Source of the DNA: Emcibacter sp. SYSU 3D8
GTDB lineage: Bacteria; Pseudomonadota; Alphaproteobacteria; SMXS01
Direction of reading: 5' to 3'
Length of the DNA: 61,943 bases
Assembly: GCF_039655875.1 (NCBI RefSeq)
Contig: NZ_JBBYXK010000009.1
Coordinates: 1 to 61,943 of the forward strand
The first letter of the stretch is position 1. Each line of letters begins with the position of its first letter. The notes beneath the pieces are model-generated. The model was not told the origin of the DNA. It saw nothing but the letters and a program-made list of their open reading frames with translations, and ran no database searches. The position numbers and the translations under genes are program-made. Of the stretch, positions 1-61,943 are shown in pieces.

Positions 1-10
1 ACAAAAACCC

Positions 11-87
<77 letters not shown>

Positions 88-682
88 ACAATTCGTCGGC
101 CAGCGTGTGCAGGGTATGGGTTCCGGTTGCATAGAGCTCGAATGCCTGGCGGATGAGCGGTGCGCGCTCGGGATCAGGCGTCTTTACATGGCCGCCGCCA
201 TGATCGAGATATCCGATAGGCGCCTTGAACGGATAAAGGCCTTGCTTGGCGCGGCCGCGTATTCCTTTCTTCACCTCATCACGCAGATTGCGGATGTAGT
301 CCGAGGCGATCACGGCCAAGAGGTCGGCGGTAAGTCGTCCGCCACGGGTCGTCATGTCGAGGCTTTCATGCGCGAAGTAGACATCGACGCCGTGCTCGAT
401 CAGTTCCTGAATATCGCTCCAGTCCTTCAGGTTGCGGGCACCGCGGTCGATCTTGTGGAAGATCACACCCCGGTCGCGCCGGCGCTTCACCAATTGTAGG
501 ATACGCGAAAATGCTGCGCGGCCCTGCTTGGCGGCGGTCTCGCGTTCCTCGAACCACTCGAGAATCTTGATCTGGTTGCGTGATGCGAACGCGGTAATCG
601 AGTCTCGTTGCTCACCTAGGGACGTACCCTTTTCTCCCTGGCGGACTGTCGAGACGCGCACATAGGCATAACATTCTTTCAT
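88..682 (-). CDS. Serine site-specific recombinase, C-terminally cut by the contig end
   Basis: About 198 residues are readable from ATG 682. The N-terminal resolvase/invertase domain opens with MKECYAYVRVST, putting the nucleophilic serine at residue 11. It continues through SLGEQRDSI, a VIFHKIDRGARN segment and the conserved DMTTRGGRL/TADLLAVIAS stretch of the catalytic core. A recombinase-family segment (KAPIGYL, then DPERAPLIRQAFELY) follows, so this is a large serine recombinase rather than a short resolvase. The rest is lost in the C run. The start lies 4 nt after the stop of the small gene at 687-884, suggesting co-transcription. It probably moved, or moves, the element whose other genes follow. 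The family is clear; the substrate site is unknown. Confidence 0.9.
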
Positions 683-686
683 ATAT

Positions 687-884
687 TCAATGGTTTAACT
701 CGTCCGGATTCTGACTCGATTCCGGCATTTTGTCGAATCGGGCCGTGGCCTCGCGGGTTAGCCGGGCGTGGATGCGGTCAACAACGCGCAAATAGGCACG
801 GACATTCTCCAATGCCGCCAGGTGTGCCGCCTCGTCGGCATCAGGCATGAAGTCGCGGATGAATTGCGGAATCTGATCACTCAT
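687..884 (-). CDS. Small hypothetical protein upstream of the recombinase
   Basis: A 65-residue, acidic and probably helical protein (MSDQIPQFIRDFMPDADEA at its start), with no membrane segment or signal peptide. It sits immediately upstream of the serine recombinase on the same strand with a 4-nt gap, so the two are probably translated from one message. I do not recognise the family. Placement suggests an accessory or regulatory partner of the recombinase, which is inference only. Confidence 0.55.
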   Translation of the reverse strand: MSDQIPQFIRDFMPDADEAAHLAALENVRAYLRVVDRIHARLTREATARFDKMPESSQNPDELNH

Positions 885-990
885 TCCTCAAGATTACCGC
901 CGTCAACTCCCAGCGACAGGTGCACCCCTATGCCGCATGCGCAGGATCACGCGCCTTAGGCGCCCGCTTACCGACCCGTACACTGAGGCC

Positions 991-2295
991 ATGTCACAAC
1001 AGCGAGCCAAGAAGAATAAACCCACCGTCACAGCCGGGAGGGTGCTGGACGACGGTACTATCGTGGATCTGGCCTACGACGCCGATGCGCACGCGACCCA
1101 GCTCTGTGTCTGCAGGGGCGGGGACGTCTCGATGGAAACGCAGCTTGATCTGAAGGGCGAACGCCTCGTGCCGATCCCAGCGGATCATGCGCTGATCCGG
1201 CATAAAGTTGTGCTGCTGCCACGGCAGCCGGAACCCTATGGCACCGACGCTGAGCTTGTCGCCGCGATCCGGGAACATATTCACGGCTATGTCGATCTCG
1301 ATCCGACCTTCGAGGCGATCGCGGCCCATTATGTGCTGCTGTCCTGGGTTTATGACGCGTTCAATGAACTGCCATATCTCCGCCTGCGCGGCGATTACGG
1401 TACCGGCAAGACCCGGGCGCTGCTGATCATCGGCTCCCTGATGTACCGGCCGTTCTTCGCCAGCGGCGCCTCCACCGTGTCGCCGATCTTTCATACCCTG
1501 GAGCAGTTCCGGGGAACCTTGGTTCTCGACGAGGCGGACTTCCGCTTCAGCGACGAGAAGAGCGACCTGGTCAAGATCCTCAACAACGGCACCGTGCGGG
1601 GTATGCCGGTGCTCCGCACGATGCTCAACAGCCAGCGCGAGTTTACGCCGGCGGCCTTCCATGTCTTCGGCCCCAAGCTGATCGCCAGCCGGATGACCTA
1701 TGCGGACGTGGCGCTGGAAAGCCGCTTCATCACCGAGATCATGGGGTTGCGGCCCATGCGCCCGGACATCCCGATCAACTTGCCCGACGCAGCCCGTACG
1801 GAAGCGGCGGAGCTGCGCGACAAGCTGCTGATGTACCGCTTCGCCAACCGCAACCGGGTGAGGATCGACCCGCAATTGACCCGGCCGGACCTGGAGGCCC
1901 GGGTGAACCAGGTGCTGGCGCCGCTGCTGTCCCTGATCGCGGACAAGGACCTGCGCACCGCCATCCTCGATCGAGCCGGGAGCGAGCAGCGCAGCGCCCG
2001 GTCAAGCCGCGGCCTCTCCATCGAGGCGCATCTGGTTGAAGCCGTGCTCGCCTGCATGGAAGCCGCGCCTGACCAGCCGCTACCGCTGAAGGACATCGTC
2101 TCCACGGTCAATGCCCGCTACGGCCGCGAATACGACCGGCCGCTGACCAGCCGTTATGTGGGCTCGGTACTGCGCTCGAAGCTGTGCCTTTATGCCTACA
2201 AGTCGCACGGCGTTTTCATTATCCCGATAAAGGAGCTGCAAAAGGTGCAGGTGCTCGCCGCGCGCTACGGCATCTCGGGCGACGCCGAGGCCTGA
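991..2295 (+). CDS. P-loop ATPase of a mobile element
   Basis: A 434-residue protein counted from ATG 991; an in-frame ATG at 937 would add 18 residues without similarity to a leader. Residues 134-141 are a Walker A motif (GDYGTGKT) and 177-183 a Walker B (LVLDEAD), with a possible arginine-finger region about 60-90 residues later (ALESRFITEIMGLRP). The C-terminal third (LPLKDIVSTVNARYGREYD, then SRYVGSVLRSKL) looks like a winged helix. Such DUF927/DUF3631-like ATPases often sit in phage and integrative-element replication modules as helicase or primase-helicase components. It lies divergently from the recombinase and upstream of the XRE and RuvC-like genes. The ATPase assignment is firm; the replication role is inferred. 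Confidence 0.75.
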   Translation: MSQQRAKKNKPTVTAGRVLDDGTIVDLAYDADAHATQLCVCRGGDVSMETQLDLKGERLVPIPADHALIRHKVVLLPRQPEPYGTDAELVAAIREHIHGYVDLDPTFEAIAAHYVLLSWVYDAFNELPYLRLRGDYGTGKTRALLIIGSLMYRPFFASGASTVSPIFHTLEQFRGTLVLDEADFRFSDEKSDLVKILNNGTVRGMPVLRTMLNSQREFTPAAFHVFGPKLIASRMTYADVALESRFITEIMGLRPMRPDIPINLPDAARTEAAELRDKLLMYRFANRNRVRIDPQLTRPDLEARVNQVLAPLLSLIADKDLRTAILDRAGSEQRSARSSRGLSIEAHLVEAVLACMEAAPDQPLPLKDIVSTVNARYGREYDRPLTSRYVGSVLRSKLCLYAYKSHGVFIIPIKELQKVQVLAARYGISGDAEA

Positions 2296-2512
2296 CCGGG
2301 GACATGGGGAGGAGGGGACGTTGCGAGGAGAGCCGGGCTCTGGACGGCCGGGCCATGAATGACGTGGATCCTCGTGGGCGGTCTCGATCCGGGATGTCCC
2401 CACATCCCCTTATCCCCAAAGCGTGCCACATGGGCATGTTCGCGCGTCTTATGTCCCCGCCTGGATGGGGTCACACTGGAGTGACAATGCTTTAATAGTA
2501 TTGGTTAGCTCT

Positions 2513-2857
2513 ATGTCACATCGCCTCCCCAGTTATTTTAGAACACTCCGGCTGCACAGCGGCCTCAGCCAGGCCGAACTGGCGTTCCTGATCGGCTGCA
2601 AGAAGGGATCCTACGTCTCGCGGATCGAGCGAGGCCAGCGGCCGCCGACGGTCGAGGCGATGCTCGCCTATACCATCCTGTTCGACAAACTGCCCCGGGA
2701 TGTGGTGCCGCATTTATGCGAGGAACTGGAGGGCTGCATCCTCGCCCGTACCGAGCAGCTCTACTACGACCTGCAGGGCATCCCCACGCCGGCGATCCGC
2801 GCCAAGCTCGATGCCCTGGAGCAGATCCTTAATCGTCACGACATCACCCGCCTATGA
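2513..2857 (+). CDS. XRE-family helix-turn-helix regulator
   Basis: A 114-residue protein. A Cro/CI-type HTH occupies about residues 8-55 (LRLHSGLSQAELAFLIGC, then YVSRIERGQRPPT), followed by a helical tail. ATG 2513 begins the domain directly; the longer frame from 2423 reads through a non-conserved stretch, so the shorter start is preferred. Its stop overlaps the next gene by 4 nt (ATGA), so the two are translationally coupled. It probably controls the element's own promoters, for example toward the divergent recombinase, but no operator was identified. Confidence 0.85.
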   Translation: MSHRLPSYFRTLRLHSGLSQAELAFLIGCKKGSYVSRIERGQRPPTVEAMLAYTILFDKLPRDVVPHLCEELEGCILARTEQLYYDLQGIPTPAIRAKLDALEQILNRHDITRL

Positions 2858-3378
2858 CACGACAACGCTACAATCTGGTCCTGTCCGTCCACGCCACCGC
2901 GCGCGGCCTGGCCTATGTTCTCTTCGAGGGCGAAGCCAACCCGGTCGACTGGGGCCGCGCCGAATGCCGCGGGCCGCTGAAGAACCATCGCTGCATCGAT
3001 CGCTTCATTGGCCTGATCGAGCGACACCGGCCGGACGTGGTCATCCTGCAGGATCCCGACGATCTGAGACGGCGCCGCTCTGACCGCGCCGGCCAGCTCG
3101 CCAGGGGCTTCGCCGCCCATGCCGAGGGCCACGGCATGCCGTTCGTCTTCCGCTCGCGCCGGGACGTGCTCACCGCCTTCGCGCATCTGTGTCCGTGCAC
3201 CAAGCAGGCCATCGTCCAGGAAATCATCGGGATGATGCCGGTGTTCGCGCAACACACCCCGCGTATCCGCAAACCTTGGATGAGTGAGGATGCCCGCATG
3301 GGCCTGTTCGACGCGGTCGCGCTCGCCATCTCCTACTTCGCCGAGCAGAACAGTTTTCCCGAAAGCCGTGCCGCATGA
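2854..3378 (+). CDS. RuvC/RNase H-fold-like protein
   Basis: A 174-residue protein coupled to the XRE gene. The layout is that of an RNase H-like fold: an opening beta hairpin (YNLVLSVHATARGLAYVLFE), a central strand with an acid (PDVVILQDP) and a last helix with two acids (EDARMGLFDAVALAISYF), as in RuvC-type resolvases. The first position, usually Asp, is replaced here (LSVHAT), so activity is doubtful or the motif is shifted. Together with the upstream ATPase it could serve recombination or replication of the element. I base the fold on pattern only; a structure prediction would decide. Confidence 0.5.
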   Translation: MTRQRYNLVLSVHATARGLAYVLFEGEANPVDWGRAECRGPLKNHRCIDRFIGLIERHRPDVVILQDPDDLRRRRSDRAGQLARGFAAHAEGHGMPFVFRSRRDVLTAFAHLCPCTKQAIVQEIIGMMPVFAQHTPRIRKPWMSEDARMGLFDAVALAISYFAEQNSFPESRAA

Positions 3379-3409
3379 AAAAAGGGGCCTGGTTTGGACG
3401 CCAGGCCCC
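3377..3409 (-). terminator. Rho-independent terminator of the AlpA-like gene
   Basis: A perfect 9-bp stem (GGGGCCTGG 3384-3392, CCAGGCCCC 3401-3409) with an 8-nt loop is followed, read on the minus strand, by six T. It lies 10 nt beyond the stop of the minus-strand gene at 3419. The T tract overlaps the stop codon of the convergent RuvC-like gene. On the plus strand the T tract is lacking, so it works mainly in the minus direction. Confidence 0.85.
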
Positions 3410-3418
3410 TTGCCCCAT

Positions 3419-3640
3419 CTAGAAGGAGCTTCCGTCACCTGAGGTGCGATCGCGAAGAGCGACGCGTTCGGCGACCCACGCACACACTTCCGTGTACCGC
3501 CACGCGACCCTGCAAGGCCCGAGTTGTACCCGCTGGGGGAACTTCCCGTCCTTTTCGAGACGCGCGATGTGCTGAAAGCTGTACGGAATGCCGAGCGCCT
3601 TCAGTTCCTTCTTCGATACGAGTAGTCGTTCAAGTTGCAT
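3419..3640 (-). CDS. AlpA-family/excisionase-like DNA-binding protein
   Basis: About 73 residues from ATG 3640, which has a good ribosome-binding site (GGGAGA) 6 nt upstream; the in-frame ATG at 3664 lies before that site and is less likely. The order LLVSKKELKALGIPYSFQHI, ARLEKDGKFPQRV, then WRYTEVCAWV is the MerR-like fold of AlpA prophage regulators and excisionases. Such proteins bend attachment-site DNA or control integrase genes. It faces the ATPase-XRE-RuvC transcript and ends in its own terminator. The exact role (excision or regulation) is not determinable here. Confidence 0.8.
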   Translation of the reverse strand: MQLERLLVSKKELKALGIPYSFQHIARLEKDGKFPQRVQLGPCRVAWRYTEVCAWVAERVALRDRTSGDGSSF

Positions 3641-3664
3641 CGGATGTCTCCCAAAAGGGAGCAT

Positions 3665-4181
3665 CGCGATGCCCCAGTAAGCGGCTAGCCGTGCCGTTCA
3701 GTGGCAGGAAGAATGATAGGGGCTGTTCGGAACGGGCTCAAGTTATCCGGAATCAGATCGATAGATGGAATATGGTTGCCATCGGGGCTTATCTGCCTTT
3801 GGCGGCTAATTCATCGGGAGATAGTCGGCTTTGCGCCCATCTCGGTCGTTCGCCGCGTGAGGGCGTGCGTCCAAAAGCGGACATGGTCAAAGGGAGTAAT
3901 ATGCCGGCGAGGCGCAACTCATGAACTTCGTTGCCATTTTGCGCCGTCGCCGCGACCGACCGCTGTTGCGAAAGCGGTCGTCAGATTTCCACCCTGAAAG
4001 GCCGAGATCACTTCGCAAGAGCAAGACTAAATGCAGACCGGCTTTCGAGCTGCGCTACAGGCCGCGTACGCCAGCCATCCGCAGCGGGATTCGCATCGTC
4101 TCAGCCGGCGCCTAATTGCCCTGCTGCGCGACGCTTGACATGCTAACATTTTACGCATCAAATGAGGGCCGATTAATTAAC
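3665..4181. other. Gene-poor spacer between mobile module and defence operon
   Basis: No convincing gene on either strand; the open frames present lack ribosome-binding sites and similarity. It must hold the promoter of the minus-strand AlpA-like gene at its left edge and probably that of the plus-strand operon near its AT-rich right edge (about 4135-4180, with the motif GATTAATTAA). I saw no tRNA or clear repeat. Confidence 0.5.
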
Positions 4182-4814
4182 ATGGAGCATGCTGTGGCGG
4201 TTCTCGCGCAGGAGATCGAGATTCTCCCCAGGCTTGCGCACCTTGGTTTATCCAAGGCTGCGCTCTTGGACGTCGTCCGTGCCGCGGTGGGCAGTCGGCG
4301 CAACACTACTCCGTTTCATCCGCTGAGCGCGGGTGGCCAGCTTTCGTGGATTGAGGGCACCGCGCACCTGCGGCGCGTGTTCGTGCCTCAAGGGTGGGAA
4401 ATCTGCCGACGAGACAACATTGAGTCAATCTTCAACGAAGCCGTCGGCATCAAGGTCATTTTCCAGAATGCCGATCGGGCGGGCGATCCGCTGCGTGATC
4501 CGATCGCTACCTCCAAGAAGGGGGCAGGATCGGCGCGGGCGGTCGAGCTCGGTCAGTATGACCTGTTTCCGGAGGATAAAGCGAGGGAGGACGTGGAGAT
4601 CACCGCCGCGCCTTGGGTGCTGTTTGTGTACGCTGACGGTGATGACGTGCGCGCGGAGCTGTCATGTCCGATCGCGATCAATGACGAAAGGTACGACGGC
4701 TTTCATGAGCGCATCCTGCTGGTTCAGAAGGGCGAATGGGACGGCCCCAACCCGCTTGCGGACGACGGCGAGCCGCCGGTCGACTATGAGGTCACTATCT
4801 CGCGCAAAGGCTGA
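4182..4814 (+). CDS. Hypothetical protein, first gene of the SIR2-like/TIR operon
   Basis: A 210-residue soluble protein counted from ATG 4182; an alternative ATG at 4140 adds 14 residues. I recognise no domain. It has a helical N-terminus (AVLAQEIEILPRLAHLGLSK) and a beta-rich C-terminal half with WVLFVYADGDDVRAELSCPI. Its stop overlaps the start of the XRE-ImmA/IrrE gene by one base (TGATG). An unknown protein before such a regulator-protease is a recurrent arrangement in toxin-antitoxin and defence loci. It could be the protein that the protease cleaves or controls, which is inference. Confidence 0.6.
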   Translation: MEHAVAVLAQEIEILPRLAHLGLSKAALLDVVRAAVGSRRNTTPFHPLSAGGQLSWIEGTAHLRRVFVPQGWEICRRDNIESIFNEAVGIKVIFQNADRAGDPLRDPIATSKKGAGSARAVELGQYDLFPEDKAREDVEITAAPWVLFVYADGDDVRAELSCPIAINDERYDGFHERILLVQKGEWDGPNPLADDGEPPVDYEVTISRKG

Positions 4815-5887
4815 TGGTTGCTGTGTTCAACCCGCAAAGACTGGTCTTGGGCCGCAAGCGGCGCAAGCTGACTGCGCGCGCCTTGGCGAGCGCAGTTGGC
4901 CTGTCGCCGATCACGATTTCGCGGCTGGAGAACGGCGCGAACGAGCCGGAGGACGAGACCATCCAGGCGCTGTCGCGCGCCCTCGACTTCCCGCAGTCGT
5001 TCTTTTTCGCGGAGGAGGTGGATGAGCTTCCGGCCGAAGCCGCCAGCTTCCGCAGCCTCTCGTCGATGACGGCGAAGGAACGCGATGCCGCGCTGTCGGC
5101 GGGTGTTATCGCTTATCTATTTCACGACTGGATTGCCGAGCGCTTCAACCTTCCCGACACCGATGTTCCGCATGTTCGGGACGCAACGCCGGAAGCGACG
5201 GCCCAGATCGTGCGTGCCAATTGGGGCCTCGGTCAGCAGCCGATCTCAAACATGATCAAATTGCTCGAGTCCAAGGGCGTACGCGTATTTTCACTTTGCG
5301 AGGACACCAAGAACGTCGATGCATTTTCATGCTGGCGCAATGAGCAGCCGTTCGCTTTTCTAAACACCTTCAAGTCTACAGAGCGCAGTCGTTTCGACGC
5401 GGCACATGAGCTTGGCCATTTGGTCATGCACAAGCACGGCGCGCCACAGGATAGCCGGCAAGCGGAAAGCGAGGCGGATCGGTTCGCCTCGGCCTTCCTC
5501 ATGCCCGCCGACGACGTCGTGAGCCGGATTCGATATGTTTCTAACCTTGAGAGCCTCATCCAGGGCAAAAAGCGCTGGGGGGTCTCGGTCGCTGCATTGA
5601 ACTATCGGCTGCACAAACTCGGTGTCGTCAGCGACTGGCAGAACCGCAGCCTTAATGTTGAGATGTCGAGCCGTGGATATCGCCGCCAGGAACCCGAAGG
5701 GCTTGATCCGGAGACGTCGGCCTTGTGGCCCCAGGTGTTTGCGACGCTTTGGCGTGAGCGGATCACGCGGGATCATATCGCCAACGAACTTCACGTCCCG
5801 ACAAGCGAGCTCGATGGGATCCTTTTTCAGCTCACAGCCCGCACGAAGAGCGAGTCCGAAAAGAAGGGCCGGCTCCGCGCAATCTGA
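4814..5887 (+). CDS. XRE-family regulator with ImmA/IrrE metallo-endopeptidase domain
   Basis: A 357-residue two-domain protein. Residues 8-62 are an XRE HTH (KLTARALASAVGLSPITISR). Residues about 150-260 form the ImmA/IrrE zinc protease: HELGH at 198-202, with an acidic third ligand candidate in the ESEADRFASAFLMP segment around 218-222. A C-terminal region follows. In ImmA and IrrE/PprI, the protease removes a repressor after a stress signal; here repressor-like HTH and protease are fused. It sits second in a tightly packed operon ahead of the NADase-type genes, so it may sense infection or damage and set their expression. Domain calls are firm; the target is unknown. Confidence 0.9.
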   Translation: MVAVFNPQRLVLGRKRRKLTARALASAVGLSPITISRLENGANEPEDETIQALSRALDFPQSFFFAEEVDELPAEAASFRSLSSMTAKERDAALSAGVIAYLFHDWIAERFNLPDTDVPHVRDATPEATAQIVRANWGLGQQPISNMIKLLESKGVRVFSLCEDTKNVDAFSCWRNEQPFAFLNTFKSTERSRFDAAHELGHLVMHKHGAPQDSRQAESEADRFASAFLMPADDVVSRIRYVSNLESLIQGKKRWGVSVAALNYRLHKLGVVSDWQNRSLNVEMSSRGYRRQEPEGLDPETSALWPQVFATLWRERITRDHIANELHVPTSELDGILFQLTARTKSESEKKGRLRAI

Positions 5888-5961
5888 TGCTGCACGATCC
5901 TATCCGCCGATTGCTGGAGGATGGCACAAGGGAATGGCGACATGCCGTTGATGACATTTGA
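5887..5961 (+). CDS. Possible 24-codon coupling micro-ORF
   Basis: An ATG shares its A with the stop of the upstream gene (TGATG at 5885-5889), opens a 24-codon frame starting MLHDPIRRLLEDG, and ends at a TGA inside the start region of the DUF4917 gene (ATGs at 5942 and 5951). This stop-start chain would carry ribosomes from one gene to the next. No family is known and it may be a chance frame, so confidence is low. Confidence 0.25.
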   Translation: MLHDPIRRLLEDGTREWRHAVDDI

Positions 5962-7000
5962 AGCTGCGATCGCCGATTCCGCGACGTTCGCCAAGCGCCA
6001 TCTGCTTCTGGGTAATGGTTTCAGCATCGCCTGCTGCGCAGACATCTTCCATTACGGCTCGCTGTTCGCACAGGCGGACTTCAGCAGCTGCCCGGAGGTG
6101 AAGTCAGTTTTCACATTGCTTGGCACCGAGGATTTCGAGGCAACAATCCGCGCGCTGGAGAATGCCGCGCTCATTCTTCCCGCTTATGTGCCAGATGGTG
6201 CGGGCGCGATCACCAAAATGCAGGTGCATTCCATTGCCCTTAAAGAAATCCTTATCCAAACCATCGCTGGTAATCATCCAGCTGTGCCGCCCGAGATCGA
6301 CGACACCAAGTTCTGGGCGTGCCGAGCTTTCCTCTCGCACTTCCTCGCTACCGGCGGGCAGGTCTTCACGCTTAACTATGACCTGTTGCTGTACTGGACA
6401 CTGATGCACGACGACAATCCGTTCCGCGACCCGATCAATCTCGCCAAGAATGATGGCTTCGGAAACGACGAGGATGATCCCGACGCGGAATATGTCGTAT
6501 GGCAAGGTGAGGTAGGCGCGCATGATGCACGTGTCCACTTCCTTCACGGCGCGCTGCACCTCTTTGACTCAGGGTCCGAACTCAAGAAATACACCTGGGT
6601 GCGCAAGGGTGTGCCGCTGGTTGAGCAGGCCCGCGAGGCGATCGATAAAAACGCCTACCCCCTTTTTGTCGCGGAAGGAACCAGCGCCCAGAAGAAGGCG
6701 AAGATCCGCCACAACGCCTATCTCTACCAAGGCTTCAAGCAGTTCACCGCGAATGCGAGGATTGGCAGTCATTGCTTCTTCATCTTTGGCCACTCACTCG
6801 CCGCGAACGACGACCACATCCTTACCCGCATGGCGCGCGGCAAGTTCCGGAAACTCTATGTCGGCATCTATGGCGACCCGGCATCCGTTGACAATCAGCG
6901 GATCATGAACCGCGCGAACGAGCTTGCCGAGCAGCGCCAGGAAAAATCGCCGCTAGATGTGCAATTTTATGATGCTGCCACGGCGCAAGTCTGGGGCTGA
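5942..7000 (+). CDS. DUF4917 SIR2-like protein, putative NAD-degrading effector
   Basis: 352 residues from ATG 5942, which has AGGGA 8 nt upstream; ATG 5921 directly follows GGAGG with no spacer and is less likely. It carries the marks of the SIR2 clan: a GNGFS nucleotide loop at 24-28, TLNYDLLLYW with N145 in place of the sirtuin Asn, FLHGALHLF with H202 where sirtuins have the catalytic His, and FIFGHSLAANDDHI near 281-293. The YPLFVAEGTSAQK block (239-251) is typical of DUF4917. SIR2-like proteins in bacterial defence usually deplete NAD+ upon infection, causing abortive arrest. Adjacent genes encode TIR and HEPN-type proteins. The catalytic role is inferred from family and conserved residues. 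Confidence 0.8.
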   Translation: MPLMTFEAAIADSATFAKRHLLLGNGFSIACCADIFHYGSLFAQADFSSCPEVKSVFTLLGTEDFEATIRALENAALILPAYVPDGAGAITKMQVHSIALKEILIQTIAGNHPAVPPEIDDTKFWACRAFLSHFLATGGQVFTLNYDLLLYWTLMHDDNPFRDPINLAKNDGFGNDEDDPDAEYVVWQGEVGAHDARVHFLHGALHLFDSGSELKKYTWVRKGVPLVEQAREAIDKNAYPLFVAEGTSAQKKAKIRHNAYLYQGFKQFTANARIGSHCFFIFGHSLAANDDHILTRMARGKFRKLYVGIYGDPASVDNQRIMNRANELAEQRQEKSPLDVQFYDAATAQVWG

Positions 7001-7045
7001 GTGAGGCTTGCTCAAGTGTGTAGCTGCCTGAATAGAGTAGATCAG

Positions 7046-8251
7046 ATGCCGAAGATTATGATGAACGGGAAAACGGTGAGGGCTGGCAACATTGAGAAAG
7101 ATTTGATGCGGGCTGTGGCCGCAAATGTGGTGCAGCAACTGCGCGACCGGTTCAGCGCGATCCGACATCCAGAGACAGGTGAGTTCGCACGCGTCATTGT
7201 GCAGGGCGACTCGATCGAAGATATGTCGGTCCGGATCGAGGGATCGCCAGAACTTATCGAATTTGTACGCGACCGCTTTTCACCGGAAGAGGCAGAGATG
7301 GTGACGCTTATATCTGATGCTCGGGCTCCGCATGCTAAGGTATTTCTCAGCTACGCATCCGAAGATCGCGAGCTCGCTAAAAGGATTGCCGAGGAACTGC
7401 AGGCGAATGGCATTGAGATTTGGTGGGCGGAGTGGGAGCTCGGCGCAGGCGATAGTATTCGCCGAAAGATTGATGCTGGGCTTGGCGGCTGCACCCACTT
7501 CATCGTGCTTTTGAGTCCGACGTCCATCACGCGACCATGGGTCAACGAGGAAATCGATGCCGGCTTCGTGCGAAAGGTTCAGGCCAAGAGCCGGTTCATT
7601 CCGCTTCGGCACGGGCTCGCGGTGGACGCGCTTCCACCGCTCATGTCTGGTATGCTGGCACCCGAAGTGGACGCGTTAGGCTCAAACCTCCAGCAACTCA
7701 TCAATGACATCCTCGGCGTTAGTCGTAAGCCACCTCTCGGCAAGGCGCTAATCGAGGCGACACCAGTTGGTACCGGCTACTCATCGGCAGCTAACAAGGT
7801 CGCTGAGTTGTTTGTCAGGGAGAGTCGCCACGGCCAGTTTGGCGATCCGCAGGTCCGTGTCGACGACATCGTCGAACGGACTGGTCTGACTGAGGACGAC
7901 GTGGCAGATGCGCTCCACGAACTCCGCCATTTCTTCAATATAAGCCATCGTCGCGTGTTGCCTAAAGAGGGACTGTATTCCGAATTTGACCGCCATTGGC
8001 AACCGTGGGATCCGGCTGATGATGCGCTGAAACTTGCCGCTGATATGCTCAACGACCTTGAATTTCCGAGCACCCCAAAGGCTATCGCGGAGCGCTACGG
8101 CTGGAGCGCTCGGCGCCTAAACCCGGCGATGGCGCATCTGCGTGAGCGGGATGCGGCGAGCCTTCGTGATGCGATGGGCCCGGGGCCATTTATCACCATC
8201 AGGATTGACCGCAGCGATAGCACTCGCCGATTCGTGAAAAGCCGAAGCTGA
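7046..8251 (+). CDS. TIR-domain protein with C-terminal helix-turn-helix-like region
   Basis: 401 residues from ATG 7046; GTG 7001, which overlaps the previous stop, is the alternative. After about 95 unassigned residues, a TIR domain spans about 97-225: KVFLSYASEDREL (98-110), WWAEWELGAGDSI (126-138) with E131 at the usual NAD-hydrolase glutamate, and FIVLLSPTSITRPWVNEEI. Residues about 250-400 hold two winged-helix-like units (VDDIVERTGLTEDDVADAL and PKAIAERYGWSARRLNPAM). TIR proteins in bacteria split NAD+ or make cyclic ADP-ribose signals. Position right after a SIR2-like gene recalls ThsB/ThsA of Thoeris, though the domain layout differs. The C-terminal half could bind DNA or a partner. 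Confidence 0.85.
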   Translation: MPKIMMNGKTVRAGNIEKDLMRAVAANVVQQLRDRFSAIRHPETGEFARVIVQGDSIEDMSVRIEGSPELIEFVRDRFSPEEAEMVTLISDARAPHAKVFLSYASEDRELAKRIAEELQANGIEIWWAEWELGAGDSIRRKIDAGLGGCTHFIVLLSPTSITRPWVNEEIDAGFVRKVQAKSRFIPLRHGLAVDALPPLMSGMLAPEVDALGSNLQQLINDILGVSRKPPLGKALIEATPVGTGYSSAANKVAELFVRESRHGQFGDPQVRVDDIVERTGLTEDDVADALHELRHFFNISHRRVLPKEGLYSEFDRHWQPWDPADDALKLAADMLNDLEFPSTPKAIAERYGWSARRLNPAMAHLRERDAASLRDAMGPGPFITIRIDRSDSTRRFVKSRS

Positions 8252-8260
8252 TGCGAGTAT

Positions 8261-9433
8261 ATGGCTGATACACTCAAGAGCCATCTCGTCGGACACGACT
8301 TTTCCGACCGTCCGCCCATTGGCGTTCATATTGTACATCAGCACTATCCAGGCTTCATCGACGTCCTGCCAAACGCGCTGTACTTGGTTGATGGCGGTGG
8401 GTTGCGCGGTGGCGTGCAGGTCCTGCGGCACGTAAGGCCACTCATCGTAACCGACTTCGATAACAGCTTCTCTCGAACCGACGGTTCGGTAGGTCAGGTA
8501 TTCACGCGGCTCGAGAGGCCTATTGGGGAGATTTTAGCAGACGCGAACGTCGTAGACGCCATCGGCCTCGAAGGTCGCAGCGCTCCGACGCTCGCGATTG
8601 AAAAGGGGCCCCGCGGCCGGATCTTCTACCAAGATGTCTTCACAGAACTGCAGACGCTCACTGAGTTCTTTGAGCCCTCTCAATCCGACGGCTTAGTAGC
8701 GCATGGCCTTCTCCTTCGGCGTTTCATCGCGACCTACCGTTTTCTGCATCCTGATCCCCGTTTGGAAATGCCGTCCGAGGCTCCGATCGAGAGCACGCCA
8801 TTGCGCGTAGGGCGGTATGTTTACGCGAGTGAAGAGCGCTCATGGCCGTTTGAGCAGCGAATAGAACAAGCGTACCCATCGGACCTTCAGCTGTCGATAA
8901 TGGCACTTGGTCGTGGCGTAAGATCGCTCCGAGATCACTATGTCTCGCCTGCGGAGCTTGAAAAGCGCTCCCGCAATCTCAATGCTTGGCTCTGCAATGG
9001 CTTTGATTTGCCCGAAAATCTGGTCGAATTAGAGCGTTTGGCCGATCTGGCATTTATAGGTAAGCGATTGCGAGCGGCGGTGATTGAAGCAATTTCGATC
9101 CTTGAGATTAGTCTGCTTCAGGCACGCGATCGCGTGCCTATGGCGCGGCGCCGAGCTAGCTCGATGACCAAAACTGCCGACGATCTGACACTCAAGTTCT
9201 TGGTTAATGCGGTTCTCCCGCAGTTGCTGCGCGCCTATGACGGCGATCCGGGCCCCGTTATCAAGAAGGCGAACGAGGCGCGCGTTATTCGTAATAACGT
9301 AGTTCACAGTCGCTCGGAGCCGACGCTAGAACAGACAAATTTGGTGCTTTCGAGTGTCCGCACCGTTCTTTCTATCTTTGAACTGCCCGACTCCTTTAAG
9401 GGAAATTTTAAGCTTCGTTCGCCCCCTCCTTGA
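8261..9433 (+). CDS. Protein with C-terminal HEPN-type RNase motif
   Basis: 390 residues, starting 9 nt after the TIR gene. The N-terminal two thirds resemble nothing I know, and I see no membrane segment. The C-terminal helical region contains ARVIRNNVVHSRSEPT: R344 and H349 form an Rx4H pair, followed by a long helix (LEQTNLVLSSVRTVLSIF). This is the hallmark of HEPN domains, which act as RNases in many toxin-antitoxin and defence systems. It ends the operon. The HEPN call rests on the motif and its helical setting; the large N-terminal part may be the sensor. Confidence 0.6.
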   Translation: MADTLKSHLVGHDFSDRPPIGVHIVHQHYPGFIDVLPNALYLVDGGGLRGGVQVLRHVRPLIVTDFDNSFSRTDGSVGQVFTRLERPIGEILADANVVDAIGLEGRSAPTLAIEKGPRGRIFYQDVFTELQTLTEFFEPSQSDGLVAHGLLLRRFIATYRFLHPDPRLEMPSEAPIESTPLRVGRYVYASEERSWPFEQRIEQAYPSDLQLSIMALGRGVRSLRDHYVSPAELEKRSRNLNAWLCNGFDLPENLVELERLADLAFIGKRLRAAVIEAISILEISLLQARDRVPMARRRASSMTKTADDLTLKFLVNAVLPQLLRAYDGDPGPVIKKANEARVIRNNVVHSRSEPTLEQTNLVLSSVRTVLSIFELPDSFKGNFKLRSPPP

Positions 9434-9764
9434 GCCTGTGCCAAGTCGGGAAAGTTCGGTCGGCCTTCGGGCACCTGTGCCTGTAGGTGGACAGCCAATG
9501 TATTGCCAAGTCAGGTCGAAGAGCGGCCTAATGAGCAGGCGCCAACAGCCGTACACATCGCCCTTATCGTATGCCGACCGAAGTTTCGCGGATTGAACGG
9601 TCTGCCTTTCCCCCGTCACGGCCTGGAAGCAGACAGGCTGCTATCGGCCACTATCGGTCATTGGATTGCGGGCCCTCTGAACGACTGAAACTGGCCGTTT
9701 TACGACCGTCTGCTCTCCGGCCTGCAGCCACGAAAGGAGACGCCGCGAGCGAGGTGCCGAGCCC
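9434..9764. other. Spacer between two convergent defence operons
   Basis: The plus-strand SIR2-like/TIR operon and the minus-strand Hachiman operon end on either side of this stretch. I see no gene with support on either strand and no clear hairpin with a T tract. It must absorb transcription from both sides. Confidence 0.5.
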
Positions 9765-10058
9765 TCAGCCCGTTAGGCACGCTTTGTACGAGAATTTTTC
9801 GGTCGTGCCGTCAGGCCGGTTGATCCAGAAGCATTTTGTGCCGAAGTCGGCGCTTCGCACACTAAAATGCGTGATACCACAGCCGATCTTGGCTCCCGCC
9901 TCGGGATGTAGCGCAAGCGCATCCCTCAGGACCTGTTCATCGGCGGGGCTGACCTTGTCACCAACATCATAACGATGGAGTATGGCCTGGAGAAAAGCGG
10001 CGGCATCACCCTTTTTCGCGAAGTGCAGAGGGCCAATGGTGAGGGGCTTGGACGGCAT
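9765..10058 (-). CDS. DUF3223 protein, third gene of the Hachiman operon
   Basis: 97 residues forming a single DUF3223 domain: KPLTIGPLHFAKKGDAAAF, DEQVLRDALALHP, KIGCGITHFSVRSADFGTKC, then FWINRPDGTTEKFSYKACL. This short alpha/beta family occurs alone and at the ends of larger proteins, including plant chloroplast and RNA-polymerase subunits; its biochemical role is unknown. The gene starts 18 nt after the HamB stop on the same strand, so it is very likely co-transcribed with the Hachiman pair. It could be an accessory or specificity factor; this is positional inference. Confidence 0.85.
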   Translation of the reverse strand: MPSKPLTIGPLHFAKKGDAAAFLQAILHRYDVGDKVSPADEQVLRDALALHPEAGAKIGCGITHFSVRSADFGTKCFWINRPDGTTEKFSYKACLTG

Positions 10059-10076
10059 CTCAATCTCCTCTGTGGC

Positions 10077-12692
10077 TCATGTTGTTGAGGTCGCGGCTTG
10101 TTCGCTGCTCTCGGGAAGAAGCTTCTCGCGTATCTCGCGCAGGATGATCGCCGGGATGTCCATACCCTCGAATTGCGCCTCACGTTCGGCAACCCAAGCT
10201 TGGCATCCTTCCTTGCTGAGATCGTCGCGGGCGATCTTTTCATAAAGCGCGACGGCGCTCATGCGCGAGAGGCCGAGCTCCATCAGCGAAAGAAGGGTGC
10301 GGGACGAGACCCCGAATTCGAGCTGGGTGCCGATGTCGAGGTCGTGCTCAATCAGATCCACTCGGCCAATCCCGCGCAGATGCAGGTTCAATATGTCCAT
10401 ATAGGCCGAGAAGTATTTTGGCGCTCGGAAGCGCGCAGTCTGCTCGACCAGCTCCATCGTGTGGCGGATCAGGACCGGCAGCCTGAAAGCCCGGCCGCGG
10501 CTACGGTGATAATCGATGTTCTTCCTGATCATTGCGGCGAGCGAGAAGCCCTTCAGCCACTGGACGACGATGAGGGCGTGCAATGGGATCAGACCGTCGG
10601 GCATGAATGCAGGGAACAGATGCTCATTGATGCGCCGCATGATCGTCACGAAGCGATCATAGCTGTCCTGACTGTCAACCGCTGCCGGAAGCAAATTCTC
10701 GATGTCGCCTTCATAGGCGCGGAAAGCATCGAGCAGACGCTGCAGGCCGAGCGCACTAACTCCGGGATGACGGCCAGCGATCTCGGAGCCGATGTCGATC
10801 TGACTAGCGATCGCGGCAAGGCGCCCATCGAGCTTCGCGACCTTCGCGGGGTCATGGCGCTTGGCAAGCGCCGCTTGCGAGATCGAGCCAAGCCGCAGGT
10901 AGGTCGCGAGGAGATAAGAACCTACCTGCTCGAACTGATCAGAGTGTTCCAGTTCCGGGAGCGTGGCGGTCGCGCGGCGGTCGAGATAGTCGGCGAGACC
11001 ATCGCCCAGCTCGATGACGGCATCGCTCTCGCGCTTGATCGGATAGCGCGAGCGCGCCGGAACGCCGACCGGCCAGGCGTTGGTATCATGCGGGTCGATG
11101 CAGATGATGTTGCCTTGGAACTCGTCGCCCCAGCGACCGGCGCGGCCCGCGAGGTTCCAGAAATCATGGGGCTCCATCGGATGACCAATGCCTTTGCGGG
11201 GGCCGCGCAGCACAATGGTGCGGCAGGACAGGTTAACCCCCTCGATCAGCGTCGAGGTGCAGATGAGGAAGCGTATCTTGCCGGAGCGGAACAGCCGTTC
11301 GACCTCGAGCCGGATTAGCGACGGCATATTCCCATAATGGAAAGCGACGCCCCGCTCGACGAGCGGCGCTAGCCTGAACTGAGGATGGACGCCCTTGCGC
11401 GCGAGATCGGCGAGCTCGAGCAACTCGGGGTCAGGCAGATCGGCTGGCGCAAGCAATTGGCTGATCAGATCGGCAATTTCTTCGGAATCGGCCGCGCGGT
11501 TGGCATAGACGAGTGTCCCACCTCGTTCGCCTGCCGCCACAGCGATAAACGCCAGCCGCTTTCGGAGGCCGGCTGGGGAGCTGGCGAGCCGAAGGACGCC
11601 GACTGGCAGCGGCGCGTCATGCTGGCGAACCGAGAGATTCCATAGTTTAGGTTTGCCCGGGACCTGCTCCGCCACGATCACATTCTGGAGGACGGTCGGC
11701 GCATCGCTGTCGATGGCGGCAACCTCGACACCTTCAGGCGCGTCAGCGAGCAATTCCTCGGGATTCTGAGTCGACGGGCTGATGAAAACGAGCTGGAGGC
11801 CGGGATTGGCGCGAGCGGCGCGCTCGATCGCATCCTGGAGGATCACTCCGCGTTGGTTATCTCCGATTTTGTGCGCCTCATCGACGATCAGGAGATTAAT
11901 TGCGATCGCGTCGCCAAGGATATTGGCGAACAGGTGCAGCCGTTCCTGTGTGAAGACGAAGATGAGACGCGCGCCACCGGCGAGCGCGGCATCATATTTA
12001 TCCCGCAACGGGAGCGAGGAAACCTGAACCCCACTTTCCTTGCCAAGCAGAGCGACGAGGCTGCCTTCAATCTCCGAGACGAGGGCGCGTGTCGGCGCCA
12101 AGTAGACAGCGACACGTGCCTTGCCCGATCGCATCTGGTCGATCAGCCATTGCAGGACTAGAAACGTCTTGCCCGACGCGGTCGGCGCCGACGCGGAGAG
12201 CCAGCGATGATCGGCAGCATCCTTCCAAAAGCGCTGCTGGAAGTCGTTGACCTGGAGCCAGCGTCCGCTCGATTCGACGAGAATGGCCTTGTCCATCTGG
12301 CGGCGCTGAGCCTCGATGCGGAGCGACATGCCGAGCCTGCCGTCGAGATCGGCGGTAAGTAGGTTGCGCTCGCCGGCCAAAGCGATCGCTCGGAAGTTGG
12401 ACAGCTTGCCGAGGAGCACTGTACCCGCATCCTTGACCGGATCGCTTGTCGACAGGGTGACCGCCCCTGTTGCGATCCGTAGTGCTGCTTCCTGATGCAG
12501 CCGCTGATCGGACCGGGCCAGGATGCTGCCCGCAAGCAGCAGGCGGGACCAATCGATTTCAACTACGGCAACGGAGTCGGCTGAGGGAACCAGATTGTCG
12601 ATCTCGGTGACGACCGTACGCTTGGTAAGCTCGTCGAGTTCGGTCTTAATGCCTTCATTGAGGAGCCAGGCTTGAAGATCGATCAGGCTCAT
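10077..12692 (-). CDS. hamB: HamB, Hachiman defence helicase
   Basis: 871-residue superfamily 2 DEAD/DEAH-type helicase. Walker A is at 169-176 (APTASGKT), motif Ia APTRALVSE near 199-207 and the Walker B box DEAH at 271-274. The second RecA domain has VAFHYGNMPSLIRLEVE and TLIEGVNLSCRTIVLRGP, with the arginine-finger region FWNLAGRAGRWG. The rest is a long helical C-terminus. In Hachiman, HamB scans DNA and holds the nuclease HamA in check until damaged or invading DNA is met. The start overlaps the HamA stop by 4 nt (ATGA), the usual gene order. No inactivating change is visible. Confidence 0.9.
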   Translation of the reverse strand: MSLIDLQAWLLNEGIKTELDELTKRTVVTEIDNLVPSADSVAVVEIDWSRLLLAGSILARSDQRLHQEAALRIATGAVTLSTSDPVKDAGTVLLGKLSNFRAIALAGERNLLTADLDGRLGMSLRIEAQRRQMDKAILVESSGRWLQVNDFQQRFWKDAADHRWLSASAPTASGKTFLVLQWLIDQMRSGKARVAVYLAPTRALVSEIEGSLVALLGKESGVQVSSLPLRDKYDAALAGGARLIFVFTQERLHLFANILGDAIAINLLIVDEAHKIGDNQRGVILQDAIERAARANPGLQLVFISPSTQNPEELLADAPEGVEVAAIDSDAPTVLQNVIVAEQVPGKPKLWNLSVRQHDAPLPVGVLRLASSPAGLRKRLAFIAVAAGERGGTLVYANRAADSEEIADLISQLLAPADLPDPELLELADLARKGVHPQFRLAPLVERGVAFHYGNMPSLIRLEVERLFRSGKIRFLICTSTLIEGVNLSCRTIVLRGPRKGIGHPMEPHDFWNLAGRAGRWGDEFQGNIICIDPHDTNAWPVGVPARSRYPIKRESDAVIELGDGLADYLDRRATATLPELEHSDQFEQVGSYLLATYLRLGSISQAALAKRHDPAKVAKLDGRLAAIASQIDIGSEIAGRHPGVSALGLQRLLDAFRAYEGDIENLLPAAVDSQDSYDRFVTIMRRINEHLFPAFMPDGLIPLHALIVVQWLKGFSLAAMIRKNIDYHRSRGRAFRLPVLIRHTMELVEQTARFRAPKYFSAYMDILNLHLRGIGRVDLIEHDLDIGTQLEFGVSSRTLLSLMELGLSRMSAVALYEKIARDDLSKEGCQAWVAEREAQFEGMDIPAIILREIREKLLPESSEQAATSTT

Positions 12693-13636
12693 TTCTTGAG
12701 CCCCATCGCGGCCAGGAACGCCGAGCGGAATGCCTCTGCAGACGGCAGGGGCAGGCAGAAGAATTCGATTTCGAACTGCTCGAGCTTATCGGACTTGAGG
12801 CGATCGCCGATTCTCGACCGCCACTTCTCGAGCTCAGTCCTCGCGGCTTCGGCGATATCATCGGCGACAGCCTTGGCATCATCGCCGGGATAAAAAGGCG
12901 CGTCGAAACCCACGAGGGCAACACCGCAATATTGGACACGCTTCGACATCGCTGAGTTCTTGTCGAAATAGCGCTTGAGCGCTTCAGTCAGATTTGGATC
13001 GCTCAAATCCGCCTTGTCGCTGAGCAGAATGAGATCGCGCTCGCGCTCGGCGCCCTCATGCTCGGGCTCGACAAGGAACGGCGCGAGCGAGGTGAGGCAA
13101 TCCTGTATAGCGGACGCCACATTCTTATAAATCTTGGACTCGCCCCAATAAAGTTTGAGCAAGCCTTCGGCGGTCACGCCCGCATACACGCCATCGGCGC
13201 CATGATAGTGCATGCGTGTGTCAGTCTTGATATCCATCTTACAGAGGATCTGCGGGAGCTTGAGGAATCGCTCAGCCAAAAGGAAGAGGAGCATCTCCCC
13301 GCCCTCGCCGGTCTTGGCGAGATCGGTGAAGGAGCGCTTTGCCTGCTCGACCAGCGCGGCGACCGCCGCGGTGCTGTTATACTTCTGGTCGCGTGCGTGG
13401 GCTTTGGCGAGTTGCGAGCGAGGGATCGCATAATCGGCCACCGCGTCGCGCATCAGTTCGGCGAGGCGGTGGGGCTGGACGCGTCCGTTTCCGTCGACGG
13501 TTAGGGCGTGGCAGTGGACCTTGACCGCGTGACCGTCGATCAGAACGTCACGCTCGATCAGGGACAGGTGGACGTCGAGAGCTTCGGGATCTCCCGTCAG
13601 CGCAGCTGTCAGATCGCTAGCGGTGATGTTCGACAG
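12689..13636 (-). CDS. hamA: HamA, Hachiman nuclease (DUF1837), probable CTG start
   Basis: DUF1837 nuclease of the Hachiman system. The first ATG in frame is at 13453 (254 aa), but an open frame continues upstream to a stop at 13651-13649 with protein-like sequence (LSNITASDLTAALTGDPEAL). The string AAGGGGGG lies 5 nt before a CTG at 13636, so I extend the gene to 315 aa. In that numbering GEGGEMLL (E114), GADGVYAG (D148) and LYWGESKIY (E166, K168) form a PD-(D/E)xK-like active site. HamA cuts DNA indiscriminately when released by HamB. The CTG start is inferred; the family and partner are firm. Confidence 0.85.
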   Translation of the reverse strand: MSNITASDLTAALTGDPEALDVHLSLIERDVLIDGHAVKVHCHALTVDGNGRVQPHRLAELMRDAVADYAIPRSQLAKAHARDQKYNSTAAVAALVEQAKRSFTDLAKTGEGGEMLLFLLAERFLKLPQILCKMDIKTDTRMHYHGADGVYAGVTAEGLLKLYWGESKIYKNVASAIQDCLTSLAPFLVEPEHEGAERERDLILLSDKADLSDPNLTEALKRYFDKNSAMSKRVQYCGVALVGFDAPFYPGDDAKAVADDIAEAARTELEKWRSRIGDRLKSDKLEQFEIEFFCLPLPSAEAFRSAFLAAMGLKK

Positions 13637-13894
13637 ACTGCCCCCCTTCTATTCTTTCCGTCGTCCATGACGAGTAACTTTTACATTGGTAAACCTAACC
13701 GCGTAGAAGACCCTCGTCTATCATTGGTCGAACAAGGCGGATGACGGTCACGGTCGATGGCGGTTCAACGGATGCTCGGGTCGCCTTCGCTCGCACTGCG
13801 AATATGACGGCTTTCGGGAAAACGGCTGAAACCGTTCTACGGCCACCTTGGGCGCTTTCCGGACTAGGACTTCGCTCGAGGCTTGGATGGGAGG

Positions 13895-14473
13895 TCACCA
13901 CATCCTGGTCGCGATCTCGCGTTCTTCCGGTCCGAGCGCATTCGCGTAGATGGCGGTTGTCGAGATATCCGCGTGCCCCATCCACCTTCGTAAGAGGTTG
14001 AGTGGTACGCCTGAGTGGATTGCGTGGACGCCGTACCCATGCCGCAAGCCCTTTGGTGTCGCCTGGGGACCAGATACCCCAGCTTCTTTCATGATCGACT
14101 TGATCCTTCGCCAAGCTGTCATCCGATGCATAGGGAACAGTTGGCCGTTGGTGCCCAAATTCCTCGACAGTGAAAACCGATGTACCTCGCTTGCCAGATG
14201 GTCAGGAATCGGAATTTGGCGCACATGCAGCACCCCGCGCTTCTTGAGGGTGAACACCGCGATCAAACCGTCGCTTCGTTCAACCGACGCAGACCGTAGG
14301 GACAGGACCTCGGAAACGCGGCAACCAGTGTACACCAGCAACTCGCAAAGCAAGCGAGTCTGCCGGTCGCGGCTTGGAAGCACGGCCAGAACGCGGGCGC
14401 GCTCGTCCTCATTGATATAGAGCCGCCGTGTCTGGCGGTCATAGAGATGCATTTCTTGGTGTTGGGACGCCAT
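13895..14473 (-). CDS. Compact tyrosine recombinase/integrase
   Basis: 192 residues from ATG 14473; a longer frame reaches 14518. It is a catalytic domain nearly alone, without the usual N-terminal core-binding domain. Catalytic residues: R52 in TGCRVSEVLSLR, a Lys in TLKKRG (77-78), R144 in PKGLRHGYG, H167 in WMGHADI and nucleophile Y176 in TAIYANAL. The first position of the HxxR box is Lys, as in several related integrases. It marks the right boundary of the accessory island, which suggests it integrates or rearranges this region. Size resembles small phage or plasmid integrases and FimB/FimE-type inverting enzymes (about 190-200 aa). Confidence 0.88.
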   Translation of the reverse strand: MASQHQEMHLYDRQTRRLYINEDERARVLAVLPSRDRQTRLLCELLVYTGCRVSEVLSLRSASVERSDGLIAVFTLKKRGVLHVRQIPIPDHLASEVHRFSLSRNLGTNGQLFPMHRMTAWRRIKSIMKEAGVSGPQATPKGLRHGYGVHAIHSGVPLNLLRRWMGHADISTTAIYANALGPEEREIATRMW

Positions 14474-14538
14474 GGGGTTTGCGTGATGCAGCCACGGCCT
14501 GCCGGCGGATCCGCCCATCGATGCCAGTGGCCTTTCAG

Positions 14539-14561
14539 TGACACTTTTACCAAAAGTGTCA
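14539..14561. promoter_or_regulatory. Perfect 10-bp inverted repeat upstream of the tyrosine recombinase
   Basis: TGACACTTTT (14539-14548) and AAAAGTGTCA (14552-14561) are separated by 3 nt, about 66 nt upstream of the recombinase start. The short symmetric form suits a dimeric operator or a recombinase core site. Read as RNA it would be a weak AT-rich hairpin without a T tract, so a terminator is less likely. Function is inferred from symmetry and place. Confidence 0.5.
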
Positions 14562-14715
14562 CAGGCCTTTGTGGATCAAGGTGATCCGCGCCTCTCGCCG
14601 AGACATTAGCAACGAAGAATCTGCGTAACAAGCCCAAAAATGGCCGTAGTTATCAGTATATGACGGTATTGGTAAAAATGTAACAGACCATATGTGGATA
14701 AATCTGGATGATTGA

Positions 14716-14745
14716 CGCGACCTTTTTGTCTCGAAGAGGGTCGCG
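14716..14745 (+). promoter_or_regulatory. Stem-loop holding the ribosome-binding site of the next gene
   Basis: CGCGACC (14716-14722) can pair with GGTCGCG (14739-14745), directly before ATG 14746. The likely ribosome-binding site (GAAGAGGG) lies in the loop and the 3' arm. Such a hairpin could dampen translation initiation. It may be chance, since the stem is only 7 bp. Confidence 0.3.
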
Positions 14746-15666
14746 ATGACTTTAGATTATGAGCAGATAGAAGGTTTATTTCCATCGATATGCGTTGTTC
14801 AAACTGCGGTAGGGGCCTTCCTTGAGCCCGACTTGGATCACGACATATTGTCACCCTGTACAGCGCTGGTGATGGTCGCCAATCGGCGCGGCGTCGAAAA
14901 TCCCCTCGCTCGCGCCGCCGGCGTTTCTCACAAATGCGCCATCCCTGTAGCCGGCCTCCCCATGTTGGAGCGCGTGATCAGAACGCTGCGGTCTTGCCCC
15001 TATGTCGTAAGGATTCTGATTTCCGTCGAAACCCCGGAGGTCCTTCGAAGTGTTTCCTATGTCGATGATCTCGTGGCGGCCGGTCTGGTGTCAGTCGTGC
15101 CCAGCGGCGCAACCCTTTCCCAGAGTGTTCTAAACGCGGCACGTCTCCTTGAGGAAGCGGATTATCCGTTGCTGGTAACGACCGGCGACAATGTCCTGCA
15201 TACCCCGGAAATCGTTCACGGCTTTTACGCGGTCGCCGCGGCATCACCGGTCGACGTGGCATTCGCCCTGACGCCTCGCTCCATCGTGGAGGAGGCCTAC
15301 CCCGCCGAGGCCCCTGGCATCGGATATCTGACCTTCGCCGAAGGCGAGCATTCCAACTGCAACATCTACATGATCAGGAACAGCCGCGCGCTTCGTGTCT
15401 GCGACGTCATGAAGACCGGGGGACAGTTCCGCTCGCACCCCTGGCGCATTCTGCGCGCGGTCGGGTTCTCCACGCTGCTGCTGTACAAGCTCCGGCGGCT
15501 GACCCTTACCGGGCTATGCGCGCGGCTGGAGCACCTGTTCGGTGTTTCGGCCGGGGTCGTTTTTCTGCCGCACCCTGACGCACCCATCGACGCGGATGGT
15601 CCGGATAGCCTGGCCCTCATCGAGCGTATTCTCCGCGCCCGGGGAGGGGCCCGCCATGCAGCCTGA
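14746..15666 (+). CDS. MobA-like/nucleotidyltransferase-fold protein
   Basis: 306 residues. After about 35 unassigned residues the sequence ALVMVANRRG, then NPLARAAGVSHKCAIPVAGLPMLE, matches the NTP-transferase fold (loop, then a Lys-Pro-like sugar-phosphate segment), followed by LLVTTGDNVLHTP as the metal-binding acid region. Such enzymes make NDP-sugars or other nucleotide-activated compounds. The gene overlaps the sulfotransferase gene by 11 nt, so the pair may work together in decorating the polysaccharide. The activated substrate cannot be told. It is the first gene right of the accessory island. Confidence 0.65.
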   Translation: MTLDYEQIEGLFPSICVVQTAVGAFLEPDLDHDILSPCTALVMVANRRGVENPLARAAGVSHKCAIPVAGLPMLERVIRTLRSCPYVVRILISVETPEVLRSVSYVDDLVAAGLVSVVPSGATLSQSVLNAARLLEEADYPLLVTTGDNVLHTPEIVHGFYAVAAASPVDVAFALTPRSIVEEAYPAEAPGIGYLTFAEGEHSNCNIYMIRNSRALRVCDVMKTGGQFRSHPWRILRAVGFSTLLLYKLRRLTLTGLCARLEHLFGVSAGVVFLPHPDAPIDADGPDSLALIERILRARGGARHAA

Positions 15667-16540
15667 CGCCTCGAACAATGTAATTCTGGTCGGACCCGCC
15701 CGGTCGGGAACGACACTGGCTTGCAGCCTGCTCAATGACCCTGTTGTCGCGAACACCGCCGCTCTCGATGAACCCTATGATCGAGACATGCTGGCCGCCG
15801 TATCGTCCGAACGGTTTCTCCCGTTCGTTGAAGCGCAGTTCCACCGATTCCGGCGGATGCTGGTCGAAGAGGGAGAGGCGGTCTCGACCGTAGGCGATCA
15901 CGGTCTTTCCAATCATTACGATTCACTGTGCTCCGAGACCGGATTGCGGGAGCGAGTAGTCTCTGCCGGACGGGTCCGGCTGAACAAAGCCCTGGATGCG
16001 GATTGCCGCCTTGCCGTGAAGCACACGATCCCGTTCACGGCGATGCTGGAGCCGCTTCGATCGCGTTATCCGGTCTATGCGATCGTCCGCAATCCAGTGG
16101 CGGTGCTTGCGTCCTGGAACTCAATCGATGCGGCTTACCGCAATGGGGCGCCGCCGCGATACGCCGCGCATCTATGCGGTGACATGCCCTGGTTGATCAA
16201 CGCGGTTCGCGACCGTTTCGAGCGACAGGTGGTATTGCTTGCCTGGCACTTCGAACAATACCTGCCGTTGTTGCGCGATGGGAAAGTCATCAGATACGAA
16301 GACATGATCGACAGTGGCGGGCGAGCGCTCGGTATTGTGAGCGCCAACGCCGGCAATCTGTCGGCGCAGCTCGCGAACCAGAATTACGTTAATTTTTGCG
16401 ATCCGGAACTTATTGCACAAATCAACATCTCCCTACACCGCCTGGGCGGCGTTATCTGGGAGTTCTACGACCGGAAAGAAGTGGATGGGTTGAGCGCGTT
16501 TTTCACCGAAGGCCGATCGGAAGTCAGGCAACGCAAATAG
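15656..16540 (+). CDS. PAPS-dependent sulfotransferase-like protein
   Basis: 294 residues from ATG 15656. The 5'-phosphosulfate-binding loop is ILVGPARSGTTLACSLL (10-26) and the 3'-phosphate-binding segment is YAIVRNPVAVLASWNS (about 141-156), with a late acid-rich YEDM typical of the family. It would transfer sulfate from PAPS to a hydroxyl of a sugar chain or lipid. The overlap with the preceding nucleotidyltransferase-like gene suggests a shared role. In a polysaccharide cluster this hints at a sulfated polymer, although no PAPS-forming genes are in this window. Confidence 0.75.
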   Translation: MQPDASNNVILVGPARSGTTLACSLLNDPVVANTAALDEPYDRDMLAAVSSERFLPFVEAQFHRFRRMLVEEGEAVSTVGDHGLSNHYDSLCSETGLRERVVSAGRVRLNKALDADCRLAVKHTIPFTAMLEPLRSRYPVYAIVRNPVAVLASWNSIDAAYRNGAPPRYAAHLCGDMPWLINAVRDRFERQVVLLAWHFEQYLPLLRDGKVIRYEDMIDSGGRALGIVSANAGNLSAQLANQNYVNFCDPELIAQINISLHRLGGVIWEFYDRKEVDGLSAFFTEGRSEVRQRK

Positions 16541-16726
16541 TTGGCGCCCCCTGGGCGTCGTTCTCCCGGGGCCCGCCGTAAATCTCAAGCCGGTAGATCG
16601 AGGAACCAGAGCCCGTTCCTGGAACGTCACTCTCGCGGATTACATCGCCCTGGAAGCAGTGGTAAGGTTTTGGGTGGGCCTGCCCGTGGCAGGGGACGGC
16701 TGGCGTTGTTATCGACGGGTGTTCAG

Positions 16727-17221
16727 ATGTTTTCATTGCGTTTGTTCAGATATTTGATCCTCGCTGGCGGTACCGCGCTCGCCATGCTGCCCCACGGCGC
16801 CGAGGCCGAGCCTGGTCCTGCATATGAGGCCGCGGGCCTCAAGATAACGCCAAGGTCGGTCGTATCGCTGGAGAACGGACGCCAACTCCACGTCGTGGTG
16901 GTCGTCGAGAACATGTCGGGACAGGATGTTCGGGTGAGTGTCGGCGCCAACCAGGCCGGGACTTACGCGTTCGACGAAACCGGCGGCAAGTGGACGATGG
17001 CTGATCTCCCCACCGGTATCGCCAGCGGGTACGACGGATGTTCGTCAGGAACCGTCTTGCATGACGGCGAGGCGCGGCCGGTACTCTATCGGCTGCCGGG
17101 TTCTCAGCGGGGTGCCGCGCCAGCGACCATTACGTTCGGGACGTTCCTCTACCGATGCAGTGAGGGGAGGGATCTAGGGGTGCCGGTTTCAATTGACGGT
17201 ATACCGGTTCACGAGCAGTAA
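16727..17221 (+). CDS. Secreted hypothetical protein
   Basis: 164 residues beginning MFSLRLFRYLILAGGTALAM, a signal peptide with probable cleavage after GAEA. The mature part is beta-rich (RQLHVVVVVENMSGQDVRV) with two cysteines that could pair (GYDGCSSG and LYRCSEG). I do not recognise a family; it reads like a periplasmic beta-sandwich. An open frame extends upstream to 16541, but the signal peptide fixes the start. It ends just before an IS remnant, so its original downstream neighbour may be lost. Confidence 0.65.
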   Translation: MFSLRLFRYLILAGGTALAMLPHGAEAEPGPAYEAAGLKITPRSVVSLENGRQLHVVVVVENMSGQDVRVSVGANQAGTYAFDETGGKWTMADLPTGIASGYDGCSSGTVLHDGEARPVLYRLPGSQRGAAPATITFGTFLYRCSEGRDLGVPVSIDGIPVHEQ

Positions 17222-18118
17222 GAGTCTGACTCATAATGTTTGTGAGGTATATGAAGTGTTTGCGAGCCTGCGTGTCATGAGCTGGACGGAGGCGAGCAGG
17301 AGCCATTCGGTGGGGCTTTCGATGGTGGTCTCGAAGCCCTTGGCGGTGTCGGATCGCTTGATGGTTTCGAGCGTCCAGTCGCCTTTCCCCTCGAGCACGG
17401 TTTCGAGTTTCTCACCGGCACAGTCTCCATCGGCAAAGACATATCGCAACCAGGGGAAGCTGGCCCGAATGGAGGTCAGGACACCGGGCGCGCCGTCGCG
17501 GTCCTGGATGTCGGCGGCATGGACTACCACCGCGACCAGCAGACCCAGGGTGCCGGTCAGGATATGGCGCTTGCGGCCGTTGATCTTCTTGCCCGCGTCC
17601 CCCGGGTCCGGCTTCGCCGGCCCGAGGGCTGGCTGCCCCCCCGAGGGCCGCCGCTTTCGGTGGTTTTCACGCTCTGGCTGTCGATCACGCCGGCGCTGGG
17701 CGAGGCCTCCCGTCCAGCCGCCAGACGCACGGCCATCAGCAGCAGATGATTGACCGTGCTTCAAAGCCCGCTGTCGCGCCACGCATAGAAATAGCGCTGC
17801 ACCGTCGATACCGGCGGAAAGTCCCGGGGCAGCATCCGCCAGGGCTGACCGCTGCGCAGCACATAAAACACCCCGTTCATGATCACGCGGAGCGACCACC
17901 TGGGCGGTCGGCCCAACCTTGAGCGAGCCGGCATCAGCGGCTCAAGAACCGCCCATTCGGCGTCCGTCAAATCGCTTGAATAGCGCAGTCCCTTCCGCGC
18001 ATGCTTAGCACGGGTGATGTCGGTCCACATGTGGCTCTCCGTCGATGTCTCGCAACAGCGACTGAATCACAACGCACTGATATCTCTCAACTTCTTTTCG
18101 GGGCAGACACTAAGACCA
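17222..18118 (-). mobile_element. Degenerate IS5-family element, copy A
   Basis: The element encloses a broken transposase. Its right end, read on the minus strand, carries GTGTCTGCCCC and AAGTTGAG.GATATCAG, then GTTGTGATTC, all shared with the IS remnant at 51968. The left end GAGTCTGACTC is a plausible imperfect partner repeat. Exact ends and target duplication are not certain. Confidence 0.7.
17231..18030 (-). pseudogene. IS5-family transposase, frameshifted and internally deleted
   Basis: The first 89 codons (18030-17764) are an intact IS5 N-terminus starting MWTDITRAKHARKGLRYSSD with LTDAEWAVLEPLMP. The remainder continues in another frame with GKKINGRKRHILTGTLGLLV, HAADIQDRDGAPGVL and FPWLRYVFADGDCAGEKL. 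Between DTAKGFE and TTIESPTEWLLLAS about 25 residues that usually carry the last catalytic region are missing. Frameshift plus deletion make it non-functional, even if programmed frameshifting is allowed for. Confidence 0.85.
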
Positions 18119-18185
18119 ATTGCGCGCGGGCAATTATTCATGGCCTCAGGGACGAGGCATGGACCGGGCTGGGCTTGCGCGGAAT

Positions 18186-18243
18186 CTCGACACTCGCGGG
18201 GACGAGTATGTGCACTCGACACTCGCGGGGACGAGTATGTGCA
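18186..18243. repeat. Perfect 29-bp tandem duplication inside an IS remnant
   Basis: Two identical 29-nt units (18186-18214 and 18215-18243), each containing CACTCGCGGGGACGAGTATG, lie head to tail. They break the reading frame of the IS5 transposase fragment at 18265-18370. There are only two copies and no spacers, so it is not a CRISPR; replication slippage or IS decay explains it. Confidence 0.9.
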
Positions 18244-18264
18244 GGAGATGAATGCCTTGCCGAA

Positions 18265-18530
18265 GCAGAACTTTGAGCGCAACCCATTCCTCGTCGGTCA
18301 GGTCGCTCGGATACCGCTTCGTTTTCTTCTCGATGGCCACCATCCGGCCGCGTGTCGCTGTGTTCCACATCCACAGCTTGAATCACGACTCGGCGACCCC
18401 TTCAAGCCATTATCAAACAGCCTCTCAAAATCCTCGCCACGCCTCCCAAAAACTCCCTATCCGCGCCAGAAGAGAGAATCATCCCAAACCGTCGATGGTG
18501 AGACACTTTTTCAGCAGCCTGATAGGATCG
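18265..18530 (-). pseudogene. IS5-family 5' fragment, copy B
   Basis: From 18370 down, the frame starts MWNTATRGRMVAIEKK and has YPSDLTDEEWVALKVLL, the start of a second IS5-type transposase, then it is lost at the 29-bp duplication. Upstream of it (18420-18530) is the IS terminal region ending in AGACACTTTTTCAGCAGCCT. That region is clearly related to 36580-36682, so both are ends of the same IS type. Confidence 0.75.
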
Positions 18531-18572
18531 ATGCCTGAAATAAGGCTGGTAATCGTTTGACCGTATGGATAC

Positions 18573-19220
18573 TTGTTTAAGCTGGCCGTTGACCATCGAG
18601 TTAGGCGCAGCAATGCACCTGAGTGCGGTAGTATGGCGGATTGGGCAATGGCGGCACCAACCGTGTATTGGTGGCTTCGCCGCTTTGTCCGGCTGCTGTT
18701 ATTCCGCACCATCCACGACGTTGCCCTGATGACCGATCGCGAGCGGGTCGGGCGGGAAGCGTGTCCAACGGTAGGCGTGATCGACAGTCAGACTATCAAG
18801 GCGCCGATACTGCAAAAGCGCGGTTATGACGCAGGAAAGAAAGTCCTGCGCCGTAATCGACACACCGCCGTCGATACCGATGGCCGGGTGCTGATGGTCA
18901 ATTTCACTGTCGCCGACATCTCGGACACCGCCGGTGCCCACGCCATTGTCGCCGCCATCCGCAAGTGCTGGCAGTGGTTGAAGCGTCTCTTTGCCGACGG
19001 CGCCGATGACCGCACCCGCCTCGTCGACGCTGCTGCCTATCGGGACTTCGTCCTGGAGATCGTTAACTGGACCGACAAGCTACGAACAGCGTCTCGACGT
19101 CTCCGAGGCCATGCCCACATCGCTATCGAAAGCTTCATGGTTGCGCACGATCGCCCATCCATGAGCATTCTCAAACGGACTCTGAGACCGTTAGTGGAGT
19201 CTGCCTTGAAGGGGCGCTAA
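18573..19220 (+). pseudogene. Degenerate IS5-family transposase, copy C
   Basis: A 215-codon open frame retains parts of a DDE transposase: MTDRERVGREACPTVGVIDS, then KRGYDAGKKVLRRNRHTAVD and VADISDTAGAHAIVAA, and LFADGADDRT. The N-terminus is in a wrong frame before TVYWWLR and the C-terminal E-containing helix is scrambled (LKRTLRPLVESAL), so the enzyme is dead. With copies A and B it forms a 2-kb IS graveyard dividing the first polysaccharide genes from the main block. Confidence 0.75.
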
Positions 19221-19336
19221 GTCGCAGGGGCATGTCTTGGTGTGGCCTTCGACGGTGATAAATTTGGTCTCATGTGCAGCCGGAGTAAGGGCGGGTTGTC
19301 TTGGATATAAAAGTAGTTAATGCAGGTGGTAATAAG

Positions 19337-20800
19337 ATGTCCGCGCGCCCCACTTTGGTCCCGTCGGAATTGCCCAGCCAATTAGCGCGGCCGTCTATGA
19401 AGTATAAAGAGGTCTCACGCCGTTCATTGGAAGGTGCGTTGCCCATTGCAACCTGTCTATTTTTGCCCTTGGTACAGATTAAAGATTTATTTTATATTTA
19501 TGATATTGTAACAGTATACAGTATTTATAAGCTTGGATTTCCCTCGGTGCCTTACAGAGGTCGATCAATAGGAAACTCCGTAAGGCTCCTGGCCATCGCC
19601 GTATTGCTGGCAACCCTTTCGAGTCTCGTCCGCACTGGCTTTGAACTCCGGTCGATTATGTACTGTGCTCAGTATCTACTGGCGCTAATTTACTTCTACT
19701 GCCTATTCTCCAATATAGCTGCAGGCCGTTTGGATGGCAGTTTGCTTGCGGCATGGGTGATCAAGGGAGCGGTTCTTGCGGGCGCATTTGGAATCCTGCA
19801 CTTTGTGCTCCTTACGGTAGCACCATCCGCAGGTAACGCCCTATATAGGGGTTACCTCAGCCTTGCCGGATTTTCCGACCGCTTCTACCAGCTACGTTAT
19901 GTTGCCGGAGTGGAGAATACGGGCGTTATTCGCGCGTTGGGTACATGGGATGTCTCAACAACCTTTGGTGGTATGATGGTGCTGGCGAGTGCGTGGTTAT
20001 TATATGCAAAGCACATCACCAAGAGTGTACGTTATTCGGCTTTCATCCTTCTAAGCTTCGCTGTACTCGCATCAGGATCTCGGCATGCTTGGGTGATTGG
20101 ATTGATCGTGTTATTTGCGCTTGTCGAAGGAAGCCGGAGGTACAAATTATTCGTGGCATCATGTTTTGTGGGGGGGCTTGCCCTATGGGTGTTTCTTTCG
20201 GCGACGCCCGATGATCTTGGGGGCACCTCTTTCTCCAATCAAATTTACAACCGATTTGAGCGCACGGTATCCAGTGGGTTAGAAGATAGCTCAATTCAGT
20301 TGCGCTATGTAGATGGTACTTCAAATTTCCTGCTGTACATAATGAAAGATCCGAGCGTTCTGGTATTTGGATTTGGTTTGAATACAGATAAAATCTGGTT
20401 CCAATCAATGGATATAGCAGCGTTTGCGTCTGAGAGGATTGACAATTACAATTGGGGATTTGTATCAAATGGATGGTTGCTGATATTGAGAAACATGGGA
20501 ATATTAGGTTTTGTGGGCTTATTAGGTCTATTTTTGAGTATTAGACGACTTGGCCGTTCAGCGGTTGATGTGCCTCTATTGATTGCGGCACTTTTGATAT
20601 TGTCGGACAATTATGCGATCCAGGTTGCACGCTGCTTTTTTATGATATTGGCGTTTCTAGCTGTAATTGCTGGTGACGCGCTTTTCCGGCTGCAGAACCG
20701 AAAGAGAGTATATCCGGAATCATCAACGCACTCGCCTAGGTCAATGGGCAATAGTTCTGTCACCAAGCAAGAAAAACGTCGTTTGGATAGAAGAAGCTAG
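19337..20800 (+). CDS. O-antigen polymerase/ligase-like membrane protein (Wzy type)
   Basis: 487 residues from ATG 19337, preceded by AGGTGG; an ATG-like start at 19301 would add 12. At least ten hydrophobic segments span the protein (for example LLAIAVLLATLSSLV, AFILLSFAVLASGSRHAWVI, LLIAALLILSDN), and a large loop after about residue 275 holds FSNQIYNRFERTVSSGLED. This is the shape of Wzy polymerases and WaaL ligases; SGSRHAWV resembles the usual S-x-SR motif of the family. Base composition is visibly AT-richer than its neighbours, a sign of separate acquisition, as often seen for polymerases. Polymerase is preferred because GT genes follow. Confidence 0.7.
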   Translation: MSARPTLVPSELPSQLARPSMKYKEVSRRSLEGALPIATCLFLPLVQIKDLFYIYDIVTVYSIYKLGFPSVPYRGRSIGNSVRLLAIAVLLATLSSLVRTGFELRSIMYCAQYLLALIYFYCLFSNIAAGRLDGSLLAAWVIKGAVLAGAFGILHFVLLTVAPSAGNALYRGYLSLAGFSDRFYQLRYVAGVENTGVIRALGTWDVSTTFGGMMVLASAWLLYAKHITKSVRYSAFILLSFAVLASGSRHAWVIGLIVLFALVEGSRRYKLFVASCFVGGLALWVFLSATPDDLGGTSFSNQIYNRFERTVSSGLEDSSIQLRYVDGTSNFLLYIMKDPSVLVFGFGLNTDKIWFQSMDIAAFASERIDNYNWGFVSNGWLLILRNMGILGFVGLLGLFLSIRRLGRSAVDVPLLIAALLILSDNYAIQVARCFFMILAFLAVIAGDALFRLQNRKRVYPESSTHSPRSMGNSSVTKQEKRRLDRRS

Positions 20801-20810
20801 ACAATTGGTT

Positions 20811-21698
20811 ATGAGGCAGGAGACTCCGAAGATTCAATTGAGCGTTGTCGTCATCACGAAGGACGAGGAGAGTGATCTTCCTCGGTTTCTGGAAAACTTC
20901 CTCCCCATCGCTGATGAAATCGTCATCATCGATGACGGATCTACCGATCGGACCGAAGAAATCGCCCGCTCGGCCGGTCCAAGGGTGAAATTCTTTTCCT
21001 GTCGCCGCACTGCCGACGAGGGTTTTTGTGACCAGCGGCAAAAGGGCGTCCACTTCGCGCGGGGCGAATGGCTGCTGCAGGTCGATTGCGACATGCGGTT
21101 GACGCCAGAATTGGAGCGGGAGATTCGAACGGCGATCCAGTCGCCAAACAAGATCGCCTACTGCTATCGGCTGCATCAGTATTTCATGAACCACCCGGTT
21201 CGTTACGGCGGGTTCCAGTACTGGAATCAGCCCTGGCTGTCCCGGCGATCCCTGACGTCGTGGACACAGAGGGTGCATGAGCGGATCCATCTAGACGGAC
21301 CTGTCAGCGACATTGGCCAGCTCCAGGGCAGGATGGCCCACCTCAACGACACGGATTTTGCAGAAAGACTACGGAAGAACTATCAATACTCCCATTTGGA
21401 GGTGGAACGACTACTTGCCAAGGGAGAGACATTTCCCACCTACAAGGTCCTGTTCGTCCCACTGTGGCGCTTCATCCGTGCCTATTTACTGATGCGTGGC
21501 TTCCTTGACGGCCGCGTCGGCTTCATCTGGGCGCTTTACCAGTTCACAAGCAATACGACGGTCTACTACCTGGGTTGGGGGCGCCGTCATGGCGGCTCAC
21601 GCGAACGGAACGAAGCGCTGATCCGCGATGCGATGGAACGTCAGCCGACGTCGCGCAAGGATGGTCTCCCGCCATTGTCCGCACTGGGTCCCCAGTGA
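20811..21698 (+). CDS. Family 2 glycosyltransferase (WaaE/KdtX-like)
   Basis: 295 residues from ATG 20811, 10 nt after the polymerase stop. GT-A features: LSVVVITKDEESDLPRFLEN, EIVIIDDGSTDRTEEIA (DDGS), and the metal-binding acid pair in LLQVDCDMRLTPEL. The order and the FNYWNQPWLSRR-like middle resemble LPS-core beta-1,4-glucosyltransferases. It transfers a sugar from an NDP donor to the growing lipid-linked unit on the inner leaflet. The next gene overlaps by one base. The donor sugar is unknown. Confidence 0.85.
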   Translation: MRQETPKIQLSVVVITKDEESDLPRFLENFLPIADEIVIIDDGSTDRTEEIARSAGPRVKFFSCRRTADEGFCDQRQKGVHFARGEWLLQVDCDMRLTPELEREIRTAIQSPNKIAYCYRLHQYFMNHPVRYGGFQYWNQPWLSRRSLTSWTQRVHERIHLDGPVSDIGQLQGRMAHLNDTDFAERLRKNYQYSHLEVERLLAKGETFPTYKVLFVPLWRFIRAYLLMRGFLDGRVGFIWALYQFTSNTTVYYLGWGRRHGGSRERNEALIRDAMERQPTSRKDGLPPLSALGPQ

Positions 21699-22918
21699 TG
21701 CCATCCACCCATCTTCCCAGCCTGCTGTTTCATCGGGGAAACCGCTGGCAAGGCATGCTCCGAGGCAGCACGAATATTCTGGCGCAGCATTTCCTGCAGG
21801 CCGGCTATCCGGTCACCTGGCTCGGCCGCCCTTATCATGCGGGCCATGTGCTGTTTCAAAAGAACAATTCGCACGGATATCGCTTCGGTTCCCGCGTGGA
21901 GCGGTCCTCGGACGGCGCGCTGGAAATCCTGCCGTTCACCTTGGCGCCGATCATCAAGTCAGCGCGCCTTGGCGCTCGAGTGTGGGCGCAATCGGCCCGT
22001 CTCGGCTATCAGACTATCTGTCCTTCTCTGCCGCGGCTCATGGCCGAGGCGTCGCAACCGTCGCCGCGCATCATTTGGTCGACGGGCGGTGACGCTGACG
22101 GCCTGCTTCGGACCTTCCCCGACGCAAAGCGGATCGTCCAATGTGTCGACGTGTATGAAGCTTATGCCGGCCCCGCCCAAAATCTACTGGAACAACATGA
22201 CTACCGCGACGCGGATGCGATTGTGGCGATCGGCGAGGCACTGGCCCGCTATCTGGTGCGCGAACGCCAGGTGCCGCGCGACAAGATTACGGTGATCGGG
22301 CAGGGCGCTGATCTGGAGCTGTTTGCTACCCTCAAGCCGGAGCCGCCCGAGGTGGCGAACTGTCTGCGCCCGCGCCTGATCTGGGTCGGCCTGCTTGAGA
22401 AGGCGGATGCGACGCTCATGGAGGCGGCGCTGGCGGCGTTGCCAAACGGCGAGGGATCGCTTGTCCTACTGGGACCTGAAGCCGAGTGGGCGCGCCGCCT
22501 GGCGACGCACGACCAGCGAGTCCATGTAATTGGCCCACGGTCAGCGTCGGTTGTCGCCGCCTGCCTGCAGCACGCCGACGTCGGGCTGATGCTCTACGAC
22601 CGCAAGCGTGATCCGCGCCAGTACGAGGGGCAGAACCCGCTGAAACTTTACGAGATGGCGGCGGCGGGCCTGCCGATCATCTCGACCTCGCACGAGGAAT
22701 ATCGCTATGGGACAAACCCAGCACTGATCGCAGACACTACCGAAGAGGTGGCCGCGGCCATGCATAATGCGCTGGGGCTCCGGGACAAGCTGGCATGTGC
22801 ATCCCGGGAATTCGCTGGCGCCAATGGCTGGTCCGCGCGCTTCGTCCAAGCGCGGGCGCTCGTCCACGCGCTCCTTGAGGACCATGCGCCCGCAAGGCTC
22901 ACGGCCAGGGCGGTATGA
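21698..22918 (+). CDS. GT-B glycosyltransferase
   Basis: 406 residues; ATG 21698 shares its A with the previous TGA. The N-terminal half (LFHRGNRWQGM, then HFLQAGYPVTWLGRP) and the middle DADAIVAIGEALARYLV lead to a donor-binding region PKLIW-like RLIWVGLLEKAD and NPLKLYEMAAAGLPIIS, holding the EX7-type acid of group 1 enzymes. It resembles the glucuronosyltransferase type of GumK only in general fold. It probably adds one sugar of the repeat unit; donor and linkage cannot be told. Confidence 0.75.
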   Translation: MPSTHLPSLLFHRGNRWQGMLRGSTNILAQHFLQAGYPVTWLGRPYHAGHVLFQKNNSHGYRFGSRVERSSDGALEILPFTLAPIIKSARLGARVWAQSARLGYQTICPSLPRLMAEASQPSPRIIWSTGGDADGLLRTFPDAKRIVQCVDVYEAYAGPAQNLLEQHDYRDADAIVAIGEALARYLVRERQVPRDKITVIGQGADLELFATLKPEPPEVANCLRPRLIWVGLLEKADATLMEAALAALPNGEGSLVLLGPEAEWARRLATHDQRVHVIGPRSASVVAACLQHADVGLMLYDRKRDPRQYEGQNPLKLYEMAAAGLPIISTSHEEYRYGTNPALIADTTEEVAAAMHNALGLRDKLACASREFAGANGWSARFVQARALVHALLEDHAPARLTARAV

Positions 22919-23697
22919 CGATCATGCTGCAGGCCAAGCGCGCCATGGCATCGCTCCTGACGCACCGCATGGTCGGCGGCGTCATCGCCGCCGCGACGGG
23001 AAACCGAATCCCAGCCTTTGGCTTGAGGATTGACTCCAGCAATCCTCTGGTCAGTCCCGAAATCAAGGCCAAGCTGTTCTTCGGCATATACGAGTCGGCC
23101 GAGCGGCGCTTCGTCGCGCGCTATCTGCCCGGTGACGCCGACGTAGTCGAACTGGGGGCAAGCCTGGGTGTGCTGACCTCCATTATCCGCCGGCGCGTGT
23201 CGCAGCCGCGGCGGATCGTTGCGGTGGAGGCCAATCCGTTGTTGGCGCCCATTCTGCGTCGGACCTTGGAAGTGAATGGCTGCGACGCCAACGTGTTTGT
23301 CGAGGTTGCGGCGATCCATTATGGGCCGGAAGAGGAGGTTTCGTTCAGCGTCGGACGACACTCTACCGACGGCCGGGTAAGGCATGCAGCGGATGGCGGC
23401 GTGTCGGTGATCCGCACACCGACGGTCACGCTGTCGCGGATCCTGAGGCGACACCAAGTGAGGGACTTTTCCTTGATCGCCGACATCGAGGGCGCTGAAT
23501 GGGGCGTGATCGAGCATGATCTCGAAGCTGCCGCCGCCGCTAAAATCATTATCATCGAGCTGCACACATCCAGCGTAGGCGAGGATGCCGAGATCCTCTT
23601 GGGCCGATTGCTTGCAACCGGCAGGTTCGACCTCGTCGACCGCTATGGCAACAGCTGCGTCCTGCGGCCCCGTTCCACAAAGGGTCGGGCGGCCTGA
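22915..23697 (+). CDS. FkbM-family methyltransferase
   Basis: 260 residues, overlapping the previous gene by 4 nt. The SAM-binding motif is DVVELGASLGVLT with the motif II acid in IVAVEANPLLAPIL. LIADIEGAEWGVIEHD and KIIIIELH are typical of the FkbM family, which O-methylates sugars and polyketides. Within a chain of glycosyltransferases it probably caps or decorates a sugar of the repeat unit. Confidence 0.88.
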   Translation: MTIMLQAKRAMASLLTHRMVGGVIAAATGNRIPAFGLRIDSSNPLVSPEIKAKLFFGIYESAERRFVARYLPGDADVVELGASLGVLTSIIRRRVSQPRRIVAVEANPLLAPILRRTLEVNGCDANVFVEVAAIHYGPEEEVSFSVGRHSTDGRVRHAADGGVSVIRTPTVTLSRILRRHQVRDFSLIADIEGAEWGVIEHDLEAAAAAKIIIIELHTSSVGEDAEILLGRLLATGRFDLVDRYGNSCVLRPRSTKGRAA

Positions 23698-24857
23698 TGG
23701 GTAGGGAGCAGAAAGATGTGCGCCCGATCCCCGAGCGTTTGGCAGTGGCGGATCGCTTGCGGATAGTGATCTGCTATCCGCTGGTCAACGCCTACATGGC
23801 TGCGTGTTGGCGTGAACTGGCCGCGCGCGTTGGCGTGGACCTATTTGTCATCGGGTTCAAGCCGGAGGCGGGCGACCTTGTGGCGTTCACTACCGGCATC
23901 ATGGCGGGCGTGCCGTCCCGCCTGCTCGCCGGAGCCGAACGGCGCGAGGCCAAGGTCACCGCGGACCTGGTCGGCGAGCTTAGGCCCGACCTGTTGCTGA
24001 TCAGCGGCTGGTCCGAACCAGCGTTCCGGCCGCTCTACGCCGACAAGCGCCTGAAGGACGTGCCCAAAGTGCTGATGATGGACAACCAGTTGCGGCGGAC
24101 CCTGCGTCAATATGTGGGGCGGCTGGCGCTCAGGCCAATGCTGCGGCATGTCGACCACTTCTTCGTGACCGGCGAACGCGCCTGGCAGTACGCCAGGTTC
24201 CTCGGCATTGGTGAGGATCGAATCCAGCGCGGCGCGGTCTCCATCGACTATAAAGCATTGGCGCCTATCTATGACCAGCGTGTCGCCGGATTGGACGGCT
24301 GGCCGCGCAGCTTTTTCTTCGCTGGCAGATATCATCCGCGCAAGGCGATCGACCTCATGCTCGACGCCTATGGCCGTTACCGGGCGCGCCGCCCGGACGC
24401 TTGGCCGCTGGTCGCCGCAGGTATGGGCCCCATGGCGGGCGCTTTGGCCGGTCGCGAGGGCGTTACCGACCTGGGCTTTGTGGATCCGCACGCAATGCCG
24501 CTTCATTGGCGGGCCGCTGGCGTGTTTGTGATCCCCAGCCGATTCGATGCGTGGCCCTTGGTGATCGTCGAGGCCGCTGCCGCGGGCCTGCCCATCATCG
24601 CGAGCGAAGCATGCGGCTCGACTGTCGAAAATGTCCGACATTTCTATAACGGCCTGGTGATACCCACGGAGGACGTGGGCCGCCTTTGCGATGCGTTGCT
24701 GTGGATGCACGACAATGGCAACCGACTACCGGTCATGGGTGCTCGCTCCCGCAGCTTGGCAGCCGCCTATGGGGCCGACGTCTGGACCGACCGGGTGCTG
24801 GACATGGCCGCCCGGCTGGTGCCGGGAAAACGCGCTGCATCGGCAGGCCATCTATGA
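23697..24857 (+). CDS. Family 4 glycosyltransferase
   Basis: 386 residues, overlapping the previous stop by one base. The acceptor half has PDLLLISGWSEPAFRPLY and VPKVLMMDNQLRRTLRQ; the donor half has FFFAGRYHPRKAIDLML, LGFVDPHAMPLHWRAAGVF, and the EX7E-type motif in FDAWPLVIVEAAAAGLPIIA. All are hallmarks of GT4 retaining enzymes of the GT-B fold. It acts at the cytoplasmic face on the lipid-linked oligosaccharide. Sugar specificity is not readable. Confidence 0.88.
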   Translation: MGREQKDVRPIPERLAVADRLRIVICYPLVNAYMAACWRELAARVGVDLFVIGFKPEAGDLVAFTTGIMAGVPSRLLAGAERREAKVTADLVGELRPDLLLISGWSEPAFRPLYADKRLKDVPKVLMMDNQLRRTLRQYVGRLALRPMLRHVDHFFVTGERAWQYARFLGIGEDRIQRGAVSIDYKALAPIYDQRVAGLDGWPRSFFFAGRYHPRKAIDLMLDAYGRYRARRPDAWPLVAAGMGPMAGALAGREGVTDLGFVDPHAMPLHWRAAGVFVIPSRFDAWPLVIVEAAAAGLPIIASEACGSTVENVRHFYNGLVIPTEDVGRLCDALLWMHDNGNRLPVMGARSRSLAAAYGADVWTDRVLDMAARLVPGKRAASAGHL

Positions 24858-26008
24858 CGGGAAGGCTGAGCGTGGTTTTTGATGGCGTCGGCATCCGGGA
24901 TGGTGGTGGCGTTCGTCTGCTCGAACTCCTGGTCGAGCATCTTCCGGCATGCCGCCCCCAGTGGCACTGGGCCTTCTTCATGCTGCCTGAGACCGCGAAC
25001 AGCCTGGATCTTGGGCATGCCTCGCGGAAAGTGGAAGTCTTTGGTGTTACCGGTGCGGGCTGGTTGTCGCGAGCGCGCTGGCTGACCCGCGGCCTGGGCA
25101 AGGTGGTGCGGCAGCGGCATGCCGACGTTGTCTTGAGCTTTGCTAATTTGCCGCCCACCTGCTCGGCCGCGCCGGTAGTTATATTCCTGCAACAGATGAA
25201 GGCGCTGCAGAAGCCGTCCTCGTCCCGCCCCGGCGAGCGGCTGCGCCTGTTACTCATACGTGGCTATCTTAGGGCTAGTTTCCGGTTCGTCGCGCGCATC
25301 GTCGTGCAGAGTACCCATATGAAGGTTCTGCTGGACAAGTTCCTGCCCGGCGCCGCACGGCGCACGGTGGTAATTCCCAGTCCAGCCGCATCCGTGGCCT
25401 CGGGCGGGGCTGGGGGTCATGTCCTGAGTGTCCTGGCGGACGCCGGCCGGCCATGCGTGGCCTATATATCGTTGCCGCGAAGCCACAAGAATCATCTTGT
25501 CCTGGTGCGCGCCTTTGCCCACCTACGCCGGTCGATACCAACGGCCAGTCTCCTGCTGACAGTGCCGCGGCCCGGCAAAGGGGATGCAGTCACCGCTTCC
25601 ATCCATGCGGCGGCGCGCGACCTCGGCGTCGCCGATGGGATTATCTGGCTCGGCTCGATCACCGCGTCGGAGGTTGCAGCCGTTTATGGCACGGTTGAAC
25701 TGGCCGTGTTTCCGTCGATCAGCGAATCCTTCGGGCTGCCGTTGGCCGAGGCGCTGATGCAGGGATGCCCCGTCGCCGCATCCGACCTACCCTTCGCCCA
25801 CGAAATCCTGGGCGACGCGGGATCGTATTTCGATCCGGCGGACCCGGTCGCCATGGCAGGCACCATGGCGGTCCTTCTTGGTGATCCGCCGCTGCTGGCG
25901 GAGAAGCGAACCGCCAGCCTGGCGCGGGCGCACCGATTTGCGCCGGAGACGGCGGCGGAGCAACTGTGCGCCGTGCTCGAGGATGCGGCAGCCGGGGGGC
26001 GATTATGA
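24854..26008 (+). CDS. Family 4 glycosyltransferase
   Basis: 384 residues from ATG 24854, a 4-nt overlap with its neighbour (ATGA). Visible motifs: a GIRDGGGVRLLELLVEHLP loop at the N-terminus, ARIVVQSTHMKVLLDKF mid-protein, VAYISLPRSHKNHLVLVRAF for the donor lobe and SISESFGLPLAEALMQGCPV with both glutamates of EX7E. A retaining GT-B enzyme of the repeat-unit pathway. It stands in the middle of an unbroken coupled gene chain. Confidence 0.88.
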   Translation: MTGRLSVVFDGVGIRDGGGVRLLELLVEHLPACRPQWHWAFFMLPETANSLDLGHASRKVEVFGVTGAGWLSRARWLTRGLGKVVRQRHADVVLSFANLPPTCSAAPVVIFLQQMKALQKPSSSRPGERLRLLLIRGYLRASFRFVARIVVQSTHMKVLLDKFLPGAARRTVVIPSPAASVASGGAGGHVLSVLADAGRPCVAYISLPRSHKNHLVLVRAFAHLRRSIPTASLLLTVPRPGKGDAVTASIHAAARDLGVADGIIWLGSITASEVAAVYGTVELAVFPSISESFGLPLAEALMQGCPVAASDLPFAHEILGDAGSYFDPADPVAMAGTMAVLLGDPPLLAEKRTASLARAHRFAPETAAEQLCAVLEDAAAGGRL

Positions 26009-27195
26009 GTCGCCTTAATGTGGCCATATGGGCCGAGGCACTGGTAGGCCGGCACACAGGAACGCGCACCTTTCTCGAGGCGGTGCTGTACAATTTTGTC
26101 ACCCATCATTCGGACGATATCCAATTTACCCTAGTCTGCCCTTCATGGGCAGATCCGAAGCATCTCGAGGGCCGCTTTCCCGATGGTCCGTGGCGGGTCG
26201 CGTCCGCGCCGGGAACACGATGGAGCAACCGGCTCCGCTGGCTTGCGGGCGGCGCGAACCTGACACCCCTGATTGGCCGGCACGACGTGTATCTCAGCGG
26301 CTGGCAATGGCCGCTAGGCGGCGACGACCAGCCATTCGTCGGCATTGTCCACGATCTGCGCCTGCTGGACCGGCATGCCCGCGACCCGGGCGTGTCGCTG
26401 CCGCGCCGCATGGCTTGGACGGCGTTGTGGCGCCAATCCGTCCGGGCATGCCTGGCGCGGGCGTCGGCTATCGTCGCGCCGTCCCAGTTCACCCTGGATC
26501 ATCTGGGGTCGCTGGGATACCGGGCGCACCAGCCTGCCCTGGTGATCCCCCATGGAGTCGACATGTCGGTCTGGGCCGCCGACAGGGCGCAACCGGCCCT
26601 CGACGATGCGTGCGGTCGCATCGGCATGGCGCCCGGTCACGAATACATCCTCTCCATCGGCCAGCACACGCCGCACAAGAACCTGCGCCGGCTTATCGAG
26701 GCGTTCGCCGCCCGGCTCGCGGTGCGCGATCCGGCCGCCCGACTGGTCATCGCCGGTGGCGAAAACAGCGAGACCCCATTGCTCCATGACGACATCGCCC
26801 GGCTCGGCCTTGGCGGCCGGGTTATCCTGGCCGGCTCGGTATCGTTCGACGATTTGCGGGTGCTGATGGCCGGCGCCCGCTTGTTCGCCTTTCCCTCGCT
26901 GTTCGAAGGCTTCGGCCTGCCGGTGCTCGAGGCGTATGCCGCCGGCATTCCGGTTGTTACCAGCGCGACCACGTCGCTTGCCGAGGTGGCGGGCGACGCG
27001 GCGATCCTGGTGCAGCCGACCAATGTGCCGGAGATCGCGGCCGCCTTGGAGCGAGTTTGGACCGACGGCTGCCTGCAGGTGCAGCTTTCCGCCGCCGGGA
27101 GGGTGCGGGCGGCGCTCTACGGCTGGGACACTGCCGCGTCGCGCTATGTCGAACTGCTGCAGACCGTGGCGGGTACGACGGGAAGGCCGCACTGA
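26005..27195 (+). CDS. Family 4 glycosyltransferase
   Basis: 396 residues from ATG 26005, again a 4-nt overlap. It has FVGIVHDLRLLDRHARDP as acceptor part and VIPHGVDMSVW before the donor lobe, then YILSIGQHTPHKNLRRLIEA and SLFEGFGLPVLEAYAAGIPV (EX7E). The HDLR..R segment recalls mannosyl- and rhamnosyltransferases of the WbaZ/MtfB kind, but donor prediction from this is weak. It precedes the flippase with a one-base overlap. Confidence 0.88.
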   Translation: MSRLNVAIWAEALVGRHTGTRTFLEAVLYNFVTHHSDDIQFTLVCPSWADPKHLEGRFPDGPWRVASAPGTRWSNRLRWLAGGANLTPLIGRHDVYLSGWQWPLGGDDQPFVGIVHDLRLLDRHARDPGVSLPRRMAWTALWRQSVRACLARASAIVAPSQFTLDHLGSLGYRAHQPALVIPHGVDMSVWAADRAQPALDDACGRIGMAPGHEYILSIGQHTPHKNLRRLIEAFAARLAVRDPAARLVIAGGENSETPLLHDDIARLGLGGRVILAGSVSFDDLRVLMAGARLFAFPSLFEGFGLPVLEAYAAGIPVVTSATTSLAEVAGDAAILVQPTNVPEIAAALERVWTDGCLQVQLSAAGRVRAALYGWDTAASRYVELLQTVAGTTGRPH

Positions 27196-28487
27196 TGGCA
27201 CGGTTACGGGACCAACTTCTGTCAACCTACGCGGCCGAGGGAATCAATCTCATCTCGGGCGTAGTCTTCGGCATCATGTCGGCACGTGCGCTCGAGCCCG
27301 AAGGGCGCGGCGTCGTCGCGGCTGCATGGGCGGCGGTATCGATCAGCACCCTGATTTCCAGCCTCGGTATTGGCAAATCGCTGATCAGCCGGCTGAACGA
27401 TTCGGATAGTGGGCTGACGGCGGCGGACTATCTGGGCGGCGTCCTAGCCCTAATGCCCGTGGTCATGATGTTGGGCTGGGCTGTATTGTTCTCGATGGCG
27501 CCTAATTTTCCACCCGAGCAGCGTATTCTTGGCTGGGTCCTGATCGCTCTCGCGATCCCCGTTGTGTTTGTCAGCGACATGGTGCGCTCGGTCCTCCGTG
27601 CCCGACGGCGTATCTTCTGGCTGAACCTGACTGTTTCGGGCGGCGCTGTATTGCGCGTGGCCGTCATGGGCCTGCTGTGGATGCTCGGCGTGATCTCCAT
27701 CGGGGCAGTGCTGGTTATCGAGATCGGATTCCACGCCGTCATCGCCGCAGTCGGATGCTGGTCGTTGCGTGGTGCGCTGCTGAATGGTCCCCGTATGGGG
27801 GCGGTCACCGGGGCGGTGAAAGCCATGCTCGGCTACGGCATCCTGTTCCAGCTCTATTCCCTGCTGTTCAACATGATCAACCGTGTCAATGTCGTGATGC
27901 TCGAAAAGATCACGGGCGCGGAGGCTGCCGGCTATTTCGCCATCGGCGCGCGCCTGGCCGAGTACATGGGCACGTTGACCATGCAAATCTCCTTCGTGAT
28001 GATCCCTTACTTGGCCCAGCAGCGAGATAAGAGCGATGCCGTTCAGCGCGCAATGGACTTGGTCAGGATGAGTGTGTTGGTACTGGTGCCCGCTGGTGTC
28101 GTTCTGATGCTGGTGGCAGGTTACCTGATACCAATCTTGTATGGCTCCGCGTTCGTTTCAAGCGTAGCCATCTGCCGCACCATGATCCCCGGGATCGTTG
28201 CGGCGGTCCTTTTCCAGCTCGCAAGCATGCCGGCGGTCGCGGCCGGCAGGATGAGACTGGTCACCATGTGCAGCGCCATCGGGTTCGCGGTCAATGGCGT
28301 CGCCATGCTGATCCTGACGCCACGATGGGGCGCGGTCGGCGCCGCCGCGGCGGCCACGCTTGGCTATGTCAGCCTGTTGGGCGCACATCTGCTGACACTC
28401 AGGTTGTCGATGGGCATATCGCCGATCGACGTCCTGATCCCGAAACGGTCGGACTTCATGGCGGTGCGTCGGGCGCTCAAGGTATGA
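27195..28487 (+). CDS. Wzx-type oligosaccharide flippase (MOP superfamily)
   Basis: 430 residues with about 12-14 hydrophobic helices. The N-terminus AEGINLISGVVFGIMSARAL is typical of Wzx/RfbX exporters, as is the FNMINRVNVVMLEKITGAEA segment with a charged pair in helix 7, and the late ILTPRWGAVGAAAAATLGYV. It would move the finished undecaprenyl-linked repeat unit to the periplasmic face. Placing it after the GTs and pairing it with a Wzy-like protein indicates a Wzx/Wzy-dependent route. Confidence 0.85.
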   Translation: MARLRDQLLSTYAAEGINLISGVVFGIMSARALEPEGRGVVAAAWAAVSISTLISSLGIGKSLISRLNDSDSGLTAADYLGGVLALMPVVMMLGWAVLFSMAPNFPPEQRILGWVLIALAIPVVFVSDMVRSVLRARRRIFWLNLTVSGGAVLRVAVMGLLWMLGVISIGAVLVIEIGFHAVIAAVGCWSLRGALLNGPRMGAVTGAVKAMLGYGILFQLYSLLFNMINRVNVVMLEKITGAEAAGYFAIGARLAEYMGTLTMQISFVMIPYLAQQRDKSDAVQRAMDLVRMSVLVLVPAGVVLMLVAGYLIPILYGSAFVSSVAICRTMIPGIVAAVLFQLASMPAVAAGRMRLVTMCSAIGFAVNGVAMLILTPRWGAVGAAAAATLGYVSLLGAHLLTLRLSMGISPIDVLIPKRSDFMAVRRALKV

Positions 28488-28500
28488 GACCGGTTCTAAA

Positions 28501-29484
28501 TTGCGTGCGCGGGTATGTTCAAACTCGACAAGGAGAAACGCCATCCTGACTGAAGAAAGCATTCCGGCAACCAACGGCCTGCCTCTGGCGTGGTCCAACG
28601 ACACTGTGGAGCCGCTGCGTCCCTACAGGATGCCGGCACAGATCAGCGGCGACGCCGGCGTCGGCATGTTCGCGCCGCTCAGGCTGTTATGGAACGGCAC
28701 GCGCGGGCTCGGCTGCGCCGATCCGATGCCGGATCCGGCGACGCTGGAAAGCTTCTATCGCGACGCGTACCGGCGCGTGATGAACAAACGGCGGGACATC
28801 GACAACTACATCACCAGTCCCAACTATCAGGCACAGACCCGTAGCCAGGCGGCGTGGATCAAGGCCGCCGCGCCGGCGACCGGGGAGTGGCTCGATGTGG
28901 GCGCCGGCTATGGCATGCTGCTGCACACGGTGCGCCGGGAGATGCCCGACTGGCGACTGACTGCCGTCGAACCGGACAACGAGGCGGAGGCGTCGTTGTG
29001 CGCGCTCGCGATCCTGGAACGGGATTTCGCCGGGTTTTGGGAACGGCGGGTTCTGTCCCCCAGCGCGTTCGACGTGATCAGCCTCTCGCATGTCTTCGAG
29101 CATCTGATCGACCCGGTTTCAAGCCTGATGGCCCTTCGCCATTATCTGAAGACCGGCGGCCTGCTGATGATCGAGGTTCCCAACGACACGCGAGAGGAAC
29201 TCATGCGGGAGGCACGAACTAGCGACCTACCCCACCTGTGGTTTTTCTCCCACTCTGGCCTAGTCGCCCTACTTTCCCGCGCCGGTTTCGATGTTCTCCG
29301 CTCGGCGGAAATTGGCATCAGGCGTCCCGGGTCTATGGACCCCATCCGGATTCGCGCGCGCCGTATACTGACGAGACAGCTTTATGGCCCCCTGGCGATC
29401 CTGGACGACAGGACGTGGTATGCGGAGGGGCCGGATCGGTGCGATCTGCGAATTCTGGCGCGCAAGCGGGAGCTATCCCATTGA
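28501..29484 (+). CDS. Class I SAM-dependent methyltransferase, start uncertain
   Basis: Up to 327 residues. The Rossmann core begins at about residue 125 with WLDVGAGYGMLLHTVRREMP, then AVEPDNE, the DVISLSHVFEHLIDP strand and GGLLMIEVPND (Methyltransf_23 type). The frame opens at TTG 28501, but the only good ribosome-binding site, AAGGAG (28530-28535), lies inside it and points to ATC 28543 or CTG 28546; ATG 28630 is a further choice. It probably methylates a nucleotide-linked or chain-end sugar. It overlaps the next gene by 4 nt. Confidence 0.8.
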   Translation: MRARVCSNSTRRNAILTEESIPATNGLPLAWSNDTVEPLRPYRMPAQISGDAGVGMFAPLRLLWNGTRGLGCADPMPDPATLESFYRDAYRRVMNKRRDIDNYITSPNYQAQTRSQAAWIKAAAPATGEWLDVGAGYGMLLHTVRREMPDWRLTAVEPDNEAEASLCALAILERDFAGFWERRVLSPSAFDVISLSHVFEHLIDPVSSLMALRHYLKTGGLLMIEVPNDTREELMREARTSDLPHLWFFSHSGLVALLSRAGFDVLRSAEIGIRRPGSMDPIRIRARRILTRQLYGPLAILDDRTWYAEGPDRCDLRILARKRELSH

Positions 29485-30224
29485 GCCAACGCAAGCTGCA
29501 CCCGAGGCTGTGGCAGCCTACCTACATGCTCAACCGGGCTTTGTCGCGAACTATATCGGGCTGGGCCGAACAATACTTCGCGCCCACGGAACACCATCGA
29601 CTGCTCGACATCGGCTGCGGCTCCATGCCCTATCGCGTGCTGTTCCAAGACCGTGTGTCCGAATATGTGGGCTGCGACCAGTATCCGCGCAACGCCACAG
29701 TTGTCGGGTGCCCTGCTGACGATCTGTCGTTTCCCGATGAAAGCTTCGATTCTGTGGTTTGCTTTCAGGTGCTGGAGCACGTGCCGGAGCCCTGGCGGGT
29801 ACTCGACGAGGCATCGCGCGTGCTCAAGGCCCGTGGGCTGGCCATCGTGACCGTGCCGTTCCTGTTCCCTTACCACTCCTCGCCGGGCGACTATTACCGC
29901 TACACCCATGAGGGAATCCAAGCCATGTCGGCGCGATCCGGGTTCGACATCGTCGAGGTCGATCCGCAATGCGCGACGCTGCCGACCCTGCTGATGATCG
30001 TAAACATCAAGGCGTCGGAGCAGCTGCGGCGCTTCAACCGGTTCGCGCTCCTGCGTCCGCTGGCGGGAGCGATCGAAGGGCTATTCGTGGCGTCCGTAAA
30101 CGTATTGGCGCTGCTGTTTGACGCGCTCGACCGCAAGCGCAATCTTCGCGGTTTCCGGGGCTATGCGAACTACTCCTTCGTCCTCAGAAAGCGTGCGCTT
30201 GTTGTGGGTGGCCCGCAGCCATGA
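29481..30224 (+). CDS. Class I SAM-dependent methyltransferase with TTG start
   Basis: 247 residues from TTG 29481, which overlaps the previous stop as TTGA, fitting the coupled style of the operon. The frame is open upstream to 29238 but that stretch overlaps the preceding gene by 240 nt and lacks similarity. Core motifs: LLDIGCGSMPYRVLF, YVGCDQYPRNA, and SFDSVVCFQVLEHVPEPW (Methyltransf_11), then LAIVTVPFLFPYHSSPGDYY. The second SAM enzyme in a row suggests two distinct methylated sites, or a methylated terminal cap controlling chain length. Confidence 0.83.
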   Translation: MSQRKLHPRLWQPTYMLNRALSRTISGWAEQYFAPTEHHRLLDIGCGSMPYRVLFQDRVSEYVGCDQYPRNATVVGCPADDLSFPDESFDSVVCFQVLEHVPEPWRVLDEASRVLKARGLAIVTVPFLFPYHSSPGDYYRYTHEGIQAMSARSGFDIVEVDPQCATLPTLLMIVNIKASEQLRRFNRFALLRPLAGAIEGLFVASVNVLALLFDALDRKRNLRGFRGYANYSFVLRKRALVVGGPQP

Positions 30225-30967
30225 CAGACAAGCCCCGAGCGCAGGATTTCGATAGGATCAGGCGGCAGCTCCGCTGGCGCCGGTTGTGCGCGGAAATCAT
30301 CTCGAGATTGCCGCTCAACGGGCTTCGCTGTTGCCTCTACCGGTTGCTTGGCTACAGCATCCGCAACAGCGCCGTCGGAAGAGGCACGGTCATCGCCATC
30401 GAAGCCCTGGATATGTCCGAGGCTCACATCGGTGTGCGCAATAAGATTGTCGGGCCCTTCCGGCTGGAGATGCGGCACCGCAGCGCGATCGGTTCGGGCA
30501 ACACGATCGTGTCAGGCTTCTGGGCGGTGCGCAAGGATCACGCGGCATTCGGCTATCGGCGTGAACTGGTGCTGGAGGAATACGCGCTGCTCACCATCGA
30601 ACACTGGGTCGATGTGATCGATCGCATCCGGATCGGTGCCGGCACGCATATCGCCGGCATCCGTAGCGAATTTTGGACCCACGGGCATACCTCCGAAAAT
30701 CGCGACATCGACATCGGCAAGGACTGCTTCGTTGGATCGAGCTGCATCTTCACGCCGGGATCCGGCCTAGCCGACCGGAGTGTGGTAGGAAGCGGCAGCG
30801 TGATTACCAAGAAACATCCGAATCGCTTTAGCATGCTTTCGGGCAATCCGGCTGAAATTCGGCGGACCAACTACTATTGGCGCACCCGCAGCATCATCGA
30901 GCCGGATGCGCCGCCGCCGTTGCCGGAAACCATCAGGCGCTTCGATAAGAACACCCAAGAGGTTTAG
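30221..30967 (+). CDS. Hexapeptide-repeat acyltransferase
   Basis: 248 residues, 4-nt overlap with the previous gene. A left-handed beta-helix is spelled by repeats such as GVRNKIVGPFRLEM, AIGSGNTIVSGFW, RIRIGAGTHIAGI and DIDIGKDCFVGSSCIFTPGS, with catalytic-type His in FWTHGHTSENR. The last coil SVVGSGSVITKKHPN leads into a short tail. Such WbbJ/NodL-like proteins acetylate sugars; the polymer is therefore probably acetylated as well as methylated. Confidence 0.85.
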   Translation: MTDKPRAQDFDRIRRQLRWRRLCAEIISRLPLNGLRCCLYRLLGYSIRNSAVGRGTVIAIEALDMSEAHIGVRNKIVGPFRLEMRHRSAIGSGNTIVSGFWAVRKDHAAFGYRRELVLEEYALLTIEHWVDVIDRIRIGAGTHIAGIRSEFWTHGHTSENRDIDIGKDCFVGSSCIFTPGSGLADRSVVGSGSVITKKHPNRFSMLSGNPAEIRRTNYYWRTRSIIEPDAPPPLPETIRRFDKNTQEV

Positions 30968-30979
30968 CAGCAGGCGAGA

Positions 30980-32185
30980 ATGATGAATATCTTGTATGTG
31001 ATGCCGCGTTTTCCGTCGCCCTCCGAAACATTCATCGCCGAGGAGATGATGGGCGTCCGAGCGCGCGGCAACGATGTCACCGTCGTCTCGCTTGCCAGGC
31101 CACCGGCCGAACAGGTCGCCCGAATGGGATCGCGCCTACGGGCGGCCGCCGAGAACGTGATATATCTGGACCGCGTCCCGTTGACGCTCGATGCCATCGC
31201 GGCTTGCTTTCGGCCAAGTGTCAGGCGCTTGAATGGCGGCATCAGCAGCGCCGCCACGTTTCGCACCAGCACGGCGGTTCGGTTGCTACGTGCATCGGCG
31301 GTTAAACGCATCGCCCACCGGGTCGGCACGGAACTGATTTTCGCACACTGGCCGCGGGCGACGGAGGTGGCCATGGTCGCAGGCGAGATCGCCAGGCTTC
31401 CCGTTGCTTTCAGCGTTCACGCCCATGAGGTGGCCCATGACAATGGGCATTTCACCTTAGCGTTCGAACACGCCCAGGCCGCCACCTTCTGCAATGCGGC
31501 ATCGATGGATTATCTCATGAACGTACTGCCGACGACGGCGTCGGCCAAATCCAGCCTAGTTTATCACGGTATCGATTTGTCGCAGTTCAAGGCGCTTCCT
31601 TTGCCGCCTGCTGGAAACGTTCTAAAGGTTGTCACGGCGGGTCGCCTCACGCCGACCAAGGGCATCGACAGGCTGATCCGGGCAGCGACCCTTGCGCGCG
31701 ACCGGGGAGTTCCGTTCGAACTGATGATCATCGGTGACGGCAGCGAGCGCGGGTCGCTGGAAACACTCGTGACGGCCTCCGATTTGGGAACCCTGGTCCG
31801 TTTTACTGGCTGGGTGCCGCACGAGCAGATGGTCCATCATCTGAGCGCCGCGCATGTATTTGCGCTGATGGCGGATGCCGATTTCAACGACGGACTGCCC
31901 AACGTGGTCCTGGAGGCCATGGCGATAGGGCGGCCCATCATTATTTCGCCGCTCCCGGCAGTCGCTGAGGCGGTCCTGCACAATGAAAACGGCTATGTGC
32001 TGTCGACTGTGGAGGCTGTCGAGGAGTTCGCCGATTGCTGCACGAACCTGCGCAGCGCGCGTGGGACGCTGGAACGCTGGGCGGCGGCGGCAATCGTAGA
32101 TGTGCGGGCGCGCCACGACCGGGCCTTACACCTGGATCGCCTCTGCGCGCTACTGGACAGCGCGAGCAAGGCGTATGCCGCATGA
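30980..32185 (+). CDS. Family 4 glycosyltransferase
   Basis: 401 residues. The N-terminus ILYVMPRFPSPSETFIAEEM is the FPxxSETF motif typical of colanic-acid-type GTs (WcaL and relatives). The donor lobe has VVTAGRLTPTKGIDRLIRAA, VRFTGWVPHEQMVHHLS and NDGLPNVVLEAMAIGRPIII (EX7E). It is likely one of the last transferases of the repeat unit. It overlaps the next gene by 4 nt. Confidence 0.9.
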   Translation: MMNILYVMPRFPSPSETFIAEEMMGVRARGNDVTVVSLARPPAEQVARMGSRLRAAAENVIYLDRVPLTLDAIAACFRPSVRRLNGGISSAATFRTSTAVRLLRASAVKRIAHRVGTELIFAHWPRATEVAMVAGEIARLPVAFSVHAHEVAHDNGHFTLAFEHAQAATFCNAASMDYLMNVLPTTASAKSSLVYHGIDLSQFKALPLPPAGNVLKVVTAGRLTPTKGIDRLIRAATLARDRGVPFELMIIGDGSERGSLETLVTASDLGTLVRFTGWVPHEQMVHHLSAAHVFALMADADFNDGLPNVVLEAMAIGRPIIISPLPAVAEAVLHNENGYVLSTVEAVEEFADCCTNLRSARGTLERWAAAAIVDVRARHDRALHLDRLCALLDSASKAYAA

Positions 32186-34335
32186 AACAAATCCTCCAGA
32201 ACCTCTCCGATGGTGTCACCAATCTCGTCGATGTCCCTGCTCCGCTTGCGGGGGCCGGCCAGTTGCTAATCCGTACCTCCGCGTCGGTTCTCTCCGCCGG
32301 TACCGAACGCATGCTGGTGGAGTTCGGCAAGGCCGGATGGATCGACAAGGCGAGGCAGCAGCCGGACAAGGTGCGCCAGGTGCTCGACAAGTTACGCACC
32401 GATGGTCTGGCGTCCACCATCGAGGCAGTGCGCAGTAAGCTCGATCAACCCTTGCCGCTGGGCTATTGCAATGCCGGGCATGTCATCGCCGTCGGCCCGG
32501 GCGTCGAGGGCTTTGCGATCGGCGATCATGTTGTGTCGAACGGCAAGCATGCGGAGATCGTCGCCGTGCCGCGCAACCTGTGCGCCCATATTCCGGCCGG
32601 GGTGGACGACGAGTCTGCCGCGTTCGCTGTTCTGGCGGCTATCGGCCTGCAGGGCGTGCGGCTGGCGGCGCCGACATTGGGCGAAGCCGTGGTCGTCACC
32701 GGCCTGGGCGTCATCGGCCTGCTGACGGCGCAACTCCTGCGTGCCAATGGCTGCCGCGTGCTGGGCATCGACTTCGATCCGGGGCGCCTGGCGCTGGCGC
32801 GTCAGTTTGGCGCCCAGGTGGTGGACCTCTCTCGGGGCGAGGATCCAGTCGCTGCAGCGGATGCGTTTTCGCGCGGGCGCGGGGTCGATGCTGTGCTCCT
32901 GGCCGCCTCGACGACGAGCAGCGAGCCGGTTGCCCAAGCGGCGCGAATGTGCCGCAAGCGCGGACGGATCGTGCTGGTTGGCGTCACCGGGCTGGAGCTC
33001 TCACGGGCGGATTTCTACGAAAAGGAACTCAGCTTTCAGGTGTCCTGCTCATACGGCCCAGGCCGCTACGACCCTGCGTACGAGGAAAAAGGGCAGGATT
33101 ATCCAGTCGGCTTCGTCCGATGGACGGAACAGCGTAACTTCGAGGCTGTGCTCGACATGATGGCGACGGGAGCTCTCGACGTCACGTCACTGGTTTCACA
33201 TCGCTTCGATATCGCCAACGCGCCACACGCCTATGAGCTGTTGGCGTCCGATGAACCTTCGACAGGCATCGTGCTGCAGTATCCTGCTGTCGGAGATATC
33301 GAACCTGTCGTCACGCGCACCATCTCCCTGACGGCCGAACAGGGGCGGACCGCGTCCTCGGCCGCGGCGGTGGCCGGTTTCATCGGTGCCGGCAACTTCG
33401 GGGGCAGGGTGCTTATCTCGGCCTTCGCCGACGCCGGGGCAACACTCCAAACACTTGCGTCGGCTGGCGGCGTCTCGGCGGTTCATCATGGCCGTAAATA
33501 TGGATTCCGGCAGGCAACCACCGATACGGGGGCGTTACTTGCCGACCCCGCGATCAACACCGTCGTAATCGGCACGCGTCACGACACGCACGCGGATTTT
33601 GCGTCCCGCGCGCTTCAGTCAGGTAAGCATGTCTTCGTCGAAAAGCCGCTCTGCCTGACGCTCGAAGAACTGGCCGCCGTCGAGAGCAACTATATCCGTG
33701 CGCCCGGATCGCCGCTGCTCATGGTTGGCTTCAACCGAAGGTTCGCGCCGCAAATTGTCCGAATGAAGCGGCTGCTCGACACCGTGCGGGAACCCAAGCA
33801 GTTCATCATGACAGTAAACGCCGGCGCTATTCCCGCCGAACACTGGACCCAGGATCCTTCCGTCGGAGGCGGCCGCATCGTCGGCGAGGCGTGTCATTTC
33901 GTCGATCTGCTGCGCCATCTTGCTAGCGCGGCGATCCGCCATCATCTCATCGTCGGCCTGGACGGCGCCAAAAGGACCCCCGTCGGCGACAGCGTCGCCA
34001 TAACACTCAGTTTTGCCGATGGATCTGTTGGCACAATCCATTACCTCGCCAATGGCCACCGCAGCGTCGGCAAGGAACGGCTCGAGGTGTTCTGCGCTGG
34101 CCGGGTGCTGCAACTGGACAATTTCCGCCGCCTGCGCGGCCACGGTTGGCCGGGCTTCCGTTCCATGAACCTGTGGTCCCAGGACAAGGGGCACCGGGCC
34201 TGCGTCCGGGCCTTTGTTGAGGCCATCACCCATGGCCGCGCGGCACCGATCCCGATAGACGAAATTCTTGAAGTTAGTCGCGTGGCCATTGAACTGGCCG
34301 GACACAACGCCGTGGGGCGGCTAAGTCTCTGTTGA
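32182..34335 (+). CDS. Bi-domain oxidoreductase (zinc-type alcohol dehydrogenase + Gfo/Idh/MocA)
   Basis: 717 residues in two Rossmann parts. Residues 1-370 are a medium-chain dehydrogenase: SAGTERMLVEFGKAGWIDKA, LPLGYCNAGHVIAVGPGV, and VVVTGLGVIGLLTAQLL for NAD(P). Residues about 385-700 are Gfo/Idh/MocA: GFIGAGNFGGRVLI, VVIGTRHDTHADFASRAL and the conserved HVFVEKPLCLT. This fusion is regularly paired with a heparinase-like gene, as here. It presumably modifies a sugar (for example to a uronic or keto form), but the reaction is not established for the fused family. Confidence 0.85.
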   Translation: MKQILQNLSDGVTNLVDVPAPLAGAGQLLIRTSASVLSAGTERMLVEFGKAGWIDKARQQPDKVRQVLDKLRTDGLASTIEAVRSKLDQPLPLGYCNAGHVIAVGPGVEGFAIGDHVVSNGKHAEIVAVPRNLCAHIPAGVDDESAAFAVLAAIGLQGVRLAAPTLGEAVVVTGLGVIGLLTAQLLRANGCRVLGIDFDPGRLALARQFGAQVVDLSRGEDPVAAADAFSRGRGVDAVLLAASTTSSEPVAQAARMCRKRGRIVLVGVTGLELSRADFYEKELSFQVSCSYGPGRYDPAYEEKGQDYPVGFVRWTEQRNFEAVLDMMATGALDVTSLVSHRFDIANAPHAYELLASDEPSTGIVLQYPAVGDIEPVVTRTISLTAEQGRTASSAAAVAGFIGAGNFGGRVLISAFADAGATLQTLASAGGVSAVHHGRKYGFRQATTDTGALLADPAINTVVIGTRHDTHADFASRALQSGKHVFVEKPLCLTLEELAAVESNYIRAPGSPLLMVGFNRRFAPQIVRMKRLLDTVREPKQFIMTVNAGAIPAEHWTQDPSVGGGRIVGEACHFVDLLRHLASAAIRHHLIVGLDGAKRTPVGDSVAITLSFADGSVGTIHYLANGHRSVGKERLEVFCAGRVLQLDNFRRLRGHGWPGFRSMNLWSQDKGHRACVRAFVEAITHGRAAPIPIDEILEVSRVAIELAGHNAVGRLSLC

Positions 34336-34404
34336 AATTGCTGAGTATCTTCATCTGGCATCCGTTGGCCTCCGGCTGAGATTCGGACTCACACCGGTGA
34401 TGAT

Positions 34405-36063
34405 GTGACACGGGTGGGGCCATTATTTGCCGCAGCTGAACGCTATTGGCAGACGCTCCGCCATCTTCGTCCCATCCAGTTTTATGGACGACTGCGCTTT
34501 CGTCTCGCGCGGCCCACGGCAGATATTTCGCCGCCGCCAGCACGGCGCAGGCTGGAAAAATCCTGGCGCTCACCGGCGCGCCGGCGGCCCAGCCTGTCCG
34601 GGAAGATGACCTTCTCGCTGCTAAACCAGACAGCCTCCTTGCCGGAGGTCGGCTGGGATGGGCCTCAATGCGATAAGCTCTGGCGTTATAACCAGCATTA
34701 TTTCGACGACCTGAACGCATGTGATGCCGATGCGCGGATCGCTTGGCATATTGATCTTTTGCTGGCGTGGGTGGAGGAGAACCCGCCGGGAGAAGGTACC
34801 GGATGGGAGCCCTACCCCACATCGCTACGCATCGTGAACTGGATTAAGTGGGCTCTGGCCGGCAATGCGCTGCCGACTGAATGCATCCAGAGCCTAGCGG
34901 TTCAGGTGCGCTGGCTGATGCGGCGGCTGGAGTGGCACCTGCTTGCCAATCACCTGTTCGCCAATGCCAAGGCGTTAGTCTTTGCGGGGTTGTATTTCGA
35001 AGGGTCAGAGGCGCACCGCTGGCTGGATATGGGCATGAAAATCCTTGCCCACGAGTTACCGGAACAGATCCTGCCGGATGGCGGCCAGTTCGAGCTGAGC
35101 CCGATGTACCATGCGCTGGCGATTGAGGATGTCCTCGACGTTGTTAACATCATGCGGGCCTATACCGCAGCGCTCGGACCAGTGCACGAGCAGTGCCTTG
35201 CCCAATGTGAGGGCCGACTCCCCGCCATGCGGCGCTGGCTTAATACGATGTGCCATCCCGACGGCGAAATTGCCTTCTTCAATGACGCAGCCTGCGGCGT
35301 CGCGCCCTCTTCAGCTGAGCTGGACGATTATGCAAGGCGTCTTGGCTACGGTGCGGCGTTGGAATTGCAGGAATACATGTGGCTGGCCGACAGTGGCTAT
35401 GCGCGGCTTGCGCAGGGAGGTGCGGTTCTTATCGTCGATATGGCGCGTGTGGGGCCGGATTATCTGCCGGGACACGCCCACGCCGACACGCTGAGTTTTG
35501 AGTTTTCGTTCCAAGGGCAGCGCATCTTTGTCAATTCCGGTACTTCCATTTATGGAGCCGGTCCAGAGCGCCTCCGTCAGCGCGGTACCCCCGCCCACAA
35601 CACCGTCACGGTGAACGGACGAAATTCGTCCGACGTGTGGAGTGGCTTCAGGGTCGGCCGGAGGGCCTACCCCATGAATGCGGGCATCAGTTCCAAGGCA
35701 GGTGCCTTGTTCGCACATGCGGGACATGACGGTTACCGACACCTCCCTGGATGCCCGGTCCATCAACGAAGCTGGGCGCTCTCCTCGAACCGGATGATTG
35801 TCGAGGATAGCATTTCTGTTTCCTCCCTTCCCGGTGAAGCCCGATTCCATCTGCATCCAGACGTCCGTGTCCAACAGGTTGGACCCGGCGATGGGACGCT
35901 GACCGCGCGCGAGGGGCGCCTGCTGTACTGGAATACTCATGGATGTCCTGCTCAGGTGGAGAGTACCTCTTGGCATCCTGAGTTCGGGATCAGCCAGCCA
36001 AATTATTGCATCGTCGTGGCCCTTCGCGAGGGCCGTGCAACCTTCGAGCTGAGTTGGATCTGA
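34405..36063 (+). CDS. Heparinase II/III-like protein
   Basis: 552 residues from GTG 34405, 69 nt after the oxidoreductase. The N-terminal helical toroid includes WRYNQHYFDDL, WEPYPTSLRIVNWIKWAL and NHLFANAKALVFAGLYF, with the YHALAIEDVLDVVN motif. The beta-sandwich C-terminal half has PGHAHADTLSFEFS, where the family's catalytic His lies, and GTPAHNTVTVNGRNSSDVW. Family members are polysaccharide lyases; those in export clusters probably trim or edit the polymer. No signal peptide is visible, so its place of action is unclear. A glycosyltransferase stub follows it directly. Confidence 0.85.
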   Translation: MTRVGPLFAAAERYWQTLRHLRPIQFYGRLRFRLARPTADISPPPARRRLEKSWRSPARRRPSLSGKMTFSLLNQTASLPEVGWDGPQCDKLWRYNQHYFDDLNACDADARIAWHIDLLLAWVEENPPGEGTGWEPYPTSLRIVNWIKWALAGNALPTECIQSLAVQVRWLMRRLEWHLLANHLFANAKALVFAGLYFEGSEAHRWLDMGMKILAHELPEQILPDGGQFELSPMYHALAIEDVLDVVNIMRAYTAALGPVHEQCLAQCEGRLPAMRRWLNTMCHPDGEIAFFNDAACGVAPSSAELDDYARRLGYGAALELQEYMWLADSGYARLAQGGAVLIVDMARVGPDYLPGHAHADTLSFEFSFQGQRIFVNSGTSIYGAGPERLRQRGTPAHNTVTVNGRNSSDVWSGFRVGRRAYPMNAGISSKAGALFAHAGHDGYRHLPGCPVHQRSWALSSNRMIVEDSISVSSLPGEARFHLHPDVRVQQVGPGDGTLTAREGRLLYWNTHGCPAQVESTSWHPEFGISQPNYCIVVALREGRATFELSWI

Positions 36064-36069
36064 CCCTCG

Positions 36070-36171
36070 CTGCACATCCTGTTCCTGTCCGACAATTTCC
36101 CGCATGAAGTGAACGCCCCGGCAAGCCGAACATTCGAGCATTGCCGAGAATGGGTGAGGGCAGGCCACTGA
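36070..36171 (+). pseudogene. 33-codon stub of a WbuB-like glycosyltransferase
   Basis: Starting 6 nt after the heparinase stop, the frame reads LHILFLSDNFPHEVNAPASR then TFEHCREWVRAGH and stops. This is the N-terminus of a family 4 glycosyltransferase; it aligns with the intact gene at 44826 (LKILFLSDNFVPEGNAPAAR, then WVKAGHEVTVV). The rest of the gene is gone, and IS sequence follows, so a deletion tied to the IS probably removed it. Confidence 0.85.
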
Positions 36172-36388
36172 ACCGGCTGGCCAGCTCGCTGTGAATCCAA
36201 TCCCGCGGGCGACAAAATCGGGTTCTTCGAGGTGTCCAACTCCTTCCGTGCGGGGGGGGGGGCGAAAAGTACAATGCAGTCCAGTATGCCCGATTCAGAA
36301 CGAATGGTTGGGAAAAGGTTTGTTCCCCGCAAAAAATATGGCACTTATCTGACGGAAGGTTAGGGGCCCCCCCTCACCTTCGGCCTCC

Positions 36389-36423
36389 GACGCCCTCCGA
36401 GAGAGCCCCTCGCGGAGGGCGTC
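36389..36423. repeat. 11-bp perfect inverted repeat
   Basis: GACGCCCTCCG (36389-36399) and CGGAGGGCGTC (36413-36423) flank a 13-nt loop. No T tract follows on either strand. It could terminate read-through from the upstream operon by pausing, or belong to the IS debris. Confidence 0.6.
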
Positions 36424-36505
36424 ACATTCAAGCTATCTATGGCGTCATCTACGTCCAAGCCGACGCCTCATAGTTGCCTTCGGTTGACTGTGGAGCGGTC
36501 ATCGA

Positions 36506-36532
36506 CGCTCACGGGGCGCACCTGCCGCGGAG
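36506..36532 (+). repeat. Copy 1 of a dispersed 27-bp repeat
   Basis: A 27-nt stretch containing ACGGGGCGCACCTGCCGCGG is identical to the reverse complement of 57063-57089, and similarity continues about 15 nt to its left with a few changes. Here the second palindrome arm is missing, so this copy is a half-element. Confidence 0.85.
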
Positions 36533-36579
36533 CCCGCCGGCACACGCGCCTCGCAGCTCACATACGAAAACAGCGCCCC

Positions 36580-36682
36580 GCCCTCACAATCCTCACCACG
36601 CTCCAACAACCTCCCAATCCCTATCCGGATAGGGAAGCATCTCCGCATCCCCAAGGCGAGACACTTTTTCAGCAGCCTGCTA
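36580..36682 (-). mobile_element. IS5-family terminal fragment, copy D
   Basis: This region ends in AGACACTTTTTCAGCAGCCT and aligns along about 100 nt with 18420-18530, upstream of the transposase fragment there. No transposase code remains at this site. It marks an IS that once sat between the truncated glycosyltransferase and the export genes. Confidence 0.7.
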
Positions 36683-37194
36683 GAGCACGCGAAAGAGGGA
36701 GGGGCCAATTGTTTCCGCCGGCTTGCGGATGCACCCGGCATGCGAACAGCAAGGACCGGTAAGAATGCGGCGCCGACGATGCCGGGCGATCGCTGATCGG
36801 CTGACTGACTTCAGAGTGCTGACGACGCTTATGTAGCGGAATCGGCCTACTTCCCGCAGGACGCCACATCCTCCACCGGTTGGCGACCCGAACGAGACCG
36901 CAACGAACTTGCTTCGCCGCTGTGTGGACGGCAATTGTGGCGATGTGCGGGGTTTGATTGGCGGCATCGGGGCCTGATGGCTAGTGTCAATGCGCGCCCG
37001 GGCATGGAGGGATTTGGGCCGGGAACGCTGCCTTGACCAAGAAACCCATGTCAAGGGTGTGGTTTCAGGCCCCGGCGAAGGGCGCTAAGCGAGGCTATAC
37101 GCCATGTTTTGGCCGACTTTGTGATTCACAAGGGCCTCAATTTGTGGTATACAAAATCCGCCGATGATGTCTTGGGCAAAAAAGGGGCAGGATA

Positions 37195-37629
37195 ATGAAT
37201 AGTATTCTCAGAAATCTCATTCTGGTGTCAGCCTTTATGGTGCCCGGTTTGGGCACCGTCGCAGCAGAACCTGCGACTGGATTGCCAGAAGACGTGGCGC
37301 GCGAGCTTAGCGGCCTGTTGGAGTCTTCACCCGAAAACGCAATCAATCCTGCCATATTTACCCTCGCCGGCAACAATCCTGCGTACGCGGATGAGATTGC
37401 CTGCGTGCTCATTCAATATCACGGGCAGGCGGGATTCATTGAGCGGGAACTGTTCAAGGTGACACCGGATCCCGACGTGCGAGAGAGCTTGCATGACGCG
37501 ATAAGGGCTTGCTCGCAAAAGACTGGCGGGTACGGAGATGCCCAGGGTGGCTTCAACAAGTTGCTGGTGGGCGGTGACTTCGGCACCTTGGAGAATACCG
37601 CCGACGTGTTGTCGCCTGTTCAACCCTGA
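37195..37629 (+). CDS. Small secreted hypothetical protein
   Basis: 144 residues starting MNSILRNLILVSAFMVPGLG, with a signal peptide and probable cleavage after VAAE or nearby. The mature part has two cysteines (DEIACVLIQ and AIRACSQKT) and is helical. I do not recognise it. It lies 57 nt before the outer-membrane barrel gene, in the same direction, so it may be an envelope helper of polysaccharide export. Confidence 0.65.
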   Translation: MNSILRNLILVSAFMVPGLGTVAAEPATGLPEDVARELSGLLESSPENAINPAIFTLAGNNPAYADEIACVLIQYHGQAGFIERELFKVTPDPDVRESLHDAIRACSQKTGGYGDAQGGFNKLLVGGDFGTLENTADVLSPVQP

Positions 37630-37686
37630 GTGGGGCGGGCCAGATTTCCTACATTATCAGGGGCGGGCGTATAGCTTGGACGGCAT

Positions 37687-38940
37687 TTGACGATACATTC
37701 GCGCTATTGGGCCTGGAGCGTGGCGATGGCCGTGGGGGCAGGGCTTTCAGCTACTTCCATGGCCCAGTTGGCAGACTCCTCCAAGAATCTTTATGTGGCG
37801 AAGCCCGGACCTTACGACCCTCTCGGGATCAGGATGGGATCGTTCTACGCCTTCCCCTCCATTGAGGTGCTCGGCTTGTACGACGACAATGTGTATGCCG
37901 ACAGCGCCGACAAGCGTTCAGACGAAATCCTGGTGGTGTCGCCGCAGATTCAGGTCGAGTCGAACTGGTCGCGCCACAAGTTGCAGCTGTTCGCGGGGGG
38001 CGAGTTCGGGTTTCACAACACCTTCGGCGCCGAGGACTATAAGGATTACCTCCTGCAGGCCCATTTCCAGGGCGATCTGACCCGCGCCACCAAGCTGGAG
38101 TTGCAGGCAGAGCAGGCCCGCGACCATCAGGAGCGCGGTGATCCCGAAGCCGTGGAAGGTCTCAAGCCAACCATCTACGACAGGACCGAAGCCCGCGCGC
38201 AGCTCAACCAGTCCCTCGGCCGGCTCAGCTTGTCGGCCGGCGGACGCTTCGCGCGGTACGACTTCAAGGACACGCCGGGTGTCAACGGCATCATCAACAA
38301 CCACGACCGCAACCGCGACATCTTCGTCGCCGATGCCAAGGCCGCGTTCGAGTTTTCCCCTGGCTACCAAGTTTACACTGAATTTGCCTACAATTGGCGC
38401 GACTTCGATGATGCCTTCGACGACGTGGGCATCAACCGGGACTCGGAAGGGTACGAGCTTACCGCCGGCGTGCAGTTCGAGCTGACCGACCTGCTGGAAG
38501 GCGCCATCTTCGGCGGCTATATGACGCAGAATCCGGACGACCCCAGGCTGATCAAGATCGATGGCGCCGCATTCGGCGCGTCGCTGATCTGGCATCCCAC
38601 CGAATTGACGACGGTCTCGCTCGAAGCTTCCCGGGCCATCCAGGAAAGCTTCCTGCTCGATGCCACAGGCTATTTTGCCGACCGGGTGCGACTTTCCGTC
38701 GGCTACAAGCTTCGCGAGAACCTAGACATCACGGTGTTCGGCTTGCTTGGCCAGGATGACTACCAAGGCATCTCGCGGAACGATTCACGGTATGGTGGCG
38801 GTGTGAACGTGTTCTGGGGCCTCAATCGCTTTTTGGCGGCCAAGGTTGCTTACACCTATGACCGGCGTAACTCGGACTTTCCCGGGATTGGGGATTTCGC
38901 CCGCAACCGCGTCGCCATTGCGCTCGAAGCGCGGTACTGA
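37687..38940 (+). CDS. Outer-membrane beta-barrel protein (BBP2-like) of polysaccharide export
   Basis: 417 residues from TTG 37687; ATG 37726 is an alternative start within the signal peptide (WAWSVAMAVGAGLSATSMAQ). The body is alternating strands ending in aromatic or basic residues, with IEVLGLYDDNVYAD near the start and a final strand FARNRVAIALEARY ending in Y, as outer-membrane barrels do. In sphingomonads and relatives such barrels sit next to Wza and Wzc and are thought to form or line the exit path. Spacing to the Wza-like gene is 1 nt. Confidence 0.8.
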   Translation: MTIHSRYWAWSVAMAVGAGLSATSMAQLADSSKNLYVAKPGPYDPLGIRMGSFYAFPSIEVLGLYDDNVYADSADKRSDEILVVSPQIQVESNWSRHKLQLFAGGEFGFHNTFGAEDYKDYLLQAHFQGDLTRATKLELQAEQARDHQERGDPEAVEGLKPTIYDRTEARAQLNQSLGRLSLSAGGRFARYDFKDTPGVNGIINNHDRNRDIFVADAKAAFEFSPGYQVYTEFAYNWRDFDDAFDDVGINRDSEGYELTAGVQFELTDLLEGAIFGGYMTQNPDDPRLIKIDGAAFGASLIWHPTELTTVSLEASRAIQESFLLDATGYFADRVRLSVGYKLRENLDITVFGLLGQDDYQGISRNDSRYGGGVNVFWGLNRFLAAKVAYTYDRRNSDFPGIGDFARNRVAIALEARY

Positions 38941-38941
38941 C

Positions 38942-39532
38942 GTGAGCAGACCGACTTGGACGGCCGCCGAAGTACCGATGGCTATCAGACAGTACCGCCT
39001 GTCATGGATTTTGCTGCTGTGCAGCGCGGCGCTGATGCTGCAGGTCGCCCTATCGACTGTGGCCGCCGCCGGCACGGCAGGCTCCTATCGCCTTGGTTCG
39101 GGAGACGAAGTGCGGGTAACCGTGTTTCATCAACCGGATCTATCGGGCCAGTTCCTTATCGGGGCGGACGGCATGATCTCCTTGCCGCTGATTGGCAATT
39201 TGCCGGCCGCCGGCGCAAGCGTACGCGACCTTGAAATGCGCATCCAGGATGCCCTGCAGCCGGAGTATCTTAAGAATCCCTCGGTCAGCGTCGAGGTGCT
39301 GAACTACCGCCCTTTCTACATTCTGGGGCAAGTCGACAAACCCGGCAGCTATCCGTTCGTGTCGGGAATGCTCGTGGTCAACGCGGTTGCGCTCGCCGGT
39401 GGCTACACGGCGCGGGCGAGCATGGGAGGCATATATATCGAGCGGCCAGGCGCCGGTGCGCAGATCAAGGTGACGCCGCAGACCCCGGTCATGCCGGGCG
39501 ACATCATCCATGTTCCAGAACGCTTTTTCTAG
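38942..39532 (+). CDS. Wza-like polysaccharide export protein
   Basis: 196 residues from GTG 38942; ATG 38978 would give 184 and places the signal sequence (LSWILLLCSAALMLQVALS) nearer the start. The Poly_export domain is SYRLGSGDEVRVTVFHQPDL, GQFLIGADGMISLPLIGNLP, and the following SLBB part is YILGQVDKPGSYPFVSGMLV. It is shorter than E. coli Wza (about 380 aa) and lacks the C-terminal helix for the outer-membrane pore, so the neighbouring barrel probably supplies that pore. No clear lipobox Cys is seen at the cleavage site. Confidence 0.88.
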   Translation: MSRPTWTAAEVPMAIRQYRLSWILLLCSAALMLQVALSTVAAAGTAGSYRLGSGDEVRVTVFHQPDLSGQFLIGADGMISLPLIGNLPAAGASVRDLEMRIQDALQPEYLKNPSVSVEVLNYRPFYILGQVDKPGSYPFVSGMLVVNAVALAGGYTARASMGGIYIERPGAGAQIKVTPQTPVMPGDIIHVPERFF

Positions 39533-39594
39533 CCGGTACACGATGGCCCCTTTGATGATTTTCCCTCACGTGCACTGGTCGGACTGCATGGCCC

Positions 39595-41853
39595 ATGGGG
39601 GCTCTTGTGTCCACTGACGTGCGACGGGAGGGCGGTCTGCTCGAGCGGGAGGCGGCCGACAGGGATGACGAAGGCGGCGTCGATGTCCTCGCCTTCCTTG
39701 CCACGCTGTGGCGCCGGAGGGCGATCGTGCTGGGCGTTGCCGCGATTTTCACGGCACTGGCCCTGATCGTCATCTTTCAGTTAACGCCGCGATATGAGTC
39801 AGCCGCGCTCGTGCGCATCGATGCGCCAAAGAGCAACGTGGTTGACATCGAAGCCGTCCTTCAGGACTCCGGCCAGGAGCAGGGGTTCGTGGAGACGGAG
39901 ATCGAGGTGATTTCTTCGCACGACGTGATCGGCCGCGTCGTCGACAAGCTCCGTCTCATGGAAAACCCGGTCTTCAACCCGGAAGTGGGTGAGAAACGCC
40001 AGCCCAGTCCGTGGCGGTTTGTCAGTCCAGGGTACTATTTCAGGCTTGCGGGCGAGTTATTCTCCGCAACCTCGGCACCGGCCAGGCAAAGCCTGAGCGC
40101 CGAGGATCGGGACACCGAATTGCGCGGCCGCATTATCGACCGGATTGCCGGCATGATGGACGTCAAGCGCAAACGCCTGAGTTCGGTTATCGCGATCGGC
40201 ATCGAGTCCGAAGATCCGGCGCTGGCCGCCAGATTGGCCAACACGATCGCCGGCGAGTATCTGGTCAGCCAGTATGAGGCCAAGTTTCAGGCGGCCGAAA
40301 CGGCGACGACCTGGCTCAACGAGCGCCTGGGCACCATGCGCCGGGATGTCGAAGCGGCGGAACAGGCGCTTGAGCAGTTCCGGGCGCGGAGCGGGCTGCT
40401 GTCACGGACGGGAGGCAACTCACTGCTGACGGAGCAGGCCTCTCAGTTGAACGCCCAGCTCATCCTGGCGAGGACGGATGCGGCAACCGCGAACGCCAAG
40501 CTGGCGCAGGTGGAAGACCTCTACCAGTCCGGTGGTGTCGCCGCCCTCAGCAAATTCCTGACTTCGGACGCTATCGCGCGTTTGCGGGCACAGGAATCCG
40601 ACTTGAACCGGCAATACGCGGACATGTCGCAGGAAATGGGCGAGCGCCATCCCAAGATGATCAGCCTGCACGCGCAGATCGAGGATACGCGCGAGCAGAT
40701 CCGCCAGGAGGTGGACAAGACGCTCGGCAACCTGCGCAGTGAAGCCGCGGCGGCCCGCACCAAGGCCCAGACGCTGCAGTCCGGACTGAACGCGATGCAG
40801 GGCGAGGCCGGTGCGCGCAGCGAGCAATCGGCGCAACTTGCCACCCTGGAGCGAGAGGCCCAAGCCAAGCGCGTGATGTTCGATACGTTCCTGAAGCGCT
40901 TTCAGGAAACGTCGGCGTCGGAAGGTCTGCAGCAGGCGGACGCGACGATCATTTCCCGGGCCCAGGTGCCGCGCCAGCCCAGTTTCCCGCCCATGCGGCA
41001 GTTCCTGATCCTGGCCATGCTGGCGTCGGTTGGCGCCGGCGTGGGCGCCGGTTTGTTTGTTGACCGTATCCTGGATCGTGGCTTCCGGCGCCTCGATCAG
41101 GTCGAGGCCGCCACCGGCCTGCCGGCGCTCGGCTCCATCCCACAGACCCAGGACGGCGACCTGATCGCCACGGTGCTGCGCAAACCAAACTCGTCCTATA
41201 CCGAGGCGCTGCGCAATCTGCACGCCGGTATCCGGCTGTCCAGCATCGACAATGAGGCGAAGGTTATCCTGTTCGTGTCGGCCGTCCCCGGCGAGGGCAA
41301 GACGTCGGTGTCGACCAGTCTGGCCGTGCTTCTGGCGCATGCGGGCCACAAGGTGCTGCTGGTCGATTGCGATCTCCGCCGCGGGCGTGTGCATGATCGG
41401 TTGGGGCTGCTGCCGAAGCCGGGGCTGGTTGAGCTGCTGGTCGAGCCCGAACTCGTTGGCGCGGTACAGGTGCACGCGCCAAGCGGCCTGGACGTAATTG
41501 TCAGCGGCGGTTCGGTCCGCAGTCCGCAGGACCTGCTGGGCTCCAATGCCATGCGCGAATTCCTGGCGCGGGCGCGCCAGCGATACGACTACGTGCTGGT
41601 CGACACGCCACCTTCCGGCGTTGTCAGCGAAGCCCGGCTTCTCGCCGCTGCGGCCGACCGGGTGGTGCTGATCGCCAAGTGGAACAGCACGCCGCGCAAT
41701 ATCGTGACAGGCGCCGAGCGCCAGTTGCGTGACGCCGGCGCGCACTTCGCGGGCGTCATCCTGTCCCAGGTGGCGCCGCGCAGTGGCCTGATCTACGGCT
41801 ATGACTCCTACAGCCCCTATTACGGTAAATATGGCGAATATTACCAGGACTAG
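39595..41853 (+). CDS. Wzc/GumC-like chain-length regulator with tyrosine autokinase
   Basis: 752 residues. A Wzz domain with a first transmembrane helix (IVLGVAAIFTALALIVIF, about 44-61), long coiled coils (MRRDVEAAEQALEQFRARSG), and a second helix (FLILAMLASVGAGVGAGLF) frame the periplasmic part. The cytoplasmic BY-kinase has Walker A SAVPGEGKTSVS (562-573), Walker A' LLVDCDLRRGR and a Tyr-rich tail (YGYDSYSPYYGKYGEYYQD). Its phosphorylation cycle controls polymer length and export with the Wza-like protein. The end overlaps the next gene by 23 nt. Confidence 0.93.
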   Translation: MGALVSTDVRREGGLLEREAADRDDEGGVDVLAFLATLWRRRAIVLGVAAIFTALALIVIFQLTPRYESAALVRIDAPKSNVVDIEAVLQDSGQEQGFVETEIEVISSHDVIGRVVDKLRLMENPVFNPEVGEKRQPSPWRFVSPGYYFRLAGELFSATSAPARQSLSAEDRDTELRGRIIDRIAGMMDVKRKRLSSVIAIGIESEDPALAARLANTIAGEYLVSQYEAKFQAAETATTWLNERLGTMRRDVEAAEQALEQFRARSGLLSRTGGNSLLTEQASQLNAQLILARTDAATANAKLAQVEDLYQSGGVAALSKFLTSDAIARLRAQESDLNRQYADMSQEMGERHPKMISLHAQIEDTREQIRQEVDKTLGNLRSEAAAARTKAQTLQSGLNAMQGEAGARSEQSAQLATLEREAQAKRVMFDTFLKRFQETSASEGLQQADATIISRAQVPRQPSFPPMRQFLILAMLASVGAGVGAGLFVDRILDRGFRRLDQVEAATGLPALGSIPQTQDGDLIATVLRKPNSSYTEALRNLHAGIRLSSIDNEAKVILFVSAVPGEGKTSVSTSLAVLLAHAGHKVLLVDCDLRRGRVHDRLGLLPKPGLVELLVEPELVGAVQVHAPSGLDVIVSGGSVRSPQDLLGSNAMREFLARARQRYDYVLVDTPPSGVVSEARLLAAAADRVVLIAKWNSTPRNIVTGAERQLRDAGAHFAGVILSQVAPRSGLIYGYDSYSPYYGKYGEYYQD

Positions 41854-42544
41854 CAGCGCCGCGGGACGCAAGGCCCGGTTGCTTTGCGCCGGGATGGCAA
41901 TCGCTGTCGGGGCGGCGGTGCTAGGCGCCGGCCTGCCCATGGGATTGGCCGCCATCGCCGCCGCGCCGGGCGATGCCGTCGCCCACGCATTGCGCGCCCG
42001 GCAGAACCTCTCCGAAGAGGAACTGGTGCGCCTTGCCGCGAGCCGCGCGCGCGCGCTGGCCTGGCATGATGACGTCGACCACCGCCGGGAACTGGCGAGC
42101 GCCCTCGCGGCCCTGGCGCCGCGGCGAGCCGAGCCGGCGCGGTATTATCTGGAAAGCATGGAGCAGACGCGCGCGGCGCTGCTGGCGGCGCCGGCGAGCC
42201 CGCACGACTGGCTGCGCCTTGCCGGGCTGGGGCTGGCGTCCTCTGGCCACCAGGCCCGAGCACGCGCGGCCAGCGATTTTTCGACGGCGCTGCTGACGGG
42301 CGCCGACACGCCGGGCCTACGCCCTGGCGTGCTGCAGGTGGGATTCAGGCTGTGGTCGTCCCTGCCGGGAAGCGCGAAGTCGATGCTGCTGGATGTCATG
42401 CGGCACGCCTGGCGGGACGGCGGGACCATGGAACGCAGGGGCATCCTGGCGCTCGCCGACGCCAACGGTTTGCTGGAATTGGCGTTGATGGCGCTTCGCG
42501 AGGAAGAGGGGATCGAGCCTTATCTCGGCGGGAGGTTGTCGTGA
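41831..42544 (+). CDS. Hypothetical envelope protein following the Wzc-like kinase
   Basis: 237 residues from ATG 41831, inside the kinase's last codons. One hydrophobic segment (AGMAIAVGAAVLGAGLPMGL) near the N-terminus acts as anchor or signal. The rest is helical and alanine-rich with RARALAWHDDVDHRRELA and ARYYLESMEQTRAALLAAPA, looking like helical repeats of the TPR sort. Such proteins accompany exopolysaccharide kinases in alphaproteobacteria. The stop overlaps the NusG-like gene by 4 nt (GTGA). Confidence 0.65.
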   Translation: MANITRTSSAAGRKARLLCAGMAIAVGAAVLGAGLPMGLAAIAAAPGDAVAHALRARQNLSEEELVRLAASRARALAWHDDVDHRRELASALAALAPRRAEPARYYLESMEQTRAALLAAPASPHDWLRLAGLGLASSGHQARARAASDFSTALLTGADTPGLRPGVLQVGFRLWSSLPGSAKSMLLDVMRHAWRDGGTMERRGILALADANGLLELALMALREEEGIEPYLGGRLS

Positions 42545-43050
42545 CGGCGAACGGACAGGCCCGCTGGTACGTGGCTCAGACATTGCCGCGCAAGGAAGCG
42601 CTAGCGCTCGCCAATCTTACGAACCAGAACTTCACCACCTTCTGCCCGCGCATCCGCTGCACCCGGCGCCATGCCCGCAAGTTCTATACGGTGAAGGAAC
42701 CGCTGTTTCCCGGTTATCTGTTCGTGTCCATCGACACCGGCGACCAGCCGTGGCGCAGCATCAATGGCACGCGCGGCGTGGTGCGCCTGCTGACCGACGC
42801 CGCCGGCCCGGTTCCCCTGCACCACCACCTGATCGACGAACTGATGGCGACCGCCACCGGCGATGCCCTGGCGGATCTGGCACCGGGACAGGAAGTCAAG
42901 CTGCGCACCGGGCCGTTCGCTGATTTCATCGGCCGCGTGGTGAGCCTGAGTGCCAACCATAGGGCAAAGGTGCTGCTTCACCTGATGAACCGCGAGGTGA
43001 CGGTGGAGACGGCGATCCAGGATATCGACGTGATGGGGCAGGCGACGTGA
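42541..43050 (+). CDS. NusG/RfaH-family transcription antiterminator
   Basis: 169 residues from GTG 42541. The NGN domain opens with RWYVAQTLPRKEALALANL and has KEPLFPGYLFVSIDT; the C-terminal KOW part is LAPGQEVKLRTGPFADFIGR. It is a specialised paralogue rather than the housekeeping NusG, judging by place inside the polysaccharide cluster. Like RfaH or UpxY it should let RNA polymerase read through long, poorly translated glycan operons. A possible ops-like element lies 129 nt downstream (43179-43190). Confidence 0.85.
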   Translation: MTANGQARWYVAQTLPRKEALALANLTNQNFTTFCPRIRCTRRHARKFYTVKEPLFPGYLFVSIDTGDQPWRSINGTRGVVRLLTDAAGPVPLHHHLIDELMATATGDALADLAPGQEVKLRTGPFADFIGRVVSLSANHRAKVLLHLMNREVTVETAIQDIDVMGQAT

Positions 43051-43391
43051 TGATAAGTGCACTCGCCAGTGTGCAAATGTTCATGATGATGACGCCCTCA
43101 AGAATTGCGGGCCGTTTCGAGGGCCGATAGGGTTGATGACTTCATGAGGATGAACTGGGTGATGGTTTCACCCTGAGTGCGGTAGCGTTGCTGAGGCCAA
43201 CTGACATGATTTGTGATCAAGAGTCGTGCTTCGTGGGGTTTATATGGTCGTATCGATAATCAGTAGTTTGGTCATATTTTGCTGCGGCGAGCAGTTGAAT
43301 TCGCTTTATAGGAGGCTGGCATCTGCAATTTCTCTTTTCACAGGCGGAGGCATCATCGGCATGACAGCACGCTGGAAGGCGTGCGGCTGAC
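43051..43391. other. Leader region of the rmlB transcript
   Basis: 341 nt without a gene between the NusG-like gene and rmlB. Its middle is AT-richer (about 43200-43340), suiting a promoter, and it contains the ops-like word described separately. No hairpin with a T tract is seen, so upstream read-through is possible. Confidence 0.5.
43179..43190 (+). promoter_or_regulatory. Candidate ops-like element
   Basis: GCGGTAGCGTTG resembles the enterobacterial ops core (GGCGGTAGCGTG), sharing the contiguous GCGGTAGCGT. It lies between a NusG/RfaH-like gene and rmlB, in the 5' part of a probable leader. Ops elements recruit RfaH in enterobacteria; whether this works in an alphaproteobacterium is unknown. 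A related word (TGAGTGCGGTAG) occurs in the IS remnant near 18620, so chance is possible. Confidence 0.3.
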
Positions 43392-44426
43392 ATGATTCTG
43401 GTCACGGGCGGCGCCGGGTTCATCGGTGCGAATTTTGTCCTGCACTGGCTGGCGCACAGCGACGAGCCGGTCGTTAATCTTGATGCGCTCACCTATTCGG
43501 GAAACTTGGGAAGCCTTGCGGCGGTGCAGTGTGATGCCCGGCATGTATTCGTTTACGGCGACATCTGCGATGCTGCTCTGGTTGGGCAGTTATTGGCCAC
43601 CTACCGGCCCCGCGCTGTCGTGCACCTGGCTGCGGAAAGCCATGTGGACCGGTCGATTCTCGGACCGGAGGCCTTCCTGCGCACCAACATTGAGGGGACA
43701 TCCTGCCTGCTGCAGGCGGCGCAGAAGTTTTGGGACGGCCTGCCAACCGATGAGAAGGCTGCGTTTCGCTTCCTGCACGTCTCTACAGATGAAGTGTACG
43801 GCACGTTGGAGTCGGACGATCCACCCTTCACGGAAGGCACGACATTTCGGCCGAACGGTGCCTATGCCGCGAGCAAGGCGGCCAGCAACCATCTAGTTCG
43901 GGCATGGTTCCAGACCTACGGGCTGCCGATGCTGACGACCAACTGCTCGAATAACTATGGGCCGTTGCAGTTTCCCGAGAAACTCATCCCGCTGACCCTG
44001 CTTAATGCCCTGGCGGGCAGGCCGCTGCCGCTTTATGGCGACGGCCTCAATGTCCGCGACTGGCTCTATGTCCGCGACCATTGCGCCGCCCTTCGGCGCG
44101 TTCTGGAGGCTGGGCAAGTCGGGGAGACGTACAACATCGGCGGCTGGACCGAGCGGACCAATCTCGAGATCGTTGAGGCTCTCTGCCGCATGCTTGATGA
44201 ATTGCATCCCGATCCTGGCGGGTCGCATGAACGGCTGATCACCTTCGTGCATGACCGGCCGGGACACGACCGGCGCTCTGCCATCGACGCCCAGCGTATC
44301 GAGCGCGAGCTTGGCTGGCGGCCCCTGGAAACTCTGGAAACCGGCCTGAGGAAGACGGTTCGCTGGTACCTGGATCATCCAGAGTGGGTCGCGCAAGTTC
44401 AGAGGCACGTATCGGGAATGAATTGA
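43392..44426 (+). CDS. rmlB: dTDP-glucose 4,6-dehydratase
   Basis: 344 residues, the usual size. ILVTGGAGFIGANFVLHWL binds NAD; VHLAAESHVDRSI, LHVSTDEVYG and the YAASKAASNHLVRAW box (catalytic Tyr and Lys) follow, with NNYGPLQFPEKLIPL and RDWLYVRDHC typical of RmlB. It turns dTDP-glucose into dTDP-4-keto-6-deoxyglucose, the step toward dTDP-rhamnose and related 6-deoxy sugars. The partners rmlA, rmlC and rmlD are not in this window, so they must lie elsewhere or another 6-deoxy sugar is made. Confidence 0.93.
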   Translation: MILVTGGAGFIGANFVLHWLAHSDEPVVNLDALTYSGNLGSLAAVQCDARHVFVYGDICDAALVGQLLATYRPRAVVHLAAESHVDRSILGPEAFLRTNIEGTSCLLQAAQKFWDGLPTDEKAAFRFLHVSTDEVYGTLESDDPPFTEGTTFRPNGAYAASKAASNHLVRAWFQTYGLPMLTTNCSNNYGPLQFPEKLIPLTLLNALAGRPLPLYGDGLNVRDWLYVRDHCAALRRVLEAGQVGETYNIGGWTERTNLEIVEALCRMLDELHPDPGGSHERLITFVHDRPGHDRRSAIDAQRIERELGWRPLETLETGLRKTVRWYLDHPEWVAQVQRHVSGMN

Positions 44427-44434
44427 CCGGCAGT

Positions 44435-44731
44435 ATGGTGCGCGCGAGCGCGGGTGACGACGAGCCTGTCACGGAGGCGCGCATTGTGACACAGGTGGCT
44501 TTATTCACGAAGTGCGTCGTCTGCACGGCCATCGTGCCGCAAGCCGGCGCCGGCAGTGTCCTGCTGAAATGCGACGATGTCGGACTTCATGCGATAGGGA
44601 CGCCCGCCGTTGCTGTAAGGGTTGGCCGCTGGAGCCTCGAATTCGGCAGGGTGCTGCCGTCTCGATCGCTTGTCGTTCCCATGATGGATGGACAATGCGA
44701 CATGCATCTGAAGTGGGCTTGTCGGCGCTAG
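44435..44731 (+). CDS. Possible small hypothetical gene
   Basis: A 98-codon frame from ATG 44435 starts MVRASAGDDEPVTEARIVTQ and ends in DMHLKWACRR. Codon third positions lean toward G/C moderately. It has no signal peptide or known domain, and I see no strong ribosome-binding site. The surrounding stretch 44427-44825 otherwise holds only the upstream region of the next gene. It may be noncoding. Confidence 0.3.
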   Translation: MVRASAGDDEPVTEARIVTQVALFTKCVVCTAIVPQAGAGSVLLKCDDVGLHAIGTPAVAVRVGRWSLEFGRVLPSRSLVVPMMDGQCDMHLKWACRR

Positions 44732-44825
44732 TCGCTACCAGTCCGGCATTCGGTCCCGTATTCGACGTGACTGACAACAGATACGCAATTTGGCCCTTCG
44801 ATTGATCTAGGTGGGGGATTTTTCC

Positions 44826-46154
44826 ATGCAGTATGGCTACGTACCACATTCAACCGGCCGGCCTCTGAAAATCCTGTTCTTGTCGGACAACTTCGTCCCC
44901 GAAGGCAATGCTCCCGCCGCCCGCCTCCATGAACATGCCATGCATTGGGTGAAGGCAGGGCACGAGGTGACTGTGGTTACCGGTGCGCCCAACTTTCCCG
45001 AAGGCCGTCTCTATCCGGGATACCGCAATCGCTGGCGACATGTGGAAACGATCAATGGCATTCGGATCGTTCGCGTGAAGACATATATAACCCCCAATGA
45101 GGGTCTAGTGCGGCGGACTCTCGACTATCTCAGTTTCATGCTGTCGGCAGGGTTCTTCGCGCTGTTCGAGAAAAAGCCGGATCTGGTCGTGGCGACCTCA
45201 CCGCAGTTTTTCTGCGCGATTGCCGGCTGGTTTGTGTCTCGCCGTCACGGCGTCCCCTTCATCTTCGAACTTCGGGATCTTTGGCCCGCGTCGATTCACG
45301 CGGTCGGAGCGTTGAGGAATGGAGTTATTCTGAGGGCGCTGGAAAAGCTGGAGCTTTCCCTCTACCGCTCCAGCGCCGCGATCGTCGCGGTGACGGAGTC
45401 GTTTCGTGACGATCTTGTGGCGCGGGGAATCGCCCGGGATAAAATTCATGTCGTCGTCAACGGCGTCGATCTCGAGCGGTATCTGCCCAGGCCGCGCGAT
45501 CCGGTTCTGGAAGAGTCGTGGGGCCTGTCAGGCAAGTTCGTTGCCGCGTATATTGGCACCCACGGCATGGCCCATGCGCTCGACAAGGTCGTAGAGGCGG
45601 CGGTTCATCTTCGTGATCGTGAAGACATCGTGTTCCTGTTTGTCGGTGCAGGCGCGGAGCGGGCGAACCTGGAAACCGCCGTTGAACGATTGCGGCTATC
45701 CAATGTTCGGCTTGTCCCGCGGCAGCCCAAAGAAGCGATGCCCGCGCTGTGGAGCCTCGTCGATCTTTCGATCGTACCGCTGCGCGATACGCCGGTCTTT
45801 GCCACCGTCATTCCGTCAAAGATCTTCGAATGCATGGGGATGGGGGTGCCTCTATTAATGAGCGTTCCGGATGGAGAGGCCACGGGAATTGTCCAGCGCA
45901 CGGCTACGGGCCTGTGCATTTCTCCGGAGGATCCGAAGTCGATGGCCGACGCCATCGCCGGCCTTTCCGTCGATCCCGATCGTTTGCGGGGATTTCGTGA
46001 GAATTGCCGCAACGCTGCCTTCAGCTACTCTCGCGAGACCTTGGCGATTCAGTATACTGCGCTTCTGGAGCGGATCGCATTTCCATTGGAAAGCACGCCG
46101 GCTCCGCTGGCTGAGGGGGTCGTTCATATTCGAGGGCGTAAACCAGTTATGTAA
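44826..46154 (+). CDS. WbuB-like family 4 glycosyltransferase
   Basis: 442 residues from ATG 44826, with GGGGGA 7 nt upstream; GTG 44811 is the other choice. LKILFLSDNFVPEGNAPAAR, then WVKAGHEVTVVTGAPNFPEG, and later FIFELRDLWPASIHAVGAL are typical of WbuB, the N-acetyl-fucosaminyl- or similar transferase of O-antigen clusters. The donor lobe has FVAAYIGTHGMAHALDKVVE and the FECMGMGVPLLMS box. The same family left a stub at 36070, so this region once held two related copies. A terminator follows. Confidence 0.88.
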   Translation: MQYGYVPHSTGRPLKILFLSDNFVPEGNAPAARLHEHAMHWVKAGHEVTVVTGAPNFPEGRLYPGYRNRWRHVETINGIRIVRVKTYITPNEGLVRRTLDYLSFMLSAGFFALFEKKPDLVVATSPQFFCAIAGWFVSRRHGVPFIFELRDLWPASIHAVGALRNGVILRALEKLELSLYRSSAAIVAVTESFRDDLVARGIARDKIHVVVNGVDLERYLPRPRDPVLEESWGLSGKFVAAYIGTHGMAHALDKVVEAAVHLRDREDIVFLFVGAGAERANLETAVERLRLSNVRLVPRQPKEAMPALWSLVDLSIVPLRDTPVFATVIPSKIFECMGMGVPLLMSVPDGEATGIVQRTATGLCISPEDPKSMADAIAGLSVDPDRLRGFRENCRNAAFSYSRETLAIQYTALLERIAFPLESTPAPLAEGVVHIRGRKPVM

Positions 46155-46197
46155 CGGCGTTGGAATGCGCTGGCCCGCACGCAGGGGTCACTGTTTC

Positions 46198-46220
46198 GCG
46201 GCTCGAGAGCCGCTTTTTTT
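46198..46220 (+). terminator. Rho-independent terminator after the WbuB-like gene
   Basis: GCGGCTC (46198-46204) pairs with GAGCCGC (46207-46213), in practice a 6-bp stem with a CGAG tetraloop, followed by seven T (46214-46220). It ends the plus-strand rmlB-GT transcript and separates it from the convergent wecC gene. Confidence 0.9.
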
Positions 46221-46333
46221 GTGCCTGTGTGATGTTGGGCGAGTAGCTATCGATTCTTGAAGGTGATCTTGGCACTGCCGCAGGACTGCGCTCTTTGCCG
46301 TGCCGCTCTCAGCCGCACCGGATAGCCGGCTTT

Positions 46334-47581
46334 TCACCGGAACAGGCCGCGGGTGTCGATCAGCACTTTGCGGGCAAGCTGCTCGCGCTCGATCAGCCTG
46401 AAGCGGTCGTGGTCGACCAGCAGCAGCACGATGTCGGCACGCCTGAGCGCCTCGTCGACGCCGACGAACTCCACATTGGGCAGGCCCTTCAACGTCGGCG
46501 GGCAGTCGTCAACATAGGGCTCGACCGCCAGGATCGTCGCCGCCGTGCCACGCGCCAGCGCCTCGGTGATGGCCAGCGCCGGGCTTTCGCGCAGGTCGTC
46601 GATATTGGCCTTGAACGCGAGGCCCAGGCACGCGACCACAGGATCCTTGAAGCGATCGGCGGCGTACTTCACCTGCTCGATCACCCAGCGCGGCTTGCCG
46701 TCATTGACCTCGCGCGCGGTCTGGATCAGCCGGCTCTGCTCGGGCGCCGAATGGACGATGAACCATGGGTCCACGGCGATGCAGTGGCCTCCCACGCCCG
46801 GACCGGGCTGCAGGATGTTGACCCGGGGATGCCGGTTGGCGAGCTGGATCAGCTCCCAGACATTGACGCCCAGCCGGTCGCAGATCAGCGACAGCTCGTT
46901 GGCATAGGCGATGTTGACGTCGCGGAACGCGTTTTCCGCCAGCTTGGACAGCTCGGCGGTGCGGGCCTTGGTGGTGAACACGGTGCCGGTGGTGAAGGTG
47001 CGGTAGAACGCGGCGCCCACCTCGGCCGAGGCGGTGTCGATGCCGCCGACGATGCGGTCGTTGATCACCAGCTCCTGCAGCACCTTGCCCGGCAGCACGC
47101 GCTCGGGCGAATGCACCAGGAAGATGCGGTCGCCGCCCTCGGTGATGTCGGGCCCCAGGTCGGGCCGCTCCTGCGCGATCCATCCGGCGATCCGCTCGGT
47201 GGCGCCGACAGGGCTGGTCGATTCAAGGATCACCAGGTTGCCGGGGCGTAGATGCGGCGCCAGCGCGCGGGTCGCGGCCTCCACATGGGACATGTCGGGT
47301 ACATGGCCTTCGGCGAACGGCGTCGGCACGGCGATGATGAAGATGTCGGCGGGCGCCGGCTTGTAGGACGCCGTGAGCTGGCCGCTGCCGACGGCCGAGG
47401 CGACCAGGATGTCCAGGTCCGGCTCGTGGAAGTGGAGGTTGCCGGCCTGCACCGCGCCGACCACCCGGTTGTCGACGTCGACGCCCAGCACCTTGTAGCC
47501 GCGCGTCGCCAGCAGGCTTGCCGTGGGCAGGCCGATATAGCCCAGCCCCAGAACGCATATGGTCTTGTCGAAACGCGCCAT
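46334..47581 (-). CDS. wecC: UDP-N-acetyl-D-mannosamine dehydrogenase
   Basis: 415 residues. ICVLGLGYIGLPTASLLATRG binds NAD; ILESTSPVGATERI and FLVHSPERVLPGKVLQEL (the WecC-type SPERxxPG) follow, then KLAENAFRDVNIAYANEL. The catalytic cysteine is in PGPGVGGHCIAVDPWF, and the last domain has LGLAFKANIDDLRESPALAI. It oxidises UDP-ManNAc twice to UDP-ManNAcA. It starts 9 nt after the WecB stop, so the two steps are made together. Confidence 0.93.
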   Translation of the reverse strand: MARFDKTICVLGLGYIGLPTASLLATRGYKVLGVDVDNRVVGAVQAGNLHFHEPDLDILVASAVGSGQLTASYKPAPADIFIIAVPTPFAEGHVPDMSHVEAATRALAPHLRPGNLVILESTSPVGATERIAGWIAQERPDLGPDITEGGDRIFLVHSPERVLPGKVLQELVINDRIVGGIDTASAEVGAAFYRTFTTGTVFTTKARTAELSKLAENAFRDVNIAYANELSLICDRLGVNVWELIQLANRHPRVNILQPGPGVGGHCIAVDPWFIVHSAPEQSRLIQTAREVNDGKPRWVIEQVKYAADRFKDPVVACLGLAFKANIDDLRESPALAITEALARGTAATILAVEPYVDDCPPTLKGLPNVEFVGVDEALRRADIVLLLVDHDRFRLIEREQLARKVLIDTRGLFR

Positions 47582-47590
47582 CCCGCTCCC

Positions 47591-48760
47591 CTACGCCGCC
47601 TTGTCGATCCACGGCGCTGGCCGCTCGCCCTGCCCCGCCAGCGCCTCAAGGTAACTCACGATGCGCCGCGCCGCATGCCCGTCGCCGTAGGGATTGTGCG
47701 CGTGGCTCATGCGGTCGTAATGGCTGGCGTCGTCGAGCAGCCGCGAGGCTTCCGCGACGATCCTCGCGCGGTCGGTGCCGGTCATGATGACCGTGCCCGC
47801 CTCGACGGCTTCGGGCCGTTCGGTGGTGTCTCGGGTGACCAGCACGGGCTTGCCCAGCGACGGCGCCTCCTCCTGGATGCCGCCCGAGTCCGTGATGATC
47901 AGCGTGCCGCGGTTCATCAGGTAGACGAACGGCAGATAGTCCTCCGGCTCGGTCAGGTGGATGTCGGGCAGCCCGCCGAGGAGTTCGTGCACCGGCCCCT
48001 TCACGTTGGGGTTGAGATGCACCGGATAAAGCACCGTGACGTCGCCGCGCGCGGCCAGGTCGGCCAGCGCCAGGCACATCTGGCGCAGCCCGTCGCCGAA
48101 GCTCTCGCGGCGGTGGCCGGTGACCAGGACCAGCCGCTTCGGACCGAGGAAGGCGAACCGGTCGTCGTAACGGCGCACCAGCGCGTCGTCGGCCAGCAGC
48201 CGGTCTCGGGTCATGGCGAGCGCGTCGATCACGGTATTGCCGGTGACGTAGACGCTGTCGGCGGGAACGTTCTCGGCCAGCAGATTGTCGCGCGCCCGCG
48301 ACGTCGGCGCGAAATGCAGGTCGGCCAGCGCGCCGGTCAGCCGCCGGTTCATCTCCTCGGGCCACGGGCTGTAGCGGTTGCCGGTGCGTAGCCCGGCCTC
48401 AACATGCCCGACCGGAATTTTACGGTAATAGGCGGCCAGCGAGGCAGCGAAGGTCGTGGTGGTGTCGCCGTGGACCAGGACGCGGTCGGGCCGCCAGTCG
48501 TCGAACACGCCCTCCATGCCCGCGAGCACGCCCGCTGTGATGTCGTTCAGGCTCTGCCCGGCCTTCATGATGTCGAGATCCCAGTCGGGCCGGATGGCGA
48601 ACAGCTCCAGCACCTGGTCGAGCATCTGGCGATGCTGGGAGGTGACGCAGACGCGGGCGTCGAGCACCGGGCTCGCTTCCAGCGCCGTCACGACCGGCGC
48701 CATCTTGATCGCCTCCGGGCGAGTCCCGAACACCGTCAGAATGCGGCGGAGTTTATCCAT
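47591..48760 (-). CDS. wecB: UDP-N-acetylglucosamine 2-epimerase (non-hydrolysing)
   Basis: 389 residues. Typical blocks are [65 protein letters not shown] and [20 protein letters not shown] followed by [10 protein letters not shown]. It makes UDP-ManNAc from UDP-GlcNAc for WecC. Together they supply N-acetylmannosaminuronic acid, so the polymer probably contains this acidic sugar. Confidence 0.94.
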
Positions 48761-48873
48761 CGGCGTCTAGTTCAACGAGACCTGATCCGCCATCAAGTGT
48801 CCGTCGAGTGCGCACTTCCTGGCGGGACGGACGGGAAAAGCGGGAGGGCTGGGAGCGATCACTGGATATGGCT

Positions 48874-49161
48874 CTAGGCAGTGCCGTTCTCCAAATCAAA
48901 GCCGTGGGCGTCTTCGTCGGCATATTTCCCAGCCGCATCATATGTAGCCAAACTCTCGATCCCAGGCATGATCTCGATCAACGCCACGATCGAAGTTCCG
49001 CCCGGCAATCTGGCGTCGGCGCAGATTACGCGGACAGGAAGTTTGGCCCCCGCCGTTCGCAGCGGCCTCGTCAAATCCAGTGACATGGTTGAAATCCTTG
49101 TTGGCTCGTCAACTTCCGCAACCCTGCGTTTCGGGCGGCCGCGCCGGATAGGCTCCGGCAT
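48874..49161 (-). CDS. Small hypothetical protein between WecA-like and WecB genes
   Basis: 95 residues from ATG 49161, or 70 from ATG 49086 (MSLDLTRPLRTAGAKLPVRV). It has KLPVRVICADARLPGGTSIV and ends acidic (YADEDAHGFDLENGTA), with no membrane helix. It begins 15 nt after the WecA-like stop and points the same way, so it is likely part of that operon. I do not recognise the family; a regulator or small partner of the initiating transferase is possible but unproven. Confidence 0.5.
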   Translation of the reverse strand: MPEPIRRGRPKRRVAEVDEPTRISTMSLDLTRPLRTAGAKLPVRVICADARLPGGTSIVALIEIMPGIESLATYDAAGKYADEDAHGFDLENGTA

Positions 49162-49176
49162 CCTGGCCGCTCACTC

Positions 49177-50220
49177 TCACAGATCCGAATACCGGGACTG
49201 GAGCATCCGGCGCCAAGCCAGCGCGCCGGTGTACAGCCCCAACTGCAGCAAGACCACGATGGTCGTCGGCAATCCGATGGCCAGGTGCAGAGCGGGGAGA
49301 GCACAGAGGCCCCAGTAAGATGCCACCGCGATGCCGTGGTTGCCGGACATGGCGTACAGCCAGTGATGAAGGTGGTTTCTGTCCGGCGTGAACAGGGCCT
49401 TCCCGTTCGCCTTGCGGGTCAACATCACCCGACCCATGTCGATGACCGGGATCAGGAACACGCTGGCGAAATAGGCAGCGTCCAATTGTCCTGCGGCGTC
49501 AGTGTACGCCTGAACTGCCGCGAATCCGATCAGCGCTGTCAGCATGTAGACGCCGGAGTCACCGGTGAACAGCCTGCCCCGCAAATTGAACAAGAGCATG
49601 ACGCCCAAGGTGCCGATCACCGGCAGCATCAGAGCCAGCGTGTCCCTGTTGAACCAGGGGAGCAGCAATACAATCCATATCACGGACATCCCAAGGAAGA
49701 GGCCGTTCATGCCGTCGGCCATGTTGGATGCATGCTTCAGGCAAAGCAGGGTGAAGATGGTGAACGGGACCGACAGAAGGCCGAGCTGCAATGTGACGAG
49801 GAGGTCGGAGAAGTTCAGGGTGCTAATCCTGAGCGCCGGGTCAATGCCCGTCGCCGCAGCCAACGTAAGCAGCCCAACCCACAGCCGCCCCCATGGGTTC
49901 AAATGGCTCCGGTCATCGAGAAAGCCGAGCCCGAAGAATATGGCGCAGACCAGGAAGATCCATAGCCTTGGCTGGATGATCTCGTGGTCGGCGAACAGAT
50001 CGACCACCATGCCGAAGGCAAGGGATACGAACAACGCAACGCCCCCGACAAGCGGGGTCGGCGAACCATGAATCTTGCGATTGCCGTCCGGGCGGTCGAT
50101 GATCCCCAGTCGGCCGCCAATCGTTGAAGCCTTGAGGCCAAAAAAAATCCCAATCAGAACACCACCGAGGAGAGAAACCAAAGGGATGGCCCAAAGGACT
50201 ACGTGATCATCAACAGGCAT
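49177..50220 (-). CDS. WecA/MraY-type polyprenyl-phosphate sugar-1-phosphate transferase
   Basis: 347 residues from ATG 50220 (367 if the frame from 50280 is used, whose first 20 residues are not hydrophobic). About ten membrane helices. Key motifs: RKIHGSPTPLVGGVALF, the metal-binding FLDDRSHLNP, HASNMADGMNGLFLGMSV, GRLFTGDSGVYMLT and the HIHH-type NHLHHWLYAM loop. It starts lipid-linked synthesis by placing GlcNAc-1-P or a related sugar phosphate on undecaprenyl phosphate. It heads the wec-type operon and probably primes the whole cluster's product. Confidence 0.9.
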   Translation of the reverse strand: MPVDDHVVLWAIPLVSLLGGVLIGIFFGLKASTIGGRLGIIDRPDGNRKIHGSPTPLVGGVALFVSLAFGMVVDLFADHEIIQPRLWIFLVCAIFFGLGFLDDRSHLNPWGRLWVGLLTLAAATGIDPALRISTLNFSDLLVTLQLGLLSVPFTIFTLLCLKHASNMADGMNGLFLGMSVIWIVLLLPWFNRDTLALMLPVIGTLGVMLLFNLRGRLFTGDSGVYMLTALIGFAAVQAYTDAAGQLDAAYFASVFLIPVIDMGRVMLTRKANGKALFTPDRNHLHHWLYAMSGNHGIAVASYWGLCALPALHLAIGLPTTIVVLLQLGLYTGALAWRRMLQSRYSDL

Positions 50221-50539
50221 ATCCCAATATCCATTTCCCCACGCCCGCAGGTTTTTCGGCCGACGAATCCATGTCCCCAAATAGCGAACACGATAGTACC
50301 CAATATGGGTGGGTTTTCCTAGGCAATTAGGGTGCCCGAACCCATGGCTCTCGCATGGCGTTGCGCCGAAGCTAGGGACGGCCGTGGAAGTGAAAGGGCC
50401 TCCGTTCTCGCTGGTGCTGATCGCGTCCGAGGCCCTACACTGCGGATCGAGCCGTCTCTCGAATCCTGCTGATTTCGGATACGGGCCCTAGGGAAATTTT
50501 CGCGATAGGGCGGCGTCGACGGCAAAACGGGAAAGATCA

Positions 50540-51946
50540 TTGCGACGCACCGATATTATCTTCTGGGCCCTATTGCTTATGGTCTGTTGGCTGCCGCTTC
50601 CTTTCGGATCCGTGCAGGCTTGGGCATGGTCGCTCATGGTTATCGCGGCGGGCCTGCTGTTGATCGCCTGGGGCGTGACCACAGCCGTTGCCGGCAGTCC
50701 AACCCCGCACGGACTTGGTCGCGTCAAATGGAGTGTCGTCGGATTTCTGATTGCCGGCCTGTGGGGTTTGATCCAGGTCAGCACGGCGACGCCGGCCGCA
50801 TGGCATCACCCTATCTGGGCCATCGCAGCCGAGACGCTGTCGGTCCCCGTCGCGGGGCGGATCGCGATCAATCCCCAGGCCGCCGTGTCCACGTTGCTGC
50901 GGCTGGCGAGCTACGCGATCATCTTCTGGCTGGCGTTCCAGTATGGCCGGGACCGCCGTCTGGCGCACTTGGGCATGTGTGGAGTGGCGATGACGTCATC
51001 CATCGTCGCGGCGCTTGGGATCGTGCCGTGGCTGATCGGCTGGGACGGCTTTCTCTGGTTTGACCGGGAGTTTATGCAACGGCAATTGCAGGTGGGCGCC
51101 CGTCTCGCCATTCCCTTCGTGAATCCCAATCATCTGGCGAGTTACGCCGGTATTGGATTACTATGCGGCATTGGCGTCCTGGTCGGGGACACGCGGGGGT
51201 TGTGGCGCCCCGAAACACAACCGCGGGAAAAGCTGCGTCGCTTTCTCGAAGTCGTGTTCGTACGCCGGTGGTATGTGGTGGCAGCCTGCCCAATTCTTGC
51301 GGTTGCCGCGCTGCTGAGCTTGTCCCGAGCCGGCATAGCGGCGATCGGCGTCGGTCTGATTGTCCTGATCGCGGCGCTTCTGCGCAGGAGCCGGCCGAAG
51401 GTAAGCTGGCTGTTCGCTGGCAGCGCGGTCGCCCTGACGGCGATCGTCGGCGCCTTCGCCCCGAGTTTGATCCGGTTGTCGGACCGACTTGAACAGGCGA
51501 GCCTCAGGTCGGACCAGCGCCTCGAGATTTATCGAAATTCAATGGAGGCGATCGCTGCGTCCCCCTGGCTGGGATATGGGCTGGGCAGTTTCCAGTCGCT
51601 CTACCGGATGTATGACCACTCGGATCTGCGGCGAGTGGTGAACGCGGCCCACAGCACGGTGCTGGAAAATATCCTTGAACTTGGCATACCGGCGGCGCTG
51701 GCGCTCTTTGCCGCCATCCTGATCCCGGTTGTCGGGTGCTGGCGCGGCGCGGCGTCAAGACGTCAGGACCAGCATATTCCGGCAATCGCCGTCGCTGCCT
51801 CCATCATGCTTATCCTACACTCTCTGGTCGATTTTCCGCTTCAAATCCCGGCTCTCGCGGCGCTGTTTGCGTTCGTGCTTGGGCTCGGCTTTGCGCAGTC
51901 GATCAGCGCCCGGCACTGGCCAGCAATGAGTAAGGATCTGGTGTGA
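50540..51946 (+). CDS. O-antigen ligase/polymerase-family membrane protein
   Basis: 468 residues from TTG 50540, divergent from the WecA-like gene. About a dozen hydrophobic helices; the large periplasmic loop has the family's FVNPNHLASYAGIG and, later, SLSRAGIAAIGVGLIV (SRAG) and WLGYGLGSFQSLYRMYD. HSTVLENILELGIPAALALF completes the Wzy_C pattern. GC is normal for the window, unlike the other polymerase-like gene at 19337. One of the two is probably the polymerase and the other a ligase or a relict; this one fits the O-antigen ligase profile better. Confidence 0.85.
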   Translation: MRRTDIIFWALLLMVCWLPLPFGSVQAWAWSLMVIAAGLLLIAWGVTTAVAGSPTPHGLGRVKWSVVGFLIAGLWGLIQVSTATPAAWHHPIWAIAAETLSVPVAGRIAINPQAAVSTLLRLASYAIIFWLAFQYGRDRRLAHLGMCGVAMTSSIVAALGIVPWLIGWDGFLWFDREFMQRQLQVGARLAIPFVNPNHLASYAGIGLLCGIGVLVGDTRGLWRPETQPREKLRRFLEVVFVRRWYVVAACPILAVAALLSLSRAGIAAIGVGLIVLIAALLRRSRPKVSWLFAGSAVALTAIVGAFAPSLIRLSDRLEQASLRSDQRLEIYRNSMEAIAASPWLGYGLGSFQSLYRMYDHSDLRRVVNAAHSTVLENILELGIPAALALFAAILIPVVGCWRGAASRRQDQHIPAIAVAASIMLILHSLVDFPLQIPALAALFAFVLGLGFAQSISARHWPAMSKDLV

Positions 51947-51967
51947 CGTTGTATTGGCAGCGACCCG

Positions 51968-52400
51968 TTAGTATCTGACCCAAATTAAGTTGAGTGATAT
52001 CAGTCGGTTGTGATTCTGTCGAATTTGCGAGAAACGACGGAGTTGGCGCATGCGGACTGATATTACCCGGGCGCAGCATGCGCGAAGCGGCAAGCGGTTG
52101 CCAGGCGATCTGACCGACGCCGAATGGTCGGTTGTCGAACCGTATCCGCCGGCGGCGTCGCCAGTTGGGCGGCCGCGCAAATGGCCGTTGTGCCTGATCC
52201 TGGACCGGTTGCTCCACCCGCTGCGCTGCACCGCGGCTGCCCTGGTGGACGCCGCGGCTTGGCCTGTTTCCGCCGGCCTCGACCGTCCAGTGGGTGTTTC
52301 TACCAGTGGTGTGACAACGGGCCGTGGCAGCGCATCAATCATTTCCTGGTCATGGTGGCGCGCCAGACAGAAAGCCGGGAGACCTCGCCAGGGTCTGTGG
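51968..52400 (+). pseudogene. Truncated IS5-family element, copy E
   Basis: Left end GTATCTGACCC with AAGTTGAGTGATATCAG and GTTGTGATTC matches the right end of copy A (18.1 kb). The transposase starts at 52050 as MRTDITRAQHARSGKRLPGD with LTDAEWSVVEPYPP, shifts frame near 52210, continues as CFYQWCDNGPWQRINHFLVM, and breaks off around TESRETSPG. The 3' half is missing, cut against the TadG-like gene. Confidence 0.85.
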
Positions 52401-52443
52401 GCCGGCCCAAGTACCTCCATCCAGTGCTTTACCGGCACGAGGC

Positions 52444-53757
52444 TCAGTCAACCAGCTGGCCACGGTCGGCAACCGAGTTGTAGGGTAGGTCAAGGCCCGC
52501 CATATCGCATTCGCCTTGGGCCAAAATGGCATTGGTTCCGGAGAATGTGAGGTTGTCGACAATCAGGCCGAAACAGGAATAGCCATAGCTCGCCTTGTTG
52601 ACGATGCCCTTCAGGGTGACGCTGGAGCGTGGCATGTAGACCATGCCGGTGACTTTCCAGGCCGGAGAGTTGCCGGCCTCGGCGACATCCACGCCGGTGG
52701 TCAGGTTCGGTGCCTGGTAGATCGCCACCCCCTTCCATACGCCCGTGGTGGGCGCAGCGAAGTCCAGCATGCCGTTGCCGGTGGGTGCATGGGTGTAGAC
52801 GCCATTGTCGCCCGCGAACACGATTGTCAATGCAGAGCCGTTAGTTGACCGCAAGGTGTAGCTCTGGGTGTCGAGTTGGCCGTTGAAAATGACCAGCACC
52901 GCACCGTCGGGCGCGTCGATGGTGACATTGCCGGTCAACTGCAGGTCGCCGCAGATGATGACATCGCCGCTGAGGTTCTTGCTGCCGGTCCATTGGTTGG
53001 AGGACGGCAATGACGGTTTCTGGGGATAAGATGCCCCGCACGGGTCTGACGGGATATTGGTGGCGAGGGCGGCGAATGGGTCGGACACTACCGGCATGTG
53101 AGAGTTCTGCTCGGTGCCGCAGCCACTGTTCGTGCCGGCCGCATCGCCGATGTCGACTGTAAGGTCGCTCCCGTTGCAGGTGGCGTTGGTGTTCGACATG
53201 ATGTCGCATCCCGGCAAACTGGCCTTTGGCGCGCCATTGGTTCGGATGCCGTTCGTGGCGCCGCTGGAGGCAAGGGCCAGAATGCAGTATTCGCGTGGCG
53301 CGAAGGCTTGTCTCGCGGTGGCGGAACTGGCCAGGTTCTGCATGCGCTGGCCGTTGATCGCTGTGCTTCCCTGAAAGCCGACCATCTGGCTGAGATACAG
53401 CTCCTGCGGCTTGGTGATGGTCACCTTGTAGCAGGTATTTCCGCCCGATGGGCAGGTGGCCGTGTTTGTCGCCGTCACCGTGACGTTATTGGCGCCGTGG
53501 GTGAAGCCATACTGCGCCGCCACCGCCTTGGCCTCGGTGTCGTAATTGGCGCCGCCGTTGGTCGCAGCGGCGAGCACGGCGGAATCCGCTGTATTCTGCA
53601 TCGCCCACTTGGTCATGTGCCATTGGCCGACCTCGAATCCGAGCGCCATGGTGGACAGCAGGATCGGTAAGCAGAGCGCCACGATGATGGCGATATTGCC
53701 ACGGCGATCGCGAAGCATCGCCGGGAGGCTACCAAGTATCATTGTCATTGTGTCCAT
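52444..53757 (-). CDS. TadG-like pilus-assembly/secreted protein
   Basis: 437 residues from ATG 53757; the frame stays open upstream to 54084 without plausible coding. The Tad domain is RDRRGNIAIIVALCLPILLS followed by TMALGFEVGQWHMTKWAMQN and TADSAVLAAATN, the signature of TadE/TadG-type pseudopilin-like proteins with one membrane helix. The periplasmic C-terminal part has many cysteines and beta strands (NVTIDAPDGAVLVIFNGQLD, VYMPRSSVTLKGIV). No other tad gene is near, so it is an orphan. It ends 44 nt from the IS scar, so the C-terminus may have been altered. Confidence 0.8.
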   Translation of the reverse strand: MDTMTMILGSLPAMLRDRRGNIAIIVALCLPILLSTMALGFEVGQWHMTKWAMQNTADSAVLAAATNGGANYDTEAKAVAAQYGFTHGANNVTVTATNTATCPSGGNTCYKVTITKPQELYLSQMVGFQGSTAINGQRMQNLASSATARQAFAPREYCILALASSGATNGIRTNGAPKASLPGCDIMSNTNATCNGSDLTVDIGDAAGTNSGCGTEQNSHMPVVSDPFAALATNIPSDPCGASYPQKPSLPSSNQWTGSKNLSGDVIICGDLQLTGNVTIDAPDGAVLVIFNGQLDTQSYTLRSTNGSALTIVFAGDNGVYTHAPTGNGMLDFAAPTTGVWKGVAIYQAPNLTTGVDVAEAGNSPAWKVTGMVYMPRSSVTLKGIVNKASYGYSCFGLIVDNLTFSGTNAILAQGECDMAGLDLPYNSVADRGQLVD

Positions 53758-54329
53758 CTTCAGACGGTTACCGATCACTGTCGTTACTCCCGGAGCCGTG
53801 CGTTTCGTCTGTATCCATGTTGATCGAATTGAACGATCCGCACACAAGGGCCGTATCCCCAGACCGCGTTGATGTTCTCCACTATCGCGGTTGCGCAAGG
53901 GCGCGGGACTCCGCGCGGTAACGCGGTAATCAGCACCAACACCCGCAACCATCACGCCAGCGGCACATCTAACCTTCTTGTCCTCGTATTTATGTCGTAA
54001 ATAAGTCATATTGATGTCTAACAAGGGCACGTATTGCAAATATAGGTCTGTAATGTCAAATATATTCATTTTCATAAAATGCATTATAATTATAATATAT
54101 TATAAGATGCTCGGTGGTGGGCTTTCATTGCTTCCCCACGAGGGCTTCCGGCCTGAGCGTAACGATCTATGCTTGATTCTCACTTGGGACGTGCGACGTC
54201 AGCTGCAGTGGGCGCGGACACTTGCCCGGCGTTCACGGCGTCGATCCGTTGAGCGCGCCGTGCTCGTGGACTTCGGCGGCGCGCTCAGCGGTGCGCTTGC
54301 TGACGTTCAGCAGTTCCCGCCGCGTCCAT
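53758..54329. other. AT-rich upstream region of the TadG-like gene
   Basis: No supported gene. The stretch 54000-54110 is strikingly AT-rich, with a purely A/T run at 54084-54105. On the minus strand TTGACA (revcomp of 54054-54059) stands 17 nt before CAATAC, a possible weak promoter for the TadG-like gene. The composition contrasts with flanking DNA. Confidence 0.4.
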
Positions 54330-54584
54330 CTATGAAATAACCTCGCCAATTGGCGAATTTTCCGGACAGCCCTGTTTCAGGTCGGCCAGAACTGCCGCCA
54401 CCATTGTCCGCTGACTGTCCGTCAGGTGTCGCGGATACAGGTCTGGGCTGATGACGTAGTGGATCGGATCGGTGCCGCCGTAGCCTTGAAGCGACGGCGC
54501 ATCGACACCCGCCTTGATGCGCGCCAGGTAGCGGTTGCGACCGTCCGGGATCGCCCCACCGCATGTCTTGATCGTCTCCCGCAA
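54330..54584 (-). pseudogene. Fragment of a ParB/Spo0J-like N-terminal domain
   Basis: 84 codons from TTG 54584 read LRETIKTCGGAIPDGRNRYL, then AGVDAPSLQGYGGTDPIHYV and PRHLTDSQRTMVAAVLADLK. This follows the pattern of ParB-like proteins of plasmids and phages (GRNRY and RHLxxSQR). The protein lacks both the first part of the domain and everything beyond. Neighbouring frames hold no continuation. It is a relict of a lost plasmid or prophage gene. Confidence 0.65.
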
Positions 54585-54738
54585 GCCGTCCGATTTGGCA
54601 CTGAATCTCGATCCGCCGGGACGAATTGCGACGTTCGTTGCAGCGGCAAATTAAATGCGTGCGTGCTTAATATATCGTAGTGGTTTATGTTGATCGACCA
54701 CGCTGCGTGTCTATGCGGAGACGGCGGAGAGCATTGCG

Positions 54739-57036
54739 ATGGAATTTATCGATCCTGATATTCGAAAGTCCTCCGTTACGGTAATACCTCCGTCCAAAGC
54801 TCACCCAACCAGGAACGGCACTCGACGGCAACGCCTGCTGCGTCATTTTGCCTTCTGGCTGTCGATCCTGGTGATCTGGAGCGCGGGAGCCCTCGCCTAT
54901 GTCAGCGCCCGCTCTGTCATCGAGGCCGATGAGATGGCTGACCACGCTCAGGACGTCCGCTACCAGACGGAGCTACTGCTGTCGCTGCTGAAGGACGCCG
55001 AGACGGGACAAAGAGGCTACATCATAACCGGTGCCGACCACTACCTGGAGCCCTATCGGGCCGGGCTGGCCAAGGTTCCGGATACGCTGTCGCAGCTACG
55101 GCAGATGACGCTGGGTAATCCGTCTCAACAGCAGCGTCTCGACAAGCTGAACGGTCTCGTCGACCAGCGTCTGGACATTGCGGCCAGGAACATCAATCTG
55201 CGACGCTCGCAGCCTGGCGTCGGCTTCGACACGGCGAGGCTCGACGAGGGCAAGGCCGTCATGAACGAAATTCGTGTGCTGGCGGCTGCAATGATCGACG
55301 AGGAGACCCGGCTCTATCGACTCAGGAAGGCAGGGGCTCAGGACAACGCCGAAACAGCTCTTCTGGTCTTCCTGGTCGGCCTCGCGGTGGGGACGCTGGT
55401 TATCGCCGGAATCTACTACATGATGCTCCTCGAGGCACGGCGGCGTCGCGCCGCCGAGGCCGCGCTTCTTACACTGAATGGCGAACTCGATCAGCGCGTG
55501 CAGGCTCGTACCGCCGAGATCGAGCGCAACCAGCGGTTTCTCGCGGCGATATTGGGCAACATGCGAGACGCCGTGTATGTACGCAAGGATGGCAAGTTCG
55601 CTTACGCTAATGAAGCCTGCGCGCGGCTGTTTGGCGCGGCGACCGTCGAAGAGGTGCTTGGGAGAAGTCTGTTCGATTTCTTTCAGAAAGCGGATCGCGC
55701 CGTCGTCGCCGAGCGGCTCAAGGTGCTCAGCACGCCGGGGGCCACCGTTCCCGTCATGATCGAGACCATTACGCGTCTTGACGGCGGGACCGTTGACGTT
55801 GAAGCGACTGCCGCCTCCTTCATTGACGATTCCGAGCTCGCCGTCTTGACCATCCTGCATGATATCACCGAACGGCAGGCGCTGGAGCGGCGGCTGCGCC
55901 AGGCGGAGAAGCTCGAAGCGATCGGACAGCTTACCGGCGGTATCGCGCATGACTTCAACAACCTGCTCACGGTTATCCTCGGCAACGCGGAATCACTGGC
56001 CGAGGAAGTGCGCGAGGATGCGCCCCTGCGATTGATGGCCGAGATGGTGCAGGGTGCCGCTGTGCGGGCGGCCGAACTGACGCACCGGTTGCTCGCATTC
56101 TCGCGCAAGCAGGCTCTTGAGCCGCAGATCGTCGATGTGAACCAGCAACTGACGGGCATTCAGAGTCTCATGGAGCGGACCTTGGGGGCCGCGGTCCAAA
56201 TCGAGATCGTTAAGGGCCCTTCCGCGTGGAAAGCGCTCGTGGATCCGGGCCAACTGGAGAATGCGATCCTCAACCTGGCGATCAATGCGCGTGACGCCAT
56301 GCCGGAGGGTGGACGGCTGACGATTGAAACATCCAATACACGGCTGGATCAGGAATATGCCGACCAGAATTCAGAGGTGGTGCCCGGCCAGTATGTGGCC
56401 CTGGCGGTTAGCGATACCGGCTGCGGCATGCCGCCTGAGATCGTCGACAAGGCATTCGAGCCGTTCTTCACCACCAAGGAGATCGGCAAGGGCACCGGAC
56501 TTGGACTGAGCATGGTGTACGGCTTCGTCAAGCAGTCGGGCGGCCATATCAAGATCTACAGCGAGCTCGGAGAGGGTACGACCATCAAGCTCTACCTTCC
56601 CAGGGCTGATGCCGGGGCCGTCGCCGGGCAGCGTCAAGCGGCGTTGGCCGAGGTTGCGCCTCGTGGCACGGAACGCATTGCACTCGTGGAAGACGATGCA
56701 GGTGTTCGAAACTACATAGAGAGGACGCTGCGAGAGCTCGGCTACACGGTCCGTTCCTATGACACCGGGCCCCAGCTGCTCGGTGAGATCGAAAGCGGCT
56801 ATGCGTTCGACCTGTTGCTCACGGATGTGGTGTTGCCCGGGGGCATGAACGGCAATGCATTGGCTGCCGCTGTCCGGCATCTTTGGCCGCTTGTGAAAGT
56901 GCTCTACTCGTCAGGCTATACCGAGAATGCGATTGTCCATCAGGGCAGGCTCGACCCGGGCGCGCAACTGCTGCACAAACCGTTCCGCAAGACGGACCTG
57001 GCGAGAAAGGTGCGGTCGGTTCTCGATGCGCCATAA
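54739..57036 (+). CDS. Hybrid sensor histidine kinase (CHASE3-PAS-HisKA-HATPase-REC)
   Basis: 765 residues. A first membrane helix (FWLSILVIWSAGALAYV, about 39-55), a CHASE3 periplasmic sensor (KDAETGQRGYIITGADHYLE) and a second helix (LLVFLVGLAVGTLVIAGIYY) come first. A PAS domain (about 270-390) is followed by the phosphoacceptor His404 in GGIAHDFNNLLTVIL, ATPase boxes NLAINARDAMPEGGRL, DTGCGMP and GTGLGLSMVYGFVKQSGG, and a C-terminal receiver with D696 in LLLTDVVLPGGMNG. No cognate regulator lies next to it. Two hairpins follow its stop. Confidence 0.93.
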   Translation: MEFIDPDIRKSSVTVIPPSKAHPTRNGTRRQRLLRHFAFWLSILVIWSAGALAYVSARSVIEADEMADHAQDVRYQTELLLSLLKDAETGQRGYIITGADHYLEPYRAGLAKVPDTLSQLRQMTLGNPSQQQRLDKLNGLVDQRLDIAARNINLRRSQPGVGFDTARLDEGKAVMNEIRVLAAAMIDEETRLYRLRKAGAQDNAETALLVFLVGLAVGTLVIAGIYYMMLLEARRRRAAEAALLTLNGELDQRVQARTAEIERNQRFLAAILGNMRDAVYVRKDGKFAYANEACARLFGAATVEEVLGRSLFDFFQKADRAVVAERLKVLSTPGATVPVMIETITRLDGGTVDVEATAASFIDDSELAVLTILHDITERQALERRLRQAEKLEAIGQLTGGIAHDFNNLLTVILGNAESLAEEVREDAPLRLMAEMVQGAAVRAAELTHRLLAFSRKQALEPQIVDVNQQLTGIQSLMERTLGAAVQIEIVKGPSAWKALVDPGQLENAILNLAINARDAMPEGGRLTIETSNTRLDQEYADQNSEVVPGQYVALAVSDTGCGMPPEIVDKAFEPFFTTKEIGKGTGLGLSMVYGFVKQSGGHIKIYSELGEGTTIKLYLPRADAGAVAGQRQAALAEVAPRGTERIALVEDDAGVRNYIERTLRELGYTVRSYDTGPQLLGEIESGYAFDLLLTDVVLPGGMNGNALAAAVRHLWPLVKVLYSSGYTENAIVHQGRLDPGAQLLHKPFRKTDLARKVRSVLDAP

Positions 57037-57037
57037 A

Positions 57038-57082
57038 GGGGCGCACCTGTGCAGGAGGGGGACTCCGCGGCAGGTGCGCCCC
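57038..57082. repeat. Palindromic repeat after the histidine kinase gene (copy 2)
   Basis: GGGGCGCACCTG (57038-57049) and CAGGTGCGCCCC (57071-57082) form a perfect 12-bp stem with a 21-nt loop, starting 2 nt after the kinase stop. The right arm and its flank (57063-57089) are identical, in inverse orientation, to 36506-36532. It lacks a T tract. It may stabilise or end the kinase message, and is a dispersed repeat of the genome. Confidence 0.85.
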
Positions 57083-57099
57083 GTGAGCGGCGATAACCA

Positions 57100-57125
57100 C
57101 TCAACTGTCAAATATGACAGTTGAG
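57100..57125. terminator. Second hairpin after the histidine kinase gene
   Basis: CTCAACTGTCA (57100-57110) pairs perfectly with TGACAGTTGAG (57115-57125) around an AATA loop. No T tract follows. With the palindrome just upstream it forms a double hairpin, probably a transcript end or RNA-protecting structure. Confidence 0.55.
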
Positions 57126-57322
57126 AGGCGGGCGCAATCCTAAAGGCCTGCGGGATCAAGACGCCCTCGGCCGTTGCACCAATTGCAAGCCGCGCTGAGT
57201 GTAGAAATCGGCGCCACGGTTGTGACGCCGGTTCCTGTTGTTGAGCGCAGGTTCATCCGGAAGGGAGTATGCTTCACGTTGGCTGGGGATATCCCCCAGC
57301 CAGGCACAATGGGGAACACCAA

Positions 57323-57772
57323 ATGAGGAACAGCTTCAGGCTTTTGTTCACGGTCGCCGCCATGGGGATCGGGACGATGTCCATCGGTTCGACGTTTGCG
57401 CAAGAGCAAGACCGCACGGCGTCGCCCATGGGTACGCACCCTATGAAGCCGACACAGGGTCAGGCCGGCGCGATTGCGGCCGACCCCATGGCGCTGAAGA
57501 AGGCGCAAATGACTGCCCAACAGGCTCAGACAAGACTGAACGCACCGCCGCCGGATGCGCTGGAACTGGCGAAAGCAACGAGGTCCAAGAACGTTGACGT
57601 GGCGAAGCGAATATTGCTGCGCAACGGCTTTTCACCCCAGCAACTTGAAGGCGCGACCATCGTGCTTGAAGACAAGACGGGAGGCGGCCCGATAACCTCC
57701 GAGAGCCGGGTCAAGGTTACAATCGAGGCTAGCTGCTGTCCGCTGACGATAACAATTATCATTAGATTCTAA
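57323..57772 (+). CDS. Secreted hypothetical protein ending in a Cys-Cys segment
   Basis: 149 residues from ATG 57323. It starts MRNSFRLLFTVAAMGIG and has a signal peptide with probable cleavage after TFAQ. After a Met/Pro/Gln-rich linker comes a helical part (DVAKRILLRNGFSPQQLEGA) and a short end VTIEASCCPLTITIIIRF with two neighbouring cysteines in a strongly beta-prone stretch. I do not recognise the family. The C-terminus could be a disulfide or metal site or a peptide that is processed. It overlaps, on the other strand, the tail of the TPR frame. Confidence 0.65.
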   Translation: MRNSFRLLFTVAAMGIGTMSIGSTFAQEQDRTASPMGTHPMKPTQGQAGAIAADPMALKKAQMTAQQAQTRLNAPPPDALELAKATRSKNVDVAKRILLRNGFSPQQLEGATIVLEDKTGGGPITSESRVKVTIEASCCPLTITIIIRF

Positions 57773-57783
57773 CGCGCTCAAGC

Positions 57784-57826
57784 CAACCCGGCCGTATGCT
57801 CCAATCCAGGATATGCGGCCGGGTTG
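57784..57826. terminator. Hairpin after the Cys-Cys protein gene
   Basis: CAACCCGGCCG (57784-57794) and CGGCCGGGTTG (57816-57826) form a perfect 11-bp stem 12 nt beyond the stop. A few T follow after ten bases (ACATTTT). It probably ends transcription on the plus strand and, being symmetric, perhaps on the minus strand. It lies within the apparent C-terminal coding part of the TPR frame. Confidence 0.65.
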
Positions 57827-58240
57827 CCCGGACATTTTGGGGTCCAGACGAAGTGCCTCCTTGAATTGTGACGCTGCCGCCTCCGCGCGATTCAGGGCAA
57901 GCTCCGCCAAGCCGAGATTGAACTGTGCGCTTGCATCGTTGGGCTTCATCCGCAGAGCCTCGCGATAGGCATCGGCGGCCTTTTTATAATCGCCGAGGTA
58001 AGTGTAAGCAGTGCCGAGAAGGACGCGGGCGTCAACATCAAGAGGATTGATGCGAACAGCCTGGCCCAGCGCTTCCACGGCCGGATCGCGCCAGCCTGAT
58101 CCGCTGTGTATGGCACCACGCAACTTGTAGGCCTGAAGACTGCTCGAATCGACGCGAATGGCCTGATTCAAGTCCGAGAGCGCCCGATTGGGCTGCTTCT
58201 TGAAGAAATATGCTGTGCCACGCTGCACGAGCACATTCAC
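57827..58240 (-). pseudogene. Truncated TPR protein
   Basis: From GTG 58240 the frame has at least three TPR units: VQRGTAYFFKKQPNRALSDL, ARVLLGTAYTYLGDYKKAAD and AQFNLGLAELALNRAEAAAS, ending with QFKEALRLDPKMSGQPG. Beyond that, the open frame runs to 57632 through the terminator-like hairpin and antisense to the next gene, where the sequence no longer looks like TPR. No signal peptide or complete first repeat is present, so both ends seem lost. I treat it as a gene remnant; a short functional TPR protein cannot be excluded. Confidence 0.55.
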
Positions 58241-58282
58241 GCGATCCTAATCTTGGACTAACACCGAACCCAAAGAAGCCTT

Positions 58283-59362
58283 CTAAGCCGCCCTGGCGCG
58301 TTGATGGTTGGCCAGCTTGGCCAGCCAGAAGCTGTAGACCGCCAGGCTGCCCAGCAGCGCCAGGCCTAGGCCGGTTACCGTCATCACCGCCTTATAGACG
58401 GCGCCGCCCACCTTAGCCGCGTGCAGCGGGTAGACAAGGCCGAAGGCGCGCGAGCCCGCCGGCAGCCGCGCCGGGTCCCGCGCCTCGACGATTCGGCCGT
58501 CGGCCGGATCGAACCAGATGGTGGTGCGCCCGTTGGGCAACCATTCCCAAGGCTGCCGCAGGCGCAGCCGGATCAGATCGCCCGGCTTGTGCGGCAGGCC
58601 GACCACCCGCAACTCGGCATCGGGGAACCGATCCCGCGCCGCCGTCAGCATCGACCGCCAGTCGAGGGCAGGGGACAGCGGGCCGCCCGTGACACCGGGG
58701 GGGCCGGACGCCGCGTCCATCTCCTCCCTGGAGGATAGCGGCGAGAGCAGGAACGCCGCGACCGGCGGCAGCGTCATCATGGCGCCCGTCAGCAGCGACA
58801 GTACCAGCAGCGGCGCCAGCAGCGTTCCTAGATTCCGGTGATGGCGGATGATGTTGGAGCGGGACATGGGCCTAGGCCAGATCGGCAGGCGGAAGTTTCG
58901 CCGCGAGCGCCACCACAAGATGACGCCGGTGACAACGAAGCCCAGCCCCGCCAGCGCGGAAATGCCGGCGACCGTTTCTCCCGTCTCGCCGGCGAGGAGA
59001 TAGTGATGGAGGTCGAACATCCAGACCTCCCACCGCTCCCACCTCGACGACCAGTCCGTTACCAAGCTACCCGCCTGGTTGGTGTAAGCGCCGCCGTCAC
59101 CCTTATGGTAGAGGCGGTGCAACCCGTTGCCGTCGGTGGCGAGGATGATGGAGGATGGACGGGAGGCCGGATCGGCAACGAGACGCTCGACCGCGCTGGC
59201 GACCGTGGCCACGTCATTCCGCTGGGCGTCCGCCGCGTGCGGCACGGTCACCCGCAACCAGACGTCCTTGTAGAGGAGCAGGGTTCCCGACAGGGCCAGC
59301 ACCCCAAGCAGCAGCCCCAAAAGGCCGCCCAGCCAGCGGTGCAGGAACCTGAGGGTGTGCAT
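58283..59362 (-). CDS. PepSY-associated membrane protein
   Basis: 359 residues. TLRFLHRWLGGLLGLLLGVL opens the first membrane helix with the conserved HRW; FDLHHYLLAGETGETVAGI has the paired histidines, WWRSRRNFRLPIWPRP follows the helix GFVVTGVILWW, and IIRHHRNLGTLLAPLLVLSL is the third. The last helix is LGLALLGSLAVYSFWL. Such PiuB/PepSY_TM proteins accompany siderophore or metal-uptake receptors and may reduce or shuttle the ligand at the inner membrane. It overlaps the upstream receptor's stop by one base, so they are one operon. Confidence 0.88.
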   Translation of the reverse strand: MHTLRFLHRWLGGLLGLLLGVLALSGTLLLYKDVWLRVTVPHAADAQRNDVATVASAVERLVADPASRPSSIILATDGNGLHRLYHKGDGGAYTNQAGSLVTDWSSRWERWEVWMFDLHHYLLAGETGETVAGISALAGLGFVVTGVILWWRSRRNFRLPIWPRPMSRSNIIRHHRNLGTLLAPLLVLSLLTGAMMTLPPVAAFLLSPLSSREEMDAASGPPGVTGGPLSPALDWRSMLTAARDRFPDAELRVVGLPHKPGDLIRLRLRQPWEWLPNGRTTIWFDPADGRIVEARDPARLPAGSRAFGLVYPLHAAKVGGAVYKAVMTVTGLGLALLGSLAVYSFWLAKLANHQRARAA

Positions 59363-61494
59363 CAGAACCGGTAGTCCCAGCCGAGTGTGATCGTCCGGCC
59401 ACGTCCCGCGAAGAACCGCGTATTGTCGGTCGGCCGGGTGGTGTCGGAGTTGTAGGTGATGTACTGCTTGTCGAGCAGGTTCTGGATGCTCAGCGAGACG
59501 CCGCCGAAACCGGTCTCATACCGCACGGCGGCATCGATCAGCATGTAGCCCTCGAACTGGTTGCGCGGGTCGCCGCCCTCGAAGCCGCGCGCCAGGTACC
59601 ACTGGCCCTGCACCAGAGCGCGCCACCGCCCGCTGCGGTAGCTGGCGGTCAGGTTGACGCGGTCCGGCGAGATGTTCGCGCCGTCGACATCAATGTCGAG
59701 TTCACCGTCCCCATCGCTGTCGGTCCGGCCGGTCAGATGAGCATAGCCGATAGAGACGTCAAGCCCCGGCACCGGCGTCTCTGCCTTCACGTTGAGTTCC
59801 AGGCCCTGGATGGCGACGCGCTGGCGCTCGACGTCGTAGACGCCGCCGTTGAGGACCAGCAGGCTGCCGCGCTTGCTCGACGACCAGAAATAGCTTGCGC
59901 CGGCAGTGACCCAGCCCCGCTTCACCTCGACGCCGACCTCGCGGTTGTTGGAGACAACGGGACTCACGTCCAGGAAGTTGTCGATGTCGATGCCGTCCTG
60001 GTTGATGGACCGCAGGATGCGGCCCACGTCCGCAACGGTATAGCCTTCGGCATAGGACGCGTAGGCGCGGATACCCGGCCAAGGCTCGGCGACCACGCCA
60101 CCATTGATCAGCGCGTCGTCGAACGAGGGCGCGCCGCCGTCGACCTCCCTGGATCCGTAGAAGGCGAGCGTGGTGAAGTCGTCGACGCTGAGCCTGACGT
60201 TCTCCCAGCGCACGCCGCCCGAAAAGCGCAGCTTGTCGTCAAGCAACGCCAGGTTGAGCTGGGCGAACGGCGCCAGACTCCGGAACTCGGTGGGCGGCAC
60301 CCAGGCGCGGCCGGTGAGCGCGAGGGACTGCTCGGTCCGGTCGATCAGGGCATCGAAGCCCAGCGTGCCGCGCAGCCCCGGAACGATCTCCCGCTCGTAG
60401 CTCAGCTTGGCGCCGTATTTGCGCGACTGGTTGGCGGACTGGTCGAACAGCGTGCCCATCGGCGAGATGGTGACATCCTGGAAGGTAGGGAATGTGCCGC
60501 CGCCGAACAGGTCGCGGGACCGGTTGTAGAACAACTGGGCAATCATGTTGCCGCCGGCCAAGTCCGTGTCGGTGAACGACAGCAAGATGGTTTCCACCCG
60601 GTTCTCCGGCGGGATGCCGGGTGCGTCGCCGCGTACGCTGGTGGCGGGAACGCCGGCCGCCCGATTGCCGGGCACCACCACATAGTCGCCGTTGCCGGCA
60701 AGCTCGAAACGATTGGCGATCAGGTCGAGCCGGGCGGTGTCGTCGATCTGCATGCCGAGCCGCGCGAATGCCGACCAGCTCGTGGAGTCCTGGATCTCGC
60801 CCTGAGTGCCGTCGACGCCGATTCGGTTGCCATGCCCGTCATAGAAAGCGCCGCGTTCCTCGTACGTCGCGCCGAAGGTGGCGTCGAACCGGCCTTGGCG
60901 CCAGGAGGCGAGGGCGCCGACCTTGCCGCCCAGCCCGTCGCCGTGGAGGTTGCCGTCCACCGTGCCCTGGAGCAGGACCCTTCCGGAGAAGCCATCCTCC
61001 TTGGCCGGCCCGACCGTGACCTGGTTGACGACGCCGCCGGTGGCGCCGATGCCCTGCAATGCGTTTGAGCCGTAGATCAGCTCAACACGCTCGATGAAGA
61101 AGGGGTCGATGGTATAGCCGTCACGCGCGCCGTCACGGATCGGTGTCGACTGCGGGATTCCGTTCACGGCATAGAGCGGCGAGCGTCCGCGCAGGGTTTC
61201 GCCCGAGCCCGAAAGCTTCTGCCGGGTCGGCGAAAAGGAAGGCGACAGTGCGGACACGGCATCGACGATCGAGCCGCTGATCGACACCTGCTGCTCAAGC
61301 GTGATCCCGTCGATCACATCGATGGTCAACGGCAGCGCGCTCGGCGGCAGCACCGTGCGCGCCGCGGTGACGATGATTGTATCCTCGTCCCCCCAACGCG
61401 AGACGGTAGACGATTGTTCCTGCGCGAAGGCCGCGGCGGGGATCAGGAGTGCAGATGCGGCGAGGGCATGACGAATAGAGCGAGTGGCGGGCAT
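59362..61494 (-). CDS. TonB-dependent outer-membrane receptor
   Basis: 710 residues with a signal peptide (MPATRSIRHALAASALLIPA, cleaved after AFA). A TonB-box-like DTIIVTAARTVLP precedes the plug (ITLEQQVSISGSIVDAVSAL, then RVELIYGSNALQGIGATGGV). The barrel ends with SLSIQNLLDKQYITYNSDT and the final strand FAGRGRTITLGWDYRF with terminal Phe. It imports a siderophore, metal chelate or similar ligand with TonB energy. The operon with a PepSY membrane protein suggests iron or another metal; no Fur box was identified with confidence. Confidence 0.93.
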   Translation of the reverse strand: MPATRSIRHALAASALLIPAAAFAQEQSSTVSRWGDEDTIIVTAARTVLPPSALPLTIDVIDGITLEQQVSISGSIVDAVSALSPSFSPTRQKLSGSGETLRGRSPLYAVNGIPQSTPIRDGARDGYTIDPFFIERVELIYGSNALQGIGATGGVVNQVTVGPAKEDGFSGRVLLQGTVDGNLHGDGLGGKVGALASWRQGRFDATFGATYEERGAFYDGHGNRIGVDGTQGEIQDSTSWSAFARLGMQIDDTARLDLIANRFELAGNGDYVVVPGNRAAGVPATSVRGDAPGIPPENRVETILLSFTDTDLAGGNMIAQLFYNRSRDLFGGGTFPTFQDVTISPMGTLFDQSANQSRKYGAKLSYEREIVPGLRGTLGFDALIDRTEQSLALTGRAWVPPTEFRSLAPFAQLNLALLDDKLRFSGGVRWENVRLSVDDFTTLAFYGSREVDGGAPSFDDALINGGVVAEPWPGIRAYASYAEGYTVADVGRILRSINQDGIDIDNFLDVSPVVSNNREVGVEVKRGWVTAGASYFWSSSKRGSLLVLNGGVYDVERQRVAIQGLELNVKAETPVPGLDVSIGYAHLTGRTDSDGDGELDIDVDGANISPDRVNLTASYRSGRWRALVQGQWYLARGFEGGDPRNQFEGYMLIDAAVRYETGFGGVSLSIQNLLDKQYITYNSDTTRPTDNTRFFAGRGRTITLGWDYRF

Positions 61495-61585
61495 TTTCCG
61501 TCCCTTATTAACTTTACCGCCAGCCTATTAATCAACATGCAAACGCCAATCAATAGCAAATATAGCACCAACCATGCTTCGGAGG

Positions 61586-61622
61586 CGGCTGCCATGGCCT
61601 CTAATGGAAGCCATGGCAGCCG
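61586..61622. terminator. Strong hairpin between two TonB receptor genes
   Basis: CGGCTGCCATGGC (61586-61598) and GCCATGGCAGCCG (61610-61622) form a perfect 13-bp stem with an 11-nt loop, 11 nt after the stop of the upstream receptor on the minus strand. A T tract is lacking, but the place suits a terminator or attenuator. The AT-rich stretch 61500-61575 after it likely holds the promoter of the downstream receptor. Confidence 0.6.
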
Positions 61623-61633
61623 GATCGTCGGGT

Positions 61634-61943
61634 CTAGAAGCTCCCCTGCCACCGGAGAGTGATCGCGCGGCCCCGGCCGGCCACGTAGTCCCGGTTGGTT
61701 ACAAAGGTCGCGGTCTGCGAGAAATACGTGATGTAGGTCTTGTTCAGCAGATTCTGGACGGCGAGCGTGAAGCGCCCCAGATTGTCTGTCTGGTAGAACA
61801 CCATGGCGTCCACCAAGGTGTATCCGGAGAAGTCGTGCTTCGGTAGGCCGCCATCGAAATGCCGGTCGAACAGGTGAGACATCTGTACCCGCCCGCTGAG
61901 GCCCCCGAAGATAGGACCCTGGATATAGGCGTTGAGCCGATTG
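61634..61943 (-). CDS. TonB-dependent receptor, C-terminal part (cut by window end)
   Basis: At least 102 residues are visible; the frame is open to the edge (NRLNAYIQGPIFGGLSGRVQ precedes the first ATG at 61882). TLVDAMVFYQTDNLGRFTLA, then VQNLLNKTYITYFSQTA and the last strand VAGRGRAITLRWQGSF with C-terminal Phe are the end of a TonB receptor barrel. It parallels the downstream receptor's end closely (NLLDKQYITY, GRGRTITL), so the two are paralogues in tandem. Confidence 0.9.
   Translation of the reverse strand, partial: NRLNAYIQGPIFGGLSGRVQMSHLFDRHFDGGLPKHDFSGYTLVDAMVFYQTDNLGRFTLAVQNLLNKTYITYFSQTATFVTNRDYVAGRGRAITLRWQGSF

Follow-up and report, generated by a model that had tools for sequence, protein, structure and literature searches.

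By its gene content, the hamA-hamB-hamC operon of Emcibacter sp. SYSU 3D8 is a Hachiman type II (HamABC) defence operon, and its nuclease gene very likely starts at CTG. The window analysed is the whole stretch of 61,943 nucleotides (contig NZ_JBBYXK010000009.1, positions 1–61,943). Two features seem, from sequence comparison, to be new: the weak and very rare start codon of the hamA nuclease gene, retained across many relatives, and the sharing of the small third protein with other defence operons. The three-gene arrangement itself is already known, so the finding as first given is ordinary.

All three genes are encoded on the minus strand. The hamA gene (12689–13636) encodes the effector nuclease, a DUF1837 protein of PD-(D/E)XK type with 315 amino acids counted from the CTG start. 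The hamB gene (10077–12692) encodes an 871-amino-acid SF2 Ski2/Hel308-like helicase, the predicted sensor, and hamC (9765–10058) encodes a 97-amino-acid DUF3223/DCL protein. The hamA stop and the hamB start share ATGA, a 4-nt overlap. The hamC ATG follows the hamB stop after 18 nt, and a putative Shine-Dalgarno site read from the sequence, GAGGAG (10065–10070, minus strand), lies within that gap. Strand, overlap and gap are as the original prediction described them. A tyrosine recombinase gene (13895–14518, minus strand; PF00589, E 1.6e-21) lies directly upstream of the operon; it belongs to the island setting and is outside the Hachiman system. The locus adjoins other defence genes as well as the recombinase.

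HamA matches Pfam HamA (PF08878, E 2e-62) and PADLOC HamA2 (E 9e-126), with both scores computed on the portion from 13453 only. It contains the D...WGExK motif, which is kept in 42 of 42 representatives. HamB has an uninterrupted reading frame, DEAD and Helicase_C domains (Pfam) and a 1396-bit match to PADLOC HamB2. HamC matches PF11523 (E 2e-25) and PADLOC HamC2 (E 7.5e-44), and its 89.6 bits on the DUF3223/DCL profile PF11523, against a curated cut-off of 21, place it in the family. The locus thus has what defines type II: a HamA with D...GExK, an adjacent SF2 HamB and a HamC beside hamAB. Type I, defined as hamA and hamB without hamC, does not describe it. Nor does ABC-3C/Lamassu, in which an SMC-like ATPase and a middle component stand by DUF3223; here the upstream gene encodes HamB.

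This arrangement was named Hachiman type II, and the DUF3223 protein HamC, by Payne et al. 2021 (PADLOC, PMC8565338), who counted 379 type II systems, about 3.8% of Hachiman, and reported that one three-gene system, from Sphingopyxis witflariensis, protects E. coli from phage. Gene content is identical to that of the window operon, for which HamA2, HamB2 and HamC2 are the best PADLOC profiles. Type I (Tuck et al. 2024, PMC12278908) shares the nuclease-helicase pair, with a D-E(X)K nuclease and a Ski2-like helicase; unlike the window operon, it is described in the available part of that paper with no mention of a third gene. The solved type I HamB (8vx9) is only distantly like the window HamB (E 1e-16). 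The original prediction had proposed the DUF3223 gene as a third member added to a canonical two-gene system. Its association with hamAB holds, but it is not new, having been part of PADLOC's type II since 2021.

The outer end of hamA had been placed at 13636. No ATG, GTG or TTG stands there, the first in-frame one being at 13453, but comparison with relatives makes the CTG (13634–13636, minus strand) very likely the true start. In the window, an in-frame stop lies 12 nt upstream of the CTG with no ATG, GTG or TTG in between. A Shine-Dalgarno-like site read from the sequence, AAGGGGGG (13641–13648, minus strand), is followed 4 nt later by the CTG. Of the 42 hamA representatives, 23 have CTG at the aligned start, 12 have TTG and 4 have ATG. 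A Shine-Dalgarno core is found 3–12 nt before the start in 37 of the 42, versus 73 of the 541 CTG/TTG codons that lie in frame within the genes. The column was also considered as an ordinary internal leucine, and this was rejected: it uses just two of the six leucine codons, CTG and TTG (33/33 leucine rows), while in the other 32 leucine columns of the same genes CTG and TTG together account for 38% on average and 60% at maximum.

The other two genes were counted the same way, with no codon preference. The aligned first codon of hamB is ATG in 48/53 and GTG in 5/53, and that of hamC is ATG in 51/60, with GCT in 4 and GCA in 1, rows whose alignment is shifted by one codon. These counts replace an earlier one that favoured usual codons (ATG in 49/54 for hamB and 55/60 for hamC). 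The four ATG-started type II hamA genes (4/42) all fall on one branch, and three divergent systems (L103–L105) have hamA genes with ATG candidates too. A weak start is not obligatory for type II hamA, because some use ATG. As a control, and a thin one, type I starts were checked at 12 loci, of which four were dropped (minus-strand match, meaningless frames); the remaining eight show ATG or GTG candidates in a scan that covered ATG, GTG and TTG, so that CTG would be invisible.

CUG is reported to make up 0.024% of bacterial start codons, and its output, in figures from other hosts, is under 1% of that of AUG. The hamA gene of the tested type II system of S. witflariensis (NZ_NISJ01000011.1) is likewise CTG-started by alignment, a feature that goes unmentioned in the available part of Payne et al. 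(PMC8565338). Gene calling restricted to ATG, GTG and TTG truncates the HamA N-terminus, with 61 residues lost in the window. A testable question is whether HamA, a suicidal nuclease, has its dose set by the rare start codon.

DUF3223 was proposed to travel with HamAB elsewhere, and it does: of the 69 loci found by HamC, 55 have hamB upstream in the same orientation. These 55 loci keep gene order and strand, and the spacing is mostly short; 50 of them are from Pseudomonadota (Alpha, Beta and Gamma), and the record labels assign the other five, metagenome bins among them, to other phyla. This spread contradicts a chance pairing confined to this genome or its close relatives. A DUF3223 gene follows all 16 of the plasmid HamA genes that are at least 59% identical to the window HamA. 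In a sample of 385 genomes of the class, DUF3223 occurs in 4 and HamA in 12, and all four DUF3223 matches lie 2.1–5.3 kb from HamA, an association beyond chance. In a second class (78 genomes, the class of G477) DUF3223 occurs in 2 and HamA in none, the HamA search there having matched nothing anywhere, so this class is uninformative about the link. Neither HamA nor HamC matched any of 50,697 phage records, and no match to either was confirmed in viral contigs. In a HamB tree, 47 HamC-bearing HamB proteins form one branch (support 100) separate from seven HamC-less ones; the base is unsure, with the HamC-less proteins on long branches. Comparison of neighbourhoods and HamB sequences shows that the third gene is a fixed component of the operons of this HamAB clade.

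DUF3223 also occurs outside Hachiman. Nine ABC-three-component (ABC-3C) operons end in a DUF3223 of the same short kind as in the window, and the ATPase of every one matches LmuB at E 2e-41 or better. Unlike the window operon, these Lamassu-like operons lack HamA and HamB and have a core of CTD9, MC5 and an SMC-like ATPase. Another SMC-like ATPase is found in three operons ending in DUF3223. Further contexts exist, and several of the loci inspected had no nameable partner gene. Plant Pol IV/V and a La protein from a ciliate contain the domain too. One small domain may serve Hachiman and Lamassu-like systems alike as an accessory, which is a testable question.

An accessory or regulatory subunit, as originally suggested, is the best reading of HamC from its sequence and gene context. 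At about even odds (probability roughly 0.5), the operon would combine a nuclease-helicase pair with a nucleic-acid-binding accessory subunit, the nuclease being scarce through weak initiation. By analogy with type I, HamB would restrain HamA while DNA is intact and activate it on encountering damaged DNA or a free single-stranded end, after which all cellular DNA would be lost. The small HamC may bind nucleic acid and/or the ATPase and tune recognition or release, since the domain follows LmuB-like ATPases and occurs in Pol IV/V and the La protein. Nucleic-acid binding by DUF3223 is not proven, because the domain is dispensable in the La protein for discriminating pre-tRNA from mature tRNA and for binding uridylate RNA, and because Pol IV without its DeCL domain is still active. 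A CUG or UUG start would yield little HamA compared with HamB, translated from an AUG that overlaps the stop codon of hamA; on the toxic subunit, such a weak start could be a built-in safety margin. A wider proposal, tentative and a little short of even odds, is that a conserved CUG/UUG safety catch keeps HamA scarce relative to HamB in most type II systems and that DUF3223 is a swappable adaptor shared by several DNA-sensing defence ATPases (HamB and LmuB-like SMC).

HamC could instead be an inhibitor or antitoxin-like partner that keeps HamA off between infections. A small last gene in an operon with a toxic nuclease, present after every one of the 16 close plasmid hamA genes, would suit that role, but HamB suffices to restrain HamA in type I (PMC12278908) and DUF3223 also occurs in ABC-3C operons that have no HamA; we consider it unlikely. 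Somewhat less probable still is a second effector, an enzyme acting on nucleic acid or nucleotide. Across 72 diverse DUF3223 proteins A19, Y30, F77, R81 and D83 never vary, and H51, K57, C76 and further residues hardly do. An effector may also be missing from ABC-3C operons, because in the five scanned the first proteins (158–193 aa) have CTD9 as their sole recognised domain. Against this, the HamA catalytic motif is intact in all 42 representatives, and the fold search, weak evidence here, found no enzyme above background.

HamC might also regulate hamA translation, binding the leader or a ribosome that initiates at CUG so that HamA rises upon infection: the unusual start codon is conserved, and the domain encoded alongside it is found in RNA-related proteins too. 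Such a role is improbable: Rfam at gathering scores finds no RNA element in the window (a tRNA scan also found none), and long-HamC systems include ATG starts. It is very improbable that hamC is a passenger picked up by chance. Defence islands accumulate genes, and the neighbours here include a recombinase and further defence genes; yet the arrangement is repeated in 55 loci, and that conservation already speaks against a passenger, as does the single branch of HamC-bearing HamB. The accessory subunit remains the preferred reading.

The AlphaFold model of HamC (pLDDT 84.8) has the same fold as PDB 2K0M, Rhodospirillum rubrum Rru_A0810 (Z 14.9; 52% identity to the window protein). All other matches in the fold search had Z of 3.0 or below, and no function was read from them. 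Payne et al. (PMC8565338) call the 2K0M protein a HamC and liken its topology to NTF2; in the fold search one NTF2-like chain appeared at Z 2.1, too weak to use. The 2K0M protein is 81% identical to the DUF3223 protein of an ABC-3C operon (L106) and at most 61% identical to any Hachiman-linked one (72 compared). The solved structure may belong to an ABC-3C/Lamassu-like system rather than to Hachiman.

The operon lies on the minus strand of the window and comprises hamA (13636–12689; Pfam HamA, E = 2e-62), hamB (12692–10077; Pfam DEAD and Helicase_C) and a DUF3223 gene, hamC (10058–9765; Pfam DUF3223, E = 2e-25). Their best PADLOC profiles are HamA2, HamB2 (1396 bits) and HamC2, respectively. 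The window sequence bears out the noted 4-nt overlap of hamA and hamB (ATGA) and the 18-nt gap between hamB and the DUF3223 gene. The HamA nuclease motif D...WGExK is intact in the window and in 42/42 representatives. The HamAB-DUF3223 association is previously published. In the available text of the PADLOC paper (PMC8565338), the combination of HamAB with a DUF3223 gene, there called HamC, is given the name Hachiman type II; the window operon thus belongs to an already described type. The same text counts 379 such systems (~3.8% of Hachiman), reports protection by a Sphingopyxis witflariensis type II system cloned into E. coli, and states that HamC function is unknown. In the searched literature, Hachiman and DUF3223 were found together in PMC8565338 alone, and "HamC" and "DUF3223" are absent from the available text of the main Hachiman mechanism paper (PMC12278908). 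By sequence, the best solved relative of window HamB (10077–12692) is PDB 9wh1_B (E = 4e-44, residues 148–814), titled "DNA polymerase theta (Helicase domain only)," a title perhaps wrong for this chain; the solved HamB 8vx9 is a far poorer match (E = 1e-16).

A total of 84,980 species genomes were scanned with five DUF3223 proteins, yielding 69 HamC loci. The proposal that DUF3223 accompanies hamAB beyond this genome held, as 55/69 loci had a same-strand hamB match no more than 3 kb upstream of HamC. hamA was also present in 51 of these, and both genes were full length and uninterrupted in 42; the others have contig-end cuts, frameshifts or interruptions. Broken copies include G366, a genome with fragmented hamB, and G037, with insertions within and 3′ of hamB. 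By record label, the 55 loci are from Alphaproteobacteria (40), Beta- (7) and Gammaproteobacteria (3), Acidobacteriota (2), and single records of Verrucomicrobiota, Cyanobacteriota and Bdellovibrionota. The cyanobacterial record is a metagenome bin whose HamA adjoins Pseudomonas in the tree, and the Bdellovibrionota label is that of a Micavibrio bin, a group placed outside that phylum. hamA and hamB mostly overlap by 4 nt. Of 60 loci, 55 have a hamB-hamC spacing of 2–51 nt; among the other five, hamB and hamC overlap in three, and a 1,348-nt insert separates them in two from the same genome. The other 14 loci are two contig edges, seven ABC-three-component (ABC-3C) operons, three with IS1595-like transposases, and two remnants adjoining apparent transposase genes. 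In the remnants (L107 and L113, Roseobacter group), frames beside the transposase-like genes resemble the WGR and DUF2235 genes adjoining the intact operon of plasmid L119; these loci are probably decayed Hachiman type II operons.

In a class sample of 385 genomes not selected by HamC, DUF3223 was found in 4 and HamA in 12, and 4/4 DUF3223 matches were 2.1–5.3 kb from a HamA match. In a phylum sample of 398 genomes, DUF3223 was found in 7 and HamA in 16. Three of these seven adjoin HamA, in genomes common to the class sample, and four do not, one having HamA on a different contig. Within the window's order, DUF3223 was detected in 2/10 genomes, the window's own and G003, where it is non-Hachiman. 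Plasmids were searched with HamA, and 23/72,556 records matched. A DUF3223 gene is 3′ of hamB in 16/16 records with HamA of at least 59% identity, 12 by inspection of the record (including the unannotated pair L133 and L141) and 4 by coordinates of HamC matches. The remaining seven (29–50% identity, two of them short matches) had no match in the HamC plasmid search. No HamC was seen in two that were inspected; absence from the other five is weakly indicated, because the same search missed the long Agrobacterium DUF3223.

The HamB tree included 54 sequences, 47 with HamC and 7 without. HamC-bearing HamBs form one branch (support 100) separate from the HamC-less, and the root is unsure because of long branches at the base. 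The third slot within this branch holds a short DUF3223, a DUF3223 of 231–246 aa, or the kind found in three divergent systems, L103–L105. The DUF3223 of these three clusters with ABC-3C DUF3223 and PDB 2K0M (support 98). This suggests, but does not prove, that DUF3223 has been exchanged between systems, because the DUF3223 tree has just 98 columns. The longer HamC is found on Rhizobium, Agrobacterium, Pseudorhizobium and Bartonella plasmids (L128, L131–L137, L140, and L141); its extra C-terminal part had no Pfam domain match in the three scanned (L128, L132, and L133).

Window hamA has no in-frame ATG, GTG or TTG from the upstream stop to residue 62, and a CTG is located 4 nt 3′ of AAGGGGGG. 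Starts were compared in 42 HamAs (<95% identical) selected from 56 whose N-terminus is complete. At the aligned start position, 23 have CTG, 12 TTG, 4 ATG and 1 GTG; the start is unclear in L055 and in L057, both of which have an ATG or GTG 3–4 codons upstream. A Shine-Dalgarno core is 3–12 nt upstream of 22/23 CTG starts versus 73/541 internal in-frame CTG/TTG codons of the same genes. No in-frame ATG, GTG or TTG is upstream of 13/23 CTG starts; L062, scored CTG, has an ATG 3 codons upstream and lacks a Shine-Dalgarno core. Before two one-codon shifts, 33/33 leucine rows in the start column were CTG or TTG, a share averaging 38% at 32 other leucine columns. Aligned first codons picked without preference were ATG in 48/53 and GTG in 5/53 hamB genes, and ATG in 51/60 hamC genes. 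Plasmid annotation begins at the CTG itself in L128 and L131, and at a TTG downstream of the CTG in L119. In the HamA tree, ATG starts group on a single branch; every CTG and TTG start, the GTG and both unclear starts fall among the remaining 38 rows (support 99). The tree holds four changes among CTG, TTG and ATG; as the rows are related, the 42 starts are not 42 independent events. L103–L105, outside the 42, have ATG candidates.

CUG makes up 0.024% of bacterial start codons, and output relative to AUG is 0.86% for CUG and 29.8% for UUG, as quoted in the available text of PMC11497404. HamA nuclease would be scarce beside its well-translated restrainer HamB. Such an arrangement fits the available account in PMC12278908, in which HamB restrains HamA and activates it on DNA damage. 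HamC, for its part, might act in sensing, stabilization or restraint. Among the papers listed by keyword searches, none was found to tie this rare start codon to Hachiman. The conserved non-AUG start of this effector gene is worth following.

Outside Hachiman, a short DUF3223 is the last gene of an ABC-3C operon in nine loci. Profiles confirmed both CTD9 and MC5 in L106, L108, L109, L112 and L120, and MC5 alone in L116; the system is named in the annotation of L123. L110 and L111 were called from the ATPase and frame appearance, and small partner frames were not seen in L111. All nine ATPases match Lamassu LmuB (E = 2e-41 or better). Lamassu-type ATPases sense DNA ends. Reuse of DUF3223 by LmuB-like operons is worth following. 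A different SMC-like ATPase, with a weaker LmuB match (E = 4e-25 to 3e-21), is paired with DUF3223 on two Bradyrhizobium plasmids (L121 and L130) and in one genome (L043). The L121 row also carries an AbiEi/AbiEii pair, SbcCD-like and more SMC-like genes, and a nearby type IIL restriction gene; its DUF3223 is long.

L114 encodes an IS1595 transposase, then a profile-checked RhuM protein, then DUF3223, and L115/L018 has the same layout by eye. L117 is similar, with a middle protein lacking a Pfam family match and a stop in the DUF3223 frame. This arrangement is possibly a passenger module of the insertion sequence. The HamC search of plasmids gave 22 records, 13 of which were inspected; five (three Streptomyces, Cedecea, and Methanothrix) have DUF3223 without a nameable partner, and an Azospirillum plasmid has it 3′ of a 498-aa hypothetical protein. 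No recognized partner was found in phylum-sample genomes G477, G445 and G689, and the G445 DUF3223 has an internal stop.

Beyond prokaryotes, phmmer detected DUF3223 in plant Pol IV and V. In the available text of PMC6753486, Pol IV activity persists without the domain, and its loss from Pol V leaves Pol V transcripts undetectable. A ciliate La protein also contains DUF3223, which is required for tRNA-mediated suppression and not needed for pre-tRNA discrimination or uridylate binding (PMC9705548, available text). We infer a nucleic-acid-linked accessory role as the thread common to these contexts.

The window also contains a plus-strand defence cluster (4116–9433). It encodes RmrT (4116–4814), RmrA (4814–5887), a DUF4917 protein (5921–7000; PADLOC PDC-S21), a TIR-domain protein (7001–8251) and a 390-aa protein (8261–9433) for which no family match passed the threshold, and is convergent with the Hachiman operon.
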